Source: Acidobacteriota bacterium (lineage in GTDB: Bacteria; Acidobacteriota; Terriglobia; Acidiferrales; UBA7541). Taken from it: DNA of 64,000 bases. The stretch lies in the NCBI GenBank assembly GCA_023481105.1, contig JAMCWK010000136.1, positions 1 through 64,000 of the forward strand, in the 5' to 3' direction. How positions within the stretch are numbered: the stretch's first letter is position 1; each line of letters starts with the position of its first letter. Of the stretch, positions 1 to 64,000 are shown one piece after another. The notes under the pieces are model-generated. The model searched no databases. It was not told where the DNA came from and saw only the letters and a list, made by a program, of their open reading frames with translations. The position numbers and the translations under genes are program-made.

Positions 1-444
1 AAAGAACACTTTCCGCGCACGCTCCGCGATGAAGTGTTGTGCACGTGCGGCGCCGGCAACCACGTCCGCCTGCTGTTCTTCCGCGTGGACGGGCAGCCGG
101 TCACGGTCGTGGTGCCGGAAGGGTTGTCGATGACCGCCGAACAGATTGGCGGGGCAATCGGAAGCCCGCATGTGCAAGCGCTAGAAGAGCCCGAATTGGA
201 AGCCATTTATCCCGACTCCGAACTGGGCCACATGCAGCCGTTTGAGAATCCATTTGGTGCAGCCGTTTACTGCGATGAAAGCCTGCTGACCTGGAAAGAA
301 CTGGTCTTCTGCCCGCGCATGTTTGCCGGGCAGCGGGGCGAGTGCTTCCGCGCGACCACGCAAGAATTCCTGAGCTTGACCCGGGCCATCGTGATGCCGC
401 TGGGCGGAACGCCGGTGCAGGAACAGGACCTCTGGGCGGTCTAG
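1..444 (+). CDS. YbaK/ProX-type aminoacyl-tRNA deacylase domain protein (5' partial)
   Basis: The reading frame is open to the window edge, so the N-terminus is missing. The visible ~147 residues look like the C-terminal part of a YbaK/aminoacyl-tRNA deacylase domain: a VxxPEGLSMT segment, the YPDSELGHMQPF stretch that matches the family's substrate-loop region, and a FCPRMF segment near the end. In this family the protein hydrolyses mischarged tRNA, but the exact substrate cannot be assigned. It ends 67 bases before the next gene on the same strand. Family assignment is fairly sure; function beyond the domain is inference. Confidence 0.7.
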   Translation, partial: KEHFPRTLRDEVLCTCGAGNHVRLLFFRVDGQPVTVVVPEGLSMTAEQIGGAIGSPHVQALEEPELEAIYPDSELGHMQPFENPFGAAVYCDESLLTWKELVFCPRMFAGQRGECFRATTQEFLSLTRAIVMPLGGTPVQEQDLWAV

Positions 445-511
445 CCGCCAGACCCCGCCACGCGCGACGGGAGAATTTCCCCCAGGCGACGGGATCCGGG
501 AGAAGACTCAC

Positions 512-1882
512 ATGAAACGTCGCCTGATTATCCTCGGCGCAGCCGGACGAGACTTCCACAATTTCAACACCTGCTTCCGCAATTCGCCGGAACATCACGT
601 CGTGGCGTTTACCGCCACGCAAATTCCGGATATTGCCGGGCGCAAATATCCGGCGCAACTGGCCGGGCCGCTCTATCCCGAAGGGATTCCCATTGTCGAG
701 GAATCGCAGATGGAGCGGCTGATCCTCGAACAGTGCGCGGACCTGGTGGTGTTCAGCTACAGCGATATTTCTCACAACAACGTGATGCATCTGGCGTCGC
801 GGGCTGCGGCGGCGGGAGCGGACTTCCTGCTGCTCGGCGCAGACAGCACCATGCTGGAAGCGCACGTGCCGGTGGTGAGCGTCTGTGCGGTGCGCACCGG
901 TTGCGGCAAGAGCCCAGTGTCGCGGCGCGTGGTGCAGATCCTTCGCGAGCAGGCGCTGCGCGTGGCAGTGGTGCGGCATCCCATGCCCTACGGCGATTTG
1001 CTGCGGCAGCGCGTGCAGCGGTTCGCGACCCTCGAAGACATGCAGCGGCACAACTGCACTATCGAAGAACGCGAGGAGTATGAACTGCACATCGCGGCCG
1101 GCACGGTGGTCTATGCCGGCGTGGACTATGAGGCCATTCTGCGCGAGGCGGAAAAAAATGCCGACGTCGTCGTGTGGGACGGCGGAAACAACGACACGCC
1201 TTTCTTCCGCTCGGACATGGAAATCGTGGTGGTGGACCCGCACCGCGCAGGCCATGAATTGAGCTACTACCCGGGCGAAGTGAACCTGCGGCGCGCGGAC
1301 GTGGTGCTGATCAATAAAGTGGACACGGCTAGCGAGGCGGCCATCGAAACGGTCCGCCACAACGTGAAAGTGACCAACCCAAAAGCGCACGTCATCGAGG
1401 CGGCTTCGCGGGTGACAATGGATGGCGGCACGGACGTGCGCGGCAAGAAGGTGCTGGTCATTGAAGACGGCCCCACGCTGACGCATGGAGAAATGGAATA
1501 TGGCGCTGGAGTGGTGGCGGCGCGCGCGGGGGGCGCCGAATTGGTGGACCCGCGCCCCTATGCGGTGGGCTGCTTGCAGGAAACCTTCGCGAAGTACCGG
1601 CAGATTGGCGCGCTGTTGCCGGCGATGGGCTACAGCCCGAAACAACTGGAAGAATTGGAAGCCACGATCCGCCGGACGCCTTGCGACTTCGTAGTGGTCG
1701 CAACGCCGGTGGATCTCGGCCGCGTGATTGCCATCGAGAAGCCTGCGCTGCGCGTGCGGTATGAAGTGGAAGAGCGCGGCGCGCTGCGACTGGACGACGT
1801 GCTGCGCGAATTCGTGCTGCTGGCGCACGCCCATCGCTTGGCGCGCGTGGCGCCGTCGGAACTGGTCGGAGCAGAACACTGA
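512..1882 (+). CDS. COG2403-type GTPase / cyclic 2,3-diphosphoglycerate synthetase-like protein
   Basis: A 456-residue protein starting MKRRLIILGAAGRDFHNFN, typical of the COG2403 family that includes archaeal cyclic 2,3-diphosphoglycerate synthetase. An N-terminal Rossmann-like part (about 1-115) is followed by a P-loop domain with VRTGCGKS (about 127-134). DVVVWDGGNND near 220-232 and VVLINKVDTA near 265-274 look like nucleotide-binding segments. A GGGAGA ribosome binding site lies just upstream. The gene sits next to ornithine carbamoyltransferase, so a role tied to carbamoyl-phosphate or arginine metabolism is possible, but this is inference. Many bacterial members are labelled only 'GTPase'. 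Confidence 0.75.
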   Translation: MKRRLIILGAAGRDFHNFNTCFRNSPEHHVVAFTATQIPDIAGRKYPAQLAGPLYPEGIPIVEESQMERLILEQCADLVVFSYSDISHNNVMHLASRAAAAGADFLLLGADSTMLEAHVPVVSVCAVRTGCGKSPVSRRVVQILREQALRVAVVRHPMPYGDLLRQRVQRFATLEDMQRHNCTIEEREEYELHIAAGTVVYAGVDYEAILREAEKNADVVVWDGGNNDTPFFRSDMEIVVVDPHRAGHELSYYPGEVNLRRADVVLINKVDTASEAAIETVRHNVKVTNPKAHVIEAASRVTMDGGTDVRGKKVLVIEDGPTLTHGEMEYGAGVVAARAGGAELVDPRPYAVGCLQETFAKYRQIGALLPAMGYSPKQLEELEATIRRTPCDFVVVATPVDLGRVIAIEKPALRVRYEVEERGALRLDDVLREFVLLAHAHRLARVAPSELVGAEH

Positions 1883-1949
1883 GTTTTCGCCGCCCCCGAT
1901 CCCGAACCTTCGGGACTGCAGACCGCCGCGCGGGAACAGGAGAAATTCC

Positions 1950-2939
1950 ATGGCACAGATGACTCCGGTGCTTTCCCCCGTGTCCCGGCGGTTGCCGCCC
2001 GCTCCGGGCCACACCAAGCGGGATTTGCTGTCGTTGCACAACCTGAGCATTGCCGAATTTTCCGCGCTGCTGGACCTGGCGGAGGAAATGAAGCAGCACC
2101 CGGAAGCGTTTCGCGGCCAACTCGCGGGACGCACGCTGGCGCTGATTTTCGAAAAGCCGTCGCTGCGCACGCGGGTGACGTTTGAAGTGGGCATGGTGCA
2201 GCTTGGCGGGCATCCCATTTATCTCGCCCCCGGGGACATCGCTCTGGGCAAGCGCGAGGCGGTCAAGGATGTGGCGCGCAACCTGGCGCGTTGGGTCGAT
2301 GGCGTAACGGTGCGCACGTTTGCGCACCATACGCTGGAAGAAATGGCGACGGAAGCGAATATTCCCATCATCAATGCGCTTTCCGACTTGCTGCATCCGC
2401 TACAGGCCATGGCCGACCTGCTGACCTTGCGCCAGCTGAAGGGCGGCTTGCGCGGGCTGCACATGGCCTACGTCGGCGACGGCAACAACGTCGCCAATGC
2501 GCTGGCGCAGGCCGCGGCGAAAACGGGAATGCACTTGACCATCGCTTCGCCGCGCGGCTACGAGCCGGCCGCTTCCGTTTTCATGCAGGCCCGCGCGGAT
2601 GCGATTCCCTCCGGCGCGCAGATTAGCGTGGTGCAAGAGCCTGCTGATGCGGTGGCCGGCGCGGACGCGGTCTATACGGACGTGTGGACCAGCATGGGAC
2701 AGGAAATGGAAGCGCGGGAGCGTCAGAAACGATTCGCCGGTTATCAGGTGAATTCCATGCTGATGTCGCTGGCCAAGCCTGACGCCGTTTTCATGCACTG
2801 CCTGCCGGCGCACCGCGGCGACGAAGTCACCGACGAAGTGCTGGATGGCCCGCGCTCCGTGGTGCTGGAACAGGCCGAGAACCGTTTGCACGTGGCCAAG
2901 GCGGTGCTGCTGGCGCTGATGGGAAACCCGCCGAGCTAA
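1950..2939 (+). CDS. argF: ornithine carbamoyltransferase
   Basis: Transfers the carbamoyl group of carbamoyl phosphate to ornithine to give citrulline (arginine pathway, cytoplasm). The 329-residue protein has the carbamoyl-phosphate loop as SLRTRVTFE (family STRTR; Leu replaces Thr), the HPLQAMAD motif and the ornithine-side HCLPAHRG motif. The start was set at the ATG behind AGGAGAAATTCC. The frame stays open upstream into the preceding gene, but that part overlaps it and is not family-like. The protein begins with a ~20-residue Pro-rich lead absent from many homologues. No carbamate kinase is visible, so anabolic or catabolic use cannot be decided. Confidence 0.93.
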   Translation: MAQMTPVLSPVSRRLPPAPGHTKRDLLSLHNLSIAEFSALLDLAEEMKQHPEAFRGQLAGRTLALIFEKPSLRTRVTFEVGMVQLGGHPIYLAPGDIALGKREAVKDVARNLARWVDGVTVRTFAHHTLEEMATEANIPIINALSDLLHPLQAMADLLTLRQLKGGLRGLHMAYVGDGNNVANALAQAAAKTGMHLTIASPRGYEPAASVFMQARADAIPSGAQISVVQEPADAVAGADAVYTDVWTSMGQEMEARERQKRFAGYQVNSMLMSLAKPDAVFMHCLPAHRGDEVTDEVLDGPRSVVLEQAENRLHVAKAVLLALMGNPPS

Positions 2940-2983
2940 GCCGCGTTCCTTTGCATCCTCGAGAGCTCTTCAAAAGCGGGTAG

Positions 2984-3023
2984 TGGGTCAGTTTCCGACG
3001 AGCCGACTAACCGGGAGTTAGTC
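2984..3023 (+). repeat. degenerate inverted-repeat element, left copy (A)
   Basis: About 40 bases containing GGGTCAGTTTCCGA and a perfect GACTAAC-CGGGA-GTTAGTC hairpin. A related copy in opposite orientation lies at 4561-4600 and shares GGGTCAGTTTCCGA exactly. A third, shorter relative in the same orientation lies at 3866-3893. No T-run follows, so this is not an obvious terminator. Confidence 0.6.
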
Positions 3024-3132
3024 TGCCGCTGCCAGGCCAGATAACTAGTGATAGGGAGATTCATCAACAGTTATCTGTTCCGCGACACTGCGCGTAGCAT
3101 TTAATGCGCTCTGGATCAAATTAGAGCACCGT

Positions 3133-3843
3133 GTGAACAGCATGACGAAACACTTGGTGCTTCTTCCGGGCCTGGATGGAACAGGGCAGTTGTTTGCGGG
3201 TTTTCTCGCGGCACTTCCCGATACACTGACAGCCACCGCGGTCGCTTATCCAGCAAGTAAATTCCTTTCGTACGTTGAATTGCGCCCAATTGTAAGCGCG
3301 GCAGTTCCTAGAGCTGAGCCATTCGTGCTCCTGGCGGAATCGTTTTCAACACCCCTGGCACTTGAGTATGCTGCCTCGAATCCGCCAAATTTAGCCGCTG
3401 TGATCATCTCTACGGGCTTTGTTTTCAAGCCCATCGGAGGTTGGTCACAACTAGCGAAAGCGATCGCAAGACCCTGGTTTTTCAGGCTAAGGGCACCTCC
3501 ATGCATTCTCGAATATTTCTTGGTCGGACGTGATGCGCCTCCAGCGCTGATTCAGAAACTCCGCCAAGTGTTGCGATTGGTTAGTCCGGAAGTGCTGAGC
3601 GGCCGTGTGTGTGAGGCGTTGAATTGCGACGCGAGAAATGCCTTAGCTCGAACCACGGTTCCACTCATGTACGTGCAGGCGGCGCAAGACAGGGTGCTGG
3701 CGGAGTCTTGTGTCACTGAGATGAAGCGGATCAAGCCGGACATTTTGTTTGCGCAAGTCGACGGGCCACATTTACTTTTGCAACGTGAACCGCAGAAGGT
3801 GGCCAACATCATCTCAACGTTCGTTCAGGAAATGGGAAGGTAA
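3133..3843 (+). CDS. alpha/beta hydrolase
   Basis: A 236-residue protein with an alpha/beta-hydrolase layout: an N-terminal LVLLPGLDGTG oxyanion-type strand-loop (about 8-18), a nucleophile elbow AESFS (about 75-79) in place of GxSxG, and a late DGPHLLLQ segment supplying the likely catalytic His. The AES(F)S elbow occurs in a known subgroup, so the protein is probably active. GTG at 3133 or ATG at 3142 could be the start; neither has a strong ribosome binding site. The gene lies alone in a visibly more AT-rich block bounded by repeats, which suggests acquisition. Substrate unknown. Confidence 0.75.
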   Translation: MNSMTKHLVLLPGLDGTGQLFAGFLAALPDTLTATAVAYPASKFLSYVELRPIVSAAVPRAEPFVLLAESFSTPLALEYAASNPPNLAAVIISTGFVFKPIGGWSQLAKAIARPWFFRLRAPPCILEYFLVGRDAPPALIQKLRQVLRLVSPEVLSGRVCEALNCDARNALARTTVPLMYVQAAQDRVLAESCVTEMKRIKPDILFAQVDGPHLLLQREPQKVANIISTFVQEMGR

Positions 3844-3865
3844 ATCGATATGTTTCGCAATTTTT

Positions 3866-3893
3866 CCCACAAGTCGGCTAACCAGGCACTAAC
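3866..3893 (+). repeat. degenerate repeat copy (C), between convergent genes
   Basis: CCCACAAGTCGGCTAACC and the following bases match copy A at roughly two thirds of positions, in the same orientation. It lies between the stops of the convergent hydrolase and hypothetical genes. Similarity is by eye only. Confidence 0.35.
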
Positions 3894-3916
3894 CGCGAAG
3901 CGCCCTGCAAATAGAA

Positions 3917-4489
3917 CTATTTGCAGCCGCTCTCCGACATGAGTCGCCGCAACTCTTCGATGCTTTTGACTGGTCCGTAGAAACCGCGCCACAAGCCAAT
4001 TGCAGTTTCTGACGATTTCAAACGGAAGAACTCAACGACAAAGTATCTGCCTATTCCGCCCTGCTCGTAGTGAACAAAAGCGCGGTCTTGAGCAACGCCC
4101 GCGAACACGAGTCGCCGAAGTGGCAAGGTTGGGTCCGTAATTACATCGGTTGCCTCAAATCTTTTTCCAGGGTCCGCCATCCCAGTCCAAGATTCACCCT
4201 TCGCCGCGTACAACTTCTGGATTCCTCCAGGAAGGTCACTTACGCTCCGCAAAATCTTATAGTCCCCAAGGAGAAATGCTCGGCGCTCGGAACAATTCAT
4301 ATCGGGTTCGACAAACATAATTGGCACAGGCCCACCGGGCTCAGGCTCAGGCCCCTTTTTCAAACGCGAAAGAGAAATCTCCGGTTTGTCCTTTGACGCA
4401 GTCCGCCAAACTCTGAAGTAAAACCAAGCACCAAAACCGGTCGCAAGTATTAATAACCCAAGCAGCGAGCCTTTTGAGAAATGCGACAT
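3917..4489 (-). CDS. hypothetical protein with N-terminal membrane anchor
   Basis: A 190-residue protein I do not recognise. Residues about 8-27 (LLGLLILATGFGAWFYFRVW) form a single N-terminal membrane anchor. A short Lys/Pro-rich linker (KKGPEPEPGGP) leads to a soluble domain with two Cys (CSERR near 66, and the penultimate-residue Cys), probably extracytoplasmic. Start ATG lies behind GAGGCA. It is convergent with the alpha/beta hydrolase, and the two share the lower-GC block bounded by inverted repeats. Codon use looks less G/C-biased at third positions than in neighbours. No function is proposed. Confidence 0.6.
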   Translation of the reverse strand: MSHFSKGSLLGLLILATGFGAWFYFRVWRTASKDKPEISLSRLKKGPEPEPGGPVPIMFVEPDMNCSERRAFLLGDYKILRSVSDLPGGIQKLYAAKGESWTGMADPGKRFEATDVITDPTLPLRRLVFAGVAQDRAFVHYEQGGIGRYFVVEFFRLKSSETAIGLWRGFYGPVKSIEELRRLMSESGCK

Positions 4490-4889
4490 TGCCTCAGAAT
4501 CTCCTCATTCGCGCCTATCAACACTTAGACACCATACGCCAGAGAAAGCCTCAAAGCTTGTCAACTCCTGACTAACGCGCTGATCGGAAACTGACCCCCA
4601 GCCAAGAGAGGACGGCTCGAGCGGCAAAGCGTGGCCGCGCAAGGGCTTGCCTCGAAAAACGCTACCTTTTGTTGGGATTGCCTGGAGGTGCGCGGATTGG
4701 CGCGAGGAATCGCGGATTTTCAATCCAGAGACCTGCATTCTCTTTAGGGAGTGGTTTCTAACACATTCACATAAAAGGCTTTAGAGTCTTGGGAAGCGGC
4801 TGCATAGATGGCACATGGCGTGCCCCAATGACTTGATGGGGTGGCTTGGCCGCGACAGATTACGGTTGGAGGGGCCCAGGGAGGCAGTC
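4490..4889. other. 400-base gap without a convincing gene
   Basis: It holds repeat copy B (4561-4600) and then about 290 bases leading to the RsbR-type gene. A 77-codon minus-strand frame runs through it, but lacks a recognisable domain or ribosome binding site and overlaps the repeat, so it is not called. AT-rich sequence around 4755-4790 may hold a promoter for the downstream operon, but no clear -35/-10 pair was found. Confidence 0.5.
4561..4600 (-). repeat. degenerate inverted-repeat element, right copy (B)
   Basis: Read on the minus strand this is GGGGGTCAGTTTCCGA followed by TCAGCGCGTTAGTCAGGAG. It shares a 14-base exact core with copy A and partial similarity beyond it. A and B face each other across a ~1.6 kb lower-GC block, as terminal inverted repeats would, but no transposase gene lies between them. 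Confidence 0.55.
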
Positions 4890-5333
4890 ATGATCGCGCA
4901 GCGGATGATTGACCTGATTGAAGTCCACTCTGACCAACTGGCCAAGGGACTCATTGAGCGCTTACTAAACTCGGAAAAAATGTCCGACATGCGCAAGGTG
5001 CCGCTGCCCGAATTGCAGCAGCGTGTTTACGAAATCTACCACAACTTGAGCGACTGGCTGGAAACGAAAACGGAAGCGGACATCGAGCGCTGGTTCACGG
5101 CGGTCGGTACGCGCCGCGCTGCGCAAGGCGTGGCCTTGAGTCATCTGGTCTGCGCTTTGCTGGCCGTCAAAGAAAATCTCTGGGACTTCCTAGCGCGGGA
5201 AGCCATGCTCGACCGCCCGCTCGAGGTGTACCAGGAAATTGAGCTGCTGCGCCTGATGGATCAGTTTTTCGACCGCGCCGTGTATTACGCCGCGCGGGGA
5301 CACGAACGCGGAAGCAGAGCCCTGGCGTCCTGA
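4890..5333 (+). CDS. RsbR-type (RsbRD N-terminal-like) sensor domain protein
   Basis: A small all-helical protein of about 147 residues starting MIAQRMIDLIEVHSDQLAKG. The pattern (a helix with DQLAKGLIERLL, then PELQQRVYEIYHNLSDWL, then a Trp-Phe-containing helix) resembles the N-terminal domain of RsbT co-antagonist (RsbRD) proteins, here without the STAS domain. The start was set at ATG 4890 behind GGGAGGCAGTC; the frame stays open for 25 more codons upstream, but those do not look like the family. Twenty bases separate it from the CoA-transferase gene, so it probably heads that operon. Role in regulation is inference. Confidence 0.6.
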   Translation: MIAQRMIDLIEVHSDQLAKGLIERLLNSEKMSDMRKVPLPELQQRVYEIYHNLSDWLETKTEADIERWFTAVGTRRAAQGVALSHLVCALLAVKENLWDFLAREAMLDRPLEVYQEIELLRLMDQFFDRAVYYAARGHERGSRALAS

Positions 5334-5353
5334 AGGCAGAAAAGAGAAACGTC

Positions 5354-6688
5354 ATGCACTGGCTTGATGATTACCGGCAAAAGCAGGTGACTGCGGAAGA
5401 GGCGTTGCGCTGCGTGCAATCCGGCATGCGCGTGTACATCCAGCCGGGTTGCGCGGAGCCAGAAGCCCTGGAATCAGCGCTGGTAAAGCGCGCACCGTTT
5501 GTGCGCGACGTGGAGATTGTCCACCTGCTGACCATGGGCCACGCGGATTACGTGACGCCGGAAATGGCCGGGCACTTCCGGCACAACGCCATGTTCATCG
5601 GCGGCAACGTGCGTAAGGCGGTGAACGAAGGGCGCGCCGACTACACTCCCATCTACCTGAGTGAAATCGAAGGCCTATTCGAAAGCGGCGCCATGCCGCT
5701 GGACGTGGCGCTGATACAAGTTTCGCCGCCGGATCCGCACGGGTTCTGCAGCTTCGGCGTGGGCATTGATACGACCCTGACGGCGGCCAAGGTGGCTAAG
5801 TACGTGGTGGCACAGGTGAACGACCAGATGCCGCGCACCTACGGCGACAGCTTCATCCACGTGAGCGACATCAACGCGATCGTGGACGTGTCGCAGCCGC
5901 TGTGCGAACTGCCGTACGAACCCATCACCGAGCTGCAACGCCAGATCGCGCGCAACGTGGCGAAGCTCATCGTGGACGGCGATACCCTGCAACTGGGAAT
6001 CGGCGGCATCCCGGACGCGGTGCTGCTGGAACTCACGGACCGCAAGGATTTGGGAATCCACACGGAAATGCTCTCCGACAGCGCCATCCCGTTGATCGAA
6101 TCCGGCGTAATTAACGGCGCGCGGAAGTCGCTGCATCCGCGGAAAATTATCCTCGGGTTCGTTCTGGGCACGCGCAGACTGTTCGACTTCATCAGCGAGA
6201 ACCCCAGTTTTGAATTCCATCCCGTGAGCTACACGAACAGCCCGTTCATCATCGCGCAAAACGACCGCATGGTGTCGGTGAACTCCACCCTGCAAATGGA
6301 CATCACCGGGCAGACTTGCTCGGACTCCATCGGGCAGTACCTTTACAGCGGATTCGGCGGGCAGGTGGACTTCATCCGCGGGGCGCGGCACTCCAAGGGC
6401 GGCAAGCCGATTATCGCCATGCCCTCGACGGCCAAGAACGACACCATCTCGCGCATCGTGCCCACGTTGACGCCGGGCTCGGGCGTGGTGGCCTCGCGCG
6501 GCTCGATCCATTACGTGGTGACGGAATACGGCATCGCTTACCTGCACGGCAAATGCATCCGCGAGCGCGCGGAGGCCTTGATCCAAATCGCGCATCCGAA
6601 CTTCCGCAATGAACTTTACGACTACTGTGCGCACACGAAGTGGCTGCAAAAACCGCTGGCGGATTTATCCGAGCTGGCACAGGGGTGA
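5354..6688 (+). CDS. acetyl-CoA hydrolase/CoA-transferase family protein
   Basis: A 444-residue class-I-type CoA-transferase of the acetyl-CoA hydrolase / 4-hydroxybutyrate CoA-transferase group. Visible family features are the GIGGIPDAVLLEL loop, LGIHTEMLSDS carrying the likely catalytic Glu (about residue 236), and the Gly-rich GFGGQVDFIRGA and VVTEYGIAYLHGK segments near the end. It moves CoA between acyl groups. In this operon it could take branched acyl-CoA made by the ferredoxin oxidoreductase downstream, conserving the thioester energy. That substrate is an inference from context. The gene is followed 3 bases later by the ferredoxin subunit gene. Confidence 0.85.
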   Translation: MHWLDDYRQKQVTAEEALRCVQSGMRVYIQPGCAEPEALESALVKRAPFVRDVEIVHLLTMGHADYVTPEMAGHFRHNAMFIGGNVRKAVNEGRADYTPIYLSEIEGLFESGAMPLDVALIQVSPPDPHGFCSFGVGIDTTLTAAKVAKYVVAQVNDQMPRTYGDSFIHVSDINAIVDVSQPLCELPYEPITELQRQIARNVAKLIVDGDTLQLGIGGIPDAVLLELTDRKDLGIHTEMLSDSAIPLIESGVINGARKSLHPRKIILGFVLGTRRLFDFISENPSFEFHPVSYTNSPFIIAQNDRMVSVNSTLQMDITGQTCSDSIGQYLYSGFGGQVDFIRGARHSKGGKPIIAMPSTAKNDTISRIVPTLTPGSGVVASRGSIHYVVTEYGIAYLHGKCIRERAEALIQIAHPNFRNELYDYCAHTKWLQKPLADLSELAQG

Positions 6689-6691
6689 TGA

Positions 6692-6970
6692 ATGGCAAGC
6701 CAAGCACGCGGTAAGGTGACGATTGACATCAATGAATGCAAGGGTTGCGGGCTGTGTGTGGCAGCGTGCCCGCCGAAGTGCCTCGAACTCGAGGATGGAT
6801 TGAATTCCTACGGCGTGCACCCCGCGCATTACCTGGGCGTGGATTGCACGGGCTGCGGAATTTGTTTCTATACCTGCCCCGAGCCGGGCGCCATCACGGT
6901 GTACAGAATGTCCCCGCCGCCCAAGGCGGTCATCACCACTACGGAGGAGCGCAATGCGCCAGCTCACTAA
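6692..6970 (+). CDS. vorD: 2-oxoacid:ferredoxin oxidoreductase delta subunit (2x[4Fe-4S] ferredoxin)
   Basis: A 92-residue dicluster ferredoxin with [12 protein letters not shown] (about 15-26) and [12 protein letters not shown] (about 53-64), each giving three Cys plus one Cys-Pro for a 4Fe-4S cluster. Such small proteins are the delta subunits of multi-subunit 2-oxoacid:ferredoxin oxidoreductases and carry electrons from the TPP subunit to soluble ferredoxin. It overlaps the next gene by 17 bases and follows the CoA-transferase by 3, so translation is probably coupled. The choice of the Vor name rests on the neighbouring IlvE. Confidence 0.85.
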
Positions 6971-8009
6971 GGGCAACGTCGCCGTGATGAAAGGCGCAGT
7001 CCTCGCGGGCTGCCGCGCCTACTACGGCTATCCCATCACGCCGGCCAGCGAAATTGCCGAAGCTGCGGCGCTCTATTTGCCACAGGTGGGGGGAACCTTC
7101 CTGCAGGCAGAAAGCGAAGTGGCCTCGATCAACATGGTGTACGGCGCATCGTCTGCCGGCGTGCGCGTGATGACGGCGTCCTCCGGACCCGGGCTGAGCT
7201 TGATGCAGGAAGGGATTTCCTATCTCGCCGCGGCGGAACTGCCTTGCGTGGTTGTGGACGTGGTGCGGGGTGGCCCGGGCCTCGGCAACATTGCGCCAGA
7301 ACAAAGCGACTACTTTGCCATCGTCAAGGGCGGGGGGCACGGCTGCTACCGCAACCTCGTGGTCGCGCCGGCTTCCGTGCAGGAAATGGCCGACCTGACC
7401 ATGCTCGCTTTTGAACTGGCCGACCGCTATCGCAATCCCGCGCTGGTGCTCACCGACGGATTCATCGGACAGATGATGGAGCCGCTCGAGTTGCACCCAC
7501 ACATCGCGCAGGCTCCTGAAAAGTCCTGGGCCGTGAAAGGCACACCGGAAACGCGGCCCAATGCGGTGACCTCCATTCATCTCGAGCCGGACACGCTGGA
7601 AGCGCACGTGCGCAAGTTGGAAGCGAAGTACAAAGAGGCGGAAAAGGTCGAGGCGCGGTCCGAGACGTATTGCGCGGAAGATGCCGACGTGCTGCTGGTG
7701 GGCTATGGGATTGTCTCGCGCGTGCTGCGCTCCACGGTGGACCAGTTGCGCGAGCGGGGCGTGCGCGCGGGGCTGTTCCGCCCGGTGACGCTGTACCCCT
7801 TCCCCTCGCGCGCGCTGCTGCAAGAGGCCAAGAAAGCGCGCGTGGTGCAAGTGGTGGAAATGAGCACGGGGATGATGGTGGAAGACGTCCGGCTGGCGAT
7901 TGAGGGCCGCGTGCCGGTGGAGTTCTACGGGCGCGTGGGCGGGAACGTGCCCTCCGCCGAAGAAGTGCGCGAACACGTAATGCAATTGGTGGCTGCGCCC
8001 GTGGCGTGA
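6954..8009 (+). CDS. vorB: 2-oxoacid:ferredoxin oxidoreductase alpha subunit (VorB type)
   Basis: A 351-residue alpha subunit. The N-terminal pyrimidine-binding-type domain shows [16 protein letters not shown] (about 17-32), [16 protein letters not shown] and [14 protein letters not shown], all typical of VorB/KorA/PorA proteins. A C-terminal transketolase-like part follows (about 240-350). With the beta/gamma subunit it oxidatively decarboxylates 2-oxoacids to acyl-CoA, reducing ferredoxin. The branched-chain 2-oxoacid (valine-type) assignment is supported by the branched-chain aminotransferase at the operon end, but a 2-oxoglutarate enzyme cannot be excluded. It overlaps the ferredoxin gene upstream. 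Confidence 0.88.
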
Positions 8010-8059
8010 GGCGACGGGCTCAAGGCCCTCGCTTAGGCTCGGGCCAAGGAGGAGGCAAC

Positions 8060-9511
8060 GTGTCCGATTACCAGGTGACACATTCCAAGTCGCAGGTCTT
8101 CTACGACGTGTTCGAGCGCAAGGCCGAACTGAAACACCAGACGCACTACTGCCCGGGCTGCGGCCACGGCGTGGCGCACAAGCTGGTGGCGGAAGCCATC
8201 GCGGACATGGGTCTCCAGGACAAAACTATTTTCGTCAGCCCGGTGGGCTGCTCGGTTTTCGCTTACTACTACTTTGACACGGGCAACGTGCAGGCCGCGC
8301 ACGGACGCACGCCGGCTGTGGCCACGGGCCTAAAGCGCGCGTGTCCGGAAAGCATGGTGGTCGCGTACCAGGGCGACGGCGATTTGGCGGCGATCGGCAC
8401 GGCGGAAATTCTGCACGCGGCCAACCGCGGCGAAAAAATCAGTGTGTTCTTCATCAACAACGCTATCTACGGCATGACCGGCGGGCAGATGGCTCCTACC
8501 ACGCTGGTCGGGCAGACCAGCACAACGTCGCCGTTTGGGCGCTGGCCGGGCAATGAGGGTTATCCGTTGCACGTGTGCGAGCTGCTGGCCACGTTGGAGG
8601 CGCCTGTTTACATCGAGCGCGTGGCGCTGTGCGACAACAAAAACACCATGAAGGCGCGCAAGGCTGTGCGCAAAGCGCTGGAGCTGCAAAAGAACGGCGC
8701 GGGATTCACCTTCGTCGAAATCCTTTCGCCTTGCCCGACCATCTGGAAAATGGATCCGCTGGATGCGCGGCGCTGGATCGAAGAAAAAATGCTGCCCGTG
8801 TTCCCGCTGGGCGTGTTCCGCGACCGCCCCGCTCCACAGATGAAAGAAAGCCCGGTGCCCCACCACACATTTGTCGAAGCACTGGAGCTGGACACCAAGG
8901 ATGGGGACACCCACGAGCGCGCGCAGACTTCCAAGCAGGCTGGCCGGAGTCTCACCCTGAAGATGGCCGGGTTCGGCGGGCAAGGCGTGCTGCTGCTCGG
9001 ACAGATCGTGGCGGAAATGGGCATGCGCGAAGGGCTGGAAGTGAGCTGGCTGCCGTCGTACGGGCCAGAGATGCGCAGCGGCAGCGCGCACTGCCACGTG
9101 TGCCTGGCGCAAGAGCGCATCGGCTCACCACTGATTTCTCACCCGGACGTGCTGATTGCCATGAATGAAATTTCGCTGCGCAAGTTCGCGCCGCAGGTGA
9201 AGTCCGGCGGCCTGATCCTTTACAACCGTTCGGAATTGCCCGAAGGCTTCGAAATGCCCCAGGCGCGCGTGGTGTGCGTGCCGGCGTCGGACCTCGCCGA
9301 TCAACTGGGCATGGCGAAAGTGGCCAACGTCATCATGCTCGGCGCGTTGATGGCAGAAAACGACTTGCTCACCGAAGAATCCGCGATGTCCGTTGTGCAG
9401 TCCACGCTGGGCGCAAAAGCCAAGTCGGCCTCCGTGCTGGAGATGAACCGCAAGGCGCTCCAAGCCGGGCGCGAGTTTATGCAGAAAGCCGCGACCCCCG
9501 TACAAAATTAA
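8060..9511 (+). CDS. 2-oxoacid:ferredoxin oxidoreductase fused beta (TPP) and gamma subunits
   Basis: A 483-residue fusion. Residues about 1-265 are the TPP-binding beta subunit: YCPGCGHGVAHKL, SPVGCSVFAYYYF, and GDGDLAAIGTAE followed by NNAIYGMTGGQ for TPP-Mg. After a linker containing VPHHTFVEALELDTK, residues about 305-480 are the gamma subunit with GFGGQGVLLLGQIVAEMG and SYGPEMRSGSAHC. In many organisms these are two genes. The GTG start lies behind AAGGAGGAGGC; the frame is open further upstream but overlaps the preceding gene's end without a better signal. It completes a Vor-type complex with the two upstream genes. Confidence 0.9.
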   Translation: MSDYQVTHSKSQVFYDVFERKAELKHQTHYCPGCGHGVAHKLVAEAIADMGLQDKTIFVSPVGCSVFAYYYFDTGNVQAAHGRTPAVATGLKRACPESMVVAYQGDGDLAAIGTAEILHAANRGEKISVFFINNAIYGMTGGQMAPTTLVGQTSTTSPFGRWPGNEGYPLHVCELLATLEAPVYIERVALCDNKNTMKARKAVRKALELQKNGAGFTFVEILSPCPTIWKMDPLDARRWIEEKMLPVFPLGVFRDRPAPQMKESPVPHHTFVEALELDTKDGDTHERAQTSKQAGRSLTLKMAGFGGQGVLLLGQIVAEMGMREGLEVSWLPSYGPEMRSGSAHCHVCLAQERIGSPLISHPDVLIAMNEISLRKFAPQVKSGGLILYNRSELPEGFEMPQARVVCVPASDLADQLGMAKVANVIMLGALMAENDLLTEESAMSVVQSTLGAKAKSASVLEMNRKALQAGREFMQKAATPVQN

Positions 9512-9539
9512 TGCCGCGCTGAGTGAACGGGAGGATGGA

Positions 9540-10493
9540 ATGGAAACCACGCTGGATCCGAATCTGATTGTCTATTTTGAAGACACCTACAAGCCGCTGG
9601 CGGAAGCCAAGGTGGGCTTGCTCACTCATGCACTGCACTATGGCTCAGGAATTTTCGAAGGCATCCGCGGCTACTGGTCGGCGGAGGATGAGGAGCTGTA
9701 CCTATTCCGCGCGCGCGAGCACTATGAACGCTGGAAGTCCAACGCGCGGCTGCTGAAGATCGAAATACCGCTCTCCGCGAAACAGCTTTGCGACATCACC
9801 TGCGAACTCATCGCCCGCAACCAGTTGCGCACGGACGTGTACGTCCGGCCGCTGGTGTTCAAGTCGCGCCAGGGCATCGGCGTGGCCTTTGGTCCGGAAT
9901 TCGAATTGGCCATTGTGGCTGTGCCCTTCGGCACCTACATTGACAGCACAAAAGGCCTGCGCGTGGCTGTTTCGTCTTGGCGCCGCGTGGACGACAACGC
10001 CATCCCTGCGCGCGGAAAGATCTGCGGCGCGTACGTCAACAGCGCCCTCTCCGGCGACGAAGCGCGCGCGAACGGCTTTGACGAAGCGGTCGTGCTGACC
10101 AACGACGGCCATGTGGCCGAAGGCGCGGCGTCCAATCTTTTCCTGGTGCGCAGCGGACAGCTCATCACTCCGCCCGTGTACGACAACATCCTCGAGGGCA
10201 TCACCCGCGCCACGGTGATTGAACTCGCGCGCGACATGTGGATTGAAACGATCGAGCGTCCCGTGGATCGCACCGAGCTGTACGTGGCCTCGGAGGCATT
10301 CTTCGCGGGCACGGCCTTTGAAATCGCACCGATTATTGAAGTGGACCGCCACCCGGTAGGGACAGGGAGCATTGGCCACATCACCCGCCGACTGCAAGAA
10401 GCCTACGTGGAGGTCACACGCGGCCGTACCGCCCGCGGAAGTCATTGGCGACTGCCGGCGTATCGCGAAGTCGGTGTCCGCTCTGTCACCTAG
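9540..10493 (+). CDS. ilvE: branched-chain amino acid aminotransferase (class IV, copy 1)
   Basis: PLP-dependent transfer of amino groups between Leu/Ile/Val and 2-oxoglutarate. The 317-residue protein shows the class IV fold: GLLTHALHYGSGIFEGIRGY near the N-terminus, ARGKICGAYVNS with the likely PLP lysine (about residue 160), the EGAASNLFLVRSG cofactor segment (about 198-210) and ILEGITRATVIEL. The start has GGGAGG upstream. As last gene of the Vor operon it probably feeds branched 2-oxoacids to the oxidoreductase. A second, different IlvE-type gene lies at 62605. The last ~25 residues are unusual in composition and may be poorly conserved. Confidence 0.9.
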   Translation: METTLDPNLIVYFEDTYKPLAEAKVGLLTHALHYGSGIFEGIRGYWSAEDEELYLFRAREHYERWKSNARLLKIEIPLSAKQLCDITCELIARNQLRTDVYVRPLVFKSRQGIGVAFGPEFELAIVAVPFGTYIDSTKGLRVAVSSWRRVDDNAIPARGKICGAYVNSALSGDEARANGFDEAVVLTNDGHVAEGAASNLFLVRSGQLITPPVYDNILEGITRATVIELARDMWIETIERPVDRTELYVASEAFFAGTAFEIAPIIEVDRHPVGTGSIGHITRRLQEAYVEVTRGRTARGSHWRLPAYREVGVRSVT

Positions 10494-10518
10494 CAAGTTT
10501 CTGCGTCGTCTCCCTACC

Positions 10519-10554
10519 GGGCCGCTTCGGAAAGCCGGAGCGGCCCTTTCGTTT
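10519..10554 (+). terminator. intrinsic terminator after ilvE/vor operon
   Basis: A 12-base-pair stem GGGCCGCTTCGG / CCGGAGCGGCCC with loop AAAG (one G-U pair) is followed by TTTCGTTT. It lies 26 bases after the ilvE stop and closes the operon that begins near 4890. Confidence 0.85.
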
Positions 10555-10948
10555 GCAATTCACACAATCAAATGACGCCGAAGAGGCTGGAATTAGGCGC
10601 GGCGGCTTCGGTGTTGCGAATCTAAGCAGGGCCTATTGCGAAATTAAGCGACGACAAACGCCTCACAACTCACTGATTCCACGGACGAGGCGCAGCGATG
10701 GCCACCAAGTGACCTTTTTGCCCGTTCATTTTCTCAACAAACTGCTGTTGCGAACTTCTGCGAAGAATCTGGAGTGCGTTTTGCTCGCACCTGCATCTGC
10801 TTTCCCACCTAGCAATTACACCGATTCCCTCCTCTCGAAACGATTCGCGCGATTGCGGCCCGGCAGTTGCCTTAATAGAAGGTGCAGGCGCCCAACGAGA
10901 GGCGACCCACCGCGGGCGCAACAAGCGAGTGGGCCGGAGAGGTGAGTC
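10555..10948. other. 394-base gap; upstream region of the H-protein-like gene
   Basis: Apart from a candidate sigma-54 promoter at 10856-10870, I see no gene, RNA or repeat in this stretch. Open frames crossing it lack domains and ribosome binding sites. The last 80 bases are the presumed leader of the following gene, ending in GGAGAGGTGAGTC before its ATG. Confidence 0.5.
10856..10870 (+). promoter_or_regulatory. candidate sigma-54 (-24/-12) promoter
   Basis: CGGCCCGGCAGTTGC fits the sigma-54 consensus TGGCACGNNNNTTGC at 9 of 11 defined positions, including the invariant GG (-24) and GC (-12) with correct spacing. It lies about 80 bases before the H-protein-like gene. The operon downstream encodes a sigma-54 activator, which makes the match more credible. 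Confidence 0.5.
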
Positions 10949-11614
10949 ATGACAGTCATTCTGGTCCTCGCAACCTTCGTAGTTCTGCTGACGCTGGAGT
11001 ACTTCATGCACCGCGTTCCGGCGCCGCAACCGGCCGAGCAATTGGCCGAGCCGAAACCGCCCCGCGCGTTGCCGGAATTTGTCGCCGGCTTTGCGTTGCC
11101 TGAAAATCTCAGCTATCACCCGGGCCACACCTGGGCGCTGAGCGAAAGCCCGAATCTGGTACGCGTGGGCATGGACGATTTCGCCGCGCGCCTGTCAGGA
11201 AACGTGGCCAGCATTCAGTTGCCGCAGCGCGGGCAGTGGGTGCGCCAGGGGCAGAAAGTCGCCACGCTCCTGCGCAACGGGGCCAAGGCGGAGATGGTCT
11301 CCCCAATGGAAGGGATCGTTTCGGACGTGAACGACGCTGTGCAGCTTAACCCCGAGCTGGCGCGGCGCGACCCCTATGGCGAAGGGTGGTTGGTGAAACT
11401 GAATGCGCCCGACGCCAAGCTGAACTTCCGGAATTTGCTGAATGGAATGGTGGCGCGGCGCTGGATGGAAGAGGCGGCTGCGCGTCTTCGCCTGATGGTG
11501 GAAACAGCCGCAGCGGCATTGGCGCAAGACGGCGGCGTGGCAGTGGAAGACGTCAGCGGACTTCTGACTGACGAAAAATGGGCCAGCTTGATGCAAGAGT
11601 TCTTCCTTTCGTGA
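10949..11614 (+). CDS. membrane-anchored glycine cleavage H-protein-like protein
   Basis: A 221-residue protein: an N-terminal membrane helix (about 2-18), a Pro/Ala-rich linker, then an H-protein/lipoyl-like domain (about 55-165) with ENLSYHPGHTWAL, NLVRVGMDDFAARLSG and DPYGEGWLVKL, all matching GcvH. At the position of the lipoylated lysine, eight residues before the conserved Pro, there is a Gly; a Lys lies two residues later (GAKAEMVSP). It is therefore unlikely to be an ordinary glycine-cleavage carrier; a true gcvH lies at 53257. It precedes the HybA/HybB-like genes and has its own terminator. Role unknown. Confidence 0.75.
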   Translation: MTVILVLATFVVLLTLEYFMHRVPAPQPAEQLAEPKPPRALPEFVAGFALPENLSYHPGHTWALSESPNLVRVGMDDFAARLSGNVASIQLPQRGQWVRQGQKVATLLRNGAKAEMVSPMEGIVSDVNDAVQLNPELARRDPYGEGWLVKLNAPDAKLNFRNLLNGMVARRWMEEAAARLRLMVETAAAALAQDGGVAVEDVSGLLTDEKWASLMQEFFLS

Positions 11615-11644
11615 GCTGCATGGGCCTCACCTCTCTGCAAGGAA

Positions 11645-11686
11645 ATGGGCGATCCCGCAACGCGGGATTGCCCATTTTTGTTGTTT
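11645..11686 (+). terminator. intrinsic terminator after H-protein-like gene
   Basis: A 14-base-pair stem ATGGGCGATCCCGC / GCGGGATTGCCCAT with loop AAC (one G-U pair) runs into TTTTTGTTGTTT. It separates the H-protein-like gene from the downstream operon, so the two are separate transcription units, each behind a sigma-54-like site. Confidence 0.9.
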
Positions 11687-11807
11687 CCCGAAGTGGCTTT
11701 GGGGGATAGGTGGAAATTCCCATTGGCACCCGCAGAGTAGCGTTGAATTTATCAGCAGCTAATTTTTGCAATGGAGAAATCTCGACAGTCCTTCAAGCCC
11801 TTTGTAA

Positions 11808-11820
11808 CTAATTGTATTAG
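11808..11820. promoter_or_regulatory. palindrome upstream of sigma-54 promoter, possible activator site
   Basis: CTAAT-TGT-ATTAG is a perfect 5-3-5 palindrome centred about 50 bases upstream of the -24 element. NtrC-family activators bind such upstream sites. Whether this short palindrome is one is inference. Confidence 0.3.
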
Positions 11821-11862
11821 TAGCACTTAACGTTGCAAGGAAAGGCGCAATCCGGCAAGAGC

Positions 11863-11877
11863 TGGCAGGCCAATTGC
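11863..11877 (+). promoter_or_regulatory. sigma-54 (-24/-12) promoter of the hyb-like operon
   Basis: TGGCAGGCCAATTGC matches TGGCACGNNNNTTGC at 10 of 11 defined positions with exact spacing. The start of transcription would fall near 11889, about 20 bases before the ATG of the HybA-like gene. The fourth gene of this operon is a sigma-54 activator, which suggests autoregulation. Confidence 0.75.
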
Positions 11878-11910
11878 CCTTTCCAATCCTAGCCGCGCCG
11901 TGGAGCCCAG

Positions 11911-12681
11911 ATGAGCAAGTCTATCCTTTACGATGCTACCCTCTGCATCAACTGCAAGCAGTGCGAAGTCGCCTGCGCGGAACAGAACAAACTCCCGTAC
12001 AACGAAACTATCGCTGCGGAGCAAAAACAGTCCGCGCACAAATTCACCGTTGTGCTGGAGTCTGCCGCGGCGGACGGCAAGTTCATGCGGAAGCTTTGCA
12101 TGAACTGCGCAGACCCGACGTGCGTTTCGGTGTGCCCCGTCGGAGCCTTCACCAAAACAGCAGCCGGCCCGGTGGTGTACGACGAAACTAAATGCATGGG
12201 CTGCCGCTACTGCATGCTGGCGTGCCCCTTCGGCGTGCCGAAGTACGAATGGGATAAGGCGCTGCCGCTGGTGCGCAAGTGCGATATGTGCGCGGACCGC
12301 GTGAGCGCAGGAAGACCCACGGCCTGCACGGAAGCTTGTCCGACGGGCGCCACGATATTCGGAGAACGCGAGACCCTGATTGCCGAAGCGCAAAAGCGCA
12401 TTAAGGAAAAACCCGACCAGTACGTGAACCACGTCTATGGCGTGGAGGAAGTCGGCGGCACGTCAGTGCTGCTGCTTTCCAGCGTGCCGTTCGAGCAGTT
12501 CGGCTATCGCAGCGATTTGATGCACGACCCACTGCCCATGCTCACGTACCGCGTGCTGGCTCGGATTCCAGACCTGGTGGGGCTGGGCGGAATGCTGCTG
12601 GGCGGCATCTGGTGGATCACCAACCGGCGCGCTGAGGTTGCCGCTGCCGAAGCGCCTGTGCGCGCGCACGAGGAGAAATGA
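11911..12681 (+). CDS. HybA-like 4Fe-4S ferredoxin subunit
   Basis: A 256-residue protein with four Cys groups of the HybA/NrfC/FdhB type: CINCKQCEVAC (about 12-22), CMNCADPTCVSVCP (about 66-79), CMGCRYCMLACP (about 95-106) and CDMCADRVSAGRPTACTEACP split over about 119-140. Together these can bind four 4Fe-4S clusters. A C-terminal hydrophobic segment (GLGGMLLGGIWWIT) anchors it to the membrane. It probably passes electrons to or from the NrfD/HybB partner encoded next, which overlaps it by 4 bases. No Tat-type signal or catalytic hydrogenase subunit is visible in the window. Confidence 0.85.
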   Translation: MSKSILYDATLCINCKQCEVACAEQNKLPYNETIAAEQKQSAHKFTVVLESAAADGKFMRKLCMNCADPTCVSVCPVGAFTKTAAGPVVYDETKCMGCRYCMLACPFGVPKYEWDKALPLVRKCDMCADRVSAGRPTACTEACPTGATIFGERETLIAEAQKRIKEKPDQYVNHVYGVEEVGGTSVLLLSSVPFEQFGYRSDLMHDPLPMLTYRVLARIPDLVGLGGMLLGGIWWITNRRAEVAAAEAPVRAHEEK

Positions 12682-13886
12682 CGATGCCGGAAAAATTCCA
12701 ACTGCCAAAACTAACGTTCTGGAAAGCGGCGCTGGTGCTGATTGCCCTCACCGGGCTCTACGCCACGTTTGTGCGGTTTGCGCAAGGACTGGGCGCTTCA
12801 ACCAACTTGTCAGACGAGTTTCCGTGGGGGATCTGGGTAGGCTTCGACGTGTTGTGCGGAGTCATGCTGGCAGCGGGTGGATTCACGCTTACCGCCACCG
12901 TTTATATTTTCAATCTCGAACGCTTCCGTCCCATCGTGCGCCCCACGGTGCTGACGGCGTTCCTGGGCTACTCGCTGGTGTGCGTGGCGCTGCTGTTCGA
13001 CCTGGGACGCAGCTACCGCATCTGGCACCCGCTGGTGATGTGGAATCCCAGGTCGGTGCTCTTCGAAGTGGGTTGGTGCGTGACGCTGTACACCACGGTG
13101 CTGGCGCTGGAGTTTGCGCCCGTGGTGTTTGAGCGGCTGCAACTGGAACGGCCGCGGCGCATCCTGCGGGGGATTTCGATTCCTCTTGTGATCGCCGGCG
13201 TCATGCTCTCCACGCTGCACCAGTCCTCGCTGGGAAGCCTGTACCTGATCGTGCCGCAAAAGCTGCATCCCTTCTGGTACTCGCCGCTCCTCCCCGTCTT
13301 CTTTTTCATTTCGGCCATCGCAGTGGGGCTGGCGATGACCATCTTCGAATCCTCGATGACCTCCAAGCATTTCGGCAAACAACTGGAGTTGCCGCTGCTG
13401 CGGGAACTCGGCCGCATTTTGGCCGTAGTGCTGCTGGTGTACACGGTGCTGCGCACACAGGACCTCTACCATCGTGGCGCGTTGAAGCTGGTGCTCCAGC
13501 CAAGCTACGAAACTTGGCTGTTCTTGCTGGAGGTGCTGCTCGGCCTCGCGGCGCCCATCGTGCTGCTGCTGATTCCCCGGGTGCGGCAGGCGGCCGGGGG
13601 CCTCTACCTGGCGGCCGTGCTGACTTTGCTGGGTTTCATTACCAACCGGCTGAACGTGAGCACCACCGGCATGGAAACTTCGGCGGGAATGCACTACGTC
13701 CCGAAGTGGACGGAGTTGGCGGTGACCGCCAGCATCATTGCCGTGGGCTTTGCGGCCTTCGCGCTTGCAGCAAAACATCTGCCCATTTTTTCAAACCATA
13801 CCGGCGCGCCGCCGGAAGCCGGCTCGCGCCGGTCCAAGGCGATCTTCGTTGAGAAGAAGGAGGAGGGCGTTCTGGTTGGAAGGTGA
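12678..13886 (+). CDS. HybB/NrfD-family integral membrane quinone-interacting subunit
   Basis: A 402-residue polytopic protein with about ten hydrophobic helices. FPWGIWVGFDVLCGV (about 50-65), RSYRIWHPLVMWNPRS and STLHQSSLGSLYL (about 177-189) match the HybB/NrfD (polysulfide reductase NrfD-like) family, which exchanges electrons between the quinone pool and an iron-sulfur subunit. It overlaps the HybA-like gene by ATGA and the histidine kinase by a few bases. The pair forms a membrane redox module without its usual catalytic subunit here. Partner and direction of electron flow are unknown. Confidence 0.87.
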   Translation: MTMPEKFQLPKLTFWKAALVLIALTGLYATFVRFAQGLGASTNLSDEFPWGIWVGFDVLCGVMLAAGGFTLTATVYIFNLERFRPIVRPTVLTAFLGYSLVCVALLFDLGRSYRIWHPLVMWNPRSVLFEVGWCVTLYTTVLALEFAPVVFERLQLERPRRILRGISIPLVIAGVMLSTLHQSSLGSLYLIVPQKLHPFWYSPLLPVFFFISAIAVGLAMTIFESSMTSKHFGKQLELPLLRELGRILAVVLLVYTVLRTQDLYHRGALKLVLQPSYETWLFLLEVLLGLAAPIVLLLIPRVRQAAGGLYLAAVLTLLGFITNRLNVSTTGMETSAGMHYVPKWTELAVTASIIAVGFAAFALAAKHLPIFSNHTGAPPEAGSRRSKAIFVEKKEEGVLVGR

Positions 13887-15577
13887 GCATGCCGGAACCG
13901 GAAACACAACCATCGCCTCCACACCACCCGTGGACACGCAGCCTGAGCGTGAAACTCACGGCCATGCTCGTGCTCGGGATGGTGGTCTGCTTCGGTTTGC
14001 TGGGCTACTTGAATATCCGCCTGCATCGCAAGCATCTGGAACAATCTGTACTGGTCAGCGCGGAGCGAAACAGTGAGGTCATCAAGCGCAGCACGTCGTA
14101 TTCGATGCTGCGCAATGACCGCGAAGGGCTGTATCACGCCATCCAGACGATGGCTGCGCAGCCCGGCGTGGTGCGCATTCGCATCTTCAACAAGGAAGGA
14201 CGGATCAGCTACTCCACCGACCCGGCGGAAGTAAATGCGCTGGTGGACAAGCGAGCAGAAGCTTGCTACGCGTGCCACGCGCAGGCCCAGCCGCTGGCCC
14301 ACTTGGACCGGCCGGACCGCTTCCGCATCTACCGCGCTGCGAACGGAGAGCGCGTGCTGGGCATCATCAATCCCATCGAAAACTTGCCTTCGTGCTCGAC
14401 GGCGGAATGCCATGCGCATCCTGCCGGGCAAAAGATCCTCGGCGTGCTGGACACCAATCTTTCGCTGGCGCTGACAGACCAAGACTTGGCGGAAAGCTCG
14501 CGGCAGATGACCTATTACACGGTCTTGGCGGTGGCGGCGATTTCTCTGCTGAGCGGGCTGTTTGTATGGCGCATGGTGTACCGGCCGATCCGTGTGCTGC
14601 GCAGCGGCACCGAGCGGCTGGCGCGAGGTGAACTGGGCTACCAGATCGAAGATGCGTCACGCGATGAAGTAGGCGCGCTGGCGGATTCCTTCAATGCCAT
14701 GAGCCGCGAGCTGCGCGAAGCGCGCGAGGAAATCACGGCGTGGGCGCGCACGCTCGAGGTGCGCGTGGAACAAAAGACGGGCGAGCTGCAACGCGCGCAG
14801 GAATGCATGCTGCAAGTAGAGAAGATGGCGTCCATCGGGAAACTGGCGGCCGTGGTGGCGCACGAAATCAATAATCCGCTCGCGGGCATCCTCACCTACA
14901 CCAAGCTGATGAGGAAATGGGTGGAGCGCGGCGAGTGGGACGAAGCGCGGCGCGCAGAAATGCGCAGCTCGCTGGACCTAGTGGAAAGCGAAAGCCGCCG
15001 GTGCGGGGAAATCGTGAAGAACCTGCTGGTCTTTTCGCGCTCCGCACCCATGAACTTGGGGTGGACAGACCTAAACTCCGTGGTGGACCGCTGCGTCTGC
15101 CTGGTGCGCCACCAACTCGAACTGGCCAACATCGAGCTGCAACTGGAATTGGCCGAAAGCTTACCGGTGGTGCACTGTGACGCTGCACAAATGGAGCAAG
15201 TGCTGCTGGCGCTGGTGATGAACGCCATTGACGCCCTGCCCCGCGGCGGGCGGCTGCGGCTGTGCAGCCGACTGGCTTCGGACCGCGCACTGGCAGAACT
15301 GGAAGTGCAGGACGACGGTATTGGCATTCCGCCCGACCTACTCCCCAACCTGTTCGAGCCGTTCTTCACCACCAAAGAGCGAGGTCACGGAGTGGGGCTT
15401 GGCTTGGCCATCAGCCGCGGCATCATCGAGCGGCACGGCGGGAAAATTTCTGTGGTCTCGGAGCCGGGCCGTGGCACGACGTTTACCATCCGGCTGCCGC
15501 TGGAAACCCGCCCGCCGGAAACTCCGAAACCGGAAAAAATCGAAACGCAACCTGTTGCTGCAGTCAAAGCGAGGTGA
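13883..15577 (+). CDS. sensor histidine kinase with heme-c motifs in periplasmic domain
   Basis: A 564-residue kinase: membrane helix 1 (about 22-44), a periplasmic sensor (about 45-208), helix 2 (about 210-229), HAMP (about 230-285), a HisKA domain with VVAHEINNPLAG (His about 327), and HATPase_c with NAIDALPRGG, DDGIGIP and GHGVGLGLAIS. The sensor contains CYACH (128-132), a classical CxxCH heme-binding motif, and CSTAECH (171-177), a CX4CH variant, so it may bind heme c and sense redox state or a gas ligand. GTG 13883 or ATG 13889 may be the start. Its response regulator is encoded 3 bases downstream. Confidence 0.9.
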   Translation: MSMPEPETQPSPPHHPWTRSLSVKLTAMLVLGMVVCFGLLGYLNIRLHRKHLEQSVLVSAERNSEVIKRSTSYSMLRNDREGLYHAIQTMAAQPGVVRIRIFNKEGRISYSTDPAEVNALVDKRAEACYACHAQAQPLAHLDRPDRFRIYRAANGERVLGIINPIENLPSCSTAECHAHPAGQKILGVLDTNLSLALTDQDLAESSRQMTYYTVLAVAAISLLSGLFVWRMVYRPIRVLRSGTERLARGELGYQIEDASRDEVGALADSFNAMSRELREAREEITAWARTLEVRVEQKTGELQRAQECMLQVEKMASIGKLAAVVAHEINNPLAGILTYTKLMRKWVERGEWDEARRAEMRSSLDLVESESRRCGEIVKNLLVFSRSAPMNLGWTDLNSVVDRCVCLVRHQLELANIELQLELAESLPVVHCDAAQMEQVLLALVMNAIDALPRGGRLRLCSRLASDRALAELEVQDDGIGIPPDLLPNLFEPFFTTKERGHGVGLGLAISRGIIERHGGKISVVSEPGRGTTFTIRLPLETRPPETPKPEKIETQPVAAVKAR

Positions 15578-15580
15578 CCC

Positions 15581-16969
15581 ATGGTGCGCGAAAAAGGGAA
15601 ACTGCTGATCGTGGATGACGAGCCGATCGTCCGAGATTCGCTCGGAAAATGGTTCCGCGAAGAAGGCTACGAAATCGGCACGGCGGAAAGCGCCAACGAG
15701 GCCTTGACCCGGCTGGCGGAACAGGCATGGGACCTCGCGCTGGTGGACATCAAGATGCCGGGCACGGACGGGATCCAACTGCAACGCCGCCTGCACGAAA
15801 TAAATCCCGAGCTCATGGTCATCATTATGACCGGCTACGCCTCGGTCGAAACGGCCGTGGAAGCGCTGAAGAACGGCGCGTACGACTACATCACGAAGCC
15901 GTTCGACCCGGATGACGTGGCGCACCTGGTGCGCAACGCGCTGTCTCATCGCCACGCCGAGCGGGAAAATGTGCGCCTGCGCGAAACGGTGGTGGAGGTG
16001 TCGCGGCCCAGCGAACTTATCGGGCAGAGCGCGGCCATGCAGCGCGTCTTTGAAGCCATCGAGACCGTGGGGCCGACGGACGCAACCGTGCTCATCACCG
16101 GCGAAAGCGGCACGGGCAAAGAGCTCGTGGCGCGGGCCATTCATACGGCCAGCGCGCGGCGCTACCACCCGCTGGTGGTGATTCATTGCGGCGCGCTGAC
16201 GGAAACGCTGCTCGAATCGGAGCTGTTCGGGCATGAAAAGGGCGCGTTTACAGGAGCGCAGTACCGCAAAAAGGGGAAATTTGAAATTGCCGAGGGCGGC
16301 ACGGTTTTCCTCGATGAGATCGGCGACATAAGCCTGAAGACACAAACGGACCTGCTGCGCGTGCTCCAGGAACGGGAAATCACCCGCGTGGGCGGGAACC
16401 AGCCGATCAAGCTGGACTTCCGCTGCATCGCTGCGACCAACAAAAACCTCGAAACATTGATCGAAGAAGGCAAGTTCCGGCCCGACTTGTTCTATCGTCT
16501 GAATGTCTTCCACATCGAAATACCACCTCTGCGGGATCGGAGAGAGGATATTCCCCTGCTTGTGGATCACTTCGTGCGCAAGTTCTCACTGGCCATGTCC
16601 AAGAAAATAGCGTGCGTGGCGCCGCTGGCCATGAAGATTTTGCAGGAACACGCCTGGCCAGGAAATGTCCGCGAGTTGGAAAACGCCGTGGAGCGCGCCA
16701 TGGTGGTGGCGCAGGAACCCGAACTGCGCGAACAGGACTTCACGCTAAAGCTGCAGCAGAACGGCGCCGAGGGCCGCCGGCTCGAGGATATCGAGCGCTC
16801 GCACATCCTGCGCGTGCTGGAGGAGTGCGGCGGCAATCAGACGCGCGCCGCAATCGTGCTGGCCATCGACAGGGTGACGCTCTACAACAAGCTGAAACGC
16901 TACGGTTGGAAACGGCCACACAGTGAATCACCGAACGAGGAACTAGCTTCGTCGGACCGGAAAAAATGA
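15581..16969 (+). CDS. sigma-54-dependent response regulator (NtrC family)
   Basis: A 462-residue three-domain activator. The receiver (about 1-125) has VDDEP, the phospho-acceptor in VDIKMPG (about 56-60) and the ITKPFDPDD lysine. The AAA+ domain (about 145-385) has GESGTGKE, the sigma-54 contact loop GAFTGA and the Walker B segment GGTVFLDEIGD. The C-terminal Fis-type helix-turn-helix includes NQTRAAIVLAIDRVTLYNKL. It is the cognate partner of the heme-motif kinase. Two sigma-54-type sites lie at the heads of the units in this region, and it is the natural candidate to act on them. Confidence 0.95.
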   Translation: MVREKGKLLIVDDEPIVRDSLGKWFREEGYEIGTAESANEALTRLAEQAWDLALVDIKMPGTDGIQLQRRLHEINPELMVIIMTGYASVETAVEALKNGAYDYITKPFDPDDVAHLVRNALSHRHAERENVRLRETVVEVSRPSELIGQSAAMQRVFEAIETVGPTDATVLITGESGTGKELVARAIHTASARRYHPLVVIHCGALTETLLESELFGHEKGAFTGAQYRKKGKFEIAEGGTVFLDEIGDISLKTQTDLLRVLQEREITRVGGNQPIKLDFRCIAATNKNLETLIEEGKFRPDLFYRLNVFHIEIPPLRDRREDIPLLVDHFVRKFSLAMSKKIACVAPLAMKILQEHAWPGNVRELENAVERAMVVAQEPELREQDFTLKLQQNGAEGRRLEDIERSHILRVLEECGGNQTRAAIVLAIDRVTLYNKLKRYGWKRPHSESPNEELASSDRKK

Positions 16970-17529
16970 ACGGGATCGAGCTGCTGCCAGTAGGCGAAGT
17001 GGACGGCGCAGTGCTGGAGGAACTGCGCAACGGGCTGCGGTCCGTCTTTCGGGTTTCGTCTTTGGTGCTCGATCGTAAGCTGGATCCGACTTTTGCGCGG
17101 CACGCCGTGCGCAATCAATTCCACTCCAGCGAAATCCTCGCACAAATGCATGACGGCCTGCGGGCCGGCGTGCGGCGGGTGGGCGTGGCGAGCGTGGACC
17201 TGTACGTCCCCATCCTGACGTTTGTCTTTGGCGAAGCGGAGGTAGGCGGCGCGTGCGCCGTGGTGTCCATACATCGCCTGCGACAGGAATTCTATGGGCT
17301 GCCGGCGGACCCCGACCTCGAACGGGAGCGGCTGTTGAAGGAAGCTGTGCACGAATTGGGGCACACATTGGAGCTGACGCACTGCAACGACTACCGCTGC
17401 GCTATGGCCGCGTCGCATTCCGTGGAATGGATTGACATGAAAGAGGCGCAGTTTTGCGAGGACTGCCGCAACTCCGTTTCCCGGCTGGGAAGCGGCAACT
17501 CGGTTCGCGCTGGAAGGTATTGGATTTGA
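16966..17529 (+). CDS. archaemetzincin-type zinc peptidase (M54)
   Basis: A 187-residue protein of the archaemetzincin family. The zinc-binding motif is HELGHTLELTH (129-139), followed directly by the second metal site C140, C145, C164, C167 (pattern C-x4-C-x18-C-x2-C). The usual Gly of HExxHxxGxxH is Glu here (position 136). The ATGA overlap with the response regulator gene makes it the last member of that operon. Cellular substrates of the family are unknown. Placement behind a redox two-component system is notable. It could have lost activity because of the Gly-to-Glu change. Confidence 0.85.
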   Translation: MNGIELLPVGEVDGAVLEELRNGLRSVFRVSSLVLDRKLDPTFARHAVRNQFHSSEILAQMHDGLRAGVRRVGVASVDLYVPILTFVFGEAEVGGACAVVSIHRLRQEFYGLPADPDLERERLLKEAVHELGHTLELTHCNDYRCAMAASHSVEWIDMKEAQFCEDCRNSVSRLGSGNSVRAGRYWI

Positions 17530-17631
17530 GCGCGAAGACCAGGTTGGGGGAAATTGTTTAGAACGCGCAACCGTTTTCCGTCAGCAGGCGCACAGTGGTT
17601 CTTCGGCGGCGCCTTTCTTCCCAAGCAGAGA

Positions 17632-18366
17632 TCACATTAACAATTTGGTGAGGGCAGCGACCAGCACAAAGCTGGCCATGAGGCCGAGCGAGGGCGCTTT
17701 GGCGTCGGGCCGCTGGCGGCTTTCCGGAATGATCTGATCCGAGGCGACAAAAATCATGGCGCCCGCGGCGACAGAAAGTGCGAAGGGCACCAAGGGGCCT
17801 GCGACAGCCACAAAACCGACGCCAAGCGCCGCAGCAATCGGCTGGCCGATGCCGGATAGCAGCGCCCAGGTCGCCGCGCGCAATCGTGAGGATCCCGCAG
17901 CGCGCAGCGGAACCGCAATGGCCAGCCCTTCGGGCACATTTTGCAGCGCAACTGCCACCGCCACAATCACACCAAGAGAGGGCTCACCGGCTGCGAACGC
18001 CACGCCGACGGCCAGTCCTTCGGGAATGTGGTGGAGCGTAATGGCACTGCCGAGGAGAATGCCCAGGCGCTTTTCCGGGCCGCTGATTTCCGGAGCAAAG
18101 TGAGGCTCGAGGTGAGGAACGAAGCGCTCGAGCAGGAAGACGAGAAGCGCGCCGCACAACAGCCCAGCGGTGACGGAGCCGATTCCGTTCTTTTGCAAGG
18201 CGGGGCCGAGCAGCGTGATGGAGCCCGCCGCCAGCATAACGCCCGCAGAAAACCCAAGCAGGGCGTCATACCAAGCACGCGACATGCGCGGGAACACTAC
18301 CAGAATAATTCCGCCTATGCCTGTGCCGAGCGCGGCGAGAATGCTGGCGAGGAGTGCGGTGCGCAT
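17632..18366 (-). CDS. ZIP-family metal transporter
   Basis: A 244-residue protein with about eight membrane helices and the two ZIP signature segments: LHHIPEGLAVGVAF in helix 4 and VALQNVPEGLAIAV in helix 5, which form the metal path. ZIP proteins take up Zn(II) or other divalent ions. The ATG behind AAAGGGACTTG was chosen; a TTG ten codons earlier is less likely. The Cys-rich MerR regulator upstream on the same strand (77 bases apart) may control it. Metal identity is not visible from sequence. Confidence 0.85.
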   Translation of the reverse strand: MRTALLASILAALGTGIGGIILVVFPRMSRAWYDALLGFSAGVMLAAGSITLLGPALQKNGIGSVTAGLLCGALLVFLLERFVPHLEPHFAPEISGPEKRLGILLGSAITLHHIPEGLAVGVAFAAGEPSLGVIVAVAVALQNVPEGLAIAVPLRAAGSSRLRAATWALLSGIGQPIAAALGVGFVAVAGPLVPFALSVAAGAMIFVASDQIIPESRQRPDAKAPSLGLMASFVLVAALTKLLM

Positions 18367-18443
18367 CAAGTCCCTTTGGCTTGCTTCCGCGTTCAATCAC
18401 ACGAGTACACAGCACGGCGCGGCGGAAGTCTCCAGCTGCGCAA

Positions 18444-19010
18444 TCACTCGAACGAGGCCTGAGGCACGGGAGAAGGTGTCTCCGGTGTGGCAACGAGCAG
18501 AGCTTTCAAATTCTCGCAAGACGGGGCAGAGCGATACACGCCGCAGAAGTAACAGTCTTCCATACCCTGGCGGCGCGCTGGCTTCGTGCTGGCGGATTTC
18601 TCGGCAGGCGACACGAAGGAACGGAGCGGCTCTGGACAGTCCGCCGCCAAGCAGCAAGCAGCGCGATTGGACCAGCAGGGTTTGGAGGCGTCGGCGATGA
18701 CGTCGCACCCGACGCGCCGATTGAACCCGCACTGGCGAATCTCCCAACACGGCAACAACGCCAACAAACGGCGGATACCGGCAAAATTCAAACGCGCTTC
18801 TCGAACCAGGCGCAGGATGGTGCCGATCCACAGGAAATCGTGCTGGGTGTAGTAGCGCGTGCCGCGGGGAGATTTGAGCGGGATCAGCAGCCCTTCCCTT
18901 TCATACAGCCGGAGGAGGTCCACGGAGACCGCAAAGTGTTTGGCAACAGCCCCGATTTTGATGGTGCCGTTGGAGAGCTGACCGTTCATCCTGCGTACGG
19001 CGATTCTCAT
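18444..19010 (-). CDS. MerR-family regulator with Cys-rich C-terminal region
   Basis: About 188 residues. The N-terminal winged helix is recognisable from IKIGAVAKHFAVSVDLLRLYE and YYTQHDFLWI. The second half is rich in Cys: CWEIRQC, GCD, CW, CC, C, and then CYFCGVYRSAPSC, which resembles paired CW-type motifs in some regulators and could bind metal or an Fe-S cluster. ATG 19010 behind AGGTCCCTC was taken; ATG 18989 and an upstream GTG are alternatives. Being upstream of the ZIP gene on the same strand suggests metal- or redox-dependent control, which is inference. Confidence 0.75.
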   Translation of the reverse strand: MRIAVRRMNGQLSNGTIKIGAVAKHFAVSVDLLRLYEREGLLIPLKSPRGTRYYTQHDFLWIGTILRLVREARLNFAGIRRLLALLPCWEIRQCGFNRRVGCDVIADASKPCWSNRAACCLAADCPEPLRSFVSPAEKSASTKPARRQGMEDCYFCGVYRSAPSCENLKALLVATPETPSPVPQASFE

Positions 19011-19231
19011 GAGGGACCTGCGATTCTGGACTGATGCATCCAGATTTACCCCTCCGTAGGACAATAGGCGCACTTGGGTTGCCACGAGGTTTGTTATCGT
19101 ATGTCATTGAAGGTGCACGGTTTACGGAAACGCTGAAATTGACCCAGTAGTTTCTTGAGCGGCCGTTCGGGGTATTTCGCCCACGCGCGGCGGATTATTG
19201 CTCAAGGATTCTCGCGCCGTGCTCGCCCCAT

Positions 19232-20926
19232 TCACTTGTTGGGAGGAGGCTCGGGGATTGCGGCGCCGTCTTTGCGGGGGTCGGAGGCGCCGTAGTTGAC
19301 TTTCGCGGCAAAGTCTCTCAGAACCGCCTGCCCACCGCCCATTTGCGGAGAAAAGTCGCCGCGCAAAATGATCTTGTGACCCCGCGTTTCAAGCTCCGCG
19401 CGAACAGCAGCGGGGATGCGTGCCTCCATCTCTAACTCGCAACCGGTGAACGAATCCATGGTGAAGCGGGCTGCCTCGAGGGCGGCCTGAATGTTCATGC
19501 CGTGGTCCACGACGTTGGACACAAACTGCGCGTGAGCCTGCGACTGGTTCCATCCACCCATGATGCCGAAGGCAATGCGCACGTCGCCTTTCTCCATGAA
19601 CGCGGGAATGATGGTGTGCAGCGGGCGCTTGCGTCCGGCGAGGACATTGGGGTGGTTGGGATCGAGTGAGAAAAGCGCGCCACGGTTCTGGAGCGCAAAG
19701 CCAGTGCCGGGCGCCGACAGACCGGTTCCAAAACCAACGCTAGAATAGTTACTCTGGATGAGAGAAACCATGTTTCCCTCGCGATCCACCACGGTGAGAT
19801 AGACGGTGTCGCCACCAGGCCCGGGCGGCTTCCCCGCCGCGGGGCTGCAATTCGCTTTCGCTGCATCAATGAGCTTGCCGCGCTCGCGAGCGTAGTCCTT
19901 GGAAAGCATCCCGGCGACGGGCACTTTGCTGAATTTCGGATCGGCGACGTAGCGCAACATGTCGGTGTAGGCCAGCTTCTTCGCTTCGATGAGCGTGTGC
20001 AGCGCGCGAGCGGAGTTGTGGCCGTACTCGCTGATGGTGAATTTCTCGGCGATGTTCAGCATCATCAGCGCGGCGATGCCCTGCCCATTGGGCGGAATTT
20101 CGTACACCGTCCAGCCGCGATAAGTGGTGGAGATGGGCTCGACCCATTCGGCACTAAACTCGGCCAAATCCGCGGCAGTCATCGTGCCGCCCTTCTGTCG
20201 CATGAAGTCGAGAAGCTTTTTCGCGATTTCGCCGGAATAGTAGGCGTCGCGGCCGTGTGCGGCGATTTGCTTGTAGGTCCAGGCGAGATCGGGGTTGTGA
20301 AAGATCTCGCCCAGCTTGGGCACGCGGCCGCCGGGATAATACGTTTGCCGCAGGCCGGGGTCTTCTTTGGCGCGGCGCTCGCTGCTGGCCCACAGACCGG
20401 AAACGAATTCGGTCACGGGAAATCCCCGCTCCGCATAGTGGATCGCAGGAGCGAGGTCGTCGGCTAATTTGAGGCGGCCGAATTTGGCGAGAAGCTGGCT
20501 CCAGCCTTCGACGGCGCCGGGCACGGTGACGGCGTGAATGCCGCGTTGCGGCATTTCCGTAATGCCTTTGTCGAGCAGGAATTTCGCATTCAGATTCGCC
20601 GGGGCCCAGCCGCTGGAATTCAGGCCATAGAGCTTTCCAGTCTTCGCGTCATAAACGATAGCGAAGAGATCGCCGCCGATGCCGTTGGACATCGGCGCGA
20701 CCAGGCCCATGACCGCGTTGGCGGCGATGGCGGCGTCCACGGCGTGGCCGCCGCGCGCCAGAATTTGCGCACCGGCCTGCGCCGCCAGCGGGCTCTCCGC
20801 CGCGACGATGCCATTCTGCGTAATCACCATCGAGCGCGCCTGCGTACGATCCTGCGAATCGCTTTCGCTTGAAAGCATGAGCATCCCCACAATGACGAGC
20901 AAGATTGCGCTGCCGAGCTTCTTCAT
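19232..20926 (-). CDS. ggt: gamma-glutamyltransferase
   Basis: A 564-residue exported Ntn hydrolase that cleaves or transfers gamma-glutamyl groups (glutathione and related peptides) outside the cytoplasm. A signal peptide covers about residues 1-25. The large-subunit start is marked by IVAAESPLAAQAG and GGHAVDAAIAANAVMGL. Autocleavage should occur before Thr about 374 in GGDTVYLTVVD, and SNYSSVGFGTG and MGGWNQSQAH belong to the small subunit. ATG 20926 behind AGGAG (8-base spacing) is preferred over GTG 20935. The promoter-proximal part of this gene is duplicated at 21.6-21.8 kb. Confidence 0.93.
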   Translation of the reverse strand: MKKLGSAILLVIVGMLMLSSESDSQDRTQARSMVITQNGIVAAESPLAAQAGAQILARGGHAVDAAIAANAVMGLVAPMSNGIGGDLFAIVYDAKTGKLYGLNSSGWAPANLNAKFLLDKGITEMPQRGIHAVTVPGAVEGWSQLLAKFGRLKLADDLAPAIHYAERGFPVTEFVSGLWASSERRAKEDPGLRQTYYPGGRVPKLGEIFHNPDLAWTYKQIAAHGRDAYYSGEIAKKLLDFMRQKGGTMTAADLAEFSAEWVEPISTTYRGWTVYEIPPNGQGIAALMMLNIAEKFTISEYGHNSARALHTLIEAKKLAYTDMLRYVADPKFSKVPVAGMLSKDYARERGKLIDAAKANCSPAAGKPPGPGGDTVYLTVVDREGNMVSLIQSNYSSVGFGTGLSAPGTGFALQNRGALFSLDPNHPNVLAGRKRPLHTIIPAFMEKGDVRIAFGIMGGWNQSQAHAQFVSNVVDHGMNIQAALEAARFTMDSFTGCELEMEARIPAAVRAELETRGHKIILRGDFSPQMGGGQAVLRDFAAKVNYGASDPRKDGAAIPEPPPNK

Positions 20927-20985
20927 GCGAAGCACTCCTGTGAAAGGGGGACTTTAGAACGAAACGGGGAGCGAGGCAATGGCGG
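20790..20985 (-). repeat. direct repeat, copy 1 (ggt promoter and 5' end)
   Basis: About 195 bases covering the upstream region, ribosome binding site and first ~45 codons of ggt. They are nearly the same as 21590-21785, in the same orientation. By eye roughly 85-90% of positions agree, including ACGAAG-type flanks and CAGGAGTGCTTCGC before the start. Confidence 0.85.
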
Positions 20986-21098
20986 AGCCGCGCGATGGGA
21001 AGATGCGGGACTGAAGGCCGCCGCTACAATCTTGTCCCGGAAAAGTCCTGCGCGCGGCGCAGCTGGCCGGGCTTTTGCTGACGCCGTAAGCGTCTGGC

Positions 21099-21491
21099 CT
21101 ACTTCGCCGGCGCCGCCTGAGCGGATTTCACTTCCACGCCGATTACGTGCAGATTGCCCGCCAGCAGCTCCCAAGAATGCTCCGCGTTCTCCAACCAAAG
21201 CACAGTCCCCGGACGAAGATCGAGAATCTGTTTGCTGCCATCTGGCAGTGTCAGCTTAACCCGCGCCGAGCCCAGGCTGGCAAGGACAAAGGGCGGATGG
21301 GAATGCATCGGACTCTTTGCTCCGCCGCCAGCCCGGGCTTCGAATACCCGAACGTGTTTGTTTTCCAGCACAACGTTGTGCACGTCGGGATCCACGACCA
21401 CGGCATCCTTCACCTTCACCTTCTGAGCCAGGGCCGTCGTCAGCCCAACGCCGAGAATAAACGCAAGAAGTAAGCCGATCAGCCTGCGCAT
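21099..21491 (-). CDS. exported cupin-domain protein
   Basis: A 130-residue protein with a signal peptide (about 1-22, ending TALA) and one small cupin barrel. Motif 1 is HSHPPFVLASLGSARVKL and motif 2 resembles RPGTVLWLENAEHSWEL, so one or two His plus a Glu could bind a metal. Start ATG lies behind GGGAGGCAAAACT. It is sandwiched between ggt and the duplicated ggt 5' fragment, all on the minus strand, suggesting the duplication arose with its insertion. Enzymatic activity cannot be predicted. Confidence 0.8.
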   Translation of the reverse strand: MRRLIGLLLAFILGVGLTTALAQKVKVKDAVVVDPDVHNVVLENKHVRVFEARAGGGAKSPMHSHPPFVLASLGSARVKLTLPDGSKQILDLRPGTVLWLENAEHSWELLAGNLHVIGVEVKSAQAAPAK

Positions 21492-21546
21492 AGTTTTGCC
21501 TCCCGTGGCAGAAGTTTCCCCTGAAATTTCCGATTTCAGCTTGGTA

Positions 21547-21729
21547 CTAATGCACTAATCGGCTTCTTGTGTCAAGCCGAGCTTGCTGTGGCAGGTTTTC
21601 CGCCGCCACCACGCCGTACTGCGTAATCACCATCGAGCGCGCCTGCGTACGGTCCTGCGAATCGCTTTCGGCTGAAAGCATGAGCATCTCCACGATAACC
21701 AGCAAGATTGCGCTGCTAAGCTTCTTCAT
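21547..21729 (-). pseudogene. truncated duplicate of the ggt 5' end
   Basis: A 60-residue frame beginning MKKLSSAILLVIVEMLML is a close copy of the first ~45 residues of gamma-glutamyltransferase (signal peptide, the stretch through RSMVITQ, and VVAAE). It then loses similarity and stops. The ribosome binding site and upstream bases are also duplicated, so it could be transcribed and produce a short exported peptide, but no catalytic part is present. It is read as the remnant of a partial duplication. Confidence 0.85.
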
Positions 21730-21785
21730 GCGAAGCACTCCTGTGAAAAGCGGACTTTAGAACGAATTGAAGCGAGAGGCAATGG
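21590..21785 (-). repeat. direct repeat, copy 2 (with ggt fragment)
   Basis: This copy of the ggt promoter and signal-peptide region lies about 800 bases upstream of copy 1 on the minus strand. Between the two copies sits the cupin gene. Homology begins near the end of the serine hydrolase gene and stops where the fragment's reading frame diverges. Confidence 0.85.
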
Positions 21786-21801
21786 CGGATTGGAAGAAGA
21801 G

Positions 21802-22947
21802 CTACTGGTTTCCGGCAAAGAGTGGCGCGAAAAAATCGGCAATGGCTTCGCGGGCATCTTTGGCAAATGGCGAGCGGCTATGGTTGCAAATCATGGCGAC
21901 GACGATTTTGGAGTCGGGATGGAGCAGCAGCACGGACGTACCGCCCACCGAGCCGCCGGTGTGCATCAGAATGCGATGGCCCGAGGCATCCTTCAAAATG
22001 CTCCAGCCGATGCCGTAGCCGGTTTCCTTGCCGTCCGAAGTTTTCTGCGAAGTGAAGAGCAGCTCGAGCGTTTCTTTCTTCAAAAAGCCGGGCTGCAGGT
22101 GCGCGGAGCCGAAGCGGACGAGATCCTCGGGCGTGGACAGGAAGCCGCCACCGGCCCACTTGTAACTGCAGTCCACTGTGGGGGCGATGGCGAACTTGAC
22201 TTGCGGGTCGGTGTCGTAAAACTGCGTGCGTTGCGGATCGGCTGCGCCGGCGCGGTCCGGGCGCGTGCTTTTCATCTTCAGCTTTTTGAAGACCTTCTGC
22301 TCCATGAAGGAAAGGAATTCTTGCTTCGCGGCGGTTTCCATTACGGCGCTGATCAAATTCCAACCATACGTTGAGTAGGAATATTTCGTGCCGGGCGGTG
22401 CGACCAGCGGATCGTTTTCGAAAATCGCGAGGCCTTCACGCACACACTTGAATGGTCTATTCAACAAAAACTCGTCGCCCTTGTAATGGCGGATTCCAGC
22501 GAGATGTCCAGCAAGCAGCCGCGTGGTAATCACCGCTCCCTTGTCGGGAAAATCGGCGACATACTTCTGCACCGGCGCATCCAGATCGAGCTTGCCGCGC
22601 TCGACAAGCAACGCGAGGCCGGCGGCGGTGACGGATTTCGAAATGCTGCCGATGCGGAAACGCGTGGCCGTGGTCACAGGCGTTTGCTTTTCCAAATCGG
22701 CAAAACCGAATCCCTCCGACCAGACGATCTTTCCGTTCGCCGCCACGGCGACGGAGAGGCCCGGCACCTTCGGCGCGAGCTGAGCTTTGATGAGGGCACG
22801 GGAGCGCTCAATGGCTTCGGAAAGCGTGGTTGGTGGAGGAGCCGATGCGACGGGGGATTGAGGTTGCGCCCAAAAGGCTCCCGCAACCAATACAACTAAG
22901 CCAGCGAGGAAAAAAGAAAAGCGCAGACTTCGGAACCGAAGTTTCAT
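21802..22947 (-). CDS. exported serine hydrolase, class C beta-lactamase/LACTB-like
   Basis: A 381-residue protein with a signal peptide or membrane anchor (about 8-28). Active-site serine SISK (SxxK motif within IGSISKSVTA, about residue 100), a YxN-like element in YSYSTYGWN and HTGGS in place of KTG match the penicillin-binding-protein-like/LACTB group. It is probably a peptidase or esterase in the periplasm and not a resistance enzyme. It precedes the ggt fragment, cupin and ggt on the same strand. Gamma-glutamyl or peptide turnover is a loose shared theme. Confidence 0.85.
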   Translation of the reverse strand: MKLRFRSLRFSFFLAGLVVLVAGAFWAQPQSPVASAPPPTTLSEAIERSRALIKAQLAPKVPGLSVAVAANGKIVWSEGFGFADLEKQTPVTTATRFRIGSISKSVTAAGLALLVERGKLDLDAPVQKYVADFPDKGAVITTRLLAGHLAGIRHYKGDEFLLNRPFKCVREGLAIFENDPLVAPPGTKYSYSTYGWNLISAVMETAAKQEFLSFMEQKVFKKLKMKSTRPDRAGAADPQRTQFYDTDPQVKFAIAPTVDCSYKWAGGGFLSTPEDLVRFGSAHLQPGFLKKETLELLFTSQKTSDGKETGYGIGWSILKDASGHRILMHTGGSVGGTSVLLLHPDSKIVVAMICNHSRSPFAKDAREAIADFFAPLFAGNQ

Positions 22948-22990
22948 ACCGGTGATCCTTCGCTAGGCTTCTGACATTCCGCGAGCAACG

Positions 22991-23560
22991 TTACTTTCGC
23001 GGGCGCGATTCCGGCGGCACCATTTTGTTCACGCGGTAGTACACCACCAACTGCCCATAGTGCTCGCCGGCATGCTCGACAGCGGTGTTAAACAGGCCAT
23101 GATTCGTAACCGTCCAGCCGTCCACATGGATGGTTTCCGCCAGCTTTGCGTCGCCCATGGCTTCCATGGCCTTGGCGCCGTCGGCAAAACACCTCTTCAC
23201 GTAAGCGACCACATCCGCCTTGGTCTTGAAGTTGGCGCGCGGCGGATCCTCCTCCTTAGGGCGCAGCCCCTTCGCGACTTCCTGCACATGGCAGGCGTAG
23301 CCGGCGGCATGCAAGACCTGTTCGGCAAACGATCGTACTTCCGGAGCGGGTTTCCAATCGTACCTGTCAGCGGGAAAATCTTCGGCCATAGCAGCCAAGC
23401 GGCGTGCAACTCCGTTCCACTGTCTCACAAGGTCTTTCCCTGGTGTGCTGGTAGCCGGCGGCGCTTTGGGCGCTTGTGCGGCAGCAATTCCCGCGAACAA
23501 CAGCATCGCGCAAACCAATGTGATTGCTTGCGCGCGCATTCCGTTTTTCGAGTGAAACAT
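22991..23560 (-). CDS. exported DinB-family protein
   Basis: About 189 residues. A signal peptide (MFHSKNGMRAQAITLVCAML, then FAGIAAAQA) precedes a DinB-like four-helix domain with WNGVARRLAAMAEDFPADRYDWKP-type helix pattern, a central HAAGYACHV and a late EHAGEHYGQL. The three His in corresponding positions could bind a metal, as in the DinB/YfiT fold. Start ATG behind AGGAGAATCGA was chosen over a longer frame. Exported DinB proteins are common in Acidobacteriota; their reaction is unknown. Confidence 0.8.
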   Translation of the reverse strand: MFHSKNGMRAQAITLVCAMLLFAGIAAAQAPKAPPATSTPGKDLVRQWNGVARRLAAMAEDFPADRYDWKPAPEVRSFAEQVLHAAGYACHVQEVAKGLRPKEEDPPRANFKTKADVVAYVKRCFADGAKAMEAMGDAKLAETIHVDGWTVTNHGLFNTAVEHAGEHYGQLVVYYRVNKMVPPESRPRK

Positions 23561-23746
23561 TCGATTCTCCTGCCTTTCGCCCGGACATTTCCGGGAGAGT
23601 ATGTTTTTCTCCGCCGACCGTGCCACCGAATGCAGGAAACTCTAATCCGGATGCCGGCGTTTGGCAACCTTGGCCGCAATGCGGCGAGCGCACAATTGCT
23701 CCTCGCAATGGTTGGGGACTCAGGCGCGCTTCTGTAGAATGATTGG

Positions 23747-26002
23747 TTGGCGCAATTGCCGGAGAATCGGTTGCCCAAGACCAGCCAGCCAAAGCCGACC
23801 GTTCGCGCGGGAGACCTGGAAAGTATCGTTCGCGCGGAGTGCACGGATCCGTTCCAAGTGCTCGGGCCGCACCGGATCGAGCGCAAGAGCGGCGAGTGCA
23901 TCGCCGTGCGCGCCTTCCTGCCGAGGGCGAAGGAAATCGAAGTAGTGCCCCACGGCACGGGTGTGCCCGTCCATGCGGAGCGGATTCATGAGGCGGGATT
24001 TTTTGAAGCGCTGCTGCCGCCGCCCGCCGGTGAAGCGGCGTTTGAATACCGACTGCGGGTGACGTACTTCGACGGGCACACGGAAGAAGTTTTCGATCCC
24101 TACTCCTTCCCTCCCCTGCTTTCCGATTTCGATTTGCACCTGATGGGCGAGGGCACGCACTTCGAAAAATACGAAAAGCTGGGCGCGCACGTGCGCAAGG
24201 TGAACGGCACGTCCGGCGTGCACTTCGCCGTGTGGGCGCCGAACGCGCGGCGCGTGAGCGTGGTTGGGGATTTCAATCTCTGGGACGGGCGCGCGCATGC
24301 CCTGCGCATCCGCGGTGGCAGCGGAATTTGGGAGCTGTTCGTTCCCGGGTTGGATGAAGGGCTGATCTATAAGTTCGAAATTCTCACGCGCTCCGGGATT
24401 TTGCTCAAGGCCGACCCTTATGGGTTCTCGAGCGAGTTGCGGCCGAAGACGGCGTCCATCGTCGCCGACATCGACCGCTACGAGTGGCACGACGCGGACT
24501 GGTGCGTGGCGCGCGAAAAACGCGACTGGCTGGCAGCACCGATTTCCATTTATGAAGCGCATCTGGGTTCCTGGCGGCGCGGCGGGCTGACCGGCAAGAG
24601 CTGGTTGAGCTATCGCGAATTGGCTGAGCAAATGGTGCCGTACGTCAAAAAGCTGGGCTACACGCACATCGAATTAATGCCGGTGATGGAACATCCTTTT
24701 GACGCATCTTGGGGCTACCAGACGCTGGGCTACTTTGCTGCAACGAGCAGATTCGGCGCGCCAGCGGACCTGATGTACTTCATCGACCGCTGCCACCGCG
24801 AGGGCATCGGCGTCATTTTGGATTGGACGCCCGCGCATTTCCCGCGCGACGCGCATGGGCTGGCACTCTTCGACGGCACGCACCTCTACGAACACGCCGA
24901 CCCGCGCAAGGGCGCGCACCCGGACTGGGGCACGCTGGTCTTCAATTACGGCCGCAACGAAGTTCAGAATTATCTGATTTCGAACGCGCTCTTCTGGATG
25001 GACAAGTATCACGTGGACGGGCTGCGCGTGGATGCGGTCGCGTCCATGCTCTATCTCGATTACTCGCGCAAACCGGGCGAGTGGATTCCGAACCCTTACG
25101 GTGGCAGAGAAAATCTGGAAGCGGTGGCGTTCATCAAACGGCTGAATGAAGTCGTGCACAGCCGTCATCCGGGAGTGCTCACCATCGCCGAGGAGTCCAC
25201 GGCCTGGCCGATGGTGTCGCGGCCGACCTACCTGGGCGGACTGGGCTTCAGCCTGAAATGGAACCTCGGGTGGATGCACGACACGCTGGATTACTTCAGC
25301 CACGATTCCATTCACCGCAAGTTTCACCACAACCGCATGACGTTTTCGATGCTGTACGCCTTCACGGAAAATTTCGTGCTGCCGTTCTCGCACGACGAAG
25401 TGGTGCACGGAAAGCGCTCGATGCTGGGGCGGATGCCGGGCGACCCCTGGCAGCAGTTCGCCAACCTGCGCTTGCTCTACGGCTACATGTGCGGGCACCC
25501 CGGCAAGAAACTACTCTTCATGGGCAGCGAGTTCGGACAGTGGATTGAATGGAACCACGACCAGAGCTTGGACTGGCACCTGCTCGATTACGATGCGCAT
25601 CGCGGCGTGCAGAATTTGGTGGCGGACTTGAACCGGCTCTACCAGAGCGAGCCCTCGCTGCACGAAGTGGATTTCGACTGGCATGGCTTTGAGTGGCTGG
25701 ACTGCAACGACGCTGACGCCAGCGTGCTTTCTTTTCTGCGACGCGGCAAGAACCCGGACGACTGCGTGCTCGTGGTCAGCAACTTCACGCCGGTGCCTCG
25801 CCAAGACTACCGCGTTTGGGCCCCTGGGCCCGGTTACTACGCGGAACTTCTGAATACCGACGCCGGCATCTATGGCGGCAGCAACATGGGCAATTGCGGC
25901 GGAGTCCACGCAGAACCCGTGCCGTGGCTCGGCCATGAATACTCCCTTCGGCTTACGCTTCCTCCGCTGTCCGCACTGTTTCTAAAACTTCAGCGTGCCT
26001 GA
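23747..26002 (+). CDS. glgB: 1,4-alpha-glucan branching enzyme
   Basis: A 751-residue GH13 enzyme that makes alpha-1,6 branches in glycogen. Order of parts: an N-terminal glycogen-binding module (DPFQVLGPH, about 34-42), a CBM48 domain ([21 protein letters not shown]), and the catalytic barrel with [23 protein letters not shown] (nucleophile Asp), TIAEEST (acid Glu) and [13 protein letters not shown]-terminal beta domain follows. Length is normal for full GlgB. The start is uncertain: TTG 23747 was taken because residues from there fit the family and no ATG is available nearby. No other glycogen genes are in the window. Confidence 0.93.
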
Positions 26003-26100
26003 AGGCGGCCCTTCCCCTGTGCAACTTGCGCTCCAAGGGAACATTTTGCGTGGCGGTTGCGTTCCTAGGGTTGACGGGGCAAGTCCAAGGAGGAATTCCT

Positions 26101-26742
26101 ATGTCGCAAAGACGGATGTGGGTCGTAGCGGCGGTGCTGACACTCGCGCTGGTGACAGCCGGGTCGGTGGTGACACCGATCACGAGCGCCCAGGTGACCA
26201 CAAAATCTTCTGAAAGATGGCTGCACGTGAGCGTCATTGCCAAAGAAGCAGACGGCGAAACGGTGCGCGTCAACGTGCCGCTGGAACTTGTCGAGAAGGT
26301 GCTTCCTGCCATCAGCAAGGACAAGCTGCACAGCGGAAAAATCCGCGTGCACGAGCTGCACGTGAATGAAGTGGACCTGCGCGCGGTGTTCGAAGCCGTG
26401 CGCGACACCAAGGACGGCGAGTTCGTCACCGTGCAGAGCCGCAAGAATAATGTGCGCGTGGCCAAAGAAGCCGGCTATTTGCTGGTGAAGGTCCGCGAAA
26501 CGAAAGAGCCGCGCAAGACTGACAAGCCGGACGAGAAACCGGCAGTGGCGTACGAGGAGCGTGTGGACGTCCGCGTGCCCATGTCGGTGGTGGAGGCGCT
26601 CCTCTCCGGCGCGAAAGACGAGCTGGACCTGGTAGCGGCGATCCGCGCACTTTCGGCGCATGGCGACGCCATCCTGGTCACCGTGGAAGACCGGAAGAAC
26701 ACCGTGAAGGTGTGGGTGGATTCGAAAAATACTGGACAGTAG
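26101..26742 (+). CDS. exported protein with two SHOCT-like/VPxxVV modules
   Basis: A 213-residue protein with a signal peptide (about 1-30) behind a strong AAGGAGGAATTCCT site. Two modules share a pattern: VRVNVPLELVEKVL ... GEFVTVQSRKNNVRV (about 45-135) and VDVRVPMSVVEALL ... AILVTVEDRKNTVKVWV (about 160-207). The layout (beta strand with VP, helix, then VxVEDxxxxVxVWV) resembles LiaX/YvlB N-terminal SHOCT-like domains, a match made by eye. The next gene has a related module. Function unknown; a cell-envelope role is inference. Confidence 0.65.
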   Translation: MSQRRMWVVAAVLTLALVTAGSVVTPITSAQVTTKSSERWLHVSVIAKEADGETVRVNVPLELVEKVLPAISKDKLHSGKIRVHELHVNEVDLRAVFEAVRDTKDGEFVTVQSRKNNVRVAKEAGYLLVKVRETKEPRKTDKPDEKPAVAYEERVDVRVPMSVVEALLSGAKDELDLVAAIRALSAHGDAILVTVEDRKNTVKVWVDSKNTGQ

Positions 26743-26751
26743 GAGGCCGCG

Positions 26752-27243
26752 ATGTCGGTGAAGATGGTGTTCCTGACGGGAACGCTGGTGGTAGCAGGCA
26801 TTGTGGCCGACGGCGGCATCATCGGCGTGCGTGTCCATGAAAAGAAACCGGATGGGACCAACTTGCGGTTGTACGTGCCGGCGGTGCTGGTGCCGCTGGG
26901 GGTGAAGCTTGCTCCGGAGCGCGAGCTGGAACGAGCCTTGCGTCATGCCAAGGAGTTTCTGCCCGCCGTGCGCATCGCCGCGGAAGAGCTGGAGCGCATC
27001 CCGGACGGACTACTGGTGGAAGTGCGGAGCCCCCGCGAGTATGTGCTCGTCGAGAAGCGTGGCGGCTATCTCGTGGTGGACGTGGATAATGAGCGCGAAA
27101 CCGTGCACGTGTCCGTCCCACTAAAAATGGTGCGCCAAGTGGCGCGGAACATGGAAGCACGGGCGCTGCGAGCCAATTCAACGCAGGACAGTCAAGACAA
27201 GTTCCCCGGGCGCGAGACGCTTGACACCCCTCGAGTGAAGTAG
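26752..27243 (+). CDS. protein with SHOCT-like/VPxxVV module, paralogue of neighbour
   Basis: A 163-residue protein behind AGGAGGCCGCG, 9 bases after its neighbour. The N-terminus (MSVKMVFLTGTLVVAGIVA) may act as a signal or anchor. It carries one long module (LRLYVPAVLVPLGVKL ... DGLLVEVRSPREYVLVEK) and the start of another (ETVHVSVPLKMVRQVARN), the same pattern as the upstream protein, so the pair probably arose by duplication. They are likely cotranscribed and may interact. No family function is known to me. Confidence 0.6.
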   Translation: MSVKMVFLTGTLVVAGIVADGGIIGVRVHEKKPDGTNLRLYVPAVLVPLGVKLAPERELERALRHAKEFLPAVRIAAEELERIPDGLLVEVRSPREYVLVEKRGGYLVVDVDNERETVHVSVPLKMVRQVARNMEARALRANSTQDSQDKFPGRETLDTPRVK

Positions 27244-27285
27244 CAGGATTCTTCTGTGGGGTCGGCCCCAAGAAGGAGGAATTAG

Positions 27286-27666
27286 ATGAAAATTGCAGGG
27301 AAGATTCTTGCGTTGTTTGTTGCCATCGTCCTGGTGTGCGCCACTGCAACATGGGCGGCACAGTCGAGCCAGGCAACCACTGCGCCAGGCAAGACCAAAG
27401 AAGAAGGCAGCAAAAAAGCTGAAGGCAAAGCGAAAGGCAAAGCGACGGCGCCCGGTCTGCCCAAGGCCGAAGCGAAGCGCGAGGCCAGTGCTGACAAGAA
27501 GGAAGCCAAAGAAGCCGCCAAAGACACGAAGAAAGAAATGAAGGGCGACGCCAAGGAAACAAAGAAGGAAACGAAGGCCGAAGCCAAAGAGAAGAAGAAG
27601 GAAATGAAGACCGAGGCAAAGGAAACAAAGAAGGAAACAAAGAAAGGCCCGTCGAAGAAACCGTAA
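27286..27666 (+). CDS. exported Lys/Glu/Ala-rich low-complexity protein
   Basis: A 126-residue protein with a clear signal peptide (about 1-25, ending TWAA) and strong AAGGAGGAATT ribosome binding site. The mature part is almost entirely Lys, Glu, Ala and Thr. A repeated unit of the form AKETKKETK occurs twice near the end with EMKxEAKE-type variants between. It should be a charged helix or disordered chain. It is third in line after the two SHOCT-like proteins, within a run closed by a terminator. Such composition fits a cell-wall- or nucleic-acid-binding protein, but this is inference. Confidence 0.65.
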   Translation: MKIAGKILALFVAIVLVCATATWAAQSSQATTAPGKTKEEGSKKAEGKAKGKATAPGLPKAEAKREASADKKEAKEAAKDTKKEMKGDAKETKKETKAEAKEKKKEMKTEAKETKKETKKGPSKKP

Positions 27667-27693
27667 ACTCAGCAGTCCCCTCTTGGAAATGAA

Positions 27694-27742
27694 CCGGGCT
27701 CAGGCCGCCGTGCAAGCGGTTTCCTGAGCCCGGACCTTTTCA
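27694..27742 (+). terminator. intrinsic terminator between convergent genes
   Basis: An 11-base-pair stem CCGGGCTCAGG / CCTGAGCCCGG, with an inner CCGC/GCGG stem, is followed by ACCTTTTC. It closes the three-gene run that begins at 26101 and lies just before the convergent hypothetical gene. Confidence 0.7.
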
Positions 27743-27751
27743 GGTTGCTGT

Positions 27752-28414
27752 TCAGGGCCGCCGCATCATGTCTTCCATTTTTCGGGGAGTGCCGCGGATT
27801 TTGGTCTTGGCGTTGGAAATGACGCGCACCAAGGTCATCGTCTCGTCCTTCGAGGTCATCTTGACCATCCCCCACGGCGAGACCTTGTCGGTAACCCAAA
27901 AGTCGGCGGACTTATCCTTGGCACGCCAATGCTCGCACTCGAAAGTGCCAGCGGGAGTGGTGATGGTTTCGGTACCTACGCGTTCGGCTTCGTCACGCAC
28001 GTCGGACTTCTGCGGTTTCTGTTGTTGACCCATCATGCCCATCATCTCCATGGAGATTTCCATGGGCTCTTCGTTGCCTGGCTGCACCACCATGCGAAGG
28101 GTGCGGAGCTCCTTACCGTCCATAGCCAATAGCGTGCGCATGACCATCGGACCTTCCTCGCTTTGCACCACCATTTCCATCCAGTGGCCGGGCTTCCCTT
28201 CGGAAGTCTCCGCGCCGACAATCGCTACTTCCATTTCGCGCTTCCCTTCCCGCTTGCTTTCCATCTGATAGGCAGCGCCGGAACCGACCGCGGGCTTCCA
28301 TACACCGCGCATGGACGGCCCCTTCATTCCCATTCCCATTTGCGCCATGCCAACTTGCGGGAAAGCAATGACGCCAAGCACGAACAAAACAACGACGTTC
28401 CAGAAACGCTTCAT
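27752..28414 (-). CDS. exported Met-rich hypothetical protein
   Basis: A 220-residue protein with a signal peptide (about 1-24, ending GMAQ) followed by Met-rich stretches MGMGMKGPSM and MEMMGMMGQQQ. The rest has alternating strands (GHWMEMVV, TITTPAGTFECEHWRAK, KVSPWGMVKM), a pattern seen in secreted DUF4412-type lipocalin-like beta proteins; this link is tentative. Met-rich segments can bind Cu(I), but here they may simply reflect composition. The start lies behind AGGAGAGAG. Its downstream end meets the terminator of the convergent run. Confidence 0.65.
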   Translation of the reverse strand: MKRFWNVVVLFVLGVIAFPQVGMAQMGMGMKGPSMRGVWKPAVGSGAAYQMESKREGKREMEVAIVGAETSEGKPGHWMEMVVQSEEGPMVMRTLLAMDGKELRTLRMVVQPGNEEPMEISMEMMGMMGQQQKPQKSDVRDEAERVGTETITTPAGTFECEHWRAKDKSADFWVTDKVSPWGMVKMTSKDETMTLVRVISNAKTKIRGTPRKMEDMMRRP

Positions 28415-28448
28415 AACTCTCTCCTCCTGAAGCTAGATTCGGCCTTGG

Positions 28449-29183
28449 CTACTGAAAATCAGGGCCGGCCTTGCTGACCATCTTCTGCGGATCAAAACTC
28501 TGGCGAATGCTCACGTCTTTCGTGCGGCATTCGAACTCGACACCTTTTTCATCCGGGGCAATCAGCGGCTCGCCCGCTTCGGACTTCATCGAAAAATAGA
28601 AGACGATCCCGTCGATCTTCTTGCCGTCCGGCGACCGCTTGATTTCCACCCGAGTAGGGGAAATTTTCTGCTTGCTGCTTTTGAGCTTGATGGATGTGCT
28701 TTGCAGGAGACTCATTTCGTCGCTTTTGGCAAATGGAATCATGTCGTTGCCAAACAACACGATCTGATGTTCGGTCACGGGCATGCTCAAGGCCTTTTCG
28801 GCCTCCGATTCGGCTGTGCCTCGAAGCACAGCCCGGCGAGCCAGCGCCGCGCGCAAAGTGCGGCAGGAACCCCATCGAAGCGTGAAATGCGCTTCGGGGG
28901 TATCTCCCCCGCCTCCCGCTCCACCTCGGCCACCAGCAGCCGCTTCGCCGCCCTCGCTGGCTTGGCCGCCCCCGCCTCTGCCACCCACATTCACGCCGGC
29001 GCCGCCACCAGTTCGCCAGAATGCCAGCACAGTGACTGGGCGCGACCACGGGGAGTCGCTCAAAATCTTGTTCACGTCCTTTTCATCCCATTCTTTGTAC
29101 GACTTGTCCTTCCATGGATCACCTGCCCACGCCGCGACCGCCAACGCCAGGCAGGCCAGCAAGACTGCAATTCGGCTTCGCAT
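28449..29183 (-). CDS. exported hypothetical protein with Gly-rich segment
   Basis: A 244-residue protein with a signal peptide (about 1-20, ending AWAG). Residues following (DPWKDKSYKEWDEKDVNKIL, then SPWSRPV) form a motif that recurs in acidobacterial secreted proteins of unknown role. A disordered insert of almost pure Gly with Ala, Glu and Arg lies at about 60-95. A C-terminal beta-type part ends in the QKMVSKAGPDFQ region. ATG at 29183 behind GGAGGAATC is the clear start; the frame is open for ~120 codons upstream, but those codons overlap the glutaredoxin region and do not look coding. Confidence 0.65.
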   Translation of the reverse strand: MRSRIAVLLACLALAVAAWAGDPWKDKSYKEWDEKDVNKILSDSPWSRPVTVLAFWRTGGGAGVNVGGRGGGGQASEGGEAAAGGRGGAGGGGDTPEAHFTLRWGSCRTLRAALARRAVLRGTAESEAEKALSMPVTEHQIVLFGNDMIPFAKSDEMSLLQSTSIKLKSSKQKISPTRVEIKRSPDGKKIDGIVFYFSMKSEAGEPLIAPDEKGVEFECRTKDVSIRQSFDPQKMVSKAGPDFQ

Positions 29184-29350
29184 GATTCCTCCAACCCTAT
29201 CGAAGCCCGGGCCCAAACGGCCGGGATTATTCAATTCACTTCTTCGCAATTCCGAGCTTTCGGCGTCCGTCCCTCCCACACGGGCTCGAACCGACTCGCG
29301 TTGTCTAGATGGAAGCGCGTTCCACCGTTCATCCGCTCTTCCCTGTGGAC

Positions 29351-29584
29351 TTAGATGCCGCGCAGCGCCGCTTCGTACTCGCCAGGGTCGAAGCCCATGA
29401 CTACGCGGCTGCCAGCGACAAGCGTGGGGGTGGAGCGGCTCTGATGGACACCCACCAGCTCGCGAATGAACTCCGAATCGCTGCGGATGTTGCGTTCTTC
29501 GAATTCGATGCCACGAGACGAAAGAAACTCTTTCGCCACAAGGCACGGCGGTCAACCGGGCTGAGTATAGAGAAGAATCTTCAT
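29351..29584 (-). CDS. glutaredoxin-like selenoprotein (in-frame UGA at active site)
   Basis: Read with UGA as selenocysteine, this is a complete 77-residue glutaredoxin/NrdH-type protein: MKILLYTQPG-U-PPC at the N-terminus, then VAKEFLSSRGIEFEERNI, the cis-Pro segment STPT (about 52-55) and a C-terminal helix. The UGA (29552-29554) replaces the first Cys of the CPPC redox motif. The ATG has GAGGAG six bases upstream, overlapping the end of the ABC permease gene. A SECIS-like hairpin starts 15-17 bases after the UGA. Alternatives are a nonsense mutation or a product starting at the inner GTG, which would lack the active site. No sel genes are in this window. Confidence 0.75.
29517..29537 (-). 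promoter_or_regulatory. SECIS-like hairpin downstream of UGA codon
   Basis: On the minus strand CGAAAGA-GTT-TCTTTCG forms a perfect 7-pair stem, extended by one G-U and one G-C pair, with a 3-base loop GTT. The loop G is 24 bases after the UGA. Bacterial SECIS elements bound by SelB are small hairpins in the coding sequence just after the UGA, with a G (usually GU) at the loop start, which this matches. Confidence 0.65.
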
Positions 29585-29599
29585 CAACTGCTCCTCAAT

Positions 29600-30688
29600 T
29601 CACTCATACGAAAGGGCATCCACCGGGTCAAACCCAGCCGCCCGAAAAGCAGGAAAAACCGCGCCCGCCACCGCTCCGATGATCGCCAACGCAATCGTCC
29701 GCAAGATCCAATCCTGCGTGATGAGTACGGTCAGCGTTGGCGACGTTTCGCGCAAGACAGCAACCAAGGCGAATGTCGAAGCCAGGCCCAACACAATTCC
29801 AAATCCAGTCAAAAGAAGAGTTTCACCAATGAACAAGCGAATAATGTCCAGCCGCGAGGCGCCCAGGGACTTGAGGATGCCGATTTCCTTCGTGCGTTCG
29901 AGCACCATCGTGTGCATGGATAGCAAAACCACCAGGAAACTGATGACCACTCCAATTCCTAACATGGCGCGAATAAACGGCTTGAATTGCGGCAGGTTGT
30001 CGGAGTTCATGAGCGTCATATACTCGCCGACAGATCGAACACGATCGGACGGAAGCAGCTTCACGATTTCCTGCCGCGCAAGCTCAGTGTTTCCAGTGCT
30101 GCGCACATAAAATAACGAAACTCGACCAACCGCACCAGAGATCTCCTGCGCGACTTGCAACGGAATGAAAAATCTTGCGCCTTTGCCGTGTGCCACAATT
30201 CCGCAAACGGTGAATTCTCGCCCCAGGAGGGTGACTTTGTCCCCCACCGAGATTCCTTTTGTGTGCGCTTTGATATCATCAACGATGACTTCGTCCGGGG
30301 ACTCAAAAGCCTTTCCTTGTAGGAAGAGGAACCCTTTGCTGAGTGCATTGAAGCGCTGGTAATCGATTCCATAGACCACGTCCATCGTGCTGGAGTTCAT
30401 CACCGCGAGGACTGGCGCGACCTCATCTACGTTGCTCAGCTTGGCAATTCGGTCCGCCACACTTTCCTGCATCACCGCCGGCGAGAAGACCAGAAAAATG
30501 GATGCGTTGGGAGGCTGCACTAATATATCGGCACCTACGCCTTCCACGCGCTTGGCCCATTCGGAAACGATTCCCGCCGTAAGGCCAACAAAAAACAACA
30601 CCATAAAAACCTGGATGCCAATGGCCACAATGCCCAGCAAAGTGCGCATTGGCCGCGCGCGCAGGTTGCTCCAGAGCAACTGCACCAT
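29600..30688 (-). CDS. MacB/FtsX-type ABC transporter permease
   Basis: About 362 residues. One N-terminal membrane helix (LLGIVAIGIQVFMVLFFVG), a large extracytoplasmic domain (about 45-235) and three C-terminal helices with the MVLERTKEIGILKSLGASR cytoplasmic loop are typical of FtsX/MacB permeases (type VII exporters or mechanotransmission systems). ATG 30688 was taken; a GTG ten codons upstream is possible. The usual ATPase and membrane-fusion genes are not adjacent: upstream lies a divergent dehydrogenase. The Sec-glutaredoxin gene begins 15 bases after its stop, so the two are probably cotranscribed. Confidence 0.85.
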   Translation of the reverse strand: MVQLLWSNLRARPMRTLLGIVAIGIQVFMVLFFVGLTAGIVSEWAKRVEGVGADILVQPPNASIFLVFSPAVMQESVADRIAKLSNVDEVAPVLAVMNSSTMDVVYGIDYQRFNALSKGFLFLQGKAFESPDEVIVDDIKAHTKGISVGDKVTLLGREFTVCGIVAHGKGARFFIPLQVAQEISGAVGRVSLFYVRSTGNTELARQEIVKLLPSDRVRSVGEYMTLMNSDNLPQFKPFIRAMLGIGVVISFLVVLLSMHTMVLERTKEIGILKSLGASRLDIIRLFIGETLLLTGFGIVLGLASTFALVAVLRETSPTLTVLITQDWILRTIALAIIGAVAGAVFPAFRAAGFDPVDALSYE

Positions 30689-30784
30689 CGAGAATCCGTT
30701 CCTGTTTCGCCAATCCACGCGTAGTCCCTTCGCGGCGCTAATTTAGCACTCACTTGCCACGCGGTCAAAGCACGGGGGATAGGC

Positions 30785-31885
30785 GTGTCTTTTGTGGTAG
30801 ATTGCGCCGGAAGCACCACGAGGTGGGCCATCGAGCCGCAGAAAGTATCCACGAAGATTCAGCGCGTGCTGGTCACCGGGATTTCCGGAAACCTGGGGAG
30901 AAGAGTTGCACCGCTCTTAAGTGCATACGATCTGGTGACCGTGGACTTATTCCCCCCTCTCCAAGGCGCACCCTGCGGAAAGTTTGTCCAGCTCGACTTG
31001 TCGGAGCCATCCGGTCAAGCGCAGCTGGCGCAGCTTCTGAAAGACGAAAAGATCGAAGCCGTACTGCATCTCGCATTCGTGATCGATCCGGTGCGCACAG
31101 GCATCGTGGATGTGCCACGCATGTGGCGGGCCAATGTGGAAGCAACACAACGTTTGCTCGATGCGATTGCAAGTGCTAACTCCAATGGAACGGCAGTTCG
31201 CCTGTTTGTATTTCCGTCCAGCGTTTCCGCCTACGGACCGGACCTGCCCGGACAGGTGACAGAGGAAGCGGAATTGCGAGCACACACGCTGCCATACGCC
31301 ATCCACAAGCGTGAAGCCGACGAGATTTGCCAGAAAATGTATCGAGCGCTAGGAGGCTGCGCGCTTTATGTCTATCGCCCGAGCATCTTCGCGGGCAAGA
31401 CGATGGACAATTTCATCCTGCGAGCCATTCGCGGCAAACCCAGCGGACGCGGTTGGATGGCCCGCGTCTTTGAACGCGCCGGCTGGAAACTGCCGATGGT
31501 GATGCCCGCAACAGCCAGCGGGGAGAATTTGTTTCAATACGTGCATGTGGATGATGTTGCGCGTGTGCTGCTGTGGACGCTGGGACACTTCCAGCCGGGA
31601 CAACTTAGAATCATCAACTTGGCGGGCCGAGGCGAAGGCGTAACCTTTGCTGAATGTGCGCGGCTTGCCGGCACGTCCGTCGTTCGGCTTCCGTCGGAAG
31701 CATGGGTTGTCGCACTGCTGCGCTTCTTCTGGGCGATTGGACTCTCCGGAATGCCTCCGCAAGCTATTCCCTACTTTCTTGGCTCCTACACCATGGACAC
31801 CACGAGACTGCGTAAAGAAATTGGCGCCGATTATGAAAGTGTCGTGCGTTTCACTTCGCGGGAAGCGCTGCTCGATTCACTTTGA
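30785..31885 (+). CDS. NAD-dependent epimerase/dehydratase (extended SDR)
   Basis: A 366-residue Rossmann protein. VTGISGNLGRRV (about 30-41) is the dinucleotide-binding GxxGxxG, FPSSVSAYGP holds the catalytic Ser region and YAIHK (about 171-175) is the YxxxK motif. It belongs with UDP-sugar epimerases or sterol/terpene-type dehydrogenases, and no substrate can be assigned. The GTG start is uncertain; an in-frame GTG about 20 codons later (before STKIQRVLVTG) would fit the fold better. It is divergent from the ABC permease with about 96 bases between. Confidence 0.8.
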   Translation: MSFVVDCAGSTTRWAIEPQKVSTKIQRVLVTGISGNLGRRVAPLLSAYDLVTVDLFPPLQGAPCGKFVQLDLSEPSGQAQLAQLLKDEKIEAVLHLAFVIDPVRTGIVDVPRMWRANVEATQRLLDAIASANSNGTAVRLFVFPSSVSAYGPDLPGQVTEEAELRAHTLPYAIHKREADEICQKMYRALGGCALYVYRPSIFAGKTMDNFILRAIRGKPSGRGWMARVFERAGWKLPMVMPATASGENLFQYVHVDDVARVLLWTLGHFQPGQLRIINLAGRGEGVTFAECARLAGTSVVRLPSEAWVVALLRFFWAIGLSGMPPQAIPYFLGSYTMDTTRLRKEIGADYESVVRFTSREALLDSL

Positions 31886-31903
31886 AACGGGGGGCCTCGC
31901 AAA

Positions 31904-31946
31904 TTTTCAACAACTTTGTTGAAAAGTTTGTGGAAAAATTTTTTTT
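31904..31946 (+). terminator. possible terminator, A/T-rich hairpin
   Basis: TTTTCAACA-ACTT-TGTTGAAAA is a perfect 9-pair stem 19 bases after the SDR stop. A run of eight T lies 13 bases further on. The gap between stem and T-run is larger than normal, so this is tentative. The remaining bases to 32095 hold nothing else I recognise. Confidence 0.4.
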
Positions 31947-32095
31947 GGAGAGGCTAAGCGCAGGGCATCACGATGCTTCTTCCTGTTTGCACCATTTTAG
32001 GGCAATTCGCGATTCGAGTATGGCCAGAAAATTGCCTCTCACAAGAAAGCAAACAATTTTTCAAATTGATCGCGCAATTGAGGGGGAGAAAAATC

Positions 32096-32545
32096 TCAGT
32101 ACCAGCGTGGAGGCTTCTGCAGGCGGATCTTGATAGTCTGCTCGTCTTGGTCCAAATCGTACCACTGGCCAAACGTTTTCCAATTGGGCGCAATGACTTG
32201 AATCAATACTTTGCCGCGCGGTACATCGGGAACTTTGACGAAGCCATCTTTGTTGGTTTTCCAGTTCTGTTCGACTTTCTTGTCTCTGCGGAGCTTGCGG
32301 TCTTCATTCCACTTGACATACACGCTGGCCCCTTCCACAGGCGTGCCTTCGCTTCCGGCGGTCACCTCAATGCGCAGCTTGGTGGTTCCCTCCTGCTTTT
32401 CCTTGGCAGGTTTATCGCCAGTCTGCGCGCTCAATAGGAGCGGCACAAGGATGGCCGACAATGCGAACAAACAAATGGATACCGCGCAACCCCGTTGCCG
32501 GGTTCGGGAAGGAAGGTGCTCACTGTGTGTGATGCCAGCGATCAT
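32096..32545 (-). CDS. exported carboxypeptidase-regulatory-like (transthyretin-fold) protein
   Basis: About 149 residues. A signal peptide or anchor (AVSICLFALSAILVPLLLSAQ) precedes a single beta-sandwich domain: RIEVTAGSEGTPVEGASVYVKW ... NKDGFVKVPDVPRGKVLIQVIA, split over about 60-130, which is the CarboxypepD_reg pattern of a strand, conserved Gly-x-P and a G(F)V turn. Such domains often sit at the start of TonB receptors; here the protein stops after it. ATG 32545 was chosen; others 6 or 26 codons earlier are possible. It is divergent from the PLP enzyme. Confidence 0.65.
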   Translation of the reverse strand: MIAGITHSEHLPSRTRQRGCAVSICLFALSAILVPLLLSAQTGDKPAKEKQEGTTKLRIEVTAGSEGTPVEGASVYVKWNEDRKLRRDKKVEQNWKTNKDGFVKVPDVPRGKVLIQVIAPNWKTFGQWYDLDQDEQTIKIRLQKPPRWY

Positions 32546-32639
32546 TTGCTTTCCTATCGTCATTAGGATGCGCGGTGAATTCCTGGCGATGCCCGAGGCC
32601 CGCTTTGTGCCGGCCGGACACATTGACTCCGAACCAGCG

Positions 32640-32827
32640 GTGCGCTACTTTCGACGTCCCGCTCCCGTGACCTCGGGACGAGGGATGCCGAACCTTTTTT
32701 AACATGAGCAAGGCGCATCGTCTAGTTTCTCACACTTGCCAGCGGAACTGGAATGCCACTTCCGCGGAAGGCCCGTTTCCGGGCACGTGCGCAACCAGTG
32801 CCACGCATCATCTCCAGGAGGACCCGT
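32640..32827 (+). other. structured leader upstream of PLP enzyme gene
   Basis: Several hairpins lie in a row: CGTCCCG/CGGGACG near 32660-32685 followed by a T6 run, GCGGAA-c-TGG-aatg-CCA-c-TTCCGC at 32742-32765, and GCCCG-TTTC-CGGGC at 32771-32784 next to the palindrome GCACGTGC. They precede the ribosome binding site AGGAGGACCCGT. The arrangement could be a regulatory leader for a sulfur amino acid gene, but it does not match a SAM or SAH riboswitch consensus that I know. Confidence 0.35.
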
Positions 32828-33967
32828 ATGGGTTTTGCAACTGACGCGATACACGTTGGGCAGGAGCCGGAGCCAGCCACAGGCGCCATCGTGGCGCCTA
32901 TCTTCCAGACTTCGACGTATGTCCAGGAAGCGCTTGGGAAGAATAAAGGATACGACTATGCCCGGACGGCTCACCCGAACCGTAAGGCTCTGGAGCGTTG
33001 CCTGACCAAGCTGGAGGGCGGACTGACATCCTATGTATTCTCATCAGGCATGGCGGCCATTGACGCCGTGTTCCGCCTGCTGCGGCCGGGCGACCATGTC
33101 ATTGTTTCGCAAGCCGTCTATGGCGGTGTGTTCCGCCTGAGCACCCAGCTTCTGGTGCAGTTCGGCCTGCATTTCGACTACGTGGACACTTCGGACCTCG
33201 GCAAGGTGCAGGCCGCAATCAAGCCCAACACGAAGATGATCTACGCCGAAACCCCTACCAATCCTACGATGATTATCACGGACATTGCTCAGGTATCGCG
33301 GCTGGCGCGCGAGCGCAATATCACTCTGGTGGTGGATAACACCTTCATGAGCCCGTACTTGCAGCTGCCGCTGGCGCTCGGCGCGCACATCGTGGTGCAT
33401 TCCATGACCAAGTACTTGAACGGCCACAGCGACTGCACGGGCGGCGCCGTCATCCTGTCGCGACAGGACGACGCGGACAAAATTTTCTTCATCCAGCGCT
33501 CGGCCGGCTCCGGGCTCGCTCCCATGGACTGCTGGCTGGTGGCACGAGGAATCAAGACATTGGCGGTGCGCATGCAGCAGCACGACAAGAACGGCATGGC
33601 CATCGCCAAATACTTGGAAAAGCACCCTAAGGTGAAGCGTGTGCTCTATCCCGGGCTGACTTCGCACCCGCAGCACGAAGTGGCGAAAAAACAACAAAAA
33701 GGGTTCGGAGCGATGATCTCGTTCGACTTGGGCGATGTCGAGGCCGCGAGGCGCCTGCTGAACAAGGTGCACTTGTGCTCGCTGGCGGAGAGCTTGGGTG
33801 GGGTAGAGACGCTCATCTCGCTACCTGCGCTGATGACCCACGCGTCGGTGCCACCGAACGTGCGCGCGGAGATCGGCATCACCGACGGTCTGGTGCGGAT
33901 TTCGGTTGGCATCGAAGACGTCGAGGACTTGATCGCTGACCTCGACCAGGCACTAGCTGCGGTCTGA
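32828..33967 (+). CDS. PLP-dependent Cys/Met metabolism enzyme (cystathionine gamma-synthase/lyase type)
   Basis: A 379-residue fold-type I enzyme of the Cys/Met family. YDYARTAHPNRKALE (about 39-53) matches the family's YSRxxNPT-like segment, SSGMAAI holds the cofactor phosphate loop, YAETPTNPTM precedes the Asp in VVDNTFMSPYLQ, and HSMTKYLNGHSD carries the Schiff-base Lys (about 198). Late LAESLGGVETLISLP is also typical. It could be cystathionine gamma-synthase, cystathionine gamma-lyase or methionine gamma-lyase; sequence alone does not decide. ATG behind AGGAGGACCCGT is clear. It is preceded by a structured leader. Confidence 0.88.
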   Translation: MGFATDAIHVGQEPEPATGAIVAPIFQTSTYVQEALGKNKGYDYARTAHPNRKALERCLTKLEGGLTSYVFSSGMAAIDAVFRLLRPGDHVIVSQAVYGGVFRLSTQLLVQFGLHFDYVDTSDLGKVQAAIKPNTKMIYAETPTNPTMIITDIAQVSRLARERNITLVVDNTFMSPYLQLPLALGAHIVVHSMTKYLNGHSDCTGGAVILSRQDDADKIFFIQRSAGSGLAPMDCWLVARGIKTLAVRMQQHDKNGMAIAKYLEKHPKVKRVLYPGLTSHPQHEVAKKQQKGFGAMISFDLGDVEAARRLLNKVHLCSLAESLGGVETLISLPALMTHASVPPNVRAEIGITDGLVRISVGIEDVEDLIADLDQALAAV

Positions 33968-33984
33968 GCCACAAGGAGAGAATC

Positions 33985-35472
33985 ATGTCTGAAAGCAAAC
34001 CGGATACCGTTCGCGCAAAGATTGTGGTCGGCTCTGTGATGTTGCTGAGCGCTTGTTTGCTCTTCATGCCGCAGACTACAGGGTTCGCTTCGCCCAGCAC
34101 GCAGGCGAAGCGGGGAATAGACTATGCGCGATTGAACGGCGCCTACCGCTTCGAAAGAGGCGGGTGGATTTACGTCCATCTCGAGGGATCGCCAGCAAAC
34201 ATCGGCTATCAGCATGGCGCCTTGCTGGCCAGTGAGATTGAGGACGCCTTCAAGGCCGTCCGCCTGGACAGCACTCACCGCACCAAGCGCGACTGGAATT
34301 TCTTCCGTGAAACGGCGCGCGACATTCTGTGGCCGCGTATCGACGTTGAGTATCAGCAAGAGCTGAAGGGCATTGTTGAAGGCGCACAGGCCAAAGGCGT
34401 CAAGATGGACATCGACGACCTGGTGGCACTGAACGCATTCGAGGAAGTGCCCGACTACTATGTGCCGTGGCTGAACCGCCAGCAGAAAGTGGCCAACGCG
34501 CCGAAACTGGTGAGTCCCGGCAACTGCAGCGCTTTTGTGGCCACCGGCAGCTACACCAAAGATGGAAAAATTGTGATTGCCCACAACAATTGGACCAGCT
34601 ACTGGTCCGGCGCGCGCTGGCGGATTATTTTTGACATTGTACCCACGCGCGGCCATCGCATGCTGATGGACGGCTACCCCGGCGTCATTACCAGCGACGA
34701 CGACTTCGGCGTGAACGACGCCGGAATGGTCATCACCGAAACGACCATCACGCAGTTCGAGGGCTTCGATCCGAAAGGCAAGCCGGAGTTCGTGCGCTCG
34801 CGCAAGGCCATGCAGTACGCCACCTCCATTGACGAGTACGTGAAGATCATGCTCGACGGAAACAACGGCGGCTACGCCAACGATTGGCTCATCGGCGACC
34901 GCAAGACCGGGGAAATCGCGCAGCTCGAGCTGGGCTTGAAAAATCACAAGCTGTGGCGCTCGAAGGATGGCTACTTCGTTGGCTCCAACTTTGCGAGTGA
35001 CCCAAAGGTGATTCAGGAAGAAACAAAATTCGATCCCAAGAATCCCGGTAGCTCACCCAACGCCCGCCGCGCTCGATGGGAACAACTGATGAAGCAGGCC
35101 AAGGGCAAAATTGACGCGGCGTGGGCCGAAAAGGCGATGGCGGACCATTACGACGTGGTCCTGAAGAAAGAAGAGGCCGACGAGCGCACGCTGTGCGGCC
35201 ACGTGGACTCTTCATCTCGCGGAGTGCCCGAGTGGGAGTGGGGAGCGAACTATCCGGGTGGCGCGGTGCAAGGCAAAGTGATGGACGACGCGATGGCTGC
35301 GGCCATGACACTGCGCGCGCGCATCGGACATCCTTGCGGCGCGGACTTTATTGCCGCGCCGTTCCTCAAGGCGCATCCGGAATATTCCTGGCAGGCGCCC
35401 ATCCTGGGCGACATGAAGGCCGGCCCGTGGACCACGTTTCGCGCCGGGCAGAAATCGCCCGCCGGAAGGTAA
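33985..35472 (+). CDS. exported phospholipase B-like / C45-type Ntn hydrolase
   Basis: A 495-residue protein with an N-terminal signal or anchor (about 14-35). After it, GSPANIGYQHGALLASEIEDA matches the N-terminal block of phospholipase-B-like and acyl-CoA:6-APA acyltransferase-like proteins. GNCSAFVATGSYTKDGKIVIAHNNW (split here over about 172-197) carries the candidate nucleophilic Cys of the Ntn fold. C-terminal GYFVGSNFAS and HVDSSSRGVPEWEWGANYPGG complete it. The start lies behind ACAAGGAGAG. It is 17 bases downstream of the PLP enzyme, so possibly cotranscribed. Substrate unknown. Confidence 0.8.
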   Translation: MSESKPDTVRAKIVVGSVMLLSACLLFMPQTTGFASPSTQAKRGIDYARLNGAYRFERGGWIYVHLEGSPANIGYQHGALLASEIEDAFKAVRLDSTHRTKRDWNFFRETARDILWPRIDVEYQQELKGIVEGAQAKGVKMDIDDLVALNAFEEVPDYYVPWLNRQQKVANAPKLVSPGNCSAFVATGSYTKDGKIVIAHNNWTSYWSGARWRIIFDIVPTRGHRMLMDGYPGVITSDDDFGVNDAGMVITETTITQFEGFDPKGKPEFVRSRKAMQYATSIDEYVKIMLDGNNGGYANDWLIGDRKTGEIAQLELGLKNHKLWRSKDGYFVGSNFASDPKVIQEETKFDPKNPGSSPNARRARWEQLMKQAKGKIDAAWAEKAMADHYDVVLKKEEADERTLCGHVDSSSRGVPEWEWGANYPGGAVQGKVMDDAMAAAMTLRARIGHPCGADFIAAPFLKAHPEYSWQAPILGDMKAGPWTTFRAGQKSPAGR

Positions 35473-35487
35473 CGGCCGCTCGAGTCC

Positions 35488-36408
35488 TTACAACCAGCCT
35501 TTTCGTTTGAAATACCAGAGCATTCCTGCGCCGGCCAGCAGCATGCCGACGGTAGCCCAAATCGCGCCAAGCGGATTGTGCAGCAGCGGCAAATTCTCAA
35601 AATTCATTCCATAGAAACTGGTCACCAGCAAGAACGGCGTGGCAATTGTGGCAAAAATGGTGAGCACCTTCATGATGTCGTTGGTGCGGTTGGCAGTGGC
35701 GGTCAGGTGCACATCGAGGATGCCGGTTAGAATGTCGCGATAGGTGTCCACGAAGTCGAGCGCGCGCACCACATGGTCGTACACATCGCGCAAATACATC
35801 TGCTGCGAGCGGATCCACGGCTCCGGCCGGTTCAGGAGCTGGTTAGAGACTTCGCGCATGGTGGTGCATACGCGGCGGAACTCAATCAGCGCGCGCTTGA
35901 GGCTGAAAATCTCCGCGAGAATTTTGGGCGATGGCCGCGCGTACGCTTGCTCTTCGATCGCATCCATGCGCTCTTCAATCGTGTCCAGCACGGGCATGTA
36001 GCGGCCAACCACGACACGTAGCAGCGCATACAGCAGCCGGGCGGGCTGCGCCATCTTCGGTTCCGCCGCAAATCGTGGCTTCACTTCGGCTGCTGTGCGG
36101 CTCGGGCCATCGTGTACCGTGATTAAAAAATCTTTGCCGACGAAAATGTCGAACTCGCCAAACCGGCAGGAATCCTTTTCACTTTCAAAGTGCAGCGTAT
36201 TGACCACGATGAAGAGATGGCCTTCATACTCTTCAATCTTCGCGCGCGTGCCCGCCGAGCGGCAATCTTCCACCGCCAGTTCATGCAAATGAAATTCCGC
36301 GGCCAGCGCCGTTAGCGCCGGCCCCTTCACATTTTCCACGTGGAACCAGCGAAAGCCGTTGCGTTCGCCGAGCAAATAGCGCGCTATGGCTGGAGGTGTT
36401 TCCGTCAT
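35488..36408 (-). CDS. corA: CorA-family magnesium/cobalt channel
   Basis: A 306-residue pentameric-channel subunit. The soluble N-terminal part contains FIVVNTLHFE and a long coiled helix (LKRALIEFRRVCTTMREV, split over about 168-190). Two C-terminal helices follow, and the first ends in the signature YGMNFENLP (GMN pore motif, about 267-269). It carries Mg(II), and in some members Co(II) or Ni(II), into the cell. It overlaps cutA by ATGA, so the two are translated together. Confidence 0.92.
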   Translation of the reverse strand: MTETPPAIARYLLGERNGFRWFHVENVKGPALTALAAEFHLHELAVEDCRSAGTRAKIEEYEGHLFIVVNTLHFESEKDSCRFGEFDIFVGKDFLITVHDGPSRTAAEVKPRFAAEPKMAQPARLLYALLRVVVGRYMPVLDTIEERMDAIEEQAYARPSPKILAEIFSLKRALIEFRRVCTTMREVSNQLLNRPEPWIRSQQMYLRDVYDHVVRALDFVDTYRDILTGILDVHLTATANRTNDIMKVLTIFATIATPFLLVTSFYGMNFENLPLLHNPLGAIWATVGMLLAGAGMLWYFKRKGWL

Positions 36409-36767
36409 GGGTTGCTCCTGCCCGCACTTTGCCTCGGTCTGCGGGATTCATCGACACATTCGTCCAGCCAGGAAAGATAAGCCTTCGAGCCCGCTGCGAT
36501 TGGCAGGGCTATGAATTCGGGTACTTCGTAGCTGTGCAGGTGCTTCACAAGGGCTCGCAGCGCAGCGAGTTTCTTGCGCGAGGTCTTCATAAGCACCAGC
36601 ACTTCCCTTGCCTGCTCGACTTTGCCTTTCCAGCGGTAAACCGATTCGATCGGCGCGCCCAACACGTTGACGCAGGCAGCGAGACGCGCTTCCACCGCGG
36701 TGCGCGCGATGCGCTTCGCTTGCTTCGTATTCGCACAGGTCACCAGCACGACCACTTTGTCCGTCAC
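36405..36767 (-). CDS. cutA: CutA divalent-ion tolerance protein
   Basis: A 120-residue small alpha/beta protein, normal for CutA1 (about 105-115) with a short Arg/Ser/Pro-rich tail. LVTCANTKQAKRIARTAVEARLAACVNV covers about 8-35 here (shown in part), SVYRWKGKVEQ is the conserved strand-turn, and YEVPEFIALPIAAGSKAYLSWL-type end follows. The family is linked to copper and other divalent ions but its action is not settled. Start is GTG. Its coupling to corA supports a metal-related role. Confidence 0.9.
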   Translation of the reverse strand: MTDKVVVLVTCANTKQAKRIARTAVEARLAACVNVLGAPIESVYRWKGKVEQAREVLVLMKTSRKKLAALRALVKHLHSYEVPEFIALPIAAGSKAYLSWLDECVDESRRPRQSAGRSNP

Positions 36768-36894
36768 CGAGTGTCTCCGGGCGCCCAGCGCGCTTCTTTA
36801 CTCATACTGGTCATGCAACGCCGACTGCTGTGCGCTGGCCTGTGCGCCACGATACAATATGTTCGAGGGCGCCTTGTGCCGTCAATAGCCGGTC

Positions 36895-38331
36895 ATGGCG
36901 GGCAAACCAATCGCGACTCCGACAATTAAGTTCGGCACTTCGGGCTGGCGCGCCATCATCGCCGACCAGTTTACCTTTGCCAACGTGCGCCTCGCCGTGA
37001 CGGCCATCGCCGGGCACGTCCTGAGCAAAAACAAAAAGCCCACACTCATCGTCGGGCACGACCCGCGCTTTTTTTCGGAAGACTTTGCCGCGACTGCAGC
37101 GGCCGTGCTTCGCGCGCACGGCGTGCGCGTGCTGCTGTGCGATCATTCCACTCCGACGCCGGCCATCGCGTACGAAATTCTGCGACGGAAGACCGATGGC
37201 GCGATCAATTTCACGGCCAGCCACAACCCCGCCGAATATCACGGCCTGAAGTTTTCCGGGCCGGATGGCGGGCCTGCGCTGCCGGAAGTCACCAAGGATA
37301 TTGAATCGCGCGTCGCGCAGCTCGCTGGAAAAATGCCGGCGCCGCCTCCGCATGAAGCGCGCGAGTCCAGCGATGGTGTCGAGCGCATCAACCCGCGCGA
37401 GCCGTACCTGGCGCGACTCCTGCAACTCGTCAATTTTGGCGCGCTGCGCAGCGCCAAGCTCCATTTCGTCTGCGACCCACTGCACGGCTGCGGCGCAGGC
37501 TATCTCGACCGTGCTCTGACCGACCAGGGCGTCTCTGCGCGCGCCATTCGCACCAACCGCGATGTGCTCTTCGACGGCACGGGGCCCGATGTCTCCGAAT
37601 CCAATTTGAAGCCGTTGCGAGAAGCCGTGCTTGAACACGGCGCCAGCGCCGGCTTGGCTACCGACGGTGACGCCGATCGCTTCGGCATCATGGACGCCGA
37701 CGGAAGTTTTGTGCAGCCGAATCACATTCTGGCGTTGCTCTACGATTACGTCGTGGAAACGCGCGGCTGGAAGCTGGGCACGGCGCGCAGCGTGGCCACT
37801 ACGCATCTGCTCGACGCCGTGGCGAAGTTTCACGGCCAGCCCGTCTATCAAACGCCGGTGGGGTTCAAGTACGTCGGCGAATTGATCAAGCAGGACAAGA
37901 TCGCGCTGGGCGGCGAAGAGAGCGCGGGCCTGAGTATTCGCGGGCACGTCCCTGAGAAGGACGGCATTCTGGCCTGCCTGCTGGTTGCGGAAATGATTGC
38001 CGTGAGGCGCGCCTCGCTTGCGGAGCAATTGCGCGCACTCTTCAAAAAAGTCGGCGCGGAATTTTGGCCCGTGCGTGTGAATTTGCATTTGCCAGCCGAC
38101 GTGCAGGCGCGGCTGCTCGTTCGTCTGAAGCAGGAATTCAAAGATTTTCTGGGAAGGCGCGTCGCGAAGGAAGACCGCACCGACGGGCTGAAGTTGATTT
38201 TCGAAGACGGCACATGGGTCTTGATGCGGCTCTCCGGCACAGAACCGCTCGTGCGTGTTTACACGGAAGCCGGTTCACGCGACGCCGCCAATGCGTTGGC
38301 CGCTGAGGTACAAAAATGGGTGTACGCGTAA
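36895..38331 (+). CDS. phosphoglucomutase/phosphomannomutase family protein
   Basis: A 478-residue alpha-D-phosphohexomutase. Four-domain family features: KFGTSGWRA (about 12-20), the phosphoserine loop TASHNPAEYHG (about 111-121), the Mg site DGDADRFG (about 261-268), the sugar loop GGEESAGLS (about 340-348) and the C-terminal phosphate-binding RLSGTEPLVRVYTE. It interconverts hexose 1- and 6-phosphates; glucose, mannose or both is undecided. It overlaps ftsB by 16 bases at its 3' end. Confidence 0.92.
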   Translation: MAGKPIATPTIKFGTSGWRAIIADQFTFANVRLAVTAIAGHVLSKNKKPTLIVGHDPRFFSEDFAATAAAVLRAHGVRVLLCDHSTPTPAIAYEILRRKTDGAINFTASHNPAEYHGLKFSGPDGGPALPEVTKDIESRVAQLAGKMPAPPPHEARESSDGVERINPREPYLARLLQLVNFGALRSAKLHFVCDPLHGCGAGYLDRALTDQGVSARAIRTNRDVLFDGTGPDVSESNLKPLREAVLEHGASAGLATDGDADRFGIMDADGSFVQPNHILALLYDYVVETRGWKLGTARSVATTHLLDAVAKFHGQPVYQTPVGFKYVGELIKQDKIALGGEESAGLSIRGHVPEKDGILACLLVAEMIAVRRASLAEQLRALFKKVGAEFWPVRVNLHLPADVQARLLVRLKQEFKDFLGRRVAKEDRTDGLKLIFEDGTWVLMRLSGTEPLVRVYTEAGSRDAANALAAEVQKWVYA

Positions 38332-38672
38332 AACGATCGGCGAAAAGCACGCGCGCCCCGGCACGGAAGTCCGGGCCACAGCAAACTTTTCTTCAGCGCT
38401 GGGGCAGTACCATCTTCGTGCTGCTGCTGATGGCGCTGGTGGCGCACGTGCTCTTTGCGGAGCATGGTTTTCTGGCCATGCGCCGCGCACAGAAAGAAGT
38501 GGAAAAACTGCGGCAGGATATCGCGCAGCTCAATGCGGACAATCAAAAGCTTTCCAACGAAATTCAGGCATTGAAGTCGGACCCGAAGCTGATCGAGAAG
38601 ATTGCGCGTGAAGAAATGGGACTCGCCCGCCCGGGCGAGATGATTTACAAGCTCCCGCCGAAAAAACAGTGA
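38316..38672 (+). CDS. ftsB: FtsB/DivIC-type septum formation initiator
   Basis: A 118-residue bitopic protein with a basic N-terminal tail (KRSAKSTRAPARK), one membrane helix (about 31-48: IFVLLLMALVAHVLFAEHG), a coiled coil (MRRAQKEVEKLRQDIAQLN and on, about 53-90) and the short EKIAREEMGLARPGEMIYKL end typical of DivIC/FtsB. In the FtsQBL complex it links to septal peptidoglycan synthesis. It starts inside the phosphohexomutase gene and is translationally coupled to it. Confidence 0.85.
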   Translation: MGVRVKRSAKSTRAPARKSGPQQTFLQRWGSTIFVLLLMALVAHVLFAEHGFLAMRRAQKEVEKLRQDIAQLNADNQKLSNEIQALKSDPKLIEKIAREEMGLARPGEMIYKLPPKKQ

Positions 38673-38679
38673 CACGGAA

Positions 38680-39798
38680 CTAGCCCTCCTGCGCAGGTCG
38701 CAATGTCCGACGAAGCCAACCGAGGACTTCGGCGCCGCGCCCCTTCATTCGCGTGCGCGCCAGCGAGAGCAGCACCATAGCCACAAAAATTGCCAGCAGG
38801 CCAAGGCTGGCCGTTTGGATGCTCACGTCGCGCTTCGGCAAAATCGAAAATCGCCCGTACACAAATTCGATGTGCACCCAGTAAACCAGCAGCGACGTCT
38901 GGCCGAGCTGGATGATCGGGCTGAAGCCCCATTCGCCCGCGCCCCAGCGGCACCACGCATAGCACGCAAACAAAATCATCAGCAGGATGCCGATGCGCGC
39001 GAGGAAAAAGTTCGGGCTGGTGTGCCAATAGTCGTACACGGCGTAGATTTGCACCGGTGCCGCGTCAAGCCAGCCCGCCACAAAATACAGCGCGGCGCCG
39101 CCTGCACCGAATAGCGTCGCCGTGAGCGCTTCGCGCTGCTTGGCCCAGTCGCTGAACAGCACAAAGCCGACAGCGAGCCCGGCAAACGCGATGGCCGACC
39201 ACGGAAAAATCGGAAAGAGCCACGGCTGCGGGTCGGGATACGTGTGCACGCCGTTGATGTACGACTCGAGCGGCCAGGGCAGCCAGCGTGCCCGCAGTGT
39301 CGTCCACAGCGGCGGCGTCGCCAGTGCAATGGCCACCGCTACAGCCGACGCAGAGATCACCGTCGCGCTGGGCGTACGCGCCACGCGGCACAGCGCACCC
39401 ATAGCCATCATCGAAACGCCCATCATGTTCAGGATGTCCACGCGCAGCAGATCCGTCCACGGCGCCCACGGCAAGCCAAGGATGTATTCCTGCACGCGAA
39501 AGAGCATGGCGATGCCGAAGATTTCCGCGCCGCGCTTGATGGTAGTGCGGGCAATGTCGTTGTCGGATGCGCCGCGCCGCCGCATCTTGTCGGTCACCAG
39601 CGCGAACGACACGCCGGCAAGAAATAAAAACAGCGGCGCGGGAAGCGTCCCGCCAAGCTGCGACCATTTGAAAAATGTGCTCTGACGCGCGGAATTGGAA
39701 AGCCAGGAATCGTAGCAATGCGTCTGAAACATCGCCAGACACGCCAGCCCGCGCATCCAGTCAATGTAGCTGAGCCGCAGTTTCGGTTTTTCAGTCAT
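38680..39798 (-). CDS. HGSNAT-like (DUF1624) membrane acyltransferase-type protein
   Basis: A 372-residue polytopic protein with about ten membrane helices. The N-terminus LSYIDWMRGLACLAMFQTH and the following PLFLFLAGVSFALV match the heparan-alpha-glucosaminide N-acetyltransferase catalytic family (DUF1624), where the His in the first helix region transfers acetyl groups across the membrane. Here the His of FQTHCYD is a candidate. Substrate unknown; it could modify envelope sugars. It converges with ftsB, ending 7 bases after that gene's stop. Confidence 0.8.
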   Translation of the reverse strand: MTEKPKLRLSYIDWMRGLACLAMFQTHCYDSWLSNSARQSTFFKWSQLGGTLPAPLFLFLAGVSFALVTDKMRRRGASDNDIARTTIKRGAEIFGIAMLFRVQEYILGLPWAPWTDLLRVDILNMMGVSMMAMGALCRVARTPSATVISASAVAVAIALATPPLWTTLRARWLPWPLESYINGVHTYPDPQPWLFPIFPWSAIAFAGLAVGFVLFSDWAKQREALTATLFGAGGAALYFVAGWLDAAPVQIYAVYDYWHTSPNFFLARIGILLMILFACYAWCRWGAGEWGFSPIIQLGQTSLLVYWVHIEFVYGRFSILPKRDVSIQTASLGLLAIFVAMVLLSLARTRMKGRGAEVLGWLRRTLRPAQEG

Positions 39799-39840
39799 GC
39801 GCAGGGCTGCATGCTTCGTTCGTGTGCTTGTCCGGAAATT

Positions 39841-40617
39841 TCAGCGCACAACGCCCGTCAGCGGGCTGGACGCGCTCGCGTAGAGTTTCTTCGCGATGCG
39901 CCCTGCCAAGAACGCCTTGCGGCCCGCGGCGACGGCGTCGTGCATGGCTTCCGCCATCAGCACGGCGTCCTGTGCTTCGGCGATGGCCGTGTTCATCAGC
40001 ACGCCGTCGGCGCCCAATTCCATGGCCAGTGCGGCGTCGGACGCGGTACCCACGCCGGCATCCACGATGAGAGGAACTTCCGTGATTCGCTCACGAAGTA
40101 TGCGCAAATTTGTCGCGTTTTGGATGCCCAGGCCGGAGCCAATCGGCGCGGCCAGCGGCATCACTGCCGCGGCACCGGCATCAATCAGGCGGCGTGCGAC
40201 AATCAGGTCGTCGTTCGTGTACGGGAGCACGACGAAACCTTCCTTCACCAGCACGCGCGTCGCTTCAATCAGCGCAGCGGTGTCGGGAAAAAGTGTCTGC
40301 TGGTCGCCGATTACTTCCAGCTTCACCCACTCGCTCAATCCCACTTCCCTTCCCAGCCGCGCCGTGCGAATGGCTTCTTCGGCGGTGAAGCAAGCCGCCG
40401 TGTTAGGCAAAATGAAAAATTTGCTGCGGTCAATGTAGTCGAGCAGCGACTCCTTCGATTTGTCGGTTAGGTTTACGCGTCGCACCGCGACGGTGACCAT
40501 TTCCGAGCCCGACGCGGCGTGCGCACGGGCCATTTCCTGAAAGCTGCGGTATTTTCCGGTGCCCACGATCAGCCGCGAGCGGAACGCGCGGCCATTGATT
40601 ACTAGCTGGTCGTTCAT
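39841..40617 (-). CDS. thiG: thiazole synthase
   Basis: A 258-residue TIM-barrel enzyme that forms the thiazole phosphate ring of thiamine from deoxyxylulose phosphate, a glycine imine and ThiS-thiocarboxylate. Features: [13 protein letters not shown] (about 13-25), [25 protein letters not shown], the Schiff-base Lys in EWVKLEV (about 97) and [28 protein letters not shown] (split over about 185-212). The ATG at 40617 lies behind GGGGAGAGGATTGAG. No thiS or other thiamine gene is adjacent, so it is isolated in this window. Confidence 0.93.
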
Positions 40618-40669
40618 CTCAATCCTCTCCCCAGCGATATTGTAGCGCGGCGGCCGCCAATTTGGCGCG

Positions 40670-40697
40670 TTGACTTGCGCGCGCAGGCTGCTAAGAT
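40670..40697 (+). promoter_or_regulatory. sigma-70-type promoter of M28 peptidase gene
   Basis: TTGACT and TAAGAT are separated by 16 bases. The predicted transcription start is about 40 bases before the GTG start codon. Confidence 0.6.
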
Positions 40698-40741
40698 TTC
40701 GCGCTGCCTTTGAATTTATGCTCTTCGACTTACGAGGAACC

Positions 40742-42175
40742 GTGCTGAAGCAAACGAAAATCATGCGCGCGCTGCTTGCGTTTGCAATCGTGGTCGCCCT
40801 AGCAGGCGCCGGACTGGCCCAGGAAGCGAAATTCACTCTCGCCGAGCAGTACCGCGAAACCGCCGGGAAAATCATCGGCGCGGCGCTGGTGGACAACGCC
40901 GGATGGGACAAGCTCACCTACATGACGACGCAAATCGGCCATCGCCTGAGCGGCTCGCCGCAACTCGAGCGCGCGGTAGCCTGGGCGGCGGACACGATGA
41001 AGGCCGACAAGTTCGACGACGTGCGGCTTCAGCCGGTGAAGGTGCCGCACTGGGTACGCGGGCGTGAGTACGTCAACATCGTGGCGCCGGTTGAGCGCTC
41101 AATTCCCATGCTCGGCTTGGGCGGCAGCATTGCCACGCCGCCCGAAGGTATCACCGCGCCGATCGTCGTCGTTTCCAACTTCGATGAGCTCGAAGCGCTC
41201 GGCCAGGAAAAAGTGTCGGGGAAGATTGTCCTCTTCGACGTGCCGTGGGCTGGCTACGGGCCGACGGTGCGCTACCGCTCGATTGGCGCGGCGCGCGCCG
41301 CCAAGCTGGGCGCGGTTGGTATGCTGCTGCGTTCTGTCACCGGCCGCAGCCTTTACACTCCACACACCGGCGCGATGGACCCCAAGCCCGGCGAGCCCAC
41401 GGTCCCCGCGGCGGCCATCACCGCAGAAGATGCGGCGTGGATGCATCGCATGAGCGACGCGGGCAAAGAAGTCCGCGTCAAGCTCTACATGGAAGCGCAA
41501 ATGCTGCCGGACGCGGACTCCGCCAACGTCATCGCTGAAATCCGTGGCAGCGAAAAGCCGGATGAAATTGTCGTGATGGGCGGGCACTTCGATTCGTGGG
41601 ACGTCGGCCAGGGTGCGCACGACGACGGCGCAAGCTGCATTGCCGCCTGGCAGGCGCTGACGATTCTGAAACAGCTCGGACTCCGGCCGCGGCGCACGCT
41701 GCGCGTCGTGCTCTGGACGAACGAGGAAAATGGCTCGCGAGGCGGCTTGGCCTACCGCGAAGCGCTGGGCACCGATATCGAGAAACACGTTGCTGCGATC
41801 GAGATGGATGGCGGCGCGGAGCGGCCCGTCGGATTCGGCTTCAGCATCAGCGGCGTGGATCCCAACGCAAATGATCCTCGCTACACAGCGGCCATGGCTC
41901 GCTTGCAACAAATCGGAAAATTGCTCGATGGCATCGAGGCCGCCGAGATTACGCGCGGCGGTGGCGGCGCGGACATCGGCCCGCTGATGCGCGATGGCGT
42001 GCCGGGCCTGGCGCTGCGCACCACCGGCGAACATTACTTCGATTGGCACCACACCAACGCGGACACGCTCGACAAAATTGAGCCGGCCAATTTTCGCAAG
42101 GCCATTGCCATGCTGGCGGTGATGGGTTACGTGCTGGCGGACATGCCCGAGCGTCTGGCGGAGCCCGCAAAATAA
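40742..42175 (+). CDS. exported M28-family aminopeptidase/carboxypeptidase
   Basis: A 477-residue zinc peptidase with a signal peptide ([20 protein letters not shown] following a short MLKQTKI lead). A PA-type insert (about 120-250) precedes the catalytic domain, where [19 protein letters not shown] supplies the first His and bridging Asp, [11 protein letters not shown] the catalytic Glu pair, EMDGGAE an Asp, and [10 protein letters not shown] the last His. It resembles carboxypeptidase Q-like proteins. GTG 40742 behind ACGAGGAACC was chosen over ATG 40763. It probably digests exogenous peptides in the periplasm. Confidence 0.88.
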
Positions 42176-42219
42176 GCGCGTCGCAACGGCGCGCTCAAAT
42201 CCAAAGCACCAATCTGCAT

Positions 42220-44046
42220 TTACGATTGCGCGTGGCATTCGGGCGCAGGCGCGGGCTCTTCTTTTTCCGCGTACAGGCCGGCGATGAGTTCCCGGTAGCG
42301 CTCCGCGATGACGTGACGCTTGATCTTCATCGAGTAAGTCATGTCGCCGCCCTCAAAAGAAAAATCGTGGTCGAGGAGCGCGAACCGCTTGATCGTCTCG
42401 TACTGCGCGAGGTGCGCGGTGAGCCGCTCGACTTCCCCGCGGATCAATTCGCGCACCCACGGATGAGCGGCCGTTTCCGCGGGCCCAGTGAACCTGAGAC
42501 CTACTTCGCGCGCCTTGGCCCCCACCGCCGCGAAATTCGGCACGATCAGCGCGATGATGAAGCGTTGGCGGTCGCCCAGGACGATCGCGCCGGAGATGTA
42601 GGGGCTGGTGCGCAAGCGGTTTTCAATCGGCTGCGGTGCAACAAATTTTCCCGCTGCTGTTTTGATCAAATCTTTTTTGCGGTCGGTCACGTATAGAAAT
42701 CCGTCGGCGTCGAGGTAGCCGATGTCTCCTGTGCGCAGCCAGCCGTCGGCGGTCAGCACTTCGCTCGTTTCTGCTGGCAAGTTGTAGTAGCCCTTCATCA
42801 CGCACGGCCCTTTGACCAGGATCTCGCCATCCTCGGCGATACGCACGTCCACGTTTGCAATGGGCTTGCCCGATGCGCCGACGCGGTTCGCCAGCGGGCT
42901 GCTGGATGAAACGATGGGGGAAGTTTCCGTTAGCCCGTAGCCCTGGTACACGCGTATGTCCACCGACCAGAAAAATTCCAGGAGCTCCTTGGAAAGCGGC
43001 GCCGCGCCGGAAATAAATGCGCGCACGCGTCCGCCAATGCCGCGGCGGATTTTCGAAAACACCAGCCGGTTCGCGACGTGCCACTGCAATTTCAATAGCG
43101 GTGAAACACTCTCGCCGTACGCGCGCCACGGTACGCAGCGGCGCGCCACGTCTTCGGCCCACAGGTCCACCTTGCGCCGCAAGCCGGAAGTGGCTTTTTC
43201 GTGCGCCTTGATGTTTGCGTACACTTTTTCAAACACGCGCGGCACCGCGGCCACGATGGTAGGCCGCACTTCGCGCAACGCCGCGGCCAGGTGTTCGATT
43301 TTCCCCACGTACGCGATGGGCACGCCGTAAAAAAGATAACCGTAGTCCACGGTGCGTTCGTACACGTGGGCCAGCGGCAAAAACGAAAGGCCAATGTCGC
43401 CCGCCACCGGCTTCAATGTCTGAAATGAATCCACCGTGTTGGAAACGACGTTGGTGTGCGTCAGCATCACGCCTTTGGGCACACCGGTGGTGCCGGAGGT
43501 GTAAATGAACGTGGCGAGATCGTCACTTTTCACTTGCGCGGCGCGGCGGCGGTATTCGGCCACATCGGCTTCGCTGGCTGCAGCGATGAGCGCGTCATAG
43601 CGCAGAACATCCGGCGGAATTTCCGGCGGCGCCGCGCCGGCGATGAAATGCATGACTGCATTCGCTCGCTCGTGACAGCCCATCAACCGGCGCGACTGTT
43701 CTTCCCCAAACACAATCACTACTTTTGCGCCGCTATCGTTCAGGATGTAGGTGATGCGCTCCGGCGATTCGTTGAAGTAGATGGGCACATTGACGGCGCC
43801 GAGCCCGAGGATGGCGAAATCGGCGATGTGCCATTCCGGACGGTTGGTGGAAAAAAGTCCGACGCGGTCGCCGGCTTTTACGCCGAGGTCCGCGAGCGCT
43901 CGCGAAAGTCCCGCAATGCGCCGCAACACTTCGCGCGCAGAGATGCTTTCCCACGCATCGCCCACCTTGTGCAGCATCACCCCTTTGTCGGGCGGCTGGC
44001 GGTCCAACGAATCCAGCAGACTCTGTGGCAGCGTGGGATAGGCCAT
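42220..44046 (-). CDS. long-chain acyl-CoA synthetase (AMP-forming)
   Basis: A 608-residue ANL-family ligase that activates fatty acids to acyl-CoA through acyl-AMP. The P-loop-like TFIYTSGTTGVPKGVMLTH covers about 180-198, YQGYGLTETSP (about 340) and GWLRTGDIGYLDADGFLYVTDRKKDL (split; hinge Asp/Lys region) are the later core motifs, and a C-terminal lysine-bearing domain contains YSMKIKRHVIAERY. Length fits FadD/FACS15-type proteins. Start at ATG 44046 is the first with family-like sequence after it. It is divergent from hutU, with 82 bases between. Confidence 0.9.
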   Translation of the reverse strand: MAYPTLPQSLLDSLDRQPPDKGVMLHKVGDAWESISAREVLRRIAGLSRALADLGVKAGDRVGLFSTNRPEWHIADFAILGLGAVNVPIYFNESPERITYILNDSGAKVVIVFGEEQSRRLMGCHERANAVMHFIAGAAPPEIPPDVLRYDALIAAASEADVAEYRRRAAQVKSDDLATFIYTSGTTGVPKGVMLTHTNVVSNTVDSFQTLKPVAGDIGLSFLPLAHVYERTVDYGYLFYGVPIAYVGKIEHLAAALREVRPTIVAAVPRVFEKVYANIKAHEKATSGLRRKVDLWAEDVARRCVPWRAYGESVSPLLKLQWHVANRLVFSKIRRGIGGRVRAFISGAAPLSKELLEFFWSVDIRVYQGYGLTETSPIVSSSSPLANRVGASGKPIANVDVRIAEDGEILVKGPCVMKGYYNLPAETSEVLTADGWLRTGDIGYLDADGFLYVTDRKKDLIKTAAGKFVAPQPIENRLRTSPYISGAIVLGDRQRFIIALIVPNFAAVGAKAREVGLRFTGPAETAAHPWVRELIRGEVERLTAHLAQYETIKRFALLDHDFSFEGGDMTYSMKIKRHVIAERYRELIAGLYAEKEEPAPAPECHAQS

Positions 44047-44081
44047 AGCTACGGCGCTGACTGTATCGTAGGCCGCGTGAT

Positions 44082-44110
44082 TTGTGCAACGAAAGCCGTA
44101 AGGATAAGAT
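44082..44110 (+). promoter_or_regulatory. possible sigma-70-type promoter of hutU
   Basis: TTGTGC, a 17-base spacer and TAAGAT. The -35 hexamer is a weak match and the -10 is better. The hutU start codon lies 19 bases after the -10 hexamer. Confidence 0.4.
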
Positions 44111-44128
44111 GCGCATTGGAGAACGGCT

Positions 44129-45805
44129 ATGAGCAAACTGGCAACGGAAAACGGCGTCACCTATCAGCCGGTGCGCGCGCCGCGCGGCACGCAGATTTCT
44201 TGCAAGGGCTGGCAACAGGAAGCCGCGCTGCGCATGTTGATGAATAACCTCGACCCGGAGGTTGCCGAAAAGCCGGAAGAGTTGATCGTCTATGGCGGCA
44301 CGGGCAAGGCCGCGCGGAATTGGGCGTGCTTCCACGCGATTGTTGAATCGCTAAGAAAACTCGAAAACGACGAGACGCTGCTGGTGCAGTCCGGCAAGCC
44401 GGTGGGGATTTTCCGCACGCACGAACACGCCCCGCGCGTGCTCATCGCCAACGCCAACCTCGTCGGCCACTGGAGCAACTGGGAAAAATTCGGCGAGCTC
44501 GAGCGCGCCGGCCTGATGATGTACGGCCAGATGACCGCGGGAAGCTGGATTTACATCGGCACGCAAGGAATCTTGCAGGGCACCTACGAAACATTCGCCG
44601 CCGCCGCGCGCAAACATTTCGGCGGCAGCCTCGCAGGCAAACTCGTCGTCAGCGGCGGCATGGGCGGCATGGGCGGCGCGCAGCCGCTTGCAGCCACCAT
44701 GAACGGCGGCGCGTTTCTCGGCATTGATGTGGATCCCGAGCGCATCAAACGCCGCCTCAAGACCGGCTACTGCGACGTTATGGTCACCGATCTCGACGAA
44801 GCCCTGCGCATTCTGAAAAATGCCGTGCGCAAGCAAGAGGCCTCGTCCGTGGGCCTCGTCGGCAATTGCGCCGACCTGATTCCGCAAATGGCGCAGCGCG
44901 GCGTCGTGCCTGACCTGCTCACCGACCAGACCAGCGCGCACGATCCGCTCAACGGCTACGTGCCCAACGGCATGACGCTGGAAAAAGCGCTCGAACTGCG
45001 CCGCAAAAATCCCGGCGAATATCAGAAGCGCTCGCTCGACGCGATTGCCGCGCACGTTCGCGGCATGCTCGCGCTGCAAAAACTCGGCGCGGTGACTTTC
45101 GATTACGGCAACAACATCCGCACCTTCGCTTTCGAAAACGGCGTGAAGGACGCCTACGACTTCCCCGGCTTCGTGCCCGAGTACATCCGTCCGCTTTTCT
45201 GCGAAGGCCGTGGGCCGTTCCGCTGGGCCGCGCTTTCCGGCGCGCCGTCGGACATTCACCGCACCGACGAACTCGTCCTGCAAATGTTTCCGCACGACGA
45301 AATTCTCTGCCGCTGGATCAAGCTCGCGCAAAAGCGCGTCAAGTTCCAAGGGCTGCCCTCGCGCATCTGCTGGCTGGGCTACGGCGAGCGCGACAAATTT
45401 GGCCTGGCCATCAACGATCTCGTCGCCCGCGGCGAATTGCAGGCGCCCATCGTCATCGGTCGCGACCATCTCGATTGCGGCTCGGTGGCCTCACCCTTCC
45501 GCGAAACCGAAAAAATGCGCGATGGCTCGGACGCTGTCGCCGATTGGGCGCTGCTCAGCGCCATGCTCAACACCGCCAGCGGCGCAAGCTGGGTCTCCAT
45601 CCACAACGGCGGCGGCGTGGGCATCGGCTACTCGCAGCACGCCGGGCAAGTCACCGTCGCCGACGGCACCAAGGAAATGGCCGCGCGCATCGAGCGCGTC
45701 CTGAGCAACGATCCCGGCATCGGCGTCGCCCGCCACGCCGACGCCGGCTATCCCGAAGCCATCGCCTTTGCGAATAAGTCCGGCGTAAGAATTCCAATGT
45801 TGTGA
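44129..45805 (+). CDS. hutU: urocanate hydratase
   Basis: The second step of histidine degradation: urocanate plus water gives imidazolonepropionate, with tightly bound NAD+. The 558-residue length is standard. [31 protein letters not shown] (about 173-191), the [16 protein letters not shown] active-site region with its Asp/Ser, and the C-terminal [24 protein letters not shown] (split over about 480-505) are unmistakable. Clusters with hutI and ftcD downstream, but two unrelated genes intervene; hutH is not in the window. Confidence 0.96.
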
Positions 45806-46107
45806 GTGGGACAAAACCTATGTCGGCTTTGGAGATTGGAATTTTCATTGCTTTCACTGGCTTCGCGGCTTTTCGCATGTTTCTCCTGAAGAAATTGCTT
45901 CAGGTGCCGGATCTTGCTCCGGTCCGTGGCGGTTTGGTACTTCGCCACTTCGCTTTGGCGATATTCTTTATGTGTATTGCGCTTCATGTCTATATTCCTT
46001 CTGACTGGAATGGCGTCTGGTTTGACTTAAGCGCGGTGTGTCTGCTTGCGTATGCACTTAGCTTTTTCGTCGTGTACTTTCAAAGGCATCGCCGGAAAAA
46101 GGCCTGA
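45802..46107 (+). CDS. small membrane protein, hypothetical
   Basis: About 95-101 residues with three hydrophobic helices ([39 protein letters not shown] and [15 protein letters not shown]) and a basic tail (QRHRRKKA). GTG 45802 overlapping the hutU stop or ATG 45820 may be the start; neither has a strong ribosome binding site. Its third-position base use is clearly less GC-rich than hutU or the NmrA gene. A REP-like hairpin follows its stop directly. Not recognised; possibly a recent insertion into the hut cluster. Confidence 0.5.
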
Positions 46108-46138
46108 CGAGTAGCACAGGCTTGTGGCCTGTGCTCGC
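46108..46138. repeat. REP-like palindrome, copy 1
   Basis: AGCACAGGC-TTGTG-GCCTGTGCT is a perfect 9-pair hairpin in GAGTAGCACAGGCTTGTGGC. Another copy lies at 48759-48786. It sits immediately after a stop codon and before the NmrA-like gene. Confidence 0.8.
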
Positions 46139-46182
46139 TGAAAGAGATGGTCAGACTGAAAGCTTGTCCTACGGGAGAATCC

Positions 46183-47070
46183 ATGTACGTCATCACCGGC
46201 GCAACAGGAAACACTGGAAAAGTTGTTGCTGAAACCTTGCTCGCAATAAGTGAAAAAGTCCGTGTCCTCGGCCGCAGCGCTGAAAAACTCCAGCCATTCG
46301 TCGCCAAAAGCGCCGAAGCCTTTGTCGCCGACGTGACCGACGAAGCGGCGCTGACGAAAGCCTTCTCCGGCGCGACGGCGGTGTACGCCATGCTCCCGCC
46401 GGACATGAAGGCCGAGGACATGCGCCAGCGCCAGCTTGGCCAGGCGCGCGCACTTGTCGCCGCAATCGGCAAGGCGGGCGTGAAGCACGTCGTGTTTCTG
46501 TCGAGCGTCGGCGCGCAAAACGCCGAGGGCTGCGGGCCGGTCAGTGGCCTCCACCACGTCGAGAACATGCTGAATAGCATCGCAGGAACAAACGTCCTCA
46601 GCCTCCGCCCGGCCTACTTCATGGAAAATTTTCTGATGCTCATCGGCATGATCAAGAGCATGGGCATGATTGGCGGCGTCATCAAGGCCGATGTTCCCCT
46701 CCCCGTCATCGCCACGCGCGACATCGGCCCGGTGACCGCCGAGGCGCTTTTGAAGCGCGGCTGGACCGGCCACGCCACGCGCGAATTGCTCGGCCAGCGC
46801 GACATCACCATGGCGGAAGCAGCAAAAATTCTCGGCGCAGCCATCGCCAAGCCCGGGCTCGGCTACACCGCGTTTCCCGGCTTCATGGCCAAACCCGCGC
46901 TGACGCAGATGGGCCTCTCGAAATCCGTCGCCGACGGCCTCGTCGAAATGTCCGAAGCCATCAACGACCGCCGCATGGTGCCGCTCGAAAAACGCGCGCT
47001 CGCCAACACCACGCCGACTTCCCTCGAATGGTTCGCGGAGCACGTCTTTGCCCCCGCTTTTTCCAAATAG
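46183..47070 (+). CDS. NmrA-like NAD(P)-binding protein (atypical SDR)
   Basis: A 295-residue protein with the N-terminal nucleotide motif YVITGATGNTGKVVAE (about 2-17), RVLGRSAEKL that could select NADP, and VKHVVFLSSVGAQ (about 101-113). There is no YxxxK catalytic pair, which suits the NmrA/HSCARG group of redox-sensing or quinone-reducing proteins. The ATG behind GGGAGAATCC was preferred to a frame starting 12 codons earlier. It lies within the hut cluster but is not part of the pathway. Function unknown. Confidence 0.8.
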   Translation: MYVITGATGNTGKVVAETLLAISEKVRVLGRSAEKLQPFVAKSAEAFVADVTDEAALTKAFSGATAVYAMLPPDMKAEDMRQRQLGQARALVAAIGKAGVKHVVFLSSVGAQNAEGCGPVSGLHHVENMLNSIAGTNVLSLRPAYFMENFLMLIGMIKSMGMIGGVIKADVPLPVIATRDIGPVTAEALLKRGWTGHATRELLGQRDITMAEAAKILGAAIAKPGLGYTAFPGFMAKPALTQMGLSKSVADGLVEMSEAINDRRMVPLEKRALANTTPTSLEWFAEHVFAPAFSK

Positions 47071-47097
47071 CTTACAGAAAAGTGCATATTTTTGTGC

Positions 47098-47126
47098 TTG
47101 ACTTTACGTCTTCAGCGCGCTAGAAT
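47098..47126 (+). promoter_or_regulatory. strong sigma-70-type promoter upstream of hutI leader
   Basis: TTGACT, exactly 17 bases, then TAGAAT. Transcription would start near 47133, about 375 bases before the hutI ATG, giving a long leader or a separate small transcript. Confidence 0.65.
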
Positions 47127-47508
47127 CGCCTGCGGCTTGTGTGCCGCTGCCTCATGCGTCCACAAACCAGTCCGCATTCAGCCCCGCTCTGGCCCGGCCA
47201 CCGGCATTCGGAGCAAGGGACGCACGCATCTCGCTCATTTGTGAGCCGATTTTTTGTTCTCGAAATTGACCTAGCGCCTTTTGTTTCAATCGCTTACGCA
47301 CTCTTTGGTGTTATGTTAACTCGCCAAAATGGGCTTATCCATTGTATTTTCAATAACCTGCGCACTCTTGTGCAAAATACCCAGGGGGGAGGGGGGGCTC
47401 CCAAGCAATATGTCGGGGCCTACGGGCGCTTCCGCCGGGCCAACTATGCGATTGCCCGGCTCGATGCCCTGCCCCGCTCGGATGGAATCCGAAGTAGAAT
47501 GACGCCGC
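47127..47508 (+). other. 382-base noncoding leader or small-RNA region before hutI
   Basis: This stretch is more A/T-rich in its middle than the genes around it. It contains GCTCA-TTTG-TGAGC followed by CGATTTTTTG (terminator-like), two related GCGCACTCTT/ACGCACTCTT motifs about 75 bases apart and a run GGGGGGAGGGGGGGCTCCC. Frames crossing it have no domain or ribosome binding site. It may be an attenuating leader, a small RNA or a dispersed intergenic element. Confidence 0.4.
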
Positions 47509-48777
47509 ATGTCTGAAGCGCTGCTCATCACCGGCTGCCGTCAGCTCGCAACGCTGCGTGGCCCCGCGCCGCGCCGCGGCAAAGCTCTGCGCGACCTCGG
47601 CATCATCAATGATGGCGCGCTGCTGATTCGCGATGGAAAAATCATCGCGGTCGGAACCCGCCGCGCTATCGAGCGCCGCAAAGATTCGCGCCGCGCGAAA
47701 AAATTCGACGTCGGTGGACGCGTCGTGCTGCCCGGCTTCGTGGACTCGCACACGCATCTCGTTTTCGCCGGCAATCGCGCCGAAGAATACGAGCAGCGAA
47801 TCAGCGGCGCGACGTACGAGCAAATCGCCAAATCCGGCGGCGGAATTCTCTCCACGGTGCGCAAAGTGCGTGCCACGGATGCCGATGCGCTTTATGCGCG
47901 CGCATCCAAGTGGTTGAACGATTTTGCTGCCCACGGCACTACAACGGTCGAGGCCAAGAGCGGCTACGGCCTCGACGCGTCCAGCGAGCTGAAAATTCTG
48001 CGCGTGCTGGCTGCGCTTCGTAAACATGCGCGGCTTGAAATTGTCCCGACGTTCATGGGCGCGCACGTGGTGCCGCCGGAATTCCGGAAACGTCCCGACG
48101 CGTACGTGAATTTGCTCGCGCACAAGCTGCTCCCCTATGTTGCCAAGGAAGGCCTCGCCGAATTCTGCGACGTCTTCTGCGACCGTGGCGCATTCACCGT
48201 CGAGCAGGCGCGTCTCATTTTGACGGCGGCTCGCGCCTGCGGCCTCGCTCCGCGCATTCACGCCGAGCAGCTTGCGCGCACCGGCGCCGCGCAGCTTGCC
48301 GTGGAGTTGCACGCGGCAAGCGCCGACCATTTGGAAAAAGTGAACGCCGCAGACATCCGCGCGCTGGCAAAGTCAGACGTCACCTGCACGCTCTTGCCCG
48401 GCTGCTGTTTCCATCTCGGCCTTGAACACTACGCGCCCGCGCGCAAATTCATTGATGCCGGCGCGATTGTCGCACTGGCCACGGATTTCAATCCGGGCAC
48501 GAGTCCGTCGCTGAATATGCAGCTGGTGCTCTCGCTCGCGTGCACGCAGATGCGCATGACGCCCGCCGAAGCCATCTGCGCAGCCACGATCAACGCCGCT
48601 TATTCCCTGCGCCGCGCCGAGCGCATCGGCTCGCTGGAAGTTTGCAAATTCGCGGACCTCGCTGTCTTCGACGTGGAGGACTTTCGCGAAATACCGTATT
48701 ATTTTGGAGTCAACCGCTGCTGGCTGACGCTGAAGAACGGAAAGCAAGTGTTTGAGCGGAGTAGCACAGGCTTGTAG
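47509..48777 (+). CDS. hutI: imidazolonepropionase
   Basis: The third step of histidine degradation: hydrolyses imidazolone-5-propionate to N-formimino-glutamate. The 422-residue amidohydrolase has metal ligands in GFVDSHTHLVFAGNR (about 75-89), VEAKSGYGLD, MGAHVVPPEF (His), IHAEQLARTG (His/Glu) and ATDFNPGTSP (Asp, about 325). The last residues SSTGL are encoded by the second REP-like palindrome, whose TAG serves as stop codon, so the natural C-terminus was probably altered. No strong ribosome binding site is seen before the ATG. Confidence 0.94.
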   Translation: MSEALLITGCRQLATLRGPAPRRGKALRDLGIINDGALLIRDGKIIAVGTRRAIERRKDSRRAKKFDVGGRVVLPGFVDSHTHLVFAGNRAEEYEQRISGATYEQIAKSGGGILSTVRKVRATDADALYARASKWLNDFAAHGTTTVEAKSGYGLDASSELKILRVLAALRKHARLEIVPTFMGAHVVPPEFRKRPDAYVNLLAHKLLPYVAKEGLAEFCDVFCDRGAFTVEQARLILTAARACGLAPRIHAEQLARTGAAQLAVELHAASADHLEKVNAADIRALAKSDVTCTLLPGCCFHLGLEHYAPARKFIDAGAIVALATDFNPGTSPSLNMQLVLSLACTQMRMTPAEAICAATINAAYSLRRAERIGSLEVCKFADLAVFDVEDFREIPYYFGVNRCWLTLKNGKQVFERSSTGL

Positions 48778-48786
48778 CCTGTGCCA
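48759..48786. repeat. REP-like palindrome, copy 2, overlapping hutI 3' end
   Basis: GCACAGGCT-TGT-AGCCTGTGC is a perfect 9-pair hairpin within GAGTAGCACAGGCTTGTAGC. It shares GAGTAGCACAGGCTTGT with the copy at 46108-46138. It lies across the hutI stop codon and ends 11 bases before the ftcD start. Confidence 0.85.
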
Positions 48787-48797
48787 TCGGAAAAAGT

Positions 48798-50333
48798 ATG
48801 AATCGAATTGTTGAATGCGTGCCGAATTTTTCCGAAGGGCGAGACGCCGCCAAGGTGGACGCGCTGGTGGACGCCATGCGCGCCGTGCCCGGCGTCTACG
48901 TGCTCGACCGCGAGATGGACGCCGACCACAACCGCTGCGTCATCACGCTGGCTGGCGAGCCGGACGCCGTTGCCGAAGCCGCGCTGCGCGGCGTCGGCAA
49001 AGCGCTCGAGCTGATCGACCTCACTAAGCACACCGGCGCGCATCCGCGCATCGGCGCGACGGATGTGGTGCCCTTCATTCCAATCGAAGGCGTCACCATT
49101 GATGATTGCGTGCATCTCGCCAAAAAAGTCGGCCGCGAAATCTGGGAGCGCTATCGCATCCCCATTTATTTTTACGAGGCCGCGGCGCAGCACCCCGAGC
49201 GCACAAACCTCGAAAACATCCGCAAGGGCCAGTTCGAAGGGCTCGCACAAGAAGTGTTGACGAATCCCGATCGCGCGCCCGACGTGGGCGAGCCGCGCCT
49301 GCATCCCACCGCGGGTGCGACGGTGGTCGGCGCGCGAAAATTCCTGATTGCTTACAACATCAACCTGAACACGCCGGACGTGGAAATCGCCAAGAAGATC
49401 GCCAAGGCCATCCGCTTTTCCACCGGCGGGTTGCGCTACGCCAAGGCGATGGGCGTGGACTTGCGCGCGCGCAACTTGGCGCAAGTCTCCATCAACATGA
49501 CCGACTTCGAGCAGACGCCGCTGCACCGCGTGTTTGAAATGGTGAAGCGCGAAGCGGAGCGCTACGGCGTAATGATTGTCGGCAGCGAAATTGTCGGGCT
49601 GATTCCCAAGCGCGCGATTGAGCTCACCGCGGATTTTTATTTGCATTTGGAAAATTTTTCGCCCATGCAAGTGCTGGAAAACCGTTTAGGGGCTTCGCTG
49701 TCCAACGCCGTGCCGTCCGGCGAGAGCGCGGGAAAACTTGCGGCACTCGCGCAGCCTTTTCTCGATGCGGTGGCGGAGCCTTCTGCCACGCCAGGCGGCG
49801 GCAGCGTTGCTGCGCTCGCCGGAGCGCTCGCGGCGAGCCTGGGACAGATGGTCGCGGGCCTCTCGCGCAAGAAGAAATCGCAAGCCGCATTTGTAGATCA
49901 GTTGAGCGCGGCCGTCGAAGAGCTGCGCGCAGCCGCCTCTGCGCTGGCGAATGCCATTGACCGCGACGCCGCTTCCTACAACGCTGTACTCGCCGCGTTC
50001 AAAATGCCGAAGGAAACTCCCGCAGAGCAAGCGCAGCGCGAGGACGCTATCCAGCGCGCCACCAAAGGTGCAGCCGAAGTGCCCATGCAGGTGGCAGAAG
50101 CCGCGCTGGCCGTTTACGAGCGTCTCGGGCAACTGGAATCCATTTCCGGCGCGGCGATGATTTCGGATCTTCGCGTCGGACGCTTGATGGCCGCCTCTGC
50201 GGTGCGCGGCGCGCTCGGGGTTGTGGCCATCAACCTGGAGTCACTGACCGATGCGGCCTATGCGGCGCAAATGAAAGCCAAGTCAGCGGATTTGGAAGCG
50301 CGGCTCGCTGGCAGTCCGGTGGCGGCAGAATGA
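48798..50333 (+). CDS. ftcD: bifunctional glutamate formimidoyltransferase / formimidoyl-THF cyclodeaminase
   Basis: A 511-residue fusion of two enzymes. Residues about 1-300 are the formiminotransferase: IVECVPNFSEGRD, the GEPDAV region, HTGAHPRIGATDVVPFIP (about 77-94) and NINLNTPDVEIAK. Residues about 315-505 are the cyclodeaminase: SATPGGGSVAALAGALAAS (about 329-347). Together they move the formimino group of N-formimino-glutamate to tetrahydrofolate and close it to methenyl-THF, releasing ammonia and glutamate. In many bacteria these are separate genes. It is 20 bases after hutI. Confidence 0.94.
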   Translation: MNRIVECVPNFSEGRDAAKVDALVDAMRAVPGVYVLDREMDADHNRCVITLAGEPDAVAEAALRGVGKALELIDLTKHTGAHPRIGATDVVPFIPIEGVTIDDCVHLAKKVGREIWERYRIPIYFYEAAAQHPERTNLENIRKGQFEGLAQEVLTNPDRAPDVGEPRLHPTAGATVVGARKFLIAYNINLNTPDVEIAKKIAKAIRFSTGGLRYAKAMGVDLRARNLAQVSINMTDFEQTPLHRVFEMVKREAERYGVMIVGSEIVGLIPKRAIELTADFYLHLENFSPMQVLENRLGASLSNAVPSGESAGKLAALAQPFLDAVAEPSATPGGGSVAALAGALAASLGQMVAGLSRKKKSQAAFVDQLSAAVEELRAAASALANAIDRDAASYNAVLAAFKMPKETPAEQAQREDAIQRATKGAAEVPMQVAEAALAVYERLGQLESISGAAMISDLRVGRLMAASAVRGALGVVAINLESLTDAAYAAQMKAKSADLEARLAGSPVAAE

Positions 50334-50370
50334 AATCGCGCACAACCCCGCGTCGCAGATCGGGTTCTAA

Positions 50371-51357
50371 ATGGTGATGCACAAACAAAAAACACTTCTG
50401 ACGGTGGTCGCGCTGGCACTTGCTCTGGCTGTGACGCCCATGCGCGCGACGGCCGGCACCGTGCAGCCGGATATCATCGGGCTTTTCCCGAAAGACGTCG
50501 GCGAATTCGCCTACGCGGATCTGAAATCCGCGCGGAAATTCGCATGGTACGCGCAACTCAAGGAACAGATGCTGCCCAGCCGCTTCCGGCAGTTCGAAGC
50601 GTTTCTGGCTTCCGCGGGGATTGATTCGGAGCGCCAAGTCAACGAAGTCGTTTGGGCCGTCACCGCGCCCACCGAGGAAACCAGCGAGCAGATTGTCGGC
50701 GTGGCCCTCGGGCAGTACGCGCCCGAATCCGCCGAAGCCTACTTCAAACAGCAGAAGCTCCCCACGGCAAAGTTCCGCGGCTATACGCTGTTTGCTTTCG
50801 GCAGCGGCGTAGGACCGGGCGACATTTTCTTCTTTTTCGTGGACTCCAACACCGCGGCGTTCGGCCATCGCGCGATTCTCGAAAAATTGATCGAAGTCCG
50901 CTACGGTGCCGAGGAAAGCCTGTTGCGCAACGACACAATGTATCCGCTGATTGAGGAAGTGAACGGACGCGGATTGGTGTGGGCCGTGCTCGACCAGGGT
51001 TACACACGGCTGGCCATGCAGCAATTGGTGCCCGAAGCGGCTCAGTTTCCCGAATCGCCCAAGCTCATCGCCAAGATGCGCGCCTTGACCATCTCCATTC
51101 TGGCGGACCGCGGAATTGACGCGCGCTTCCAGGCTGTGTGCGAAACTCCCGACGACGCCAACCTGTTTGCATCCCTGCTGCAGGCGGGTCTGCTCTACCG
51201 GCGCTATCAGGAAAATCCGAATAATCCGGACCTGGCGAAAACACTGGACGAAATCAAGGTGACGCCGCGCGGCGACCGCATGAATGTGCAGATGAATCTT
51301 TCCGAGGAAATGATGCAGGCGTTGCTGCGACGAAACACCTTTGCGGTGAAAATGTAG
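50371..51357 (+). CDS. exported hypothetical protein
   Basis: A 328-residue protein with a signal peptide (about 1-29: LLTVVALALALAVTPMRATAG). The rest is soluble, mixed alpha/beta, with GLFPKDVGEFAYADLKSARK, SGVGPGDIFFFFVDSNTAAFG and a C-terminal helix region. I do not recognise the family with certainty; similar secreted proteins of unknown function occur in Acidobacteriota. No ribosome binding site stands out. It is downstream of ftcD and convergent with the RsbW-like gene. Confidence 0.6.
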   Translation: MVMHKQKTLLTVVALALALAVTPMRATAGTVQPDIIGLFPKDVGEFAYADLKSARKFAWYAQLKEQMLPSRFRQFEAFLASAGIDSERQVNEVVWAVTAPTEETSEQIVGVALGQYAPESAEAYFKQQKLPTAKFRGYTLFAFGSGVGPGDIFFFFVDSNTAAFGHRAILEKLIEVRYGAEESLLRNDTMYPLIEEVNGRGLVWAVLDQGYTRLAMQQLVPEAAQFPESPKLIAKMRALTISILADRGIDARFQAVCETPDDANLFASLLQAGLLYRRYQENPNNPDLAKTLDEIKVTPRGDRMNVQMNLSEEMMQALLRRNTFAVKM

Positions 51358-51360
51358 GAT

Positions 51361-51795
51361 TTATTCCTTCGACGAACTGGCAGGAGCATTCTTGACGAGG
51401 GTCATGCGCTGCGTTCCGGCGACGGTCTGATACTGCACGCGGTCCACGAGGGACATCAGCATCATGCCGGACACCTCATCGGACGGGGCGTCCTCGGCCA
51501 CCGCGTTCAGAAACGTGTCCAGCCCGGCCGTGGGCACCGCTTCTCCCTGATGTTCGATGGTCATTTCGATGCGATCATCCAATTCAGCGATGACGACTCC
51601 AAGCATGGCGGAATCGCCGGAGAGCAGCTTGAAGGTGCCCACACAGGCATCCTGTGCGGCGCGCATCAGTGCCTGCACGGCGGCATCGTCGAGGTGTTTG
51701 CGCTGTGCGAAATGCTCTGCGGCAGCGACGACGCCGAGAACCAGGTGCGCGTCGGGAGCAAAGCGGAATTCGGCGCGGGTAAGTTCCTTAGCCAT
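51361..51795 (-). CDS. degenerate RsbW-like (HATPase) regulatory protein
   Basis: A 144-residue protein starting MAKELTRAEFRFAPDAHLV. Helix ALMRAAQDACVGTF occupies the place of the HATPase N-box, IEMTIEHQGEAVP that of the G1 box, and SGMMLMSLVDRVQYQT with TQRMTLVKN that of the C-terminal part of RsbW/SpoIIAB-type proteins. The Asn and Asp expected for ATP and Mg binding are not clear, so it may not be an active kinase. The frame continues upstream but the Cys-rich gene overlaps there by 8 bases. The pair is likely coupled. Confidence 0.55.
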   Translation of the reverse strand: MAKELTRAEFRFAPDAHLVLGVVAAAEHFAQRKHLDDAAVQALMRAAQDACVGTFKLLSGDSAMLGVVIAELDDRIEMTIEHQGEAVPTAGLDTFLNAVAEDAPSDEVSGMMLMSLVDRVQYQTVAGTQRMTLVKNAPASSSKE

Positions 51796-51967
51796 GACTT
51801 TCCGCGACCCGGATGTCGCACGCTTCACGGCAGTCGGGACAGTAGTAGAGGCCATCTTCGCAGAGCCGCACGCCGAATTCGCCTTTGCACATGTAGCAGA
51901 ACTTGTCGCACGTGCAGGCTCGCTCGGGCTGGTCACATTGCATGCAGAGAACCTCTTTGCCTCGCAT
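51788..51967 (-). CDS. small Cys-rich zinc-ribbon-like protein
   Basis: Only 59 residues but ten Cys: C8, C11, C18, C20, C24, C27, C36, C43, C46 and C50, arranged as CxxC, CxC, CxxC and CxxC sets. This suits two zinc sites or a small Fe-S protein. ATG lies behind GGAGGACGTC, a strong ribosome binding site. It overlaps the RsbW-like gene by 8 bases, so the two proteins probably work together. Function unknown. A longer frame upstream exists but has no ribosome binding site. Confidence 0.7.
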   Translation of the reverse strand: MRGKEVLCMQCDQPERACTCDKFCYMCKGEFGVRLCEDGLYYCPDCREACDIRVAESHG

Positions 51968-52056
51968 GACGTCCTCCGGTCCAACTATATTCCACGCGTT
52001 AATCTGCGACAAGCCGCAAGTTGCGAACGCGGTTCGGCGGAAACACGTGCGTTTCC

Positions 52057-52085
52057 TTGACACACTTTGGAGCGCATGTTATTTT
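52057..52085 (+). promoter_or_regulatory. sigma-70-type promoter of gcv operon
   Basis: TTGACA, 17 bases, then TATTTT. Transcription would start near 52092, about 25 bases before the gcvT GTG. That leaves no room for a glycine riboswitch. Confidence 0.6.
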
Positions 52086-52117
52086 CGCCTGCTTGCCGCA
52101 TTAACTGAGATTCTTCT

Positions 52118-53227
52118 GTGACGACTCCGGCCACGACTGCACTGCGCAAAACCGCGCTCAACGCCACCCACCGCCGCCTCGGGGCCAAGATGGTTGATTT
52201 TGGCGGCTGGGACATGCCCGTCGAGTACACAGGCATCATCGCGGAGCATCGCGCGGTGCGCACCGCAGCCGGCCTGTTTGACGTGAGCCACATGGGCGAA
52301 ATTGTGGTGCACGGGCCCGGCGCGCTCGAGTTGGTGCAGAAAGTCACCTGCAACAATGTCCAAGCACTTGCCAATGGGCAAGCCCACTACTCCGGCTTGA
52401 TGACGGAACAAGGGACGTTTGTGGACGACTTGCTCGTGCACAAGATGTCCGACACGCACTACTACCTTTGCGTCAACGCCAGCAATCAGGACAAGGATTT
52501 TGCGCACATCGTCCAGCACAACTCCACCGGCGCGCAGGTGGAAAATGCCGGCGATTACTACACGCAGCTCGCCTTGCAAGGGCCCAAGGCCGCAGCGATT
52601 TTGCAGCGCTGCACGAAAGTTCCGCTGGCAGAAATCAAATACTATCGCTTCGCGCACGGTTTGGTGAACGAAGTGGAATGCCTGATTGCGCGCTCTGGTT
52701 ACACCGGTGAAGACGGCTTTGAGTTGTATTTCGCGCCGGAGCATTCCGAAAAAATGTGGTTCGCGCTGCTGGCCGGCGGAGAGCCCGACGGCCTGATTCC
52801 CTGCGGGCTTGGCGCGCGCAACACGCTGCGACTGGAAGCTGCCATGTGCCTCTACGGGCACGAAATCGACGACACCACCACCGTGTGGGAAGCGAACCTC
52901 GGCTGGATTTGCAAAATGGATAAAGGGGAATTCCTGGGCCGCGCTGCGCTGGCAAAGCAAAAGGAAGAAGGCGTGAAGCGCATCCTGGTGGGCTTCGAGA
53001 TGACCGATAAGCTCATCGCGCGCGATGGCTATCCGGTGCTGCATAACGGCGAGAAGGTCGGGCACGTCACCAGCGGTTCGCCCGCGCCGTTTCTGGGCAA
53101 GAATATCGGCATGGCGTACGTGCCGCCGGCGCTGAGCGCAGTGGGCACACAAATTCAGATTGGCATTCGCAACCATCAGGCTGCGGCGCGAATCGTACCG
53201 CTGCCGTTCTACAAGCGCGCGAAGTAA
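52118..53227 (+). CDS. gcvT: glycine cleavage system T-protein (aminomethyltransferase)
   Basis: A 369-residue protein that moves the aminomethyl carbon of H-protein to tetrahydrofolate, giving methylene-THF and ammonia. FGGWDMPVEYTGIIAEH (about 28-44), GLFDVSHMGEI (about 52-62, with the catalytic Asp region later), SGYTGEDGFELY (about 196-207) and PCGLGARNTLRLEAAMCLYGHE are diagnostic. GTG start. It heads gcvT-gcvH-gcvPA-gcvPB, which make methylene-THF next to the histidine genes that make methenyl-THF. Confidence 0.95.
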   Translation: MTTPATTALRKTALNATHRRLGAKMVDFGGWDMPVEYTGIIAEHRAVRTAAGLFDVSHMGEIVVHGPGALELVQKVTCNNVQALANGQAHYSGLMTEQGTFVDDLLVHKMSDTHYYLCVNASNQDKDFAHIVQHNSTGAQVENAGDYYTQLALQGPKAAAILQRCTKVPLAEIKYYRFAHGLVNEVECLIARSGYTGEDGFELYFAPEHSEKMWFALLAGGEPDGLIPCGLGARNTLRLEAAMCLYGHEIDDTTTVWEANLGWICKMDKGEFLGRAALAKQKEEGVKRILVGFEMTDKLIARDGYPVLHNGEKVGHVTSGSPAPFLGKNIGMAYVPPALSAVGTQIQIGIRNHQAAARIVPLPFYKRAK

Positions 53228-53256
53228 GCCGCCGGGTTCATTCACGAGGAGCGACG

Positions 53257-53655
53257 ATGTATCCGACAAACTGCCGCTACACAAAAGAACACGAGTGGAT
53301 CAAGATGGACGGCGCGACCGGCACGGTCGGCATCACCGAGTACGCGCAGCACGAACTCGGCGACGTCGTGTTCGTCGAATTGCCAAAAATCGGCGCAAAG
53401 ATTTCTACCGGGCAGCCATTCGGCACCGTCGAATCGGTCAAGGCCGTCAGCGAGATTTATGCGCCGGTCTCCGGCGAGGTCATCGAGACGAATGCGGCGC
53501 TCGGCGACGCGCCGGAGAAAATTAATCAGGACCCGCACGGCGCCGCGTGGCTCATCAAGATCAAGCTTTCGAATCCCTCCGAGGTGAATTCCCTGATGGA
53601 TGCCGCCGCCTACCAGGCGTACATCGCGGAGAAACAGAAGGAAACCTCGGCCTGA
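53257..53655 (+). CDS. gcvH: glycine cleavage system H-protein
   Basis: A 132-residue lipoyl carrier that shuttles the aminomethyl group between P, T and L proteins. Normal length and motifs: YTKEHEWIKMDG (about 7-18), the lipoylation site ESVKAVSEIYAPVSGEV (Lys about 66) and DPHGAAWLIKIKL. Behind GAGGAGCGACG. Its stop overlaps the gcvPA start (TGATG). It has the canonical lysine that the membrane-anchored relative at 10949 lacks. Confidence 0.97.
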   Translation: MYPTNCRYTKEHEWIKMDGATGTVGITEYAQHELGDVVFVELPKIGAKISTGQPFGTVESVKAVSEIYAPVSGEVIETNAALGDAPEKINQDPHGAAWLIKIKLSNPSEVNSLMDAAAYQAYIAEKQKETSA

Positions 53656-55001
53656 TGCGCTACCTCCCGAAAAGTGATTCCGAGCGGCGCGAGATGCTGC
53701 GCGCGATCGGATTCGATAATTTCGAAAAACTTTTCCAGGCGATTCCGGAAGCGTTCCGGCTGAAGCGGCCTCTGGCTGTTCCGGGGCCGCTCTCGGAAAT
53801 GGAAATCATCGAGTACTTCCGCGGCCGCGCGGCGGAAAATTCGCGCGGCTACACGTCGTTTCTCGGCGCGGGCGTTTACCACCATCATCGCTCGGTCGTG
53901 GCGGATGCGCTGCTGCAGCGTGGAGAATTCCTGACGTCCTACACGCCCTACCAGGCGGAAATCAGTCAGGGCACGTTGCAGGCGATTTTTGAATTTCAAA
54001 CACTGATGTGCCAGCTCACCGGACAGGAAGTGGCCAACGCCTCGATGTACGACGGCTCGACGGCGCTGACAGAAGCGGTGTTGATGGCCGAGCGGCTCAC
54101 CGGGCGCCAGCGCGTGCTCATCGCGCATTCCGTTCACCCGGAATACAGGCAAGTGCTGAACACGTACGCGAAAAACACCGGGCTGCGCGTAGAAGAGTTC
54201 GGTTTTTCCGCAAGCGGACAACTTGCAATCGATGCGGTGCGCAAAGCGGCGAATGATGAAGTCGCCGCGGTAGTCGTGCAGTCGCCGAATTTCTTCGGCG
54301 TGCTGGAACAAATTCCGGCGCTGGCGGAAATCGCGCGTGGCTGCGGCGCGCTGCTGGTCGTGGGCATCACTGAAGCAGTTTCGCTGGGCATCGCGCGGCC
54401 GCCCGCGGATGCCGACATCATCGCCATGGAAGCGCAGAGCTTCGGCCTTCCGCCTAGCTACGGCGGGCCGTACGCCGGCGTTATTGCAACGAAAGAGAAA
54501 TTCGTGCGGCAGATGCCCGGTCGCCTCGCGGGACAAACCACGGACCATCAGGGTCGCCGCGGATTTTGCCTCACGCTGGCCACGCGCGAGCAGCACATCC
54601 GCCGCGAAAAAGCCACGTCCAACATCTGCACAAATCAAGCGCTGTGCGCGCTGGCCGCGACGATTCATCTTTGCCTGCTCGGCAAACAGGGTCTGCGCGA
54701 ACAGGCCGAGCAGAATGTGGCCAAATCGCAATTCGCGCTGGCGCAATTGGAAACCATTGCCGGCGTGCGGCGCGCCTTCAGCGGCCCCGTGTTCAACGAA
54801 TTTGTGATGGAGTTTCCGCGCTCGGTGAAGATGATCAACGCCCAGCTGCTCAAAAATAAAATCGTCGGCCCCATGGCGCTGGGACGTTTTTATCCGGAGC
54901 TGACGAAACGCGGACTCGTGTGCGTGACAGAGACAACCACACGGGAAGAAATCACGCGGCTGGTCGAGGGCATTGACCGGGCGCTGAAAGTGCCAGTGTG
55001 A
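53655..55001 (+). CDS. gcvPA: glycine dehydrogenase (decarboxylating) subunit 1
   Basis: A 448-residue N-terminal half of the split P-protein. MRYLPKSDSERREMLRAIG, LSEMEIIEYF, FLGAGVYHHHRSVVADAL, SYTPYQAEISQGTLQ and ATRExH-type ATREQHIRREKATSNICTNQ are typical. Subunit 1 has no PLP lysine and supports the catalytic subunit encoded next. The ATG overlaps the gcvH stop. A large open frame on the opposite strand through this gene is a GC-bias shadow. Confidence 0.95.
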   Translation: MRYLPKSDSERREMLRAIGFDNFEKLFQAIPEAFRLKRPLAVPGPLSEMEIIEYFRGRAAENSRGYTSFLGAGVYHHHRSVVADALLQRGEFLTSYTPYQAEISQGTLQAIFEFQTLMCQLTGQEVANASMYDGSTALTEAVLMAERLTGRQRVLIAHSVHPEYRQVLNTYAKNTGLRVEEFGFSASGQLAIDAVRKAANDEVAAVVVQSPNFFGVLEQIPALAEIARGCGALLVVGITEAVSLGIARPPADADIIAMEAQSFGLPPSYGGPYAGVIATKEKFVRQMPGRLAGQTTDHQGRRGFCLTLATREQHIRREKATSNICTNQALCALAATIHLCLLGKQGLREQAEQNVAKSQFALAQLETIAGVRRAFSGPVFNEFVMEFPRSVKMINAQLLKNKIVGPMALGRFYPELTKRGLVCVTETTTREEITRLVEGIDRALKVPV

Positions 55002-55024
55002 AGTTCTGAGGGTTGAAACCAAGG

Positions 55025-56506
55025 ATGAGCGACAAAATTACGAAAGCGGGGCGTCACGTAAGCCAGGACGAAGGGCTGATCTTTGAAAAATCCTCGCCGG
55101 GCAAGCGCGGCATGGAACTGCCGCCGCTCGACGTGCCGCCCGCGGACGCGGCGAAGGCACTGGGCGCGGGATACGTGCGCGCGGGCGTGGAAGGCTTTCC
55201 GGAAGTCAGCGAAATCGAAGTCGTGCGCCACTTCACGCGTATTTCCACGTGGAATTACGCCATTGATTACGGCATGTATCCGCTGGGCTCCTGCACGATG
55301 AAGTACAACCCGCGCGTGAACGAATTCGTGGCGCGTCTCGAAGGAATTGCCGACGAACATCCTTATCAGCCGGTGGATTTGTCGCAGGGCTGCCTGCGCA
55401 TTTTGAAAACGCTGGAAGACATTTTGAAAGAAGTCACCGGCATGGACGCGGTCACACTCCAGCCAGCCGCCGGCGCGCAAGGCGAGCTGACCGGCTTGCT
55501 GTTGATCCGCGCCTATCTCGAAAGCCAGGGCAACCCGCGCAAAAAAGTGCTGATCCCCGATTCCGCGCATGGCACGAATCCGGCCACGGCGGTCATCGCC
55601 GGATACGCCGTGGAAAACGTGAAGTCCGATGCCAACGGCGGAATTGACATGGCGCGGCTCGCGGAAATTGTGAACGCGGACGTTGCCGCGCTGATGATCA
55701 CCAACCCCAACACGCTGGGAATTTTCGAGCGCAACATCGGCGAGATCGCCAAGATTTTGCACGCCAAGGGCGCGCTGCTCTACATGGATGGCGCGAATAT
55801 GAACGCGCTCGCGGGCATTGCGCGGCCGGGCGATTTCGGCGTGGACGTGATGCACTTGAATTTGCACAAAACGTTTTCCACGCCGCACGGCGGCGGCGGG
55901 CCCGGCGCGGGACCTGTGGCCATGAAGAAAATCCTAGGACCGTTCATGCCAACGCCTGTCGTCATCGAGAAAGAAGGAAAGCTGGCCTACGACTACAACC
56001 GGCCGAAGTCCATCGGGCGCGTGAAAGCCTTTTATGGAAATTTCGGCGTGCTGGTGCGCGCGCTGGCGTACGCGCTGGCGTACGGGCCGGGAATGCGGCA
56101 GGCCTCAGAAGATGCCGTATTAAACGCGAACTACATTCGCAAAAAACTCGAAGACGTGTACGAGCTGCCCTACAAGCTGCCGTGCATGCACGAAGTGGTG
56201 TTCAGCGATTCGCGGCAAAAAAAGAACGGCGTGAGCACCATGGACATCGCCAAGCGGCTGATTGACTACGGCTTTCATCCCTACACGACTGCATTTCCGC
56301 TCATTGTCCACGGCGCGCTGATGATTGAGCCTACCGAATCCGAGAGCAAGGAAGAGTGCGATCAGTTTATCGCAGCCATGCGCTCGATTGCGGAAGAATC
56401 CGCGACGAATCCTGAGTTAGTGAAGACTGCGCCGCACACGACGCGTGTCGGCCGCCTGGACGAAGTCACCGCCGCGCGCAAGCCCATCCTGCGCTGGAAG
56501 CCGTAA
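55025..56506 (+). CDS. gcvPB: glycine dehydrogenase (decarboxylating) subunit 2
   Basis: The 493-residue PLP-bearing half of the P-protein, which decarboxylates glycine and loads the rest onto lipoyl-GcvH. RRHFxxLS-like EVVRHFTRIST, YPLGSCTMKYNPRVNE (about 83-98), LQPAAGAQGELTG, DSAHGTNPA and the Schiff-base Lys in MHLNLHKTFSTPHGGGGPG (about 282) are present. ATG 55025 behind CCAAGG was chosen; TTG 55013 is an alternative. It is the last gene of the operon. No lipoamide dehydrogenase (L protein) is in the window. Confidence 0.95.
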   Translation: MSDKITKAGRHVSQDEGLIFEKSSPGKRGMELPPLDVPPADAAKALGAGYVRAGVEGFPEVSEIEVVRHFTRISTWNYAIDYGMYPLGSCTMKYNPRVNEFVARLEGIADEHPYQPVDLSQGCLRILKTLEDILKEVTGMDAVTLQPAAGAQGELTGLLLIRAYLESQGNPRKKVLIPDSAHGTNPATAVIAGYAVENVKSDANGGIDMARLAEIVNADVAALMITNPNTLGIFERNIGEIAKILHAKGALLYMDGANMNALAGIARPGDFGVDVMHLNLHKTFSTPHGGGGPGAGPVAMKKILGPFMPTPVVIEKEGKLAYDYNRPKSIGRVKAFYGNFGVLVRALAYALAYGPGMRQASEDAVLNANYIRKKLEDVYELPYKLPCMHEVVFSDSRQKKNGVSTMDIAKRLIDYGFHPYTTAFPLIVHGALMIEPTESESKEECDQFIAAMRSIAEESATNPELVKTAPHTTRVGRLDEVTAARKPILRWKP

Positions 56507-56518
56507 CAGAAAACTGAA

Positions 56519-56572
56519 AAAGCAGATTCCTCATCGCCCGCCTGCGGCGGACTCCTCGGAATGACACTCACG
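56519..56572. repeat. REP-like imperfect palindrome after gcv operon
   Basis: TTCCTC-ATCGC-CCGCC-TGC-GGCGG-ACTCC-TCGGAA folds into a stem with CCGCC/GGCGG and TTCC/GGAA arms, flanked by CAGA and TGACACTCA. It could also help terminate the gcv transcript. Only one copy is in the window. Confidence 0.5.
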
Positions 56573-56583
56573 GGGTTTTCAGC

Positions 56584-58008
56584 CTAGCGCGGGAAGCGCA
56601 CGGAGCTGAGCATGTTCTGGAATGCCTGGTCAAAATTGTCGTAATCACGCTCGGGCGCGACGCTGACGAAATAGACCAGCCCTTCGGGCCGGAGCACGGT
56701 CACGAGCCACAAATATTCCTTGCCGCCGGTTGGAGAATCATTCGTGAGGTAAGTAGAAAGCGCGCGCAATCCTCCGATGCGCACGCGCTCATGCCGCCGC
56801 GCGATGCGTACCGCGGGATTGGAATGGCGCAAGTCGTCAATGAGCTGGTCGGTGGCATCCTCGAGCGTCACCTGGCCGGTGCGATCACTTTGCACTTCAA
56901 ATACGTTCACGATGACGCCGTAAGCCAGCGCGGCATTGCCGCGGCCGTCGTCCACGATGCCGCCTTCGGGCGCAAACGTCACTGCGCCTTCCTGTCCGTA
57001 GGACTTCCAATTGTCCGGATAGGACATGCGCAGCAGTCCATTCTGGTAACTCTGATAACGAGTGGACGGCAATTCCGGGCGTCCGGACCGTCCAGTGCTG
57101 CGAGTAGCACTTGACGTAGCCGCGCCTCCCTTCTCGGGTGCCGGAAGCGCCATCACCATGCGGCGGATCGAACGGAACTCCGCAGAGTCGGTCCGATAAT
57201 TTGGCGGAGCGCCGCCGAGTTTTTCGATTTCGCCGTTCACGCCGCCGACGCGGTTCTCCGGATTGGGATGGCTGCTCAGCCACTGCGGCATGCCTCCGCC
57301 TTTCGATTGCGCCTGCAATTTTTCGAAAAACTGCGGCATGCCGCGCGGGTCGTAGCCAGCGTCGTAGAGAATCTGAGCGCCGAGCAGGTCTGCTTGGCGC
57401 TCCGCATCGCGGGAATACTTCAGCAGGATGGAATTCGTGGCAAAACCCGCGCCAATTTGCGCCAGCACCGCGCCAACGGAATTGCTGCCCAGCATGCCGC
57501 CGAGCAGCGCCAGCGGCACTTGCGCGGCGTAGGCCTTGGACGCCTGGTTGGTGCCATGGCGCAGCGCGGCGTGCGAAATTTCGTGCGCCATCACGCCGGC
57601 AAGCTGCGCTTCGTTGTCCGCGTTTTCGATGACGCCGCGGTTGACATAGATGAATCCGCCCGGCAAGCAAAATGCGTTGATCGCGCGATCGTTCACCAAC
57701 TTGAATTGATAAGGATATTTCTCATAAGGAGCCTTCGCTGCCAGCCTGCGCCCGAGTGAGTTCAGATAATTTTCGATGCGCGAATCGTTCACAATGGGAA
57801 GCTGCCGCTCGGCGTCCTCGGCTACCTTGCGGCCAATTTCGACGTCCTGTGCCGGCGAAAAAAGATTCCAGCCGGGCTTGAACGGAGTGCGCTCGGCCTG
57901 CGCCACCGGCGCCCAGGCCAGTGTCAGCACCAGTGCCAAGGCGACCGCCTGGTGCAATGTGCCACGAAGCGAATGGGCCGCGTCGCTGCCAAAACGTCTG
58001 CTGCTCAT
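56584..58008 (-). CDS. exported M48-family metallopeptidase
   Basis: A 474-residue protein with a signal peptide (about 1-38, ending AQAE). The zinc site is MAHEISHAALRH (HExxH, about 140-151) and the third ligand Glu lies in SRDAERQADLLG, as in BepA/LoiP-type peptidases that act on outer-membrane proteins. The C-terminal ~190 residues are a separate domain (RMSYPDNWKSYG ... RPEGLVYFVSVAP) seen with such peptidases in related bacteria. Start ATG behind AGGGAGACACCG; an upstream extension of 37 codons is not signal-like. Confidence 0.88.
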   Translation of the reverse strand: MSSRRFGSDAAHSLRGTLHQAVALALVLTLAWAPVAQAERTPFKPGWNLFSPAQDVEIGRKVAEDAERQLPIVNDSRIENYLNSLGRRLAAKAPYEKYPYQFKLVNDRAINAFCLPGGFIYVNRGVIENADNEAQLAGVMAHEISHAALRHGTNQASKAYAAQVPLALLGGMLGSNSVGAVLAQIGAGFATNSILLKYSRDAERQADLLGAQILYDAGYDPRGMPQFFEKLQAQSKGGGMPQWLSSHPNPENRVGGVNGEIEKLGGAPPNYRTDSAEFRSIRRMVMALPAPEKGGAATSSATRSTGRSGRPELPSTRYQSYQNGLLRMSYPDNWKSYGQEGAVTFAPEGGIVDDGRGNAALAYGVIVNVFEVQSDRTGQVTLEDATDQLIDDLRHSNPAVRIARRHERVRIGGLRALSTYLTNDSPTGGKEYLWLVTVLRPEGLVYFVSVAPERDYDNFDQAFQNMLSSVRFPR

Positions 58009-58210
58009 CGGTGTCTCCCTGTTGCCTAATCTCTTTCGCTGCGCCTGAGCGAACCGGCTGGGCCTCCGGCTCACGTAATTAGATGGCGCTTGCGGCGTCC
58101 GTGTCGCGCTGCCGCACACTTTTTCCTGTCAGCAAAGATTATCGCACAGGAGAGTAAAAAGGCAGGCGCGCCGGCTTGATGCGTGCGACCGGCGCGCCCC
58201 TGCTCTGAGA

Positions 58211-59428
58211 TTATCGTTGGGTGTCGTGGCGCCGCTTGGCGGCCACCGGCGCGGGAGCCGGAGGCGCCGAACTGGCCGGCGCTTGCGCCTCACGGGCGTT
58301 GGCTTGCGCGGGGATTTCAATCGAGCGTCCGCCCCACGCGGAAATAGCCTGCGTGGCAAAGAGCGGCGCCGGCGGCGCGAGCGTCACCAGCGTGCTTTCG
58401 CCCGTGCGGGCAAAGGAAAGCTGCTGCGTGGCTGAGTCCCAGTCAATCGAAAGGATGTCGCCCACCATAATCTGGCCGGTGGACAGCAGATTCGCCAGCG
58501 GATAGACCACGTGGCGCTCGATAGCGCGCTTCAAATGGCGCGCGCCGTACTTGATGTCCGTGCCTTCGCGCAGCAGGAATTCCCGCGCCGCACGCGTCAG
58601 GCGGAATACGAACTGGCCGCGCGCCGTATCGAGCACGCGCCGCTGCACCAGGTCCAGTTCGATATCCAGAACTTTTTCGAGCTGCTCCGGACGCAGCGGA
58701 TGGAACACGACGACCTTGTCGATGCGGTTCATGAACTCCGGCGAAAACTTTCGCTTCGCCGCTTCCGTGGCGGTGCGCTCGACCTTGGTGTCCATCGCGT
58801 CGGAAGGCTTGTCGGACGGCTGGACAAATCCCAGGCCGCCGGTCATCAGCGTGCTGATATCGGAGCCGCCGAGGTTGGAAGTCATGAAGATGAGCGTCTG
58901 CGAGAGGTCCACGCGGCGGTTGTCGCCGAGCGTCAGCGTGGCTTTGTCGAGAATGCCCAGCAGCAATTGCCACAGCGCGTCGGAGGCTTTCTCGATTTCG
59001 TCAAAGAGCAGCAGGCTCAGTTTCAGGTTCTCGGTGTGATAAAGCGAAAGCGTTTCCTGGGTAATCAGCGGATGGGTCTCGCGGTGTCCCAGATAGCCCG
59101 GAGGCGAACCGATGAGTTTGGCGATTTCGTGGGAGTGCTGAAATTCCGCGCAGTCCACTTTGATGACCGCGCGAGGGTCGCCAAACAGGATTTCCCCCAT
59201 GGCTTCGACGATGCGCGTTTTGCCGGAACCCGTCGGGCCGAGGAAGAGCAGGTTGCCCACCGGGCGGCCGGGCGAATGCAAGCCGGCACGGAACACCTGA
59301 TAGATGTCCACGAGAGCGCCCACGGCCTCGTCCTGTCCGACGATTTTCCTGCGCAGGGCCGTTTCGAATTCGCCGGATTCGGCGCTTCGGCGGCTGGGGT
59401 CCAGGTGCTGCATGTGTGCGGCGCTCAT
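58211..59428 (-). CDS. Clp-type AAA ATPase, single D2-like domain
   Basis: A 405-residue ATPase that looks like the second AAA module of ClpA/ClpB without the first. IVGQDEAVGALVDIYQVFRAG (split), Walker A GPTGSGKTRI (about 64-73), a pore-type loop in GSPPGYLGHRE, Walker B LLLFDEIEKA (about 139-148), sensor TSNLGGSD, arginine-finger region EFMNRID and the C-terminal small domain YGARHLKRAIERHV are all present. A Pro/Ala-rich tail follows. It lacks the Clp N-domain and an obvious ClpP-binding loop. It forms an operon with the 143-residue protein upstream. Confidence 0.88.
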   Translation of the reverse strand: MSAAHMQHLDPSRRSAESGEFETALRRKIVGQDEAVGALVDIYQVFRAGLHSPGRPVGNLLFLGPTGSGKTRIVEAMGEILFGDPRAVIKVDCAEFQHSHEIAKLIGSPPGYLGHRETHPLITQETLSLYHTENLKLSLLLFDEIEKASDALWQLLLGILDKATLTLGDNRRVDLSQTLIFMTSNLGGSDISTLMTGGLGFVQPSDKPSDAMDTKVERTATEAAKRKFSPEFMNRIDKVVVFHPLRPEQLEKVLDIELDLVQRRVLDTARGQFVFRLTRAAREFLLREGTDIKYGARHLKRAIERHVVYPLANLLSTGQIMVGDILSIDWDSATQQLSFARTGESTLVTLAPPAPLFATQAISAWGGRSIEIPAQANAREAQAPASSAPPAPAPVAAKRRHDTQR

Positions 59429-59440
59429 GGCTCTACCCTC

Positions 59441-59872
59441 CTATCGAAAACTGCGTGCGGCGCCTTCGGAATGCGCCGTTTGCTCGAACTGGCTCAACTT
59501 GACGTCCACGGTGGAGCGAAGCAGCCGGAGTTGAGCAATCAGTTCGGTGGCGGATTCCGGAGACTCACCCCACTGCAACAGGGTCGGGTACAGATCAGCC
59601 AGATCAAGATTCACAGTGCGAAGAGAGCGAACCAGATGCTGGACGAAGGGGGACCCGGGCTGGAAGAGCTCGACTCGGCTCTTGACCATTTCCCGCAGTT
59701 GAGGCCAGTCCACATCCAGCTTGGGATAAGTGCGCGAAACTTGGCGAACGACGTCGTCGGTAATGCGCGGGTGCTCGCCGAGGCGGGCCAGGTGAAGCTG
59801 CTTCACCTTGCCGCTGCGGCGCACGTTGTGCACCAGGTACCAGGCATTGCCTCTGCGTCGAATGAACGCCAT
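59441..59872 (-). CDS. conserved hypothetical protein, partner of AAA ATPase
   Basis: A 143-residue protein whose N-terminal part (MAFIRRRGNAWYLVHNVRR, then KVKQLHLARLGEHPRIT) resembles the DNA-end-binding start of IS1634-type transposases, though no catalytic domain follows. The rest is helical (RSLRTVNLDLADLYPTLLQW, ATELIAQLRLLRSTVDVKL). It begins the operon with the Clp-type ATPase 12 bases downstream, so it may be an adaptor or substrate. That role is inference. Minus-strand promoter is not clear in the 200 bases upstream. Confidence 0.6.
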   Translation of the reverse strand: MAFIRRRGNAWYLVHNVRRSGKVKQLHLARLGEHPRITDDVVRQVSRTYPKLDVDWPQLREMVKSRVELFQPGSPFVQHLVRSLRTVNLDLADLYPTLLQWGESPESATELIAQLRLLRSTVDVKLSQFEQTAHSEGAARSFR

Positions 59873-60078
59873 TTCAGCAACCTCTTATTCGGCATCATCC
59901 AGTGAGCTTGAAACTCTCATCAATTGGTTAGATGCCTTATCGTTGCCTGCGGTAGCTAGTGTGAAGCGCGGGTAGTGGAATCACAATCCACCATGGGTAC
60001 AGGGCATGCAAACGAGCGGGCTAGGCGTACTGCTTGTACGATCGGGCTAGTACCTTTAGGCTGTCAGCGGAGGCAAGT

Positions 60079-60420
60079 ATGTCCTGGAGCGGCGTTTACA
60101 GCTTTGTGAAGCGTATCCCGCGCGGGCGCGTGGTCACCTACGGCCAAGTGGCCCGCGCGCTGAAGCTGCCCGGCGGAGCGCGCACCGCCGGCCGCGCCAT
60201 GTTCGCGTGCCCTTCCGGACGCGGCATTCCGTGGCACCGCGTGATCGGCGCGCAGGGACGAATCCTCATCCGCGAGCCGCAAGCTTCGCTGCAGCGAAAG
60301 CTGCTGGAAAGCGAGGGAACGCAGTTTGCCGGGCTGCGCGTGGATATGGCGGCGCACGAGTGGAAACCCGCTAGAAAAAAGAAGAAATCCGGGCGCAAAA
60401 AGCGCTCGCACAAGCGCTGA
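60079..60420 (+). CDS. alkyltransferase-like (ATL) DNA repair protein
   Basis: A 113-residue member of the O6-methylguanine-DNA methyltransferase C-terminal family. VYSFVKRIPRGRVVTYGQVA (about 6-25), the helix-turn-helix with ARTAGRAMF, and IPWHRVIGAQG (about 53-63) are present. The acceptor Cys of PCHRV is Trp here (PWHRV), as in ATL proteins that flag O6-alkylguanine for nucleotide excision repair without removing the alkyl group. A Lys/Arg-rich tail (KKKKSGRKKRSHKR) may strengthen DNA binding. Start behind CGGAGGCAAGT. Confidence 0.88.
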   Translation: MSWSGVYSFVKRIPRGRVVTYGQVARALKLPGGARTAGRAMFACPSGRGIPWHRVIGAQGRILIREPQASLQRKLLESEGTQFAGLRVDMAAHEWKPARKKKKSGRKKRSHKR

Positions 60421-60486
60421 TGCTGCTTCGAGCAAATTCCCGGATTTCCGGTTTCTGCACTTCTCCCTTATGATGTTTGGCTTGCC

Positions 60487-61407
60487 GTGAGCGACGCGAT
60501 TGTCCAAGTCGAGAACTTGAAGAAAAGCTACGGCTCCGTGGAAGCGGTCCGCGGCGTGAGTTTCGAGGTGCGCGAGGGCGAGGTGTTCGGCCTGCTGGGC
60601 CCGAACGGCGCGGGCAAAACCACGACGGTGGAAATCCTGGAAGGCTTGCGCAAGGCAGATGACGGACGCGTACGCGTGTGCGGGCTCGATCCGCAGGGCA
60701 GCGGGGCCGCTTTTCAAAACGTATTTGGCGCGGCGCTGCAATCCACAGCTTTGCCGGAAAAGTTGCGCGTGGATGAAGCCCTGGCGCTGTTCGCCAGCTT
60801 CTATCCCAAGCGACGCGACCCAGACGAATTAATCCGCCGGTTTGGCCTCGAGGAAAAGCGGAAGGCGTTTTATTCGCAACTTTCCGGCGGACAGAAGCAG
60901 CGCCTGGCGCTGGCGCTCTCGCTGGTGAACGAGCCGCGCGTGATCTTCCTCGACGAGCCGACCGCGGGCCTGGACCCGCAAGTGCGCCGCGAAATCTACG
61001 ACATCATCGAGGAGCTGCGTCAGGAAAAAAAGACCATCCTGCTGACCACGCACTACATCGAAGAGGCCGAGCGGCTGTGCGACCGCGTAGCCGTCATTGA
61101 CCACGGCAAAGTGATGGCCATGGGCACGCCGCGGGAGCTGAAGGCTCGCTCGGCGGGCACCACGCGCATCGAAGTTCGCCTGGCCCAGCCCGAGGATGAT
61201 GGCGCGCTGCGCCGGCTCGATGCCGTCACGGATTGCCATTCGTTGGACGGCAGCTACGTGCTGCACACCACACACACGCCGCAAACGCTCGTCGCACTGG
61301 TCAAGCATCTCGAATCGCGCGGCAATGAACTCCAGAGCCTGGAAATTCATTCTCCTTCGCTGGAAGACGTTTTCATCGAGCTGACGGGAAGGAGGCTGCG
61401 GGATTGA
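60487..61407 (+). CDS. ABC-2-type exporter ATP-binding protein
   Basis: A 306-residue ATPase with Walker A GPNGAGKTT (about 38-46), the Q-loop, signature LSGGQKQRL (about 136-144), Walker B VIFLDEPTAGLD and a C-terminal regulatory part, typical of DrrA/NodI-like ABC-2 exporters. GTG start; no strong ribosome binding site. It overlaps the permease gene by 4 bases (TTGA). The pair could export a lipid, antibiotic or polymer; the substrate cannot be read from sequence. Confidence 0.92.
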   Translation: MSDAIVQVENLKKSYGSVEAVRGVSFEVREGEVFGLLGPNGAGKTTTVEILEGLRKADDGRVRVCGLDPQGSGAAFQNVFGAALQSTALPEKLRVDEALALFASFYPKRRDPDELIRRFGLEEKRKAFYSQLSGGQKQRLALALSLVNEPRVIFLDEPTAGLDPQVRREIYDIIEELRQEKKTILLTTHYIEEAERLCDRVAVIDHGKVMAMGTPRELKARSAGTTRIEVRLAQPEDDGALRRLDAVTDCHSLDGSYVLHTTHTPQTLVALVKHLESRGNELQSLEIHSPSLEDVFIELTGRRLRD

Positions 61408-62339
61408 GGAACATCTGGATCCTCACGGCGATTCGCATGCGGCTGGCCATGCGCAACCGCGCCTTCATTTTCTTCAGCCTGGTCATGCCGCTGGCATTCT
61501 TGTTTGTGTTTGCTTCCATCTTCGGCCGCAGCATGCCGCAGCAGGTCAAATATTTGCTTCCTTCGGTGCTGGCGCTGACGGTGATGGGCAGCTTCTGGGG
61601 ACTCAGCATCCAGCTCGTGCTCTTCCGCGAGCAAGGGATTCTGCGGAGATTTCATCTGGCGCCGGTGGGCCCGTTTGCGATGCTGGCTTCCAGCATCATC
61701 ACCAACTACGTCCTGACCATTCCGACGATCGTTATTGAGCTGTTCCTGGTTCGCACGGTCTGGCATGTGGAGTCCTTCGGAAACTTGCTGGGGCTGGTGG
61801 TGATGATCAGCCTGGGCGTTCTCACCTTTGCATCGTTTGGGCTCATCGTCGCCAGCGTGACGAACACCATGCAGGAAACGCAGGTGATCAACAACCTTAT
61901 CTGGTTTGCTTTCCTGTTTTTCTCCGGCGCCACGTTTCCGATTGCCATGTTCCCTGCCTGGCTCCACCGCGCCAGCGTGTTCCTGCCGGCCACGCATTTG
62001 ATCATCGGCCTACAACTGGTGGTTCTTGGCGGCTTGCCCATTTGGAAGGCCGGCCCGGAAGTCGTGGCGCTGGTCACAGGACTGGTGATGTCGCTCTTTG
62101 TCTCCACGAAACTCTTCCGTTGGGAGCCGGAGGAGCGCATTGACCGCCGCGCGAAGCTGATTGCCGCTGCCGTGGTGATTCCGTTTCTGCTGGTTGGCGT
62201 ATGGGAAAACGCGCAGAGCGAGCGGCGCCGCGCGTTGCAGTCATTTTTCGGCTCGGCGCAGCAGCGGGAATCTGCGCCGCCAAGTCCTTCGCAGGCACCC
62301 GCTCCTCAACAGCAGCCGCCCTCCGCTCCCCCGCGCTAA
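61404..62339 (+). CDS. ABC-2-type exporter permease
   Basis: A 311-residue protein with six membrane helices of the ABC-2 fold: AFIFFSLVMPLAFLFVFASI (first), MGSFWGLSIQLVLFREQGIL, ITNYVLTIPTIVIELFLV, LVVMISLGVLTFASFGLIVAS, and the last helices with FFSGATFPIAMFPAW and GLVMSLFVSTKLFRWEPEERI. The TTG start overlaps the ATPase gene's stop. A Pro/Gln/Ala-rich tail (about 285-311) is disordered. Works with the ATPase encoded upstream. Confidence 0.9.
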   Translation: MRNIWILTAIRMRLAMRNRAFIFFSLVMPLAFLFVFASIFGRSMPQQVKYLLPSVLALTVMGSFWGLSIQLVLFREQGILRRFHLAPVGPFAMLASSIITNYVLTIPTIVIELFLVRTVWHVESFGNLLGLVVMISLGVLTFASFGLIVASVTNTMQETQVINNLIWFAFLFFSGATFPIAMFPAWLHRASVFLPATHLIIGLQLVVLGGLPIWKAGPEVVALVTGLVMSLFVSTKLFRWEPEERIDRRAKLIAAAVVIPFLLVGVWENAQSERRRALQSFFGSAQQRESAPPSPSQAPAPQQQPPSAPPR

Positions 62340-62408
62340 ACTAGGCGCCTCACACAATCCAATTTGGATGCTTAAATTTCCGCTTCTTCTCGCTCCGCTG
62401 CTTCGCGG

Positions 62409-62435
62409 TTGACACGCAAATTCGTGTGTTATACT
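62409..62435 (+). promoter_or_regulatory. possible sigma-70-type promoter of second ilvE
   Basis: TTGACA, 15 bases, then TATACT. Both hexamers are good but the spacer is short. The predicted leader is about 160 bases and can form small GC hairpins such as GGAGC-GCG-GCTCC; no T-box or leader peptide was seen. Confidence 0.5.
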
Positions 62436-62604
62436 GCGGCTCGGGAACACGGAGCGCGGCTCCGCGATTTCGAACCCGCGGCTCCAGCGAATACCGAGTG
62501 CTTGCATCCACGCCAGCCCGAGCCGCCATTGCAACAACGCGCGCGGCTCTTCCTTCGAATCTTCATCCATCCCATAGAATCGAATCCACCAGCGGAGGGC
62601 ATCC

Positions 62605-63549
62605 ATGATTAAGCCGACCGAAAAAATCTGGCATAACGGCAAGTTCATCCCTTGGGACGAAGCGAAGATTCACGTCCTCTCGCATGTCGTGAGCTACGGG
62701 AGCGGCCTTTTTGAAGGCATACGCTGCTACCACACGCCGCAGGGCCCGGCCATCTTCCGCTTGAAGGAACACATGCAGCGGCTGATGAACTCCGCGCAGA
62801 TTTACCGCATGGAGATGCCGTACAAGCGCGAAGAACTGATGAACGTGGCCACGGAGCTGGTGCGCGTCAACAAAATGGACGCGTGCTATGTAAAACCGAT
62901 TGTGATTCGCGGCTACGGCGAAGTGGGCGTGAACCCGTTCCCGTGCCCGGTGGAAGTTTTCATGGCGTGCTGGGATTGGGGCAAATATCTTGGCGCGGAT
63001 GCGCTGGAGCAGGGCGTGGACGTTTGCGTCAGCTCCTGGGCGCGCATGGCGGGCAACACGCTGCCGGCAATGGCCAAGGCAGCGGCGAATTACATGAACT
63101 CGCAGCTCATCCGCATGGAGGCGATTACCAACGGCTATGTGGAAGGCATCGCGCTGGACGTGAACGGCTGCGTCAGTGAAGGCTCCGGCGAAAATATTTT
63201 TGTGTTGTACGACGGTACGCTGCTCACGCCGCCGCTGGTCAACAGCGTGCTGCCCGGCATTACGCGCAGCGCCGTCATCACGCTGTGCCACGACCTGGGA
63301 ATTCCCTGCCAGGAACAGATGATTCCGCGCGAAATGCTGTACATCGCCGACGAGGTGTTTCTGGTGGGCACAGCCACGGAGATTTCGCCGATCCGCTCGA
63401 TTGACCGCTACAAGATCGGCAAAGGCGTGCGCGGGCCAGTGGCTAAGAAACTACAAGAAGAGTTCTTCGCTCTTGCCGAAGGCAAAAAGCCCGACCGCCA
63501 CGGCTGGCTGACGTACGTCAACGTGCCGGTGAATGCCGTCGCTCGATAA
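62605..63549 (+). CDS. ilvE: branched-chain amino acid aminotransferase (class IV, copy 2)
   Basis: A 314-residue class IV PLP enzyme. KIWHNGKFIPWDEAKIHVLS and GSGLFEGIRCYHTP near the N-terminus, LPAMAKAAANYMNSQL with the PLP lysine (about 159), EGSGENIFVLYDG (about 192-204) and VLPGITRSAVITL are typical; it is closer to the usual biosynthetic IlvE than the copy at 9540. Start behind GGAGGGCATCC. Single gene between two promoters. Probably the general enzyme for Leu/Ile/Val synthesis, while copy 1 serves the Vor operon; this split is inference. Confidence 0.93.
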   Translation: MIKPTEKIWHNGKFIPWDEAKIHVLSHVVSYGSGLFEGIRCYHTPQGPAIFRLKEHMQRLMNSAQIYRMEMPYKREELMNVATELVRVNKMDACYVKPIVIRGYGEVGVNPFPCPVEVFMACWDWGKYLGADALEQGVDVCVSSWARMAGNTLPAMAKAAANYMNSQLIRMEAITNGYVEGIALDVNGCVSEGSGENIFVLYDGTLLTPPLVNSVLPGITRSAVITLCHDLGIPCQEQMIPREMLYIADEVFLVGTATEISPIRSIDRYKIGKGVRGPVAKKLQEEFFALAEGKKPDRHGWLTYVNVPVNAVAR

Positions 63550-63576
63550 GACTCTGGATAGAATTTTCTTGCCGCG

Positions 63577-63605
63577 TTGACTTGCTCAGCGCTGCATCTT
63601 AAGAT
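63577..63605 (+). promoter_or_regulatory. sigma-70-type promoter before the last gene
   Basis: TTGACT, 17 bases, then TAAGAT. The transcription start would be about 30 bases before the ATG at 63642. Confidence 0.6.
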
Positions 63606-63641
63606 GCCCGCCTGCTTGAAATCTGTGCTTACGAGGAGAAC

Positions 63642-64000
63642 ATGCTGAGGAAAGCGTTCGGAATTCTTGCCGTCATTATTTTGATGTTGCCCGCGGCTGT
63701 CGCGCAAAAGCCCAAGCCAAAAACCAAAGAGGCACCCGCAACTTTAGCGCCGGCTGCGGCGCCGGCGGCTCCCGCCGAGCCCGCACTCGATCCAGTGATG
63801 TTGAAAAATTTGAAGGCGCGGAGCATCGGCCCGGCGGTGATGGGCGGGCGCGTGGCGGACGTGGCCATTGATCCGAACGATGCGTCCACATTCTACGTCG
63901 CGCTGGGCACCGGCGGCGTGATGAAGACCTTGAACAACGGCATCACATTCGATGGAATTTTCGAAAAGGAAGCTGTGGCGGCGATTGGCGCGGTGGCCGT
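63642..64000 (+). CDS. exported BNR/sortilin-like beta-propeller protein (3' partial)
   Basis: The window ends inside this gene. The visible ~119 residues comprise a signal peptide (about 1-22: LAVIILMLPAAVAQ), a Lys/Pro/Ala-rich linker and the start of a propeller: LKARSIGPAVMGGRVADVAIDP, then FYVALGTGGVMKTLNNGITFDGIF (parts shown), which is the first blade of VPS10/sortilin-like 'glycosyl hydrolase' (BNR-repeat) proteins common in Acidobacteriota and Bacteroidota. ATG behind ACGAGGAGAAC. True activity unknown. Confidence 0.8.
   Translation, partial: MLRKAFGILAVIILMLPAAVAQKPKPKTKEAPATLAPAAAPAAPAEPALDPVMLKNLKARSIGPAVMGGRVADVAIDPNDASTFYVALGTGGVMKTLNNGITFDGIFEKEAVAAIGAVA

Follow-up and report, generated by a model that had tools for sequence, protein, structure and literature searches.

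A cupin-like gene between two copies of the ggt start in an Acidobacteriota genome: probably an old insertion scar with a long target duplication

The start of the gamma-glutamyltranspeptidase gene ggt occurs twice in the window, by which we mean the whole 64,000-nucleotide stretch of Acidobacteriota DNA analysed here, and a small cupin-like gene lies between the two copies. Our preferred reading is that of an ordinary, old insertion scar, in which a foreign cupin cassette probably came in with a long target duplication and one of the two ggt starts (copy B) was left as a relic. The locus is a new example of a kind of rearrangement that has already been described.

The intact ggt gene (19232-20926, minus strand) encodes a protein of 564 amino acids that matches Pfam PF01019 over profile positions 2-512 of 512 (E 6e-154) and is 76-77% identical to the ggt protein of the sister species. 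Its beginning forms part of a 199-nt direct repeat. Copy A (20788-20986) and copy B (21591-21789) align without gaps at 87% identity, both on the minus strand and with a start-to-start spacing of 803 bases. Each copy comprises about 60 nt upstream of ggt, the Shine-Dalgarno region, and the first 46 codons of the gene, and the Shine-Dalgarno/start region is identical between them. When copy B was compared by BLAST with its own genome (154 contigs, 85% complete), the match had an E-value of 3e-66, far beyond chance, and no third copy was found.

Copy A opens the intact gene, and copy B opens a truncated ggt frame of about 60 codons (21547-21729, minus strand), with its ATG at 21729 and its stop at 21547-21549. 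Homology to ggt ends after 46 codons and is followed by a stop codon; the tblastn match covers ggt residues 1-66, with the stop inside. An earlier note on this DNA had described a ggt start region present twice in the same orientation about 800 bases apart, a cupin gene between the copies, and an upstream copy that is a truncated gene. All of this is borne out by the alignment and by the coordinates given here. The repeat copies and the cupin-like, ggt, beta-lactamase, and DinB genes are all on the minus strand.

The DNA between the copies is an insert of 604 bp (20987-21590), both ends of which coincide with the ends of the repeat. Read from the ggt side, it contains a REP-like element, the stub of an M20-type peptidase gene, the cupin-like gene, and the upstream region of the latter. 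The cupin-like gene is the only gene present in it. A search of the insert for ggt sequence past codon 46, or from downstream of the gene, found nothing (p 0.8-0.96), and the idea that the insert holds the remains of a full second ggt was rejected for this reason. A transposon insertion was likewise rejected, with neither terminal inverted repeats (p 0.96) nor a transposase in the insert. No known RNA element was found at the locus.

The cupin-like gene (21099-21491, minus strand) encodes a secreted protein of 130 amino acids. In a whole-genome search its only relatives, at 67-69% identity, were in G037, G038, and G039, all of which belong to other families of the order. The gene is present in 4 of the 399 genomes of the class, the window genome included, with no further member in a sample of 396 phylum genomes and distant matches only in the sampled genomes of the same family. 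From this patchy distribution we infer that the gene was imported into the window genome, the three genomes being relatives and not the actual donor. The gene is under purifying selection, as dN is 0.23-0.27 against a dS above 1.7 where computable. Its protein had no Pfam match up to E 1 and a weak phmmer match to 3lag (E 0.026); it is called a cupin on account of an HSHPP-type motif and of the label in the earlier note, and we therefore speak of a cupin-like gene only. In G038 a resolvase-like recombinase gene directly adjoins the related cupin gene (L052, 1270-1848), which hints at cupin mobility. G039 carries two minus-strand cupin-like genes of the same family, separated by about 0.7 kb (L051, 3364-4839).

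The peptidase stub (21036-21089, plus strand) is convergent with the cupin-like gene and reads PGKVLRAAQLAGLLLTP, followed by its stop. It matches the M20 C-terminus (ending PERAALLAGLLLTL) beside the cupin gene of G039, with a DNA alignment score of 33 against a shuffle maximum of 28 and at the same offset from the cupin stop. In G039 this neighbor is a Peptidase_M20 gene (E 1e-29), convergent with the cupin gene, which overlaps its end. At the same place beside the cupin gene, G037 has M20 gene remnants recognizable in translation, and G038 has a possible short one. Since the remnants occupy the same place in the relatives, the window cupin has kept part of an old neighborhood.

At the ggt-side end of the insert lies the REP-like dispersed element of the GGNCTGAAGNCCGCCGCTAC type (21000-21029, plus strand). 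Allowing up to 2 mismatches, the GGNCTGAAGNCCGCCGCTAC pattern occurs at 54 places in the window genome, compared with 1 for a reversed control, and elements of this type are also found in G001, G002, G003, G015, and G024. The family is one of dispersed palindromes, with dozens of copies in the window genome and in related genomes; its copies may be mobilized by a RAYT-type enzyme. The type of the element is that of the recipient's genus; either the insert has therefore been in place for long enough to acquire the element, or resident DNA took part in forming the joint.

For comparison we used G002, an Acidobacteria MAG from groundwater that belongs to the same genus and is the only other genus member found with the locus; in the remaining member, whose genome is 59% complete, nothing matched the ggt locus. 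G002 has a single ggt start, 76% identical to copy A over the 199 nt, followed by about 0.2-0.3 kb and then by a divergent glgB. Its locus has no cupin gene, no copy B, and neither the beta-lactamase nor the DinB gene, and homology with the window resumes only at glgB, the order of the outer neighbor genes being common to both. The cupin segment is an addition at the locus. The earlier note had proposed looking in a sister genome for the ancestral order, and G002, with one ggt start and neither cupin nor copy B, supplies that comparison.

In the window, the stretch between ggt and glgB also holds a serine beta-lactamase-family gene (21802-22947, minus strand; PF00144, E 2.5e-68), which ends 12 nt before copy B, and a DinB-family gene (22991-23560, minus strand; PF12867, E 2e-12). 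DinB directly adjoins ggt in G015 (L038, where glgB lies beyond it) and in G031 (L039), which represent another genus of the family, and it precedes ggt in L117 as well; DinB is therefore an old neighbor of ggt. The beta-lactamase gene may be an addition too. Both genes are absent from the sister, and DinB lies beside ggt in other genera, so the interval 21802-23560 is prone to gene gain and loss. As the nearest comparison, G002, also lacks these two genes, it does not represent the immediate pre-insertion state.

A three-way comparison of copy A, copy B, and G002 gives the branching order of the repeat. Over the 46 codons, the sister differs from both copies at 23 sites, compared with 7 A-specific and 9 B-specific changes; over the upstream 60 nt the corresponding numbers are 14, 2, and 5. 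The synonymous distance over the 46-codon stretch is about 0.33 between A and B and about 0.85 between A and G002. The 23 coding sites at which A and B agree against G002 indicate that the duplication is younger than the split from G002, or that copy B came from an unsampled relative closer than G002. Changes in copy A are mostly at third codon positions (2/0/5), whereas those in copy B are evenly spread (2/4/3) and include a Gly14 to Glu replacement (G14E) within the hydrophobic core of the signal peptide. This suggests a trend toward constraint on A and none on B, in small counts whose contrast gives a Fisher p of 0.31.

Taken together, these observations suggest the following course of events. 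A foreign segment, made up of the cupin-like gene with its upstream region and the stub left by its old convergent neighbor, would have entered between the beta-lactamase and ggt genes. On its entry, some 199 bp at the start of ggt would have been duplicated, producing the order 5'-copy B, 604-bp insert, copy A with ggt-3'. A single event of insertion with long target duplication would explain why the ends of the insert are the ends of the repeat, and the branching order of A, B, and the sister is compatible with it. One possible route is a break with widely staggered nicks, followed by fill-in on both sides of a captured fragment; an equally possible one is a tandem duplication that took up foreign DNA at its junction. 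The two cannot be told apart by sequence, and no terminal repeats or enzyme pointing to a mechanism were found. By either route the intact ggt would keep its complete promoter, start, and signal peptide through copy A, and copy B would be left truncated and then decay. The earlier note had also suggested a recombination scar, which agrees with a sister lacking both the insert and the second copy, with a patchily distributed cupin that carries a neighbor stub, and with a copy B that has no sign of constraint.

Similar traces would be expected if the whole of ggt had been duplicated in tandem earlier, or if copy B had come from outside. In the former case, a cupin segment would later have replaced most of the upstream gene and spared its start. 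The synonymous distance of 0.33 between A and B leaves time for such a two-gene period, and many of the A-B differences are synonymous. However, the insert holds nothing of ggt past codon 46 or of the sequence downstream of the gene, and two events would be required, together with a chance coincidence of the end of the insert with the end of the repeat. We consider this history unlikely, and of the alternatives it is the one that we rank first.

Next in our ranking, and slightly less likely, is that the ggt start of an unsampled relative was already joined to the cupin gene and entered with it by homology-facilitated illegitimate recombination anchored in ggt. The 13% difference between A and B and the foreign nature of the insert would fit such an import, and anchored events of this kind have been described (PMC5361080). 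It would also require a close relative as the donor, A and B being closer to each other than either is to the same-genus sister, yet the cupin gene occurs only in other families. Moreover, the signs of lost constraint are confined to copy B, and a joined arrangement of ggt start and cupin was not found in the genomes searched.

That copy B has been kept because it provides the cupin gene with a promoter or a translated leader is improbable, and we place it third. Copy B and the cupin gene share a strand, with copy B directly upstream; 55 nt separate the stop of its frame from the cupin start, and its Shine-Dalgarno/start region is identical to that of A. Against this, its upstream half is no better conserved than its coding half, with B-specific changes at 5 of 60 and 9 of 138 positions, respectively. 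The insert also brings about 99 nt of cupin upstream region of its own (21492-21590, minus strand), with a perfect TTGACA at 21570-21575, 84 nt before the cupin start (-84), and three of the related cupin genes have promoter-like sites at a similar distance, TTGAC-17-TARGAT at -89 to -125. The -10 element of the window candidate is weak, and no consensus sigma-70 promoter or terminator was called. Similarity between the upstream DNA of the window cupin and that of its relatives was not significant, so the promoter resemblance is one of position only. The cupin gene is probably expressed from its own upstream region, in which the TTGACA site is a candidate promoter only. Transcriptional read-through from copy B is possible; the donation of a promoter by copy B, which the earlier note had raised, is possible but unsupported, given the TTGACA of the insert and the unexceptional conservation of the promoter half of B.

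The upstream region 21492-21590 contains an 8-bp near-direct repeat, ATTAGTGC/ATTAGTAC, and two short palindromes, TCGGCTT...AAGCCGA and CTGAAAT...ATTTCAG. A 16-bp motif in this region is exactly repeated nowhere else in the genome. We rejected ATTAGTGCATTAGTAC, upstream of the cupin gene, as a shared operator: it is the only exact copy in its own genome, its inexact matches are no commoner than in the control, and it was not found together with TTGACA in 60 relatives.

A more elaborate version, in which the DinB-ggt interval is a recurrent site of gene capture (first of the beta-lactamase gene, then of the cupin), repair duplicates a target of about 200 bp, and copy B, now acting as a leader or promoter, couples the expression of the cupin to ggt, seems to us very improbable. 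Last in the ranking, an assembly artefact or chimera is hardly credible: the assembly is incomplete and fragmented (154 contigs, 85% complete), but the copies lie on one contig and have diverged by 13%, the outer neighbor genes are ordered as in the sister, and a genus-typical REP element sits inside the insert. From a divergence of 10-15%, the earlier note had likewise argued that the copies are no assembly artefact of identical repeats, and that argument is sound.

The locus has its closest counterpart in Helicobacter pylori, where insertions with long target duplication are known (Nobusato et al. 2000, as summarized in PMC1643837 and PMC3031569). As in the cases outlined there, long direct repeats flank a gene that the related genome lacks, the repeated sequence is single-copy in that genome, and neither transposon ends nor a transposase are seen. 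The differences from the Helicobacter cases, as far as these accounts describe them, are that a 0.6-kb cupin-like cassette takes the place of restriction-modification genes, that the repeat is old, its copies having diverged by 13%, and that two species are compared here, whose loci differ in other genes as well. In the same accounts, the link with restriction-modification is frequent and not strictly defining, and in the literature found, the captured genes that long target duplications surround are mainly those of restriction-modification in Helicobacter. The present example from Acidobacteriota, in which a small cupin-like gene still has the stub of its former neighbor attached, suggests that ordinary genes arrive by the same route too.

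The locus also recalls homology-facilitated illegitimate recombination, which can leave orphan gene ends after an anchored insertion (PMC5361080), in that new DNA adjoins the truncated remains of a gene already resident. Here, however, the same resident sequence flanks the insert on either side and ggt itself survives intact, and the related cupin loci show no homologous anchor, no ggt having been found close to the cupin genes of G037-G039. As a decaying 5' fragment of ggt, copy B also resembles a partial gene duplication or truncated pseudogene, and the locus illustrates how a truncated gene fragment with a promoter and signal peptide can originate; unlike in a partial duplication, a foreign gene lies exactly between the fragment and its parent.
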